DNA of 23,226 bases from a virus: IMG/VR virus record IMGVR_UViG_3300027580_000024, positions 1-23,226 of that record; one strand, written 5' to 3'. The translations under genes were made by a program, and so were the position numbers. This document shows, piece by piece, positions 1 to 23,226 of this stretch; the first letter of the stretch is position 1; every line of letters starts with the position of its first letter. The notes below the pieces were generated by a model. The model was given only the letters and a program-made list of their open reading frames with translations. It searched no databases and had not been told where the DNA came from.

Positions 1-15
1 GCTCGTATAAGCCAT
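1..15 (-). CDS. Start of next late gene (5 codons only, cut by window edge)
   Basis: An ATG at 15-13 is preceded by an AAGGAG ribosome binding site at 26-21 with five bases between. The first five codons read M-A-Y-T-S before the window ends. By position, downstream of the capsid and a head accessory gene, it would be a head-tail connector or tail gene, but nothing in five residues proves this. The 77 bases between this start and the stop at 104 hold an AT-rich tract and no convincing terminator. Confidence 0.5.
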
Positions 16-103
16 TATATCTCCTTATAGTAAATGGACTGAAGCCGTGAGGGGGAGGAGGAAATTTTTTATTTTTAACGGCCCCAGCCCATATTATTAA
101 TGT

Positions 104-502
104 CTAGCTTTCTCTTTTACCTGCGAGCACGGCAACTGTAAGATCAGCAGTACCAGCAGTTCCTTCATTTTCAGTTACAGATTCAAGCTTAATGTACCTA
201 TCATATCCACCAGTAACTGAATGGGTCTGTAAGCTTTGGGCTCCAGCGGAGACTTGATCAAGATCGACTGAGAATAACTCACTGCCAGTTGATCCAGTAT
301 CTCCATGATTGCAAGTAACAGTTAATGAAGTGGGGTTTGTGTCGCCAGTTTCGTTAACCATAAATACAAATACGAGATCCCCCAACTTGTAATCCTGAAC
401 ATCTATTTCAGCCCCGATTCCACCCGAGCTACCAGCTACATCACTACCCATATATAGAAGTTCTGCTCCTAGCTCCTGTTCTAATCCTTGGGTAACATCC
501 AT
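104..502 (-). CDS. Probable head accessory or decoration protein
   Basis: This 132-residue protein has no motif I recognise with certainty. It is acidic and rich in Gly, Thr, Ser and Val in alternating patterns, as expected of an all-beta phage surface protein. It lies directly after the major capsid gene, where decoration (head-stabilising) proteins and head fibres often sit, so the role is inferred from position and composition. ATG 502 follows an AGAGGTG site. The 105-base gap to the capsid gene contains a long hairpin, which could let this gene be expressed at a different level from the capsid. It could instead be a head-tail adaptor or an Ig-like domain protein. Confidence 0.6.
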   Translation of the reverse strand: MDVTQGLEQELGAELLYMGSDVAGSSGGIGAEIDVQDYKLGDLVFVFMVNETGDTNPTSLTVTCNHGDTGSTGSELFSVDLDQVSAGAQSLQTHSVTGGYDRYIKLESVTENEGTAGTADLTVAVLAGKRES

Positions 503-535
503 TTGTAAAACACCTCTTTGTTATATAGTTATATT

Positions 536-592
536 AGTGGGCGGAGATATTATGTGGTAATTCACGTCCACGTGATTATCCCCGCCCTATCA
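536..592 (-). other. Imperfect hairpin between capsid and accessory gene
   Basis: On the minus-strand transcript, GGGCGGGGATA pairs with TATCTCCGCCC (11 pairs, one G-U), followed by an internal bulge and GTGG/CCAC. The loop contains TCACGTGGACGTGA, which can fold on itself. It is not followed by a U-run, so it is not a classical rho-independent terminator. It may be an attenuator, a processing site or an mRNA stability element. Confidence 0.5.
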
Positions 593-607
593 GTTATTTT
601 CTATTGA

Positions 608-1876
608 TTAGCTAGAATCGTTGTAGACGAAGCCCTCTTCGTACCTTACTCCAAAGTCTACTCCTAATAGGGCCTTGAACCACATCTGATTCTTTGTGAA
701 GGCATCAGCGGTCTGATCTGTTGTAGTGAGTTCCATAGCAGCATCCCTTGCAATTATTGCTTGACTCCAGTCACCAAGGAATAAGTCGTTATCCTGCACT
801 TGCTCGCTTACGATAACAGGAATGTCCATTAGTTGTTGTGGAGTACCGCCACCGCCTCCAGAAGAGAGGGGCCCCATAAAGATCATGTTGCCGTTTGAAT
901 CTTCCATCTTAAGTATTTTTGCACGTTCTGACTTGTTCATTACCCAAGCAGTTGGTGCGATGTGAGTTAGGTCTGCTTCTATGTCAATGACATGATCGGG
1001 ATCACTCATTGCCTTTGATGCTGTGTAAATATCAAAATCAAGCAGTCCATACGGCACATCAGAGTCTTCTACACCGCTTTCCTTGACTGATGTTCCATAG
1101 ATGAATGTCTCATCTTCCTTGAGAGCCATAGTCCTGGCCATATCATTCCTGATCATTCTCTCAAGGGAAGGTGTAGAGTGCCTGAGTGATTCCTTGCTAG
1201 CCTTTACGAGAGCACCTAGGTAATTAGGTCTCAATTTGATGTCCCCTGTTGCTAGATCTGACTCAGTTAGAGACTCGTTCTCTGCCCTCCAATAAGCTAT
1301 AGCACCGTTTTTCATCTTAGGAATATCGAGCTGACCTGATTCAGGTAAATCAAGGCTTGTTGCGCCCGCTGACTCTACAACTGACTCATTTCTTAGCAAG
1401 TCAATGAAGTCACCAGTTCTTTGAGGCTCTACAAGCGAACTAACCTGGTCTCCCTCAGATACAACTCGTGAATTAAGACCTTCTGTAGATTTCGTCATAA
1501 ACCTCTTAAATTCATCAGAGTCATGACCGAAATCTCTTAATTCTTTGTTACAAAGGTCATAAAGGGTTCGGGAATTGAACGGTAAGAGGAATCCTCCTTC
1601 CTTAGTCTGAAAACCAACATCTTCTTTAAGGATATCATTAATCCTCTTCTCGTGCTTAGCCTGACTCCAATCTTGATCAGCGATAGCCCTAAACATCCTT
1701 GTTAGGCTGAAGGGCCTGCTATTTAGGCTACTTTCACCTTCTCTGGTGGAAGGAGCAGTCTTAGGCACACCTTCTTCCTTACCTGCTTCTTGTCTCCCCT
1801 CTGGAGCATCTCGTGCCCCTTCCTCTTCCTCTTCTCCATCAAGATTCTTCAACTTTTCGTTTAGGTCGTTAACCAT
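608..1876 (-). CDS. Major capsid protein, HK97 fold family
   Basis: The 422-residue protein builds the icosahedral shell. The C-terminal two thirds has the pattern of phage_capsid family proteins: a region around residues 150-215 leading to a segment on capsid asymmetry and assembly, then a long E-loop/P-domain stretch and a C-terminal segment ending in FKALLGVDFGVRYEEGFV-like sequence. Residues 1-60 are extremely acidic, with five consecutive Glu near residue 15, and are low in complexity. Together with residues 60-125 they could be a delta domain removed by the neighbouring protease. It follows the protease gene by 25 bases. ATG 1876 is preceded by AGAGGTG. The assignment is strong from order (portal, protease, capsid) and sequence pattern. 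Confidence 0.9.
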   Translation of the reverse strand: MVNDLNEKLKNLDGEEEEEGARDAPEGRQEAGKEEGVPKTAPSTREGESSLNSRPFSLTRMFRAIADQDWSQAKHEKRINDILKEDVGFQTKEGGFLLPFNSRTLYDLCNKELRDFGHDSDEFKRFMTKSTEGLNSRVVSEGDQVSSLVEPQRTGDFIDLLRNESVVESAGATSLDLPESGQLDIPKMKNGAIAYWRAENESLTESDLATGDIKLRPNYLGALVKASKESLRHSTPSLERMIRNDMARTMALKEDETFIYGTSVKESGVEDSDVPYGLLDFDIYTASKAMSDPDHVIDIEADLTHIAPTAWVMNKSERAKILKMEDSNGNMIFMGPLSSGGGGGTPQQLMDIPVIVSEQVQDNDLFLGDWSQAIIARDAAMELTTTDQTADAFTKNQMWFKALLGVDFGVRYEEGFVYNDSS

Positions 1877-1901
1877 ATTACGACACCTCTTTTATTGTTT
1901 G

Positions 1902-2147
1902 TTAACTTAAGTGATCTAAAATCTTTTCTACAGCGTTGCTGAGTTTATCGACACGCTCGTTAAGCTCAATTAACTCATCCTCATTTCTATCTGACTTTGC
2001 CCAAGCATCCTCAGCATCGCTCTCGGCCTCACCAATCCTGCTCTTGAGACCCTCCAGATCAATATCATTTTCGACAAGATCAGAAACCCTCTGATCGAAC
2101 TCATCACCAATTTTCTCGGCAAGTTCACCCATCTCTTCTTCGGTCAT
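1902..2147 (-). CDS. Nested, in-frame scaffold protein (internal start in protease gene)
   Basis: An ATG at 2147-2145, in the protease frame, is preceded by TAAGGAGGT with ideal spacing, as strong as any site in the window. It would produce an 81-residue acidic, heptad-rich protein identical to the protease C-terminus. Lambda C/Nu3 and several HK97-like phages make their scaffold from such a nested gene. The small size, coiled-coil character and place just before the capsid gene fit a scaffold protein. The function is inference; the start signal is seen directly. Confidence 0.65.
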   Translation of the reverse strand: MTEEEMGELAEKIGDEFDQRVSDLVENDIDLEGLKSRIGEAESDAEDAWAKSDRNEDELIELNERVDKLSNAVEKILDHLS

Positions 2148-3212
2148 ATTTACCTCCTTAGACTTAGTATTATCTTCGTTCCAGGGTGCTGTTTCGTCCA
2201 TTTTATCGTAATACTTTTCTAGTTGATTCCTTATGGTACTCTTAGCATCCTCTGGAATATCACCCTGATCTAAATAACTTGCAACGGCATATATACCCCT
2301 ATCAGCAGCTTTAGGCTCTCCGTCGATAATATAGACATAGGGAAATGAGTAAGCAGTTTTGTTGTCAGATTCACTTTCATTGTACCAAAAGAACCCTTTC
2401 TTAAACTTGTCCCAATCTATATCCTCTTTATCGGGACCACCAGCCCAACGAGCAATTTGATCTCTGGCTCGACTCTCATCCCACTCGTCAACATTAGCAA
2501 TTGGGTGATCTTGGTAAGAAGGGACTGTCCGTATCTCTCTAAATGCGGCACCATCACCGTCTCTGTCTATATCATATTTGGTAGTCCCACTATCATATAA
2601 TTGCATGCCTCTTTCGTACTCGTGATCACCTTCACGTTTTAGGGGGTTAAAGTCAAGATAAAAGCTTGATGAACCACTGTTTTGTACGTCCCTAAATGTT
2701 TCTAATGCATCTGAGTTTCTAGCCAGGGCTCCAGAATTCGCAGGAACAGAAGTTAAGCTAAACTCCTTCATTTCCCATTTGGTAAACCTTAATATATCTA
2801 CATCATCAACAGTATCATCTTCCCACTCTAGAGGGACAAATCCAATAGAGTAGCCGTTTAACCAACCTTCTTTATACAGATTCCATACTTTGTCAGCAAG
2901 GTCTGATACACCTTCTGGTAAAAATCTCCATTCGGCTTCTATATTATTTTGATTCTGCACAACCTCATCTGTGTTGCCAATCAATGATCCAGAATCATGA
3001 TTAAATAGAACAGAAGCATAATTCATATAGCCAGACACACGTGCTCCATCAGGATCAACAATCGTGTTGTAAGCGTCCATCTGATCTGTACTGACGATAC
3101 CCCTTACCTTCCTTTCTTCCTCATCCAATATAGTCGGTTCTACCTGTACTGATCGCCATACACTATTACCATTCTCTTTTAATTTTTCTGGCTCTATTTC
3201 AAGCTGTTTCAT
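1902..3212 (-). CDS. Prohead maturation protease with extra C-terminal domains
   Basis: This is a serine protease of the HK97 prohead type, which cleaves scaffold and capsid N-termini during head maturation. Numbering from ATG 3212 (436 residues), the likely catalytic His is H72 in FNHDSG and the Ser is S122 in NGYSIGFVP, followed by the typical EFSLTSVPAN. Two additions follow: a domain at about 236-338 with WDESRA, FFWYN and LEKYYDKM, of a type I recall from other phage proteases, and a C-terminal acidic coiled coil from 356. ATG 3212 has a good GAGGTG site; a TTG at 3227 is in frame but is embedded in that site. A strong internal ribosome binding site marks a nested gene for the coiled coil. 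Confidence 0.88.
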   Translation of the reverse strand: MKQLEIEPEKLKENGNSVWRSVQVEPTILDEEERKVRGIVSTDQMDAYNTIVDPDGARVSGYMNYASVLFNHDSGSLIGNTDEVVQNQNNIEAEWRFLPEGVSDLADKVWNLYKEGWLNGYSIGFVPLEWEDDTVDDVDILRFTKWEMKEFSLTSVPANSGALARNSDALETFRDVQNSGSSSFYLDFNPLKREGDHEYERGMQLYDSGTTKYDIDRDGDGAAFREIRTVPSYQDHPIANVDEWDESRARDQIARWAGGPDKEDIDWDKFKKGFFWYNESESDNKTAYSFPYVYIIDGEPKAADRGIYAVASYLDQGDIPEDAKSTIRNQLEKYYDKMDETAPWNEDNTKSKEVNMTEEEMGELAEKIGDEFDQRVSDLVENDIDLEGLKSRIGEAESDAEDAWAKSDRNEDELIELNERVDKLSNAVEKILDHLS

Positions 3213-3351
3213 ACTAACACACCTCAAGTGATTATAGCCTGCGAGACAGAACTCCCTAAAAGCGGAGACCTATGATAGCCAATTACATTATAATGTAACC
3301 CAAACATGCGTAGGCATGGAGTTCGCCTATTTGCTCTGCTTTCCCCTGAAT
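3213..3351 (-). other. Structured intergenic element in the head operon
   Basis: This is the longest gap inside the structural operon (139 bases) and has no gene. It contains a perfect 16-bp palindrome, TTACATTATAATGTAA, at 3283-3298, a second hairpin CATGC-GTAG-GCATG at 3305-3317 region, and a distant pair GAACTCC (3249-3255) with GGAGTTC (3318-3324) that would close both into one branched structure. TATAAT lies inside the palindrome but has no -35 at 17 bp. A second TATAAT near 3230 also lacks a convincing -35. It could be an operator, a weak promoter or an RNA processing site. Confidence 0.5.
3283..3298. promoter_or_regulatory. 16-bp perfect palindrome, possible operator
   Basis: TTACATTATAATGTAA reads identically on both strands and contains a TATAAT box on each. 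Its neighbour upstream encodes a zinc-ribbon/HTH protein that could bind it, but this link is inference. Confidence 0.45.
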
Positions 3352-3726
3352 TTATTCAGAAGAAGACCGTCTTTCAAGGAATTCAAGTATTTGCACTGGC
3401 CTGAATCGCATAATTCTCTTCTCTTTACCAGCACCAACATTCACATACTCTAATTCACCCTGCTCAATCAGCTTACGTAACGTCTTTTTGCTACTAATAC
3501 CAAGAAAATCTAATAATTCCTCTGGCTCAATAAGGCGTGGGGTATCAAAAAATTCACTAAGGAATACTGATACTCTCAAATCCCTTATCAGTTTTCTCTT
3601 CCTCTCAGCTTCCCCCTTTATATTTGCCCCACACAACGGACATTCGTCATTTAAAATCTCGTCTGGACCAATTATAGGTACGGGATATCGACAATTAGGA
3701 CATACTATATGTGTTTTATTATCCAT
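3352..3726 (-). CDS. Zinc-ribbon plus HTH DNA-binding protein inside head operon
   Basis: The protein has 124 residues. C9-x2-C12 and C29-x2-C32 form a zinc ribbon. Residues 67-116 look like a MerR/excisionase-type winged helix (IEPEELLDFLGISSKKTLRKL), followed by a final helix. It is therefore a likely DNA-binding protein, perhaps a regulator or a packaging cofactor. Its start overlaps the portal stop by 8 bases, so it is translated together with the portal. A regulator between portal and protease is unusual. The structured gap just downstream is a candidate target. ATG 3726 follows a GGGGGA site. Confidence 0.7.
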   Translation of the reverse strand: MDNKTHIVCPNCRYPVPIIGPDEILNDECPLCGANIKGEAERKRKLIRDLRVSVFLSEFFDTPRLIEPEELLDFLGISSKKTLRKLIEQGELEYVNVGAGKEKRIMRFRPVQILEFLERRSSSE

Positions 3727-5143
3727 CCAAATCCCCCAATTTATTTTTTATATTCTTAAACATTTTTTTAGTTTGAGCATCTTGCGCATTCTGTGCCATT
3801 TCGCCTACATTCTTTCGCCATCGCTCCATAAGATCCTCTGCTTCTTTGGGGGACTTCTTCATCATTGTATCTACAGATAACTGTGGACCAGTTTCCTTAA
3901 CAGATGTAGGTACACTCCCCATAGGAACTAGATTGGCCTCAATAAATGCCGTCTGCCCGATCTCCTCATCATAAAACTCCTTCCCCCATATCATTTTTGT
4001 CGCCATATTTGGTGGTATTCCAGCAGCGATCATAGTTTTTTGCAGTTCTGCTTTATCTTGAACGAGTGGAACCAATGACTCGGACCCTAAAAAGTTAAAA
4101 TCGTATTTCAAATTGCTATTGGGCCAATACACATCTAATATATATTTTGTAAGCGACTCAGCTATCCTATTAGCCATAGGAATTATGACATTAAGATAAA
4201 AGTGCCTAGAAGCTTCCTTTGCGCTTGCAAATGTGGAATCCTCTTCACCTAATAGCGTTCCAGGTACTCCATATAATGATCTTATGTCTTCTTTTGTCAT
4301 CTCACGAGACTCTATAAACTGCATATCTTGCTGTGATAGTCCTATAGATTGCCACTCTACCCCACGTCCCAACACAGCAACCTTATGAGCATTATCAACG
4401 CCACGATGAGCCTTATTCCACCTCCTCTCCATATCATTCTTAGCCTCAGGATTCATTTGTTGGTCGCTAGTAAGTATCCCACCTGGGGCAGCTGAAGATT
4501 CGAAAAACTTTTGGTTGTAACTTACAGCCTTTTCATCCGCCGCAAGTTCTTTTTTCATGGACTGTAGCGGGGAAAGACCATAGAGCTTATCACTGGTTGA
4601 AACAAAGCGTAGGTGAGCAACCTCCTCTCTGTCTAACTCTATATTATCCCCACTAGAGGACTGATATTCGTAATAATCAACAAAACGATCTTTTCCAGGG
4701 ATTATCTCTATCTTAGACGGTGGTATTATAGGAATAAGCTGAGATGGCTTTATTGAAGTTCTGCCATCACCATATACTATTTTCTCTGGAACTATTTCAA
4801 TGAAACAATCGCCAGCCAGCAATAGATGTTTAGTAATAGATGATTTAAACTGTGTACTAGTCATATGCTCAGCTGGGTCATGAATAAGGTCCAAGGCGGG
4901 ATGGCTATCTACTCTATCCCCGTCTTGATATAAGGCTATTGGGGTTGATGCCAAAGCTTGTGCGATTTTGTTAACTGAGCTGTGAACATGAGCGTGTTTA
5001 CTATCTAATGTCTCTAGTTCCTCGTTGGCAAACTCTTCTTTTATGCCCCAACTGTAATTAGTAAAATCAGATAGATTAGCTATCTTGTTCTGCCTTTTCT
5101 CATATCCCATATTATTCGCCACTACACTAAAAGGATTTCTCAT
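3719..5143 (-). CDS. Portal protein, HK97 gp3-like
   Basis: The 474-residue portal forms the ring at the head vertex through which terminase pumps DNA. Typical family elements are visible: HVHSSVNKIAQALAS near 50-65, DPAEHMTSTQFKS near 90, the LLLAGDCFIEIV segment, VAHLRFVSTSDKLYGLSPLQS near 170-195, and GILTSDQQMNPEA and SREMTKEDIRSLYGVP near 215-295. Length is normal for the family, with a charged C-terminal tail. ATG 5143 has a GGAGGAAATT leader. The gene starts 12 bases after the preceding coiled-coil gene. Confidence 0.93.
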   Translation of the reverse strand: MRNPFSVVANNMGYEKRQNKIANLSDFTNYSWGIKEEFANEELETLDSKHAHVHSSVNKIAQALASTPIALYQDGDRVDSHPALDLIHDPAEHMTSTQFKSSITKHLLLAGDCFIEIVPEKIVYGDGRTSIKPSQLIPIIPPSKIEIIPGKDRFVDYYEYQSSSGDNIELDREEVAHLRFVSTSDKLYGLSPLQSMKKELAADEKAVSYNQKFFESSAAPGGILTSDQQMNPEAKNDMERRWNKAHRGVDNAHKVAVLGRGVEWQSIGLSQQDMQFIESREMTKEDIRSLYGVPGTLLGEEDSTFASAKEASRHFYLNVIIPMANRIAESLTKYILDVYWPNSNLKYDFNFLGSESLVPLVQDKAELQKTMIAAGIPPNMATKMIWGKEFYDEEIGQTAFIEANLVPMGSVPTSVKETGPQLSVDTMMKKSPKEAEDLMERWRKNVGEMAQNAQDAQTKKMFKNIKNKLGDLDG

Positions 5144-5155
5144 AATTTCCTCCGA

Positions 5156-5476
5156 CTATTCATTCCATCGGTTCTCTTCCAATTCCTCCAACATATCTAC
5201 TATTGATCGTGCATCTTCATCCTTTTCCATCATAATATCAAAAGCTCTAAGGAACTTACTAACATCTTCTGAACTTGCTTCGCCAAATCTCCCCTTGACA
5301 CGCTTAACTTCTTCCTTGCTCAATTTTCCAGAGAAGTATGCCAATATTGTATAATAAAAAACACCAATTGTGTCTATTTTCTTTTCTAGTTCCAAAACTT
5401 TCATATTCAGGCTATCTATCGCTTCGTTTAACTCTACAAAATCACGATAATCAGTTTGTTGCTCTTCATCTTCCAT
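5156..5476 (-). CDS. Small acidic coiled-coil protein between terminase and portal
   Basis: This is a 106-residue acidic protein. Residues about 10-40 form a heptad pattern, then come a short hydrophobic stretch (FYYTILAYF) and a helical charged C-terminus. I do not recognise a family. ATG 5476 overlaps the stop of the membrane protein gene (TAATG) and has a GGGGGAG site, so the TTG 21 bases further upstream is unlikely to be used. The gene lies in the packaging cluster and could be a portal- or terminase-associated factor, but this is position only. Confidence 0.6.
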   Translation of the reverse strand: MEDEEQQTDYRDFVELNEAIDSLNMKVLELEKKIDTIGVFYYTILAYFSGKLSKEEVKRVKGRFGEASSEDVSKFLRAFDIMMEKDEDARSIVDMLEELEENRWNE

Positions 5477-5703
5477 TATAGAACTCCCCCTAGCCAATTG
5501 CCAACTGCAATACTTGCTATAACTATACCAACAGCAACCTCTATCCAGAACAATAATTCGCTAAAAGTAAAGAATCTTTTGTTAAAATCCTTTAAACCTT
5601 CGCTATCAACGGTAAAAACAATATACCAAGAGTATAAACTTAACAGAATGAACGCTAGAAAGAAAAATCCTGCAATAAATTCTTGAAAGAATGAAATTAA
5701 CAT
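5476..5703 (-). CDS. Two-helix small membrane protein in packaging cluster
   Basis: A 75-residue protein with hydrophobic segments at about 10-30 and 49-72, separated by a charged loop (EGLKDFNKR). Size and topology are compatible with a class II holin or another small phage membrane protein, but holins have no reliable signature and no endolysin lies beside it. Its stop overlaps the next start. The leader before ATG 5703 carries a GGGGGG-type site. Confidence 0.6.
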   Translation of the reverse strand: MLISFFQEFIAGFFFLAFILLSLYSWYIVFTVDSEGLKDFNKRFFTFSELLFWIEVAVGIVIASIAVGNWLGGVL

Positions 5704-5718
5704 AATACCCCCCCCATA

Positions 5719-7353
5719 TTAAACAAAGAATAGGTTTTCTGATGGGTCTAAACCTTTGTCAGCTCCCATTAGAGATATAACATAGGAGTCACAAAAGTCA
5801 AATGAATTATTCTTGTCCTTACTAATTCTAATTTTATCATTGTCAGTGCTTTCGTATGATTGGCTTAATACCTGCCTTCTCAGATTACGTTCTTCTGGTA
5901 TTGCCTCTACCCCATTTAGAATACGTTTCCTCATCTGAAAGAATACCCATGATTTTAAGTTTAAGTATCTCTTTGGCTCTGCTGGTGCAGTATCACTAGG
6001 CCAATAGTCGTTGCAATATATGTTTTCAGCTCTTAGCTCGTTCGCCACTGCTTTACCCAGACCTGGTGCATCAACCCACACCCTAACATCGTAATCCCTT
6101 TGTTCGAACCAGTTTACTTCATCGAGCACGGCATCTACTAGCTTATCAGTAGAGCATACATAGCTTCTTTGTCCCAATAGTGTGTTTATCCATCGGGCAG
6201 ATATAACACTTTGGTCCTGCCCCTCGTCAGCGACATCTACGCTAAGAACTACTACATTCTTTTTGCCAGCGTCGGGGCCAACTAATAAATCATTTGCTTC
6301 GTCCTTAAGATCATATTTTATAATGCCAGCCTCAGGGTCATCTTGTTCATAATCGTCCCTACTATTTTCATCGTTCCCCTTCTTTTGTCCATATGCGAGA
6401 CGATATTTTCTCCACTTCCTATATTGCTCAGATTCATCATCCTTTGGTTTTTCACTAATATAAGCTCCTTGAGCCTTGGCAAAATCTTCTTCTTTATGCT
6501 CTGGCGTAAAATCAACCTGTGCTCGGTTGTCAACCCAATTATACAGGCTTCTCGGTAAGAACCTAACTCTTCTTTTCCATCTTCTTTGCGCCATATCAAC
6601 GGATGATGGAACAAATACATTATCTGATAATAGACTCTCTACAAATTCCCCCTTATACTCAGCTCTAAATATTGGCTCTGGCATCTCCTCTTTAGCCTTC
6701 TTATATCTTGAGTCAGGGAAGAATGGGTTTTCAGCGCTAGAGAAGACCTGCATCTCTATATCAGAGTCCCCTTCCTGATATGGTTTATATATACGATCAT
6801 ATATCCAGTGATTAATTAATTGATTTGGGTGTGGAATTAATCCAGCAAGAAACAGCGTTCCCTCCATAACTGCCGTCCTTTCTAGGGCAATATCAATTAA
6901 TCTCTCTGGTACCTCTGAAATCTCATCAATCATTACCCCAGGTGTAGTAACGGACTGGAATCTTTCTGGATTTGAGGCTGAGAAGTAACGAAGCTTGGCC
7001 TCATTGATGAAGGTTAGCTCATGAGAGGACTTGTTCCATGCATCAGGTTTGGTGGGGTCATACAATCCAAAAGCTTTTGTGATGCTTTTGAGTTTTGGTA
7101 TGGCGGCTGCTTCTAGTTGCCCGAAAGATGGTGCTAATAAAAAGAACCGCTCTCCAGGGTTTTCTGCTATGACAGTTGCCAACCCCATAAGAGCAGCGTA
7201 AGTCTTCCCGCTTTGGACACCGCCAATAGCAACTACAACTCTTTTTCGTGACTCTACTATCTTTTTCTGCTTCGGCAGTACCTTTATTTCCTTAGCGCCA
7301 TCCTCAGCTTCTTCAGAATAAACTGGATTACTCTTAACTTGACTTTTTACCAT
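5719..7353 (-). CDS. terL: Terminase large subunit (packaging ATPase and nuclease)
   Basis: The 544-residue motor packages DNA into the prohead and cuts it. Walker A is GGVQSGKT at 44-51 and Walker B is GVMIDEIS at 139-146, with the catalytic Glu after the Asp. The RNase H-like nuclease domain shows acidic residues in SVDVADEG (D373), VWVDAPG (D428) and SFDFCDS (D519/D522). Between the two domains (about 280-360) lies a highly charged, Asp-rich stretch that seems longer than usual. The start overlaps the preceding stop, with no obvious ribosome binding site, so translation is probably coupled. Confidence 0.95.
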   Translation of the reverse strand: MVKSQVKSNPVYSEEAEDGAKEIKVLPKQKKIVESRKRVVVAIGGVQSGKTYAALMGLATVIAENPGERFFLLAPSFGQLEAAAIPKLKSITKAFGLYDPTKPDAWNKSSHELTFINEAKLRYFSASNPERFQSVTTPGVMIDEISEVPERLIDIALERTAVMEGTLFLAGLIPHPNQLINHWIYDRIYKPYQEGDSDIEMQVFSSAENPFFPDSRYKKAKEEMPEPIFRAEYKGEFVESLLSDNVFVPSSVDMAQRRWKRRVRFLPRSLYNWVDNRAQVDFTPEHKEEDFAKAQGAYISEKPKDDESEQYRKWRKYRLAYGQKKGNDENSRDDYEQDDPEAGIIKYDLKDEANDLLVGPDAGKKNVVVLSVDVADEGQDQSVISARWINTLLGQRSYVCSTDKLVDAVLDEVNWFEQRDYDVRVWVDAPGLGKAVANELRAENIYCNDYWPSDTAPAEPKRYLNLKSWVFFQMRKRILNGVEAIPEERNLRRQVLSQSYESTDNDKIRISKDKNNSFDFCDSYVISLMGADKGLDPSENLFFV

Positions 7354-7592
7354 ATTTCAGCAATATCTACTAGATCATGTGATATATCTTTAATTTCTTT
7401 TCTAACTTGCGTATTCTCGGTATCTATGTCAATATGATCAGCTTGCCTTAACTCCTCTAGCAAAATATCTGTAATTAAATCTTCTTCTTCCAACAATAAT
7501 TTTGTTTTTAGCTCTCCCTCACTTGCATCATCTTCTTCTATATCTGGCACCATGCCTCCATAATGCCGCAAAATGTCAATCTTAGGATTCAT
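7347..7592 (-). CDS. Small acidic protein between the terminase genes
   Basis: An 81-residue, strongly acidic and helical protein of unknown family. ATG 7592 overlaps the previous gene by 11 bases and follows GGTGAGG at short spacing; a GTG at 7601 in the same frame is a less likely start. Its stop overlaps the terL start. The position suggests a packaging helper, without sequence proof. Confidence 0.6.
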   Translation of the reverse strand: MNPKIDILRHYGGMVPDIEEDDASEGELKTKLLLEEEDLITDILLEELRQADHIDIDTENTQVRKEIKDISHDLVDIAEIW

Positions 7593-8475
7593 TCTCCTCA
7601 CCTGTTATATCTATTGTACTAGCCTCATCATCGCTCCCTCTATCAGCTTCATCCATTATATCAAATCTTATATTTTGAGTAATAACTCCCCCTTCAGGCT
7701 TATCCTCTTGTTCTGGTTTGTTACTCGGGAGATCCTTAATCATATCTGCTATTTTGACAACAGCATCTATTCTCTGGTCTATGCTATCGTACTCTCCCCC
7801 TTCAGACCCAACTCTATCAAGAACGTGATCAATTAATTTTGATGCCACTCCTTCAAGCTCACTAACTATATCCCAATACATCTTCTGCTTTACCAAGCTA
7901 AAAGCTTCTTTATCCTCTATAGCTGACCAATATCTTTTTAACTTGGGCACATCTATCCTTATATCATGCTCCTCTCTCAATTGTCGTTTAGTCTTGCTCC
8001 AATTTGGGGCTTCCTTACCTACTGGATCATAGTTATCCATTAGATAAGTCATTATTTTACGTACTTGATCTACACTTCTGGCCTCAATATCACTACTAAC
8101 ATATCTAGTTGGTATGTTCAACTCTTCAAGCTTATCCTCTGGTATTAGTTCCTCTTTATCAGCTATTTCTTCAAGCTTATCTTTAGAGTAATAGCCATCT
8201 TTGTTTCGTCGCTCTTCGAATTTCTCCTGTTCCTCCTCACTCATATCTTCATACTCCCTTAATAAACGTCTTGCTTTTGATCTAAGAGCAGACCTACGCT
8301 TTTTCTCGTTCTCTACGATCTCCGATAATATAAACTGTTCATATAGTGTTGAAAAGTTATCTAGATTATTTAAGTATCTTTGAACTCTTTTTGACTTCTC
8401 GTCCTCTCGGGTATTGTCTATCATCTTTTGGCAACGCCTCACCCGTTCCCCCACACTCTGGACATGGTTCCCCAT
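7582..8475 (-). CDS. Probable terminase small subunit
   Basis: A 297-residue, very charged, mostly helical protein upstream of terL, the usual place of the DNA-recognition subunit. I see no certain HTH; a candidate is around residues 155-185 (NWSKTKRQLREEHDIRIDVPKL). The N-terminal half is coiled-coil rich and the C-terminal 45 residues are an acidic tail that could contact TerL. The start is uncertain: ATG 8475 has a GGAG site six bases away but overlaps the zinc-ribbon gene by 110 bases, while ATG 8424 gives a shorter overlap but a poorly spaced site. The function rests on gene order. Confidence 0.6.
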   Translation of the reverse strand: MGNHVQSVGERVRRCQKMIDNTREDEKSKRVQRYLNNLDNFSTLYEQFILSEIVENEKKRRSALRSKARRLLREYEDMSEEEQEKFEERRNKDGYYSKDKLEEIADKEELIPEDKLEELNIPTRYVSSDIEARSVDQVRKIMTYLMDNYDPVGKEAPNWSKTKRQLREEHDIRIDVPKLKRYWSAIEDKEAFSLVKQKMYWDIVSELEGVASKLIDHVLDRVGSEGGEYDSIDQRIDAVVKIADMIKDLPSNKPEQEDKPEGGVITQNIRFDIMDEADRGSDDEASTIDITGEENES

Positions 8476-8677
8476 CTATTTCTCCATGTCCACCACACTT
8501 ACTACAAATAGAACGATTCCAGTTCTTGCTCATACTAGGCTTTTCGCCCTCCCTTGATTGGATTATATTAGATAACACTTCACCAAGTTTGTTAAGGTCG
8601 TTAGTTAATTGCTTACGTGATAGATCGTGTTCGCTCACCTCAATCGCACCTCTTTCTTTTTCAGTATTATCGTGCAT
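8366..8677 (-). CDS. DnaJ-type zinc-ribbon protein, first gene of late operon
   Basis: A 103-residue protein. Residues 58-80 read CSKCGGHGE...CPECGGTGE, two CxxCxGxG motifs as in the DnaJ zinc domain, so it should bind zinc. The N-terminal 50 residues are a charged helical region. The J-domain itself is missing. ATG 8677 follows GGAGAG by four bases, and that site begins only nine bases after the CCA end of the tmRNA, with no promoter between. It heads the terminase operon. It may be a chaperone-like or nucleic-acid-binding helper; the exact job is unknown. Confidence 0.7.
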   Translation of the reverse strand: MHDNTEKERGAIEVSEHDLSRKQLTNDLNKLGEVLSNIIQSREGEKPSMSKNWNRSICSKCGGHGEIDGEPCPECGGTGEALPKDDRQYPRGREVKKSSKILK

Positions 8678-8693
8678 AGCTCTCTCCTATTAT

Positions 8694-9024
8694 TGGTGGA
8701 GGTGTGGGTATTCGAAACCCAGTCCTCCAGTTAGCTGTACACCATCTACAGGTTTATGACGTGTTTAATTCCCTGGAGCCTCCCACGTCAAGGAGTCACT
8801 CCAGCAAAGTCCACTAAATGTCGATCTCATCCCGTGGACGTGAAATGAGACCCAAATAGGTATTCTATGTTACTGAACTAACCCTACCCATGTAAGTTAG
8901 AACAGCAGCGGCTAAGACTACCTTAGCAACAAATGTTTTAATTAGTTTTGCGTCTAATTGATGGCAGTAAGTTGCCAACTACCTGCAAGGCTTCACACTA
9001 CTGAAGTCGAAGCCAGTCACCCCC
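8694..9024 (-). ncRNA. ssrA: Transfer-messenger RNA (tmRNA), phage-encoded
   Basis: tmRNA rescues stalled ribosomes by acting first as alanyl-tRNA and then as mRNA for a peptide tag. This 331-nt gene is complete. The 5' end GGGGGTGACTGGCTTCGAC is the classical start. The 3' end forms a T arm (TGGGT-TTCGAAT-ACCCA), an acceptor strand CACCTCC, then A and an encoded CCA. The acceptor helix has seven pairs, with a G3-U wobble, the alanine identity mark. H-type pseudoknots are visible: TCTCAT/ATGAGA with GTCCAC/GTGGAC, and CTGGAG/CTCCAG with TGACGTG/CACGTCA; a weaker one uses CTAAC/GTTAG. The resume codon is probably GCA at 8951-8949 (context TTAGAC-GCA, like TAGTC-GCA in E. coli). The tag frame is unusual; see findings. 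No smpB gene is in the window. Confidence 0.95.
8865..8951 (-). other. tmRNA tag reading frame
   Basis: From the GCA resume codon the frame reads AKLIKTFVAKVVLAA for 15 codons (to 8907). This is the same length and ending as the B. subtilis tag, which also ends in LAA. Instead of a stop, 13 more codons follow (AVLTYMGRVSSVT) before TAG at 8867-8865. The other two frames stop within a few codons. A hairpin GCTAAG-GTAGT-CTTAGC matches helix 5; its loop holds a TAG, but in another frame. Confidence 0.6.
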
Positions 9025-9035
9025 ATACAAAAATA

Positions 9036-9064
9036 AGTATAACACATCGACAGGTGTTTGTCAA
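9036..9064 (-). promoter_or_regulatory. Promoter of tmRNA and late operon
   Basis: TTGACA (9064-9059), 17-bp spacer, TATACT (9041-9036). The start point would fall a few bases before the mature tmRNA 5' end, leaving a short leader for RNase P. The spacer carries AACAC-N8-GTGTT, a possible operator. No second promoter was found before the terminase genes. Confidence 0.85.
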
Positions 9065-9163
9065 CCCCTATATAGAAAAAGCTTTCTCTATTTAGTATTA
9101 TATATTTATATATATCCTATAATATAAAAATTCGCTAATTACCAGACTTTTCCGCTTTTTCCC
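9065..9163. promoter_or_regulatory. Divergent control region between tmRNA and OB-fold gene
   Basis: An AT-rich stretch between two back-to-back promoters. It contains CTATATAGGGG (minus strand, 9075-9065) directly abutting the tmRNA -35 box, an inverted repeat AGAAA-AAGC-TTTCT at 9074-9087 with a core AAAGCTTT, and long TA-alternating runs. This is a natural place for regulators to act. No gene is seen. Confidence 0.55.
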
Positions 9164-9192
9164 TTGACATTGCTACATTAATTTGTTATAAT
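9164..9192 (+). promoter_or_regulatory. Consensus promoter for OB-fold gene
   Basis: TTGACA at 9164-9169, a 17-bp spacer and TATAAT at 9187-9192: a perfect sigma-A/sigma-70 consensus, 34 bases before the ATG at 9226. Confidence 0.88.
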
Positions 9193-9225
9193 ATGGTATA
9201 AAATTCTCTCTAGAGGGGATAATAT

Positions 9226-9588
9226 ATGCCTAAAACTAAAGGTACAGTAGACGACGTTCAACCAAGAGACAAAGATGGTAACAAATACTTAATTTTAAAA
9301 ATTGATGGTAAAAAGTTCTATTTACATGACAACGACAAATTTTCCAATGCACAAGAAGGCGATACTGTCAATGTAGAGTTTAATAAAAACGAATCTGGAG
9401 ATAAGATATTCAGAAATATTCAGGAGATAGATTCCATTGAAAAATCATCTTCTGGTGATGGAACGGCACCAGGATGGGAGAAGAGAGCACGAGCACTTGA
9501 ACTGGGCATACAATACGTTAGTAATATAGATGGCGACAAGAAAGTAAGTGAAACAGCTGATATGTTTCTAGATTATATGGATGATTAG
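9226..9588 (+). CDS. OB-fold-like, probable single-stranded DNA-binding protein
   Basis: A 120-residue protein. Residues 5-65 show alternating strands (GTVDDVQPRDKDGNKYLILKI, KFYLHD, GDTVNVEFN) as in an OB fold. After a Ser/Gly linker near 75, the last 40 residues form a helical segment (KRARALELGIQYVS) ending in acidic FLDYMDD. This architecture resembles phage SSB-like proteins, in which a basic linker is followed by an acidic C-terminus. It is driven by a perfect promoter and an AGAGGGG site and faces against the surrounding genes. Its stop overlaps the stop of the convergent gene by a few bases. The fold is inferred from pattern only. Confidence 0.6.
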   Translation: MPKTKGTVDDVQPRDKDGNKYLILKIDGKKFYLHDNDKFSNAQEGDTVNVEFNKNESGDKIFRNIQEIDSIEKSSSGDGTAPGWEKRARALELGIQYVSNIDGDKKVSETADMFLDYMDD

Positions 9589-10268
9589 TCCCCAAGCCAT
9601 TCAGAAATTCTTTCTAGGTCACTATGGTCCAGATTAACTGGTTTCATCAGCCTTAATTGTGCATCGTTTTTGACGAAATCTCTCATCCTATGTTTAAGCG
9701 ACCTTATATTATGATTTAAGTCTAGTTTATTGTGAAAGTGTACCAAAAAATCCTGTATTGTATCAAACCTATCACCATTTAGTTGGGGATGTTCTTCGTA
9801 TATATATTTACGATAATCTCCCAAGTCTAGGGGTTCACTCTTAGACTTGGGGTTATCTCTTGTATAACCATATTGCAACCTATGTTGTCTGACCATCTTC
9901 CATGTCACATCCTCATCATATCTCTCACTAAGTCCCTCCGCCATTTCCGCGTCATTCATATCTTTATATCTGGTTTGTACATACTTGATTACATCGGGTG
10001 ATTTCCAATCAATTACGGGGTCTTTCCCAACATTACCATGATCCATATGTTTTCTTACATAAACTGATCTGTCTATTCCCATGTCAAGTCTTTTTTCCTT
10101 TACCTTCGCTTCTGTTACATTTTTACCAATCATATCGGATAAACCATCAGCCAGCTCTTGATCACTTTTGTCTTTCCAATTATCTCTTATATGCTTTTCT
10201 ATTTTTTTATGATCCCATTTTATCCTATCTGGCTCCCATAATCCTCCCTCTAAAAACTCATTCATCAT
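9585..10268 (-). CDS. Tandem-HTH (SANT/Myb-like) DNA-binding protein
   Basis: A 227-residue protein with two clear 49-residue repeats, about 18-66 and 88-136. Each has a W at the start, a K/Y-KD-x2-D-x-E-[LM]-A core, then V-x2-[HK]-R-L and G-[IY]. A third, divergent copy may lie at 149-198. Such tandem three-helix repeats are typical of phage DNA-binding regulators. It is coupled to the upstream repressor-like gene (starts ATG-ATG within the previous stop) and converges on the OB-fold gene. Its place near the tmRNA/late promoter makes it a candidate late regulator; this is inference. Confidence 0.65.
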   Translation of the reverse strand: MMNEFLEGGLWEPDRIKWDHKKIEKHIRDNWKDKSDQELADGLSDMIGKNVTEAKVKEKRLDMGIDRSVYVRKHMDHGNVGKDPVIDWKSPDVIKYVQTRYKDMNDAEMAEGLSERYDEDVTWKMVRQHRLQYGYTRDNPKSKSEPLDLGDYRKYIYEEHPQLNGDRFDTIQDFLVHFHNKLDLNHNIRSLKHRMRDFVKNDAQLRLMKPVNLDHSDLERISEWLGD

Positions 10269-10695
10269 AATCCCTCCACATTTCTAAACTAGCCTTAGAT
10301 AAAAGTTCGGTCCATGTCATGTCCATATCTTGCGCTATCTTTTTAATTGTGGCATACCTGGGCATTTTTAATCCCCTTTCGACCTCTGATACTGTCCATA
10401 TAGACATGCTAAAATCTTCCTGAATCATATCTAGTTCTTTGCGTTTTTTCCGTATAGCCCGTCCTATGCCATTCCTAGCACTTTCAGCTAACTCCTCCAT
10501 CCCATCCTGTCGTGGTAAACTTCTATCATTTAAGTATCTGATGAATACCGTAGATATTTCATCACCATTAACCTTAACTGTTGTATTATCAACGAGCTCT
10601 ACGTCTTCTCCACGGACAAAACCATATTTTATATCGTGAAACTTTATAAGGGCACCAGGTTCCAATCTTTTTACCGAAAGGGCATCATCCACCAT
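10258..10695 (-). CDS. XRE-family repressor-like regulator
   Basis: A 145-residue protein. Residues 77-132 are a Cro/C1-type HTH (IGRAIRKKRKELDMIQEDFSM... TVSEVERGLKMPRYATIKKIAQ). The N-terminal 60 residues form a small beta-rich domain (ALIKFHDIKYGFVRGEDVELVDNTTVKV) of unknown role, perhaps for ligand or dimer contacts. ATG 10695 is chosen because GGTGG lies nine bases upstream; a TTG at 10701 is too close to it. The gene is divergent from the nuclease, and its start codon overlaps the nuclease promoter -35 box, so autoregulation and control of the nuclease are likely but inferred. Confidence 0.75.
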   Translation of the reverse strand: MVDDALSVKRLEPGALIKFHDIKYGFVRGEDVELVDNTTVKVNGDEISTVFIRYLNDRSLPRQDGMEELAESARNGIGRAIRKKRKELDMIQEDFSMSIWTVSEVERGLKMPRYATIKKIAQDMDMTWTELLSKASLEMWRDYDE

Positions 10696-10723
10696 TGACA
10701 AACACCACCTAATATGTTATAAT
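10695..10723 (+). promoter_or_regulatory. Consensus promoter for nuclease gene
   Basis: TTGACA at 10695-10700, a 17-bp spacer and TATAAT at 10718-10723. It begins with TTGACAAACACC, the same 12 bases as the tmRNA promoter, and its spacer has AACA-N10-TGTT arms. It overlaps the divergent regulator start. Confidence 0.85.
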
Positions 10724-10750
10724 TATGTAACTAGGAGGTTGATGTAAAAC

Positions 10751-11500
10751 ATGTTTGACCTAGAAATTATTGATAGCTCTATTAACGGACGTTTCTACAA
10801 AGATAAAGATGGAAATATATATCCATCCGTGACAACTAAAACTGATAAGGTTGTTCCAAAGGGTGAACGATTCTTCAATTGGGCGTTAAATCAGAGGTCA
10901 AAAAAAGATGCAGACGAGTACAAGGACAAACGTGCTAAACAGGGTTCCAATGTACATGAAGCTTGCGAAGAACTTGCAAGCGGTGCCGAAGTAGACTTAA
11001 CAAATTTTGCTGACAGAAGTAAGAAAATGATCCAAGGTTATGAAAACTTCTGGAACAAGAAAAATCCGACAATTGTAGACCTAGAATTTACTCTAAAGAG
11101 CGACAAGTATATCTACGCTGGTACTGCCGATCTACTAGCTAAAATCCCCTCAGAGGACGCTGAGTACCAGTTAATTGACCTCAAAACATCAAGCAATATC
11201 TACCTTAACCATAAGGTTCAGTTAATGATGTACATGCAAGCTCTGGACGAACATGACATTGTATCACTAGATCAAGCATCTATACATATACTACACCTAA
11301 AGGAGCGGACAAATAAGGGGTATCATCTCAAAGAAATAGAATACGTTCCTGAAATAGTCGAAATATTTAATAGGCTATACAATCATGATTACTTTGATCG
11401 TTCAGATATGGAACCTAAATTCCCTAAGAGCTTCCCTGACAGTGTAAAGCTAGACAAGAATAAAGGCCAATTTGCTGGTGAGGAAGAGTTACCCTTCTAG
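10751..11500 (+). CDS. PD-(D/E)XK (RecB/Cas4-like) exonuclease with SSB-like tail
   Basis: The 249-residue nuclease has all core motifs: GSNVHEACE (65-73), GTADLL (D127), LIDLKTS (D143, K145) and QLMMYMQAL (157-165). This is the RecB/YqaJ/Cas4-like fold that degrades or resects DNA ends in phage recombination. The last six residues, EEELPF, match the acidic tip of Firmicutes SSB (DDDLPF type), which normally docks host repair proteins. The AGGAGG site is 12 bases from ATG 10751, with a start-stop ATGTAA in between, so initiation may be weak or regulated. It probably works with the OB-fold gene, whose promoter is similar. Its 3' end overlaps the convergent gene. Confidence 0.85.
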   Translation: MFDLEIIDSSINGRFYKDKDGNIYPSVTTKTDKVVPKGERFFNWALNQRSKKDADEYKDKRAKQGSNVHEACEELASGAEVDLTNFADRSKKMIQGYENFWNKKNPTIVDLEFTLKSDKYIYAGTADLLAKIPSEDAEYQLIDLKTSSNIYLNHKVQLMMYMQALDEHDIVSLDQASIHILHLKERTNKGYHLKEIEYVPEIVEIFNRLYNHDYFDRSDMEPKFPKSFPDSVKLDKNKGQFAGEEELPF

Positions 11501-11671
11501 GTGCTCTAGCTTGCCCCCTTTAATATCTTGTATAATATTTTGAATCATGGTAGGGGTTAACATACCAATACTTATACTGTCAGAGACAGGGGCATATTCA
11601 TCCATCATCCAATCTTTAATATCTGAGCTAGACAAGCCCCTGTCTCTCATCAGTTCATGTAATTTATCCAT
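11489..11671 (-). CDS. Small helical protein, unknown
   Basis: A 60-residue protein starting at ATG 11671, which overlaps the previous stop (TAATG) and has an AGAGGA site. A longer in-frame start at 11716 lies inside the previous gene. The sequence (ELMRDRGLSSSDIKDWMMDEYAP, then MLTPTMIQNIIQDIK) recalls the short C-terminal helical domain of some phage recombination proteins, but I cannot assign a family. It ends inside the 3' end of the convergent nuclease gene. Confidence 0.55.
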   Translation of the reverse strand: MDKLHELMRDRGLSSSDIKDWMMDEYAPVSDSISIGMLTPTMIQNIIQDIKGGKLEHLEG

Positions 11672-11898
11672 TACGTGCTTTCCTCTAGCACTACCAGTGC
11701 ACCTTTTTTGTGCCATCCAACATGTGATTTATTACCATCTGGCCCGTACCATTGGACTGCAACAAAATCATTATACCTCTCACGATTATTTGACTTGGCT
11801 CTCTTAAGATTGTCACTGTCTATTACTTCCCCTATTCCCTCATTACCTCCGCCCTTACCTCTAGCAACCTTGGTACCGACAAGTTCTCCATCACTCAT
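11671..11898 (-). CDS. Small SH3-like protein, unknown
   Basis: A 75-residue protein from ATG 11898. The pattern GELVGTKVARGKGG...GIGEVIDSD...VAVQWYG...HVGWHKKGALVVLE resembles small SH3-like barrels in which V-x-W and V-G-W form strands. Function unknown. The start overlaps the membrane-protein stop by eight bases and uses the GGAGG nine bases upstream. Confidence 0.6.
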   Translation of the reverse strand: MSDGELVGTKVARGKGGGNEGIGEVIDSDNLKRAKSNNRERYNDFVAVQWYGPDGNKSHVGWHKKGALVVLEEST

Positions 11899-12133
11899 TA
11901 TATTCATCCTCCTGTTCTGGTAATATTCCATGTATAGACATAATGGCAACACCTATTAGTCCAGATATCATGTAAAAAATAAACTGCAATAATAGAAAGG
12001 GCCAAATAAAGAAGAACATTCCAACGCCCTTTGGACTTGGTGTTATACCTATTTTCATGTCTAATTTTATAGCTGCTAAACTAGCTAAATATGATAATAA
12101 TGCCCATATTACAATAATTACCCATATTTTCAT
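11891..12133 (-). CDS. Small membrane protein
   Basis: 80 residues, with one helix at about 4-23 and a long hydrophobic segment at about 38-67 that may cross the membrane once or twice, then an acidic tail (EQEDEYNE). The family is not recognised. It sits one base after the preceding gene and is coupled to the next. Confidence 0.6.
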   Translation of the reverse strand: MKIWVIIVIWALLSYLASLAAIKLDMKIGITPSPKGVGMFFFIWPFLLLQFIFYMISGLIGVAIMSIHGILPEQEDEYNE

Positions 12134-12134
12134 A

Positions 12135-12359
12135 CTATTGTTTCTCCATATATTCTATTATATATGTTGTTGCCTTTCGTACCAACCTTTTCTTTCTTGA
12201 GCTTAGAATGCCTTCACCAGCCAACGCTTTGTCCACACCGTCTCTAATTGACCTGTATATTTCCAGTTTTGACAATATATCATCATTCATCCCTTCATCG
12301 CTTGCTATTTTCTCTGCCCTTAATTCATCTATCACACTATCTAATATTTCATCTGGCAT
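12135..12359 (-). CDS. Small helical protein, unknown
   Basis: A 74-residue, charged helical protein (PDEILDSVIDELRAEKIAS... RKKRLVRKATTYIIEYMEKQ). The start is ATG 12359 because it lies just after GGAGGT; an ATG at 12383 is upstream of that site. Function unknown. Confidence 0.55.
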   Translation of the reverse strand: MPDEILDSVIDELRAEKIASDEGMNDDILSKLEIYRSIRDGVDKALAGEGILSSRKKRLVRKATTYIIEYMEKQ

Positions 12360-12383
12360 ATATACCTCCATATAATAGTACAA

Positions 12384-12935
12384 TTATTTCATTCTGGATG
12401 GTTCTGGTCTGTCACCCTGTCCTTGGTATTTACCATCCTTATCTTCGTATGTAAGATTAGGCTTTCCCCCCTGCATGAATAGAACCTGACCTATTCCCTC
12501 ATTCGCATATATCCTTACTGGTAATGGTGTAGTATTGGAAATTTCGATTGTCAACCACCCTTCCCAAGCAGGTTCCAAAACTGTACCGCTAGTCAGCACA
12601 CCGCACCTACGATATGTAGACTTATCGAACAATAGACCAGTAACATTATCAGGCATATTAAACCTCTCAACCGAGCTAGCAAGTGCAAATGAGTTTGGTG
12701 GGATAAGAATCGAGTCATCTGTTTTTCTGTCTTCTAACAGTTCCCTCTTGAAGTCTTTGGGGTCTACTTCGTTGCTATTGATATTAGTAAATATTTTAAA
12801 CTGATTACCTACCCTAACATCATAGCCAAAGCTTGACAACCCGTAACTAACTGTTCCCTCCTCGACCTGATGGTCTATAAACGGTGTTATCATACCATCA
12901 ATTTTTTCTATCTGTTTGTCATTCAGTATCGCCAT
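12384..12935 (-). CDS. dcd: dCTP deaminase
   Basis: 183 residues of the dUTPase/Dcd trimer fold. It converts dCTP to dUTP (or to dUMP if bifunctional), feeding thymidylate synthesis by ThyX four genes upstream in coordinates. Key features: SSFGYDVRV (34-42), SSVERFNMPD, DKSTYRR (the Ser and Arg of the active site, near 106-109), LEPAWEGWLTIEISN with the catalytic Glu near 131, and a C-terminal YQGQ. ATG 12935 follows TTAGGAG by five bases; a GTG at 12941 is inside that site. The overlap with the preceding gene indicates coupling. Confidence 0.92.
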   Translation of the reverse strand: MAILNDKQIEKIDGMITPFIDHQVEEGTVSYGLSSFGYDVRVGNQFKIFTNINSNEVDPKDFKRELLEDRKTDDSILIPPNSFALASSVERFNMPDNVTGLLFDKSTYRRCGVLTSGTVLEPAWEGWLTIEISNTTPLPVRIYANEGIGQVLFMQGGKPNLTYEDKDGKYQGQGDRPEPSRMK

Positions 12936-13266
12936 ATTCACTCCTAATGAAACTTATCTCGCCGCTATTTTCCTTTGCAAATTTTATCAAGGACTCTGCC
13001 ACGTCTGTGTCACGTTCTACCCTCATTAGAGTTTTCCCAATAGCACCTTTGAGTGAAACCTCATCGTCCAACAACACGATACTTGTGAACGATGCTGTTA
13101 TTGAACCAATTTTTATTCTAGCCTGACCACCTAAGCCTGAGGTAGAATTATGAGTAAGCTCTATCTCGATAATTTCATCGACAACTGAATCAGCAACAGT
13201 ATTAAAGTCCTCACCATCTACCTCCCCCTCATACTCCATTTGGGCTCTCATTCTAGTATTACCCAA
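12919..13266 (-). CDS. Unknown protein between thyX and dcd, TTG start
   Basis: 115 residues, not recognised. It has an alternating beta pattern in the middle (ARIKIGSITASFTSIVLLDDEVSL) and helices at the end. The best start is TTG 13266, six bases after AAGGAGGT; the first ATG, 13251, is too far from that site. It lies between two thymidylate-pathway genes and overlaps dcd, so it may belong to nucleotide metabolism, which is only a context argument. Confidence 0.55.
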   Translation of the reverse strand: MGNTRMRAQMEYEGEVDGEDFNTVADSVVDEIIEIELTHNSTSGLGGQARIKIGSITASFTSIVLLDDEVSLKGAIGKTLMRVERDTDVAESLIKFAKENSGEISFIRSEYGDTE

Positions 13267-13267
13267 A

Positions 13268-13870
13268 TTATACCTCCTTGTATTGGTCTTCAAACACGGA
13301 TGGAGCAACCTTATATAACTTCTTCAAGGCACGCTGAGCAAAATCACGAATTTCCCATTGAGCATGCTCATTAAGGCCCCGTAAGTCTATAATATGTCTC
13401 CACTCTCTAAGATTTGCTTTAATATACATTTCTGTTGTAGTTGCAATGGGAAGAAAAAATCTATAATCTTCTTTAGGAACACCCGCTTCTTTTAGCCTGC
13501 TGATTAATTTAGACGTGGCCTGATTATAATCATAATATGCGTCGAATACATAACTATCGTCCAAAGCGTCCTGTACCGTTTCAGGCTCAACCATATCCTC
13601 ACCACTGGCATCAACGTATCTCTGACTTTTCACCATAAAGCTAGCATGACGGTGGCGAGTTATCTGTGCTAAAAAGCTACGACTGACACCACTAACGTGA
13701 AATGTTGCATCAGCAAATTCCAATGTACTCCAGTGCCCATCATCTACGAACATCTGCACCCTTTCTCGTGCCTCTTCGATGTCAGAGACATCAGCACCAT
13801 GCGACACGCCCCCACACTTAGCTATCTTCATTTCTGGATTTTCTGTATAATCATCAAGTACAACTTTCAT
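13268..13870 (-). CDS. thyX: Flavin-dependent thymidylate synthase ThyX
   Basis: A 200-residue enzyme that methylates dUMP to dTMP with FAD, NADPH and methylene-tetrahydrofolate. The signature RHRxxSx4SxR is exact: R72-H-R-H-A-S-F-M-V-K-S-Q-R84. The C-terminal dUMP/folate region NLREWRHIIDLR is present. ATG 13870 has an AGGAG site seven bases away; the upstream in-frame extension is inside the previous gene. It belongs to the early cluster with dCTP deaminase and the DUF1599 protein. Confidence 0.95.
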   Translation of the reverse strand: MKVVLDDYTENPEMKIAKCGGVSHGADVSDIEEARERVQMFVDDGHWSTLEFADATFHVSGVSRSFLAQITRHRHASFMVKSQRYVDASGEDMVEPETVQDALDDSYVFDAYYDYNQATSKLISRLKEAGVPKEDYRFFLPIATTTEMYIKANLREWRHIIDLRGLNEHAQWEIRDFAQRALKKLYKVAPSVFEDQYKEV

Positions 13871-13874
13871 TATA

Positions 13875-14039
13875 TCACTCCTGATATTCTTCATCATCAG
13901 CCCTAAAGCCCTTTTTAATTGTAGCGTATTCGCCACAATGCTTTAAATCTTCCTCCTCATCTATCTCTCGTAGTGGTTTCTTAATAGACCAAACCTTTCC
14001 ACATTCTTCACAAACTAGAGTAGCTATAACTATCTTCAT
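13875..14039 (-). CDS. Small zinc-ribbon protein
   Basis: 54 residues from ATG 14039, with C10-x2-C13 and H34-C35 as possible zinc ligands and a very acidic C-terminus. AGGA lies nine bases before the start. Its stop TGA is five bases before thyX. Role unknown. Confidence 0.6.
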   Translation of the reverse strand: MKIVIATLVCEECGKVWSIKKPLREIDEEEDLKHCGEYATIKKGFRADDEEYQE

Positions 14040-14043
14040 AATA

Positions 14044-14139
14044 TCAATTCCTATGCCATACACAGACCAGTCCACCAAATGCTTTGTCATATACTAAATC
14101 TGCTCGTGGAACTGGTTGACCGCAATAATCACATCTCAT
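14044..14139 (-). CDS. 31-residue zinc-finger microprotein
   Basis: A very short frame: MRCDYCGQPVPRADLVYD, then LVCVWHRN. C3-x2-C6 and C26-x2-H29 would make a complete small zinc site, which argues for a real gene. No ribosome binding site is visible; TATAAT at 14157-14152 lies just upstream but has no -35. It fills an otherwise empty gap between genes. Confidence 0.45.
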   Translation of the reverse strand: MRCDYCGQPVPRADLVYDKAFGGLVCVWHRN

Positions 14140-14152
14140 ATATAGTTTATTA

Positions 14153-14470
14153 TTATAATTCATCATCTGCTGATTGAATTACAAATCCATAATTTTCCAT
14201 TCGATACTCCGCTTTTTCTGCGAACTCCCTATCTACCTTTTTCATTGCATCTTCATCTATTACCCCTTCCGCAAAGAGCATCCCTTCTGGGTCACTTCTA
14301 GCATCTACTATACCACCAAACTCAACAGCCTTTAAGTTACCATCATCGTCGTTCTCGCATATAACGCTCATAGCAAGCCCAAGTGGATGAAGGAATTCAC
14401 GATTAAGCTCTTGTAGATATCCACCTTCTCTGAATTCTTCCAGACTCATTGTCTCTCTGCTATCTTGCAT
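14153..14470 (-). CDS. Conserved phage protein of unknown function
   Basis: 105 residues. The pattern EEFREGGYLQELNREFLHPLG, then a short beta section and VDARSDPEGMLF, resembles a small protein I have seen in many phages, with GLWDYRDDPEG-like wording. No function is known to me. ATG 14470 follows GGGAGGGG and overlaps the nuclease gene stop. Confidence 0.65.
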   Translation of the reverse strand: MQDSRETMSLEEFREGGYLQELNREFLHPLGLAMSVICENDDDGNLKAVEFGGIVDARSDPEGMLFAEGVIDEDAMKKVDREFAEKAEYRMENYGFVIQSADDEL

Positions 14471-14471
14471 G

Positions 14472-14825
14472 CTACCCCTCCCATTCAATATCTTTAAACT
14501 TGTCTTTTAAATCAGAAACCAATGATGAATTGGAATCTAGAGTTTCTATATCAGCGAGATAACGGCCAAACGAATCTGGTTCCTTTAACGTATATACATA
14601 AAATGGGTAGTCTACGCCCTCTTTGTCATGATCAGCAAACCACCCCTTGACATATTTCTTTTCATCAATTGCCTTTTTAGGATTATCTCCATCTAATTCA
14701 TGGGTATCAACATCAAGCAATCTTAATTGAGCTCTCTTATATGTATAAAATCCAAGGTCCAGCTCCATTACAACTGTATCGCCATCTATTATCCGTATTG
14801 GTTTACCACGAGACCTATAACCCAT
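14472..14825 (-). CDS. Staphylococcal-nuclease-like (SNase/TNase) protein
   Basis: A 117-residue protein with an OB-fold nuclease core. IIDGDTVV (D14, D16) binds calcium in the family, LRLLDVDTHE carries R35, D40 and E43, and FGRYLADI carries R88. These match the catalytic R35, E43 and R87 of staphylococcal nuclease almost in number. No signal peptide is present, so it acts inside the cell, perhaps degrading host nucleic acid. It has its own promoter just upstream. Confidence 0.85.
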   Translation of the reverse strand: MGYRSRGKPIRIIDGDTVVMELDLGFYTYKRAQLRLLDVDTHELDGDNPKKAIDEKKYVKGWFADHDKEGVDYPFYVYTLKEPDSFGRYLADIETLDSNSSLVSDLKDKFKDIEWEG

Positions 14826-14838
14826 AATACCTCCTTTA

Positions 14839-14867
14839 ATTATAACATGTTACTGATCTTTATTCAA
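14839..14867 (-). promoter_or_regulatory. Promoter before SNase gene
   Basis: TTGAAT (14867-14862), 17-bp spacer, TATAAT (14844-14839), within the 3' end of the preceding gene. The -10 box is followed almost at once by AAAGGAGG, so the transcript would begin in or near the ribosome binding site. Confidence 0.7.
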
Positions 14868-15215
14868 GGGGTCATCAATTTGATCATCCGCCTCTAATGG
14901 AAGTTCAAACTGATCCCTTCTGAGCATTAGAGCTATCATAGCGTAATTAGCCATATCCTTAAAAGTATCTTCTATCGACTCATGATTAACCTCTACATCA
15001 TTGTCTCCATTCTCAACTTTCTTTTTCCATAATATATTTTTAAGCCTGGCCATTTTATCATTCATCCTGACCAGCACACCAAGCTCGCCAAATGAAAGTA
15101 TGTTTTCGGGGCCATAATCTTTCTGTTTGCTTATCAATAAGTTAACACACTCGTTAGCTACCTCAGTGGCTGATTCTTCAAATGTTTGTGATGATACTTG
15201 TTCGTCACTTGACAC
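14850..15215 (-). CDS. DUF1599 / nucleotide modification associated domain 1 protein
   Basis: 121 residues. KQKDYGPENI (30-39), VLVRMNDKMARL (48-58) and HESIEDTFKDMANYAMIA (78-95) match the DUF1599 (Nmad1) family, an all-alpha MazG/dUTPase-like fold predicted to act on nucleotides, sometimes in base-modification pathways. With ThyX, Dcd and a HAD phosphatase nearby, it probably handles a deoxynucleotide. The GTG start at 15215 has AGGAGGT six bases upstream. Confidence 0.8.
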   Translation of the reverse strand: MSSDEQVSSQTFEESATEVANECVNLLISKQKDYGPENILSFGELGVLVRMNDKMARLKNILWKKKVENGDNDVEVNHESIEDTFKDMANYAMIALMLRRDQFELPLEADDQIDDPLNKDQ

Positions 15216-15229
15216 TATATACCTCCTGT

Positions 15230-15460
15230 CTATTCATCTAATAATAATTCAGCTTCTCGGTCCTGAACATCTCCATACAATTTATTAATTCTCGTAATAG
15301 CTGCGCTGATACCACCCAAATGATCGTGAGTCATGCTTTCGTCCTCTCTTAATGCCCCCATTACACTCACTATATGCATAGCATTATGAAGCGTCTTTTC
15401 TGCTCTTTCTAACTCATTTATGTAGATTGCTAATAATAAAACCTCTGCCACGTTGCTCAT
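15230..15460 (-). CDS. Small helical protein, unknown
   Basis: A 76-residue, all-helical protein, not recognised. Its ATG overlaps the HAD gene stop (ATGA). It lies between two nucleotide-metabolism genes. Confidence 0.6.
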   Translation of the reverse strand: MSNVAEVLLLAIYINELERAEKTLHNAMHIVSVMGALREDESMTHDHLGGISAAITRINKLYGDVQDREAELLLDE

Positions 15461-15861
15461 TCTCCTCCACCTAAAATATTGTTAAAAGTCTTAGACTTAT
15501 ATAAATCTTTATCCGATACTGTTAAATCAACTTTCCCGTCTAAGTTATTCTCAAATGGGTTTATAGCACGATCATCAACATACACATCAGCAAATATTTT
15601 ATCTGACGTGTCGAAATCAAGCCAGTTTACATTCTCATTAACTAAATCAATTGGTATTCCATGCTCGTCACAAAAATCTACTGCCTCTTGTAGTTTCTCG
15701 TTATCACGAGTTGTCCATAAAATTATTATATTGTCTTCTCTCTTTTTCTGGATAATAAACTCTCTTACGTTCTGATTAATTGGTCCTATATCGGGAAATT
15801 CATTCTCAACTATAGTTCCATCAAAATCTACTGCATAGATAGTTGGTCGATTGTCGTCCAT
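15457..15861 (-). CDS. HAD-superfamily phosphatase
   Basis: 134 residues. Motif I is VDFDGT (nucleophile D12, acid D14), motif II is ILWTTRD (T50/T51), K88 is a candidate motif III lysine, and motif IV is ADVYVDDRA (D96, D97). There is no cap domain; the C-terminal 30 residues are an extension. Such phage enzymes remove phosphates from nucleotides or DNA ends. The exact substrate is unknown. It starts right after the previous stop (TGA-ATG), behind GGAGG. Confidence 0.82.
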   Translation of the reverse strand: MDDNRPTIYAVDFDGTIVENEFPDIGPINQNVREFIIQKKREDNIIILWTTRDNEKLQEAVDFCDEHGIPIDLVNENVNWLDFDTSDKIFADVYVDDRAINPFENNLDGKVDLTVSDKDLYKSKTFNNILGGGE

Positions 15862-16179
15862 TCATCCCTCCTCTGCCCGCTTAAATTCATCTACTGTAGC
15901 CACCCACCTGATATTATTCTCGGGATCGACAACAAGCAAATCAGAGTGCTCATTACCAATGCCACCACTAGGACCCTCTTCTACCTCTACAAAATCACGC
16001 AGTAAGTTATTGCCCTCGCTGAGCACATTGATATTCCATCTATCGTCATGAGTTAACTCAACTAATACACCATCAGATAATACTAACTTATTCGCTTCAC
16101 CAGAGTTGGCATAAAACTCCTCATCAATTTCTCCTCTGACCTCAATTAAATCATCTGATACTCCATATACATATATCAT
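15862..16179 (-). CDS. Conserved phage protein of unknown function
   Basis: 105 residues. The start MIYVYGVSDDLIEVRGEIDE and the following VLSDGVLVELTHDD resemble a widespread small phage/bacterial protein with VYGASDDLVEVxG wording, whose function I do not know. It looks beta-rich. It is coupled at both ends (ATGA overlap upstream, TGA-ATG downstream). Confidence 0.65.
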   Translation of the reverse strand: MIYVYGVSDDLIEVRGEIDEEFYANSGEANKLVLSDGVLVELTHDDRWNINVLSEGNNLLRDFVEVEEGPSGGIGNEHSDLLVVDPENNIRWVATVDEFKRAEEG

Positions 16180-16469
16180 ACCTGAAACTCCTCCTCCAAT
16201 TTCCCCTCCATACTATTTATTGACTTCATTATCAGAAGCCACGATTCGAACTCAAGATCGCCCCCCTTGTCTTCTATCTCTTCTAGACATTTATCCAATA
16301 GAGATAAAATTTCCTCTTTATTATCCCCATGAATATGTCTCTTTATCTCATCTTTTAAGGAGTCAAACTTTTGATGAATAAGTATTGGCTCTCTGTCCCT
16401 TACCAAAAGATTGAGCCTATCCATAATTTTACCAATCTTATACGCACCGCCTATAGATGTATCTGGCAT
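16176..16469 (-). CDS. Small helical protein, unknown
   Basis: 97 residues, mostly helical and charged; no family recognised. The start ATG follows the previous stop directly, with a GGGAGG site inside that gene. Confidence 0.6.
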   Translation of the reverse strand: MPDTSIGGAYKIGKIMDRLNLLVRDREPILIHQKFDSLKDEIKRHIHGDNKEEILSLLDKCLEEIEDKGGDLEFESWLLIMKSINSMEGKLEEEFQV

Positions 16470-16808
16470 TTAAGCCTCCCATACCAATACTACATACTTA
16501 TGCTCCTTATAATCTTCTCCATATTTATCCTCAAGATGAGCCATTAAGTCATCTACATCGTTAAAACCAGAGCGACTCACTACCTCATCACTATCTAGTT
16601 CCTCTACATCAACTACCATTGCGTCTTCTGCCAACTCAGTATCTTTTAATAGCTCCTTTTCATCCGACCTCATTCGCCAAAAAACTTTCAGATTTTGACC
16701 TTTATCTAAATTTGACCAGTGATTGGACTCCTTTTTTTGTCTTATAGCTAGGTCTTTAAATCCATGTTCTATTAAACCCTTTTTGTTACCAAAGCTGATA
16801 AATGCCAT
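16470..16808 (-). CDS. ASCH/PUA-like domain protein
   Basis: 112 residues. MAFISFGNKKGLIEHGFKDL, then AIRQKK, LKVFWRMRSDEKELL, VVDVEELDSDEVV, and a final YVVLVWEA fit the ASCH (PUA-like beta barrel) layout: a G-x-K/D-x2-[TA]-I-R element, a Gq-x-L strand and a Gf-x3-ddL helix. These domains bind RNA or modified nucleotides, and some are ribonucleases. The substrate here is unknown. TAATG overlaps with the preceding gene. Confidence 0.6.
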   Translation of the reverse strand: MAFISFGNKKGLIEHGFKDLAIRQKKESNHWSNLDKGQNLKVFWRMRSDEKELLKDTELAEDAMVVDVEELDSDEVVSRSGFNDVDDLMAHLEDKYGEDYKEHKYVVLVWEA

Positions 16809-17026
16809 TATTCCTCCTGTTTTATTTCTACCTTATGCACATTAGAAGCGGGAATAAAAACTTCTCGTCTGTCACCAACATCATACCAGAAACCATTATT
16901 GCTGATTTCCTTACCTCTCTTTTTCATTTCCTCCAAATTATCATATTGAACCATTCGTTCGCCAATTGTTCTTTGGTTATATTCTTGTGTGTCTGTAAAA
17001 TGCACTACAAGTTTAGTCACTTTCAT
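16808..17026 (-). CDS. Small protein of unknown function
   Basis: 72 residues, mixed alpha/beta, ending in an aspartate/lysine-rich strand (REVFIPASNVHKVEIKQEE). ATG 17026 is preferred over the GTG just before it because it leaves room for GAGG. It overlaps the previous gene by 14 bases. Confidence 0.58.
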   Translation of the reverse strand: MKVTKLVVHFTDTQEYNQRTIGERMVQYDNLEEMKKRGKEISNNGFWYDVGDRREVFIPASNVHKVEIKQEE

Positions 17027-17210
17027 CACTCCTCACTAAATATCTTGGACCGATATCATCTACTTCAACTATCGTATTGTCGTTTAAGATAACCGCCTTC
17101 GGAACCATTCTGCCCAGGCCATCATCTCCAACAATAGCTTTAATATGCTCCTCAATTCTAAATGGCCCAAGTGTATTATCTTCTTTCTTATCATATAACT
17201 TAAAGCTCAC
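17013..17210 (-). CDS. Small protein of unknown function, GTG start
   Basis: 65 residues, beta-rich (MVPKAVILNDNTIVEVDDIGPRYLV). GTG 17210 is six bases after AGAGGTGG. It is first in a sub-operon with its own promoter. Confidence 0.6.
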   Translation of the reverse strand: MSFKLYDKKEDNTLGPFRIEEHIKAIVGDDGLGRMVPKAVILNDNTIVEVDDIGPRYLVRSDESD

Positions 17211-17231
17211 TTCTTTCCACCTCTACAAACA

Positions 17232-17260
17232 ATTATAATGGATTCATCTATTAATTTCAA
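17232..17260 (-). promoter_or_regulatory. Promoter, TTGAAA-N17-TATAAT
   Basis: -35 at 17260-17255 and -10 at 17237-17232, overlapping the 3' end of the membrane-protein gene. It drives genes from 17210 leftward with a very short leader. Confidence 0.78.
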
Positions 17261-17414
17261 GTAAATCCCAAACGCCTAACCCCTCTATAGATACGAAACC
17301 AATAATCTCTGGCCAATTATGCGGAAATGGTGGGGCAATAGTTACTAGGCCCCAACCACACAAGCCAGCCATTACTAACATTATAAATATTGTGATTTTA
17401 GTTTGACTTATCAT
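17244..17414 (-). CDS. Single-helix small membrane protein
   Basis: 56 residues with one transmembrane segment at about 7-27, then a Pro-rich turn and an amphipathic end. ATG 17414 follows GGAGGAGGG; an upstream in-frame extension lies inside the previous gene and is not likely. Confidence 0.58.
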   Translation of the reverse strand: MISQTKITIFIMLVMAGLCGWGLVTIAPPFPHNWPEIIGFVSIEGLGVWDLLEINR

Positions 17415-17416
17415 TT

Positions 17417-17620
17417 TTACCCTCCTCCAGTAATCTCCTCTACCCCCATTCCCTTCCACGTGAATGTATATATCAGCCCACACTCATGACACTTAACTAC
17501 ATCATTTCTGTATGAACTTACTACCTGCTCAACTATTATGGTATTCCCACACTCACACTCTACACTTTCACAATACGCATCTTCGCCATCTTGCCAGCCG
17601 AAAACCCCTTTAGCTTGCAT
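17417..17620 (-). CDS. Zinc-ribbon protein
   Basis: 67 residues, with Cys at 17, 22 and 24 and C44-x2-C47 forming a zinc ribbon around two strands (NTIIVEQVVSSY, LIYTFTW). Function unknown. ATG 17620 follows a GGGGGT site. Confidence 0.65.
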   Translation of the reverse strand: MQAKGVFGWQDGEDAYCESVECECGNTIIVEQVVSSYRNDVVKCHECGLIYTFTWKGMGVEEITGGG

Positions 17621-17629
17621 AATTACCCC

Positions 17630-17671
17630 CTAATCAAGGTCTTCTAAACCATTTTCACAGAACTCAGCCAT
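17630..17671 (-). CDS. Possible 13-residue peptide
   Basis: ATG 17671 overlaps the previous stop (ATGGCTGA) and has a strong AGGAGG site six bases away. It encodes only MAEFCENGLEDLD before TAG. The start signals are as good as those of real genes, but the length makes it uncertain; it may act as a leader for the zinc-ribbon gene four bases downstream of its stop. Confidence 0.3.
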   Translation of the reverse strand: MAEFCENGLEDLD

Positions 17672-17849
17672 CACCTACCTCCTCATGCTCATGAACCAAA
17701 TATGGCAAGGCAAGGACATCTACTTGACCTATTAAACCTCTAGTGGCGTTATAGCATCCTTGGCAGGTTGTAGTAGAGTGTATAGTCTGCTTAGATTTTA
17801 AACCATACTTTTCTTCCCTTACCTCTATCTGATGAAATTTAGTTATTAT
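17664..17849 (-). CDS. Cys-pair protein with apparent AUA start
   Basis: An open frame of 61 codons reads like a real protein: KFHQIEVREEKYGLKSKQ, then TTCQGCYNATRGLIGQVDVL and LVHEHEEVGDG. C29-x2-C32 and H53-x-H55 could bind zinc. It ends coupled to the next start. However, there is no ATG, GTG or TTG at the front. The frame can begin only at ATA 17849, which sits at good distance from a run of eight G (17861-17854) that would act as ribosome binding site. A length change in this G run would not supply a start, since the adjacent GTG is out of frame and soon stops. It is either non-canonical initiation or a damaged start. Confidence 0.5.
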   Translation of the reverse strand: MITKFHQIEVREEKYGLKSKQTIHSTTTCQGCYNATRGLIGQVDVLALPYLVHEHEEVGDG

Positions 17850-17860
17850 GACACCCCCCC

Positions 17861-18052
17861 CTAAAGAAAATCAGAAGCTATTCCAGCCAGTATTACCAAA
17901 CCAAGCGCACTAGAAACAACTAACCCAAGTCCAAGACCAAGAACCCTTCCAGCTTTATCACTTCTTTGAGTTATACCAAACAATATACCGCCGCCAAAGA
18001 TCAACATAATGGCTAAATATATAATTGCAGCCATCCCAATAGCATGATACAT
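17861..18052 (-). CDS. Two-helix small membrane protein
   Basis: 63 residues, with helices at about 7-27 and 38-60 joined by a positively charged loop (TQRSDKAGR). Gly-rich helices suggest tight packing. Family unknown; a holin-like role cannot be excluded. GGAG is seven bases before ATG 18052. Confidence 0.6.
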   Translation of the reverse strand: MYHAIGMAAIIYLAIMLIFGGGILFGITQRSDKAGRVLGLGLGLVVSSALGLVILAGIASDFL

Positions 18053-18054
18053 AG

Positions 18055-18357
18055 TTACACTCCAAAGTTACGATCAAATTGATCTATGCCAATATAATAT
18101 GCTACCGTAGTATCCACCCCATTAGGATAATGACATTTAGAAAAGCCTATATCGTGTAATACCTCTTCAACAATATCGTTATCTTCTGTTACTATCCAAT
18201 TTATAAGTTCTTTAATATTATTAATTATTACATCATGCTTGGCCAAGTTAACAGTGCAGTTTCCACAAACCTCTTGTTTAGTATCTACTCCAGAGAACCC
18301 CTGATAGGCCATTTTCTTATCACATACCGCACAACAATCATAATCTGCGTGTGCCAT
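18055..18357 (-). CDS. Conserved zinc-ribbon phage protein
   Basis: 100 residues. MAHADYDCCAVCDKK gives C9-x2-C12, and VCGNC gives C31-x2-C34. The second half is helical, ending in IGFSKCHYPNGVDTTVAYY. I recognise the general pattern from other phages (AHADYDC start), but not a function. ATG 18357 follows GGAGGAATT. Confidence 0.68.
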   Translation of the reverse strand: MAHADYDCCAVCDKKMAYQGFSGVDTKQEVCGNCTVNLAKHDVIINNIKELINWIVTEDNDIVEEVLHDIGFSKCHYPNGVDTTVAYYIGIDQFDRNFGV

Positions 18358-18366
18358 AATTCCTCC

Positions 18367-18465
18367 TCAACTAAGCCCGTCCGTATAATCATCACGAATA
18401 TATTTAATCAAAAAATAAATAGACATAACCATACCAACAGCACATACCCCAATTATCACTCGCAT
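18367..18465 (-). CDS. 32-residue membrane peptide
   Basis: A short frame: one transmembrane helix at about 3-22 (RVIIGVCAVGMVMSIYFLI), then KYIRDDYTDGLS. The GGTGGTGGTGAT before ATG 18465 can act as ribosome binding site. It starts two bases after the preceding gene's stop and ends before GGAGGA of the next. Likely real, function unknown. Confidence 0.5.
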   Translation of the reverse strand: MRVIIGVCAVGMVMSIYFLIKYIRDDYTDGLS

Positions 18466-18466
18466 A

Positions 18467-18634
18467 TCACCACCACCACGACTTCTGTATGATATCTCTA
18501 GCTATTTTCAACTTTTCTAGCTCTCGACCAAATCGAACAGCATCTCTATCTGTATCCATTTTTCTTTTATCTAGTTCTATGTTCCTGCGACGTATCTGAT
18601 CGTCCAATTCTTCTATTACATCTCTTTTATCCAC
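18467..18634 (-). CDS. 55-residue coiled-coil protein, GTG start
   Basis: A charged helical protein (DVIEELDDQIRRRNIELDKR, then FGRELEKLKIARDIIQKS) ending in three Trp. GTG 18634 follows GAGGAGGGG. Family unknown. The heptad pattern suggests oligomers. Confidence 0.5.
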   Translation of the reverse strand: MDKRDVIEELDDQIRRRNIELDKRKMDTDRDAVRFGRELEKLKIARDIIQKSWWW

Positions 18635-18648
18635 GAACTACCCCTCCT

Positions 18649-18823
18649 CTAAAGACAGTCATTCCAACTCGGCAGTTTATCTAGAAAATTATGTACCAGT
18701 CTTGCCCAATCAACCTTCTCTAGATGGAGACACCAAAGCTGATGAGTCAACTTTATTAAGCCAATTAATAAATTCAGTAGTTTTTCCCTGCCCCTTACCA
18801 AGCTGTAATAGTTTAGGTTTCAT
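18649..18823 (-). pseudogene. Remnant of a P-loop ATPase-like gene
   Basis: ATG 18823 (TAATG overlap, GGAGG site) opens a frame that reads LLQLGKGQGKTTEFINWLNK and ALVSPSREG, a P-loop (G9-KGQGKT15) and the start of a nucleotide-binding core, then stops at 18710 after only 37 residues. A different frame continues with EKVDWARLVHNFLDKLPSW down to TAG 18649 and also looks coding. The simplest reading is an ATPase gene reduced by deletion or frameshift. Alternatively there are two tiny genes, the second starting at TTG 18750 without a ribosome binding site. Confidence 0.5.
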
Positions 18824-19077
18824 TATAATTCCTCCAGACCGTCGAGAGTTTTTCTAAGACCAGAGTCTACCCACGTGTTTATAGAAGCAACATGCTTTCC
18901 ATCACAGAACAAGGAATACACTTCCCCCGCTATATGATCATTCTTCCGTGCTTTTGTAAATGGTATTCTAAATTCAGTTATGCCATGTTTCTGAGAAAAT
19001 AACACATAATCCTCCACCTGGTACTCCAATCTATAGTCTTCTTTATCATACAATACCTCTTTATACTCATCTCTCAT
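18823..19077 (-). CDS. Small protein of unknown function
   Basis: 84 residues, mixed alpha/beta, charged at the N-terminus with a conserved-looking SLFCDGKHVASINTWVDSG. GAGGAGGT five bases before ATG 19077; 11-base overlap with the previous gene. Confidence 0.6.
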   Translation of the reverse strand: MRDEYKEVLYDKEDYRLEYQVEDYVLFSQKHGITEFRIPFTKARKNDHIAGEVYSLFCDGKHVASINTWVDSGLRKTLDGLEEL

Positions 19078-19342
19078 TTATGACCTCCTCATACTTAACT
19101 TCTACCAACCTCAACTTGTCGATGTCAACCTCAATGCCTTCAAGTTCCTCAATGGTATCTCTGGCCCGTGTTTTGATTACTTTATCATAGAATCTTGGGT
19201 CTAATTTAAACGCAGGATGCCAATCGGGATACATCACCCCAGCTGTTATAGTATCCTCGCCAACATCATACTCATAATTCCATATCTTTATCTCTTTAGT
19301 AGGACCTTCTTCAAAATCCTCTTTCCTGTTAAATCTTACCAT
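19067..19342 (-). CDS. Small protein of unknown function
   Basis: 91 residues, charged, with strands (KEIKIWNYEYDVGEDTITAGV) and a helical end. The start ATG 19342 overlaps the preceding TGA (TGATG), so translation is coupled; only a weak purine site precedes it. Confidence 0.58.
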   Translation of the reverse strand: MVRFNRKEDFEEGPTKEIKIWNYEYDVGEDTITAGVMYPDWHPAFKLDPRFYDKVIKTRARDTIEELEGIEVDIDKLRLVEVKYEEVINER

Positions 19343-19635
19343 CACGAACCACTCGTCCTCAGGGTAGTTGATCCACTTGTTGTGCTTCCCCAGTTGACGT
19401 AGAAGTTTGAACTGCTAGAGTTAGCTGTCGATCCCGTCCACGTGTTTGCCTGAACCATACCCATAGAACTCCTGTACCTATCATCCGTTACACGCCCATC
19501 CTCAACTACACGATAATGTATATGCCCACAATGGGGACATTCAATCTCGTGATTGCCGTTTATGTCCATATCTAGCTCTGCCGTAAAGTTATTACGACAA
19601 TCATGGCAATACATTTCAGTCTCCCTCGTGTTCAT
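19342..19635 (-). CDS. Zinc-ribbon protein with Ser/Thr-rich tail
   Basis: 97 residues. C10-x2-C13 and C33-x2-C36 surround NNFTAELDMDINGNHEIE, a classic zinc ribbon, then HYRVVEDGRVTDDRY. The last 35 residues are rich in Ser, Thr and Gly and probably unstructured. I recall very similar ribbons in other phages, of unknown role. ATG 19635 is chosen over an upstream frame that lies inside the previous gene. Confidence 0.68.
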   Translation of the reverse strand: MNTRETEMYCHDCRNNFTAELDMDINGNHEIECPHCGHIHYRVVEDGRVTDDRYRSSMGMVQANTWTGSTANSSSSNFYVNWGSTTSGSTTLRTSGS

Positions 19636-20092
19636 CGCTCCCCCTTTCCTCAATAGGCACTTCGCATACTCGATCTGGCCGTGAGGCCGCCGCCGCAACG
19701 CCCCTAACATACTTTTCGTGTAGTTTGCCATCAGTTAGCTTTCCAACGGCCTCCCTCACATTATGACCCAAGTAAAATCCCCCTGATGTCGAATCGCCAT
19801 ATACTATGAATCTATCTATTTCCCAATCTATATACTCTTCTAGGCACCCTTGATGTTGGCATTTCTTGTATACTTTTGCCAGCACAATTGATAATGATTT
19901 ATCGGGTCTTTTTAGCTCAATCAACTTCCTACTAGCTTCCTCAAAATGATGGCCCTCACATATGTCCCTTTCCTCCTCATCATCTGAAGAATCACTGTAT
20001 ATAAATCTAGCCAGTCTCTCTGCTGCCCATACCATACCTATTAATGCAAAAATTACCCCCAACACAAACACTGCCACTGCTCCTGCCGTCAT
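19616..20092 (-). CDS. Membrane-anchored protein with Cys/His cluster
   Basis: 158 residues. A transmembrane helix at about 4-28 is followed by an acidic linker (DSSDDEEERD) and a soluble domain with C45, H48/H49, C78, H80 and C83, a possible zinc site. The rest is helical, with an acidic end. ATG 20092 overlaps the preceding TGA (ATGA) and uses GGGGAGGTGG. Function unknown; it may hold a complex at the membrane. Confidence 0.6.
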   Translation of the reverse strand: MTAGAVAVFVLGVIFALIGMVWAAERLARFIYSDSSDDEEERDICEGHHFEEASRKLIELKRPDKSLSIVLAKVYKKCQHQGCLEEYIDWEIDRFIVYGDSTSGGFYLGHNVREAVGKLTDGKLHEKYVRGVAAAASRPDRVCEVPIEERGSDEHEGD

Positions 20093-20277
20093 AATTCCAC
20101 CTCCCCGTTCTTGTACCTCAATATTGGATGATCATCGACCCAACCCCCACAATGAGGACATCTAGGGATTACTTCCTCATGAATAGGCGACCACAATGGT
20201 CTTGTCTACTTCCAGTCCTCAACATCTGCTTCATAGAACTTTTCTCCACATAACGTACATTCAATTTCAGGTGGCAT
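20089..20277 (-). pseudogene. Zinc-ribbon gene interrupted by one in-frame TAG
   Basis: ATG 20277 (AGAGGGG site, overlapping the previous stop) opens a frame with C7-x2-C10 (ECTLCGEKF) that meets TAG at codon 24 (20208-20206). The same frame continues without fault: RPLWSPIHEEVIPRCPHCGG, giving C40-x2-C43, and ends at TGA 20089 in an ATGA overlap with the next gene. Both halves are needed for a four-Cys ribbon. It is a recent nonsense mutation, a read-through product or a sequencing error. TAG is a normal stop elsewhere in the window. Confidence 0.7.
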
Positions 20278-20488
20278 TGTTACCCCTCTTAAAAACGTAC
20301 ATATGTTCTCTCAGCCCGTCAGGAATATCTTCATCTTTAGCTGATGTAAGCTCAATGGCCCCTGTATCTATTAACTCATAAACTCTGCGTCTTTCCTTAT
20401 ATTTTGCCTGTGAAGACTTCAATAACACAGATAACTTAACTGGTTCCCTCTCTCTGATTCTGTCCATTATTTCACCTTTAGCTACCAT
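20267..20488 (-). CDS. Small winged-helix-like protein
   Basis: 73 residues, basic N-terminal half: EIMDRIREREPVKLSVLLKS, KERRRVYELIDTGAIEL and a final strand (HMYVFKRG) suggest a small winged helix that could bind nucleic acid. Not assigned to a family. GGGGGG site; overlaps both neighbours closely. Confidence 0.55.
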   Translation of the reverse strand: MVAKGEIMDRIREREPVKLSVLLKSSQAKYKERRRVYELIDTGAIELTSAKDEDIPDGLREHMYVFKRGNNAT

Positions 20489-20490
20489 TA

Positions 20491-21198
20491 TTAACCCCCC
20501 ATATCTATTATAATCTTATCGCCAGTAATTGACATTAATAGCTTTTCAACTATCTCACGATCAGCTTCTTCAGGGAGAACTGAGTTTTCGTAAGCCTGAT
20601 CTGCTTTTTCCATCCAAATATCAAACTCATCCCTTATCCATTCTTCACTTGTATTACCTTTTCTGATCTCAATAAGCTCTTCTGCATCATCCCTTTGTAC
20701 ATTAAGTTCGCCAGTTTCTAAAAATTCTGTTCCCATTCTAAGTAGACGAATGGCGTGCATAGCGTTCTTCCAGTCGCCACCCTCAAATCTTCCTAACTGA
20801 GAACGTGCGTACCCTACAAACGAATCGTATACCCCTTGAATGCTTAAGAATTTATCCATTCGACACCTGATTAGTAGTCCCTTGACGGTGTGAAAGTGCA
20901 ACATATTATAAGGTATACCAAGCAATGTCAACACATTAGGGTTTGAGTCTAGCAGTAACTTAAAGAATTTTCTGACCTCATAAAATATCATATCATAATC
21001 GCCAATTTCTTTTTCAATAGTCTCCTTCCCACCGCCAAGGCCGATGTAATGTTCCTTAGGGGCCACAAAGGTTCCGATGAGGTCTATATCACTTTCCCCC
21101 TCTACATAAGTTCCTATTGCTTTACTCCCCCTATACCCCATAAGGATTAAATCATCTGGAAATATATCATCTGGTATATGTTTTCCATCTATGATCAT
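20491..21198 (-). CDS. Predicted nucleotidyltransferase (DNA polymerase beta-like)
   Basis: 235 residues. GYRGSKAIGTYVEGESDIDLIG (GS at 24-25, D37 and D39) is the Gly-Ser...DxD signature of the minimal nucleotidyltransferase superfamily, and the helical half with MHAIRLLRMGTEFLETGEL matches the RlaP/YcgL-like group (PF10127) often present in phages. It presumably transfers a nucleotide to an unknown target. GGGGG precedes ATG 21198 and a promoter lies 24 bases upstream. Confidence 0.85.
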   Translation of the reverse strand: MIIDGKHIPDDIFPDDLILMGYRGSKAIGTYVEGESDIDLIGTFVAPKEHYIGLGGGKETIEKEIGDYDMIFYEVRKFFKLLLDSNPNVLTLLGIPYNMLHFHTVKGLLIRCRMDKFLSIQGVYDSFVGYARSQLGRFEGGDWKNAMHAIRLLRMGTEFLETGELNVQRDDAEELIEIRKGNTSEEWIRDEFDIWMEKADQAYENSVLPEEADREIVEKLLMSITGDKIIIDMGG

Positions 21199-21221
21199 TA
21201 CTATTCCCCCTTCTTACAACA

Positions 21222-21250
21222 ATTATAACAGACCTAGCGACTATTTTCAA
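21222..21250 (-). promoter_or_regulatory. Promoter, TTGAAA-N17-TATAAT
   Basis: -35 at 21250-21245, -10 at 21227-21222, overlapping the 3' end of the transglycosylase gene; drives the nucleotidyltransferase and following genes. Confidence 0.8.
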
Positions 21251-21656
21251 TCCTCAAATATTTGCTAATATAGTCTTTAGTAGTTTCAGGCATTATGCCG
21301 TCTACAACCCTACCTATGCCAGCATTATATGCCCACAATATATTCTTAACTGTAACACGTTTATTATAGTATTCTAACATTTCTGGTATTCTTTTCTCAA
21401 TGTACCATTCAGCTATCTTATAGTTTACATTAGGATTGAATAGCTCTTTAGCAGAAAAGTCTCGCTGGTGGTAGTCGTTGTATTCTTTCAGTGTAATTGG
21501 CATTATCTGATATAGTCCACGCTCTCCTGATGAACCAATAGCTTCGGGGTTTCCGTTGCTTTCTATCTGCTTAATCGTCTTAAGATTAATTTTGGCCTGC
21601 GTCGGAACCGTAACTAATATGACAATCAGAACAATTAATATGTTAAAGCGGTACAT
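21234..21656 (-). CDS. Lytic transglycosylase (SLT domain), membrane-anchored or exported
   Basis: 140 residues from ATG 21656. A hydrophobic N-terminus at 4-20 acts as signal peptide or anchor (VPTQA would be a possible cleavage site). The SLT domain follows: IESNGNPEAIGSSGERG with catalytic Glu near 32, GLYQIMP (47-53) and AYNAG (109-113). It cuts peptidoglycan glycan strands. It is in the early region rather than with tail or lysis genes, so it may aid host takeover or lysis. GGTGG is near the start; coupled to a two-helix membrane protein. Confidence 0.88.
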   Translation of the reverse strand: MYRFNILIVLIVILVTVPTQAKINLKTIKQIESNGNPEAIGSSGERGLYQIMPITLKEYNDYHQRDFSAKELFNPNVNYKIAEWYIEKRIPEMLEYYNKRVTVKNILWAYNAGIGRVVDGIMPETTKDYISKYLRIENSR

Positions 21657-21855
21657 CGTCACCACCCTTGCTAGAAAAAGCATAATGAATCCAGGCAATA
21701 GGATTCACAAAAATAGCCCAAAAGAATAGACGCTGTATGTGCCTCGGAAGTTCGTAAAATCCCAACTCTTCTTTGTAGTTGCCGATCATCAGCAAATGGT
21801 GTAATAACGGACCAATAACTACTAATGCAATAAGTATTATTTCGATCTTGCTCAT
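21643..21855 (-). CDS. Two-helix membrane protein next to transglycosylase
   Basis: 70 residues from ATG 21855 (GGAGGT six bases away). Hydrophobic helices at about 5-24 and 43-60, with a charged loop. Size, topology and overlap with a peptidoglycan-cutting enzyme make a holin-like partner possible, but no signature proves it. Confidence 0.6.
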   Translation of the reverse strand: MSKIEIILIALVVIGPLLHHLLMIGNYKEELGFYELPRHIQRLFFWAIFVNPIAWIHYAFSSKGGDDVPL

Positions 21856-21902
21856 CTCTACACCTCCACCAAACAAGGGCTACGGTTTGTCTCCTTTCTT
21901 AT

Positions 21903-21932
21903 ATTATAACGTACACGGGAAATGCTATTTAA
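21903..21932 (-). promoter_or_regulatory. Weak promoter, repeat of upstream box
   Basis: TATAAT at 21908-21903 preceded by TCCCGTGTACGT, nearly the same as at 22522-22539. The -35 is poor (TTAAAT or TAAATA). It would serve the membrane protein and transglycosylase. Confidence 0.45.
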
Positions 21933-22132
21933 AGTAGTCCAATCCTACGATCTATAGCTTCCTTAATATCTCCCAAAAACTTATCACAATCATTGTTCTG
22001 AATAGATGATAATGAGGTAGATGTGATCGGCTCCCCCGTGCTATCTTCTAGCAGAGTATACCCATCCTCGCTAATCCGTAAAGTTAAATGTATTTCTTTA
22101 TATTGGCCATCATCAGTTAGTAATACCTTCAT
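21929..22132 (-). CDS. Small protein of unknown function
   Basis: 67 residues, beta-rich start (MKVLLTDDGQYKEIHLTLRI) and helical end. GGGGGT is four bases before ATG 22132. No family recognised. Confidence 0.58.
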   Translation of the reverse strand: MKVLLTDDGQYKEIHLTLRISEDGYTLLEDSTGEPITSTSLSSIQNNDCDKFLGDIKEAIDRRIGLL

Positions 22133-22141
22133 TTATACCCC

Positions 22142-22504
22142 CTAACCATAATACGAAGCCGTCAACATTCTGGGCTCTTGATTCTCAACCTTCTCTCCTA
22201 GAATCTCTGATAGCTTTTCATCTAAGCCCTCGTCATAAAACTTTTCTTCCGCTTCCTTGACCCTATCTTTGAATATACCTGGATCAAATTCCTGAATCTC
22301 GTACCAACCTACAAGATCAAAGGGTTCTTCTAGTTCAATACCAATGGCAGCTGCTTCCATAAGATCAACCCCTCTATAAGCAACTCTAAAACCATCTATC
22401 TGATCATCTCCCCACTCAAGCTTTTCTAGTCGATCCTCTTGTTCCTCACTTAAATAACCCACCTTATACCCAAATATAAAATACTGGGAAGGGCTTCTGC
22501 TCAT
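22142..22504 (-). CDS. Protein of unknown function
   Basis: 120 residues, very acidic, mainly helical in the second half (VKEAEEKFYDEGLDEKLSEI). No motif recognised. GAGGTG precedes ATG 22504; its own promoter lies just upstream. Confidence 0.58.
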   Translation of the reverse strand: MSRSPSQYFIFGYKVGYLSEEQEDRLEKLEWGDDQIDGFRVAYRGVDLMEAAAIGIELEEPFDLVGWYEIQEFDPGIFKDRVKEAEEKFYDEGLDEKLSEILGEKVENQEPRMLTASYYG

Positions 22505-22521
22505 TTTTTCACCTCGCCATA

Positions 22522-22550
22522 ATTATAACGTATACGGGATTACATATCAA
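22522..22550 (-). promoter_or_regulatory. Promoter, TTGATA-N17-TATAAT
   Basis: -35 at 22550-22545, -10 at 22527-22522, in the gap before the 120-residue gene, leaving a leader of about ten bases. It contains CCCGTATACG, repeated near 21910. Confidence 0.78.
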
Positions 22551-22867
22551 GTATATCGACTTAGATCAATACTACCCTCACTAGGGACACTAGAACGTGC
22601 CTCTTCATAGATAGACTCCAGCCTGTTCATCCTGTCATTATTTAAGATACCCACCTTAAACCTTTCTATACCCTTTGGCGTATTAAGTGACACCTTCCAG
22701 TTCAACAAGCCTGGCTTTATAGTAATGCTCAGGAAGTCCCTTGTGTCATTCCATGTTGTCATAGTTTCTATGTCAGTATCGTTCTTCTTATCGACATACT
22801 CGACCAACTCCCAGTCCAAATCATCCTTCTCTTCTAGAAAATCTAAAACTTCTGATAAAGTAGCCAT
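22547..22867 (-). CDS. Protein of unknown function, first gene of the early region
   Basis: 106 residues, acidic, with strands in the middle (FLSITIKPGLLNWKVSLN) between helices. No family recognised. First gene after the right-end promoter; GAGGTG precedes ATG 22867. Confidence 0.58.
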   Translation of the reverse strand: MATLSEVLDFLEEKDDLDWELVEYVDKKNDTDIETMTTWNDTRDFLSITIKPGLLNWKVSLNTPKGIERFKVGILNNDRMNRLESIYEEARSSVPSEGSIDLSRYT

Positions 22868-22886
22868 GTTATTTCACCTCGACACC

Positions 22887-22915
22887 ATTATAACAGATCA
22901 GTTTAAAAAAATCAA
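22887..22915 (-). promoter_or_regulatory. Right-most early promoter, TTGATT-N17-TATAAT
   Basis: -35 at 22915-22910, -10 at 22892-22887; the transcript would begin about 13 bases before ATG 22867 and run into the early region. Confidence 0.8.
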
Positions 22916-22921
22916 GTTGGC

Positions 22922-22935
22922 GCTATATATAGGGG
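22922..22935 (+). repeat. Direct repeat copy 1, GCTATATATAGGGG
   Basis: Identical to 23157-23170; a shorter form, CTATATAGGGG, abuts the tmRNA promoter on the minus strand (9075-9065). Confidence 0.7.
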
Positions 22936-23098
22936 CTATAAAGAAATAGGGGGTATTTGCTGATGTGATAATTTGGAATATTACGCTTGTGATGTAGTAC
23001 TCATCTACATTTCAGTCCGTTCTTATCAAAAATTTATGCGATTCTAGCGGGGGTTGACTAAAAATATCACCATTTTCTTCAATCTAAAAATGTCCCGA

Positions 23099-23145
23099 AA
23101 TCGTACCCTATCCTTGTACAACTGGGCGATACAATACGATTTTTT
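23099..23145 (+). terminator. Possible terminator or structured RNA
   Basis: Twelve pairs in two adjoining helices with an eight-base bulge on the 5' side and an eleven-base loop, then TTTTT. The stem is AT-rich, so termination would be weak. Confidence 0.35.
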
Positions 23146-23156
23146 GCCAATTTTAT

Positions 23157-23170
23157 GCTATATATAGGGG
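23157..23170 (+). repeat. Direct repeat copy 2, GCTATATATAGGGG
   Basis: Second exact copy, 235 bases after the first, in the gene-free right end. Confidence 0.7.
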
Positions 23171-23226
23171 GTTCGCAGCTTATAATAGGGCCATTTTTTG
23201 TTTTTTTATTATATTATTTGGGGGGT

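Follow-up and report, generated by a model that had tools for sequence, protein, structure and literature searches.

The window analysed in this study is the whole of a linear IMG/VR virus record of 23,226 nt, which is viral throughout and may be a fragment. On its minus strand, at 8694..9024, lies a one-piece tmRNA (ssrA) gene of 331 nt with an encoded CCA end. tmRNA is a bacterial RNA that releases stuck ribosomes; in this record the gene heads a TerL-portal-capsid cluster, with packaging and head genes (608..8475) downstream on the same strand. The next gene (8366..8677) encodes a 103-aa protein with CXXCXGXG zinc motifs, read from the sequence, and is followed by genes for a 297-aa protein without a PHROGs family match (7582-8475) and, as assigned by PHROGs, for the large terminase TerL (5719-7353), the portal (3719-5143), the head protease (1902-3227) and the major capsid protein (608-1876), all on the minus strand. 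The zinc-motif gene and its downstream neighbour share up to 110 nt, read in different frames, and a later start of the zinc-motif gene would shrink the overlap. Elsewhere the record encodes ThyX, a dCTP deaminase-like protein and an SLT transglycosylase. An RlaP-type nucleotidyltransferase (PF10127, 'RNA repair pathway DNA polymerase beta family') is encoded at 20491-21198 (minus strand) and possibly has an RNA-repair or tRNA-related role. We found no SmpB gene in the 23,226-nt record, and SmpB must therefore be supplied by the host.

The portal and major capsid protein are remote from those of known phages (about 25-30% identity). BLAST with the neighbourhood or with the tmRNA itself, run against phage and plasmid sequences, gave nothing meaningful and showed no DNA similarity to any phage record, and exact patterns of the tag region and of the 5' end had zero other matches. 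Searches with TerL and the portal yielded, apart from remote matches, a single near relative (L002), a 4.6-kb strain variant of the same virus that is 99.3% identical and does not include the tmRNA. The initial annotation had described the tmRNA as carried by a phage, and this holds: the gene sits inside a viral genome and not in flanking host DNA, and TerL, portal, protease and major capsid genes follow it on its own strand. A piece of host chromosome carrying its own ssrA was rejected as an explanation, given that viral structural genes adjoin the tmRNA and the record is viral. An ssrA fragment left by integration was rejected as well, the gene being full length and mid-record, with no integrase among the proteins scanned, which take in only part of the small ORFs.

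Structure of the tmRNA gene

The Rfam tmRNA model RF00023 matched the minus strand at 9024..8694 with 103.1 bits (E 1.3e-39), well above its curated gathering cut-off of 47 bits, and the match spans model positions 1-374 of 374 without truncation. Ten other viral tmRNAs scored between 76.6 and 194.6 bits with the same model. The covariance-model check that the initial annotation had proposed is thus significant, and its placement of a complete tmRNA at 8694-9024, for which it gave no strand, agrees with the model hit to the nucleotide. The word 'complete' is right for the structure and location, but the mRNA-like part lacks the canonical short Ala-ending tag. We conclude that the gene, its structure and its coordinates are real.

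With nt 1 of the tmRNA at window position 9024, the 5' strand of the acceptor stem (GGGGGUG, nt 1-7; 9018..9024) places G3 opposite U325, and the 3' strand (CACCUCC, nt 321-327; 8698..8704) is followed by A-CCA at 8697-8694, as seen in the sequence and the covariance-model alignment. A G3-U pair in the acceptor stem is the mark of alanine acceptors. The T arm (UGGGU-UUCGAAU-ACCCA, nt 304-320; 8705..8721) was found in the sequence and in the helix list. All alanine-identity features are therefore present in the sequence and the alignment (G3-U, T arm with loop UUCGAAU, encoded CCA end), and the wobble pair, T arm and CCA named in the initial annotation can be read directly. The RNA folds with a z-score of -4.2, and 0/100 shuffles were as stable. 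The pattern used puts the spacer between the acceptor stem and the D-loop motif at 6 nt, which is among the shorter lengths seen; the same length occurs in 19/194 viral tmRNAs among the matches listed.

Whereas tmRNAs typically carry four pseudoknots, the evidence for each of the four regions differs here when judged against 300 dinucleotide shuffles. PK3 (11 bp + GUCCAC/GUGGAC, 11+6 bp, nt 173-216; 8809..8852) and PK4 (CUGGAGU/GCUCCAG + UGACGUG/CACGUCA, 7+7 bp, nt 221-268; 8757..8804) were each equalled by 0/300 shuffles; both are clear and beyond chance. The initial annotation had counted at least two clear H-type pseudoknots. PK2 (CUAACUU/GGGUUAG + AUGGGUA/UACCUAU, 7+7 bp, nt 125-169; 8856..8900), for which 17/300 shuffles were as good, is likely a genuine pseudoknot. 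The PK1 region (nt 42-63; 8962..8983) forms either a plain hairpin or a cramped pseudoknot; with its cramped loops and 17/300 shuffles as good, it is weak and doubtful as an H-type pseudoknot.

ARAGORN reported no tmRNA in the window. We compared this with 193 other distinct viral tmRNAs from two IMG/VR pattern scans; among the matches listed, ARAGORN also misses 6/193 of them. Its silence here is consequently no argument against a tmRNA, and we rejected it as counter-evidence.

Resume codon and tag frame

The resume codon is GCA (nt 74-76; 8949..8951), placed by the covariance-model alignment and by the conserved A at -4 in the preceding UUAGAC. This A is kept in 111/113 distinct viral tmRNA segments among the matches listed, and the equivalent A86 of E. 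coli is an experimentally known determinant of the frame (PMC2481249). A perfect 6-bp inverted repeat, AAUUAG/CUAAUU (8940-8960, minus strand), is predicted to form around the codon, which sits in its 8-nt loop.

Translation from the resume codon gives a non-canonical tag ORF of 28 codons and a UAG stop (8865..8951), AKLIKTFVAKVVLAAAVLTYMGRVSSVT, ending in Thr. tmRNA tags normally stop in helix 5, and a canonical degradation tag is short and ends in a hydrophobic residue followed by Ala(-Ala). Helix 5 is present (GCUAAGG-UAG-UCUUAGC, nt 98-114, from the helix list; 8911..8927), but with the resume codon as frame 0 its UAA falls in frame 2 and its UAG in frame 1, so that the tag frame stays open through helix 5 into PK2 and meets its first in-frame stop, a UAG, at nt 158. 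Neither the stop in helix 5 nor the alanine ending of a canonical degradation tag is thus found. Reading the 28-codon frame requires that helix 5 and PK2 unfold. An open run of this length has a chance probability of 0.21, and on this ground we rejected the long frame as a sign of a selected long tag.

Among the matches listed, 185/194 distinct viral tmRNAs end their tag in xAA plus a stop by a mechanical test. The nine that do not are the tmRNA of this window and eight others, and on inspection these eight either carry A-ending tags (...VLSA, ...PAVA, ...YAFA, ...YAMA, ...RRVA) or lie outside the limits of the test (e.g., ...FQLAAA, ...QLKAA). An Ala-ending tag is therefore present in 193/193 other viral tmRNAs among the matches listed and absent here. 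Long tags do occur, as in a viral tmRNA of another record (L046:2493-2810, plus strand), whose 33-aa tag ends in FQLAAA. The present tag does not have the usual short degron ending, and it is doubtful that it serves as a degron. The tag may be truly abnormal, or its region may contain one indel that arose by mutation or in assembly; telling the two apart takes more than one sequence.

Promoter and transcription

A sigma-70-type promoter (TTGACA-17-TATACT, 11/12 match by promoter scan; 9036..9064, minus strand) lies 11 nt upstream of G1. Promoter matches of at least 11/12 at this place were found for 6/192 viral tmRNAs among the matches listed, this one included. Downstream, only 16 nt separate the CCA end from the start codon of the zinc-motif gene, with an AGGAG ribosome site between them and no terminator predicted in this gap. 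Having its own promoter and no predicted terminator before the next gene, the tmRNA probably serves as a stable RNA and at the same time leads the packaging/head transcript, from which RNA processing would release it. The initial annotation had offered action late in infection as one possible role, which is unsupported because the promoter is of the host sigma-70 type.

The gene upstream of the tmRNA is divergent and has a perfect promoter of its own (9164-9192, plus strand). This is one of two perfect 12/12 sigma-70 promoters (TTGACA-17-TATAAT, with TG before the second hexamer), the other being at 10695-10723 (plus strand), and their sequences point to a bacterial host and to transcription by the host polymerase. 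Most predicted proteins of the record are strongly acidic (pI 4-5) and codon use is rich in AGA/AGG and ATA, which only hints at a salt-adapted, Firmicute-like host.

Proposed role and comparison with known tmRNAs

We consider the gene a real and probably expressed phage tmRNA. That the tRNA-like domain, PK2-PK4, the resume site and the promoter are all intact speaks for a working RNA. Its own strong promoter would be used by host-type RNA polymerase, probably giving a packaging/head operon transcript with the tmRNA as its 5' leader, from which host RNase P and enzymes of 3' processing would cut the tmRNA free. Host alanyl-tRNA synthetase would then load alanine onto the G3-U acceptor stem. 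With SmpB from the host, the RNA would enter ribosomes stalled on broken mRNA, take over the nascent chain and resume at GCA. Since the frame runs 28 codons to UAG without an Ala-Ala end, the useful product may be freed ribosomes rather than efficiently degraded proteins. To this overall reading, a one-piece phage tmRNA that would recycle ribosomes with host SmpB and for which degradation tagging is doubtful, we give roughly an even chance. The same picture would be expected from an indel in the tag region, natural or technical.

Unless assembly introduced a single indel within about 30 nt, the abnormal tag argues for a copy that performs poorly in degradation tagging. Retagging of stalled phage proteins for destruction, another role raised by the initial annotation, is likewise doubtful in the lack of a canonical short Ala-ending tag. 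A more specific form of the ribosome-recycling reading, possible though somewhat unlikely, is that the degradation tag has been lost or replaced by a long basic, hydrophobic tail while the rest stayed intact, so that ribosomes would be recycled without marking proteins for proteolysis. Phage lambda-immP22 needs only ribosome release from tmRNA, and neither frame choice nor proteolysis (PMC2481249), and tag-less tmRNAs are known from mitochondria and phage DS6A (PMC11915505, PMC4131195), which makes rescue without degradation plausible.

An ordinary tagging tmRNA whose short tag ends within helix 5, disguised by a single-base assembly or sequencing error, would account for the UAA and UAG in the stem and loop of helix 5, which are usual for tmRNAs even though they are out of frame here; in a few tag frames the authors of the tmRNA database likewise note what look like frameshifts (PMC11915505). 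Such an error is made less likely by the larger genes of the contig, which have uninterrupted frames and align with their families over the full length, and by the strain variant L002, which over its 4.6 kb shows no coding frameshift against the contig; helix 5 also pairs well as it is. On balance we regard an error as unlikely. A phage tmRNA in decay or with a broken frame, left with no tagging function, would fit the abnormal tag frame, the weak PK1 and the short acceptor/D spacer, but decay should also strike the acceptor stem, T arm, PK2-PK4 and resume site, all of which are intact, and the promoter, which is near consensus, and we judge it quite improbable. We think it highly improbable that the RNA inhibits host trans-translation by acting as a decoy for host SmpB or stalled ribosomes. 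Phage DS6A has little beyond the tRNA-like domain, and a molecule resembling it is a strong tmRNA inhibitor (PMC4131195; PMC11915505); unlike DS6A, however, the present RNA keeps pseudoknots, a resume codon and an in-frame stop, which would be superfluous in a decoy.

Compared with the bacterial one-piece tmRNA (ssrA, RF00023), the phage gene shares the full model, G3-U, T arm, CCA, GCA with A at -4, helix 5 and PK2-PK4, and differs in its 28-codon tag without Ala-Ala, its unclear PK1, its short acceptor/D spacer and its carriage by a phage. As a class, phage tmRNAs are well known, and what is new here is one from an orphan virus with one tag oddity. The initial annotation fairly called them uncommon, but they are not rare, with 402/18,146 phage genomes carrying one (133 unique tmRNAs; PMC9004378) and at least 194 distinct viral tmRNAs, this one included, among the matches of the two IMG/VR pattern scans. 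Like the tmRNAs of mycobacteriophages Bxz1 and Wildcat, Bacillus phage G and phage Melnitz, this is a complete tmRNA in a phage, but it differs from them in its atypical tag and in having no DNA similarity to phage records. As in Melnitz (PMC9004378), it stands directly after a promoter; it is one-piece, the Melnitz tmRNA two-piece. Like the mitochondrial, DS6A and Nasuia tmRNAs, it offers no readable canonical degradation tag; in those a tag frame is or may be missing, whereas here the resume site and an in-frame stop remain.

If the tag is truly without a degron, this virus would offer a natural test of whether a phage tmRNA serves ribosome release or protein degradation. A phage catalogue that relies on ARAGORN alone would lack this tmRNA.
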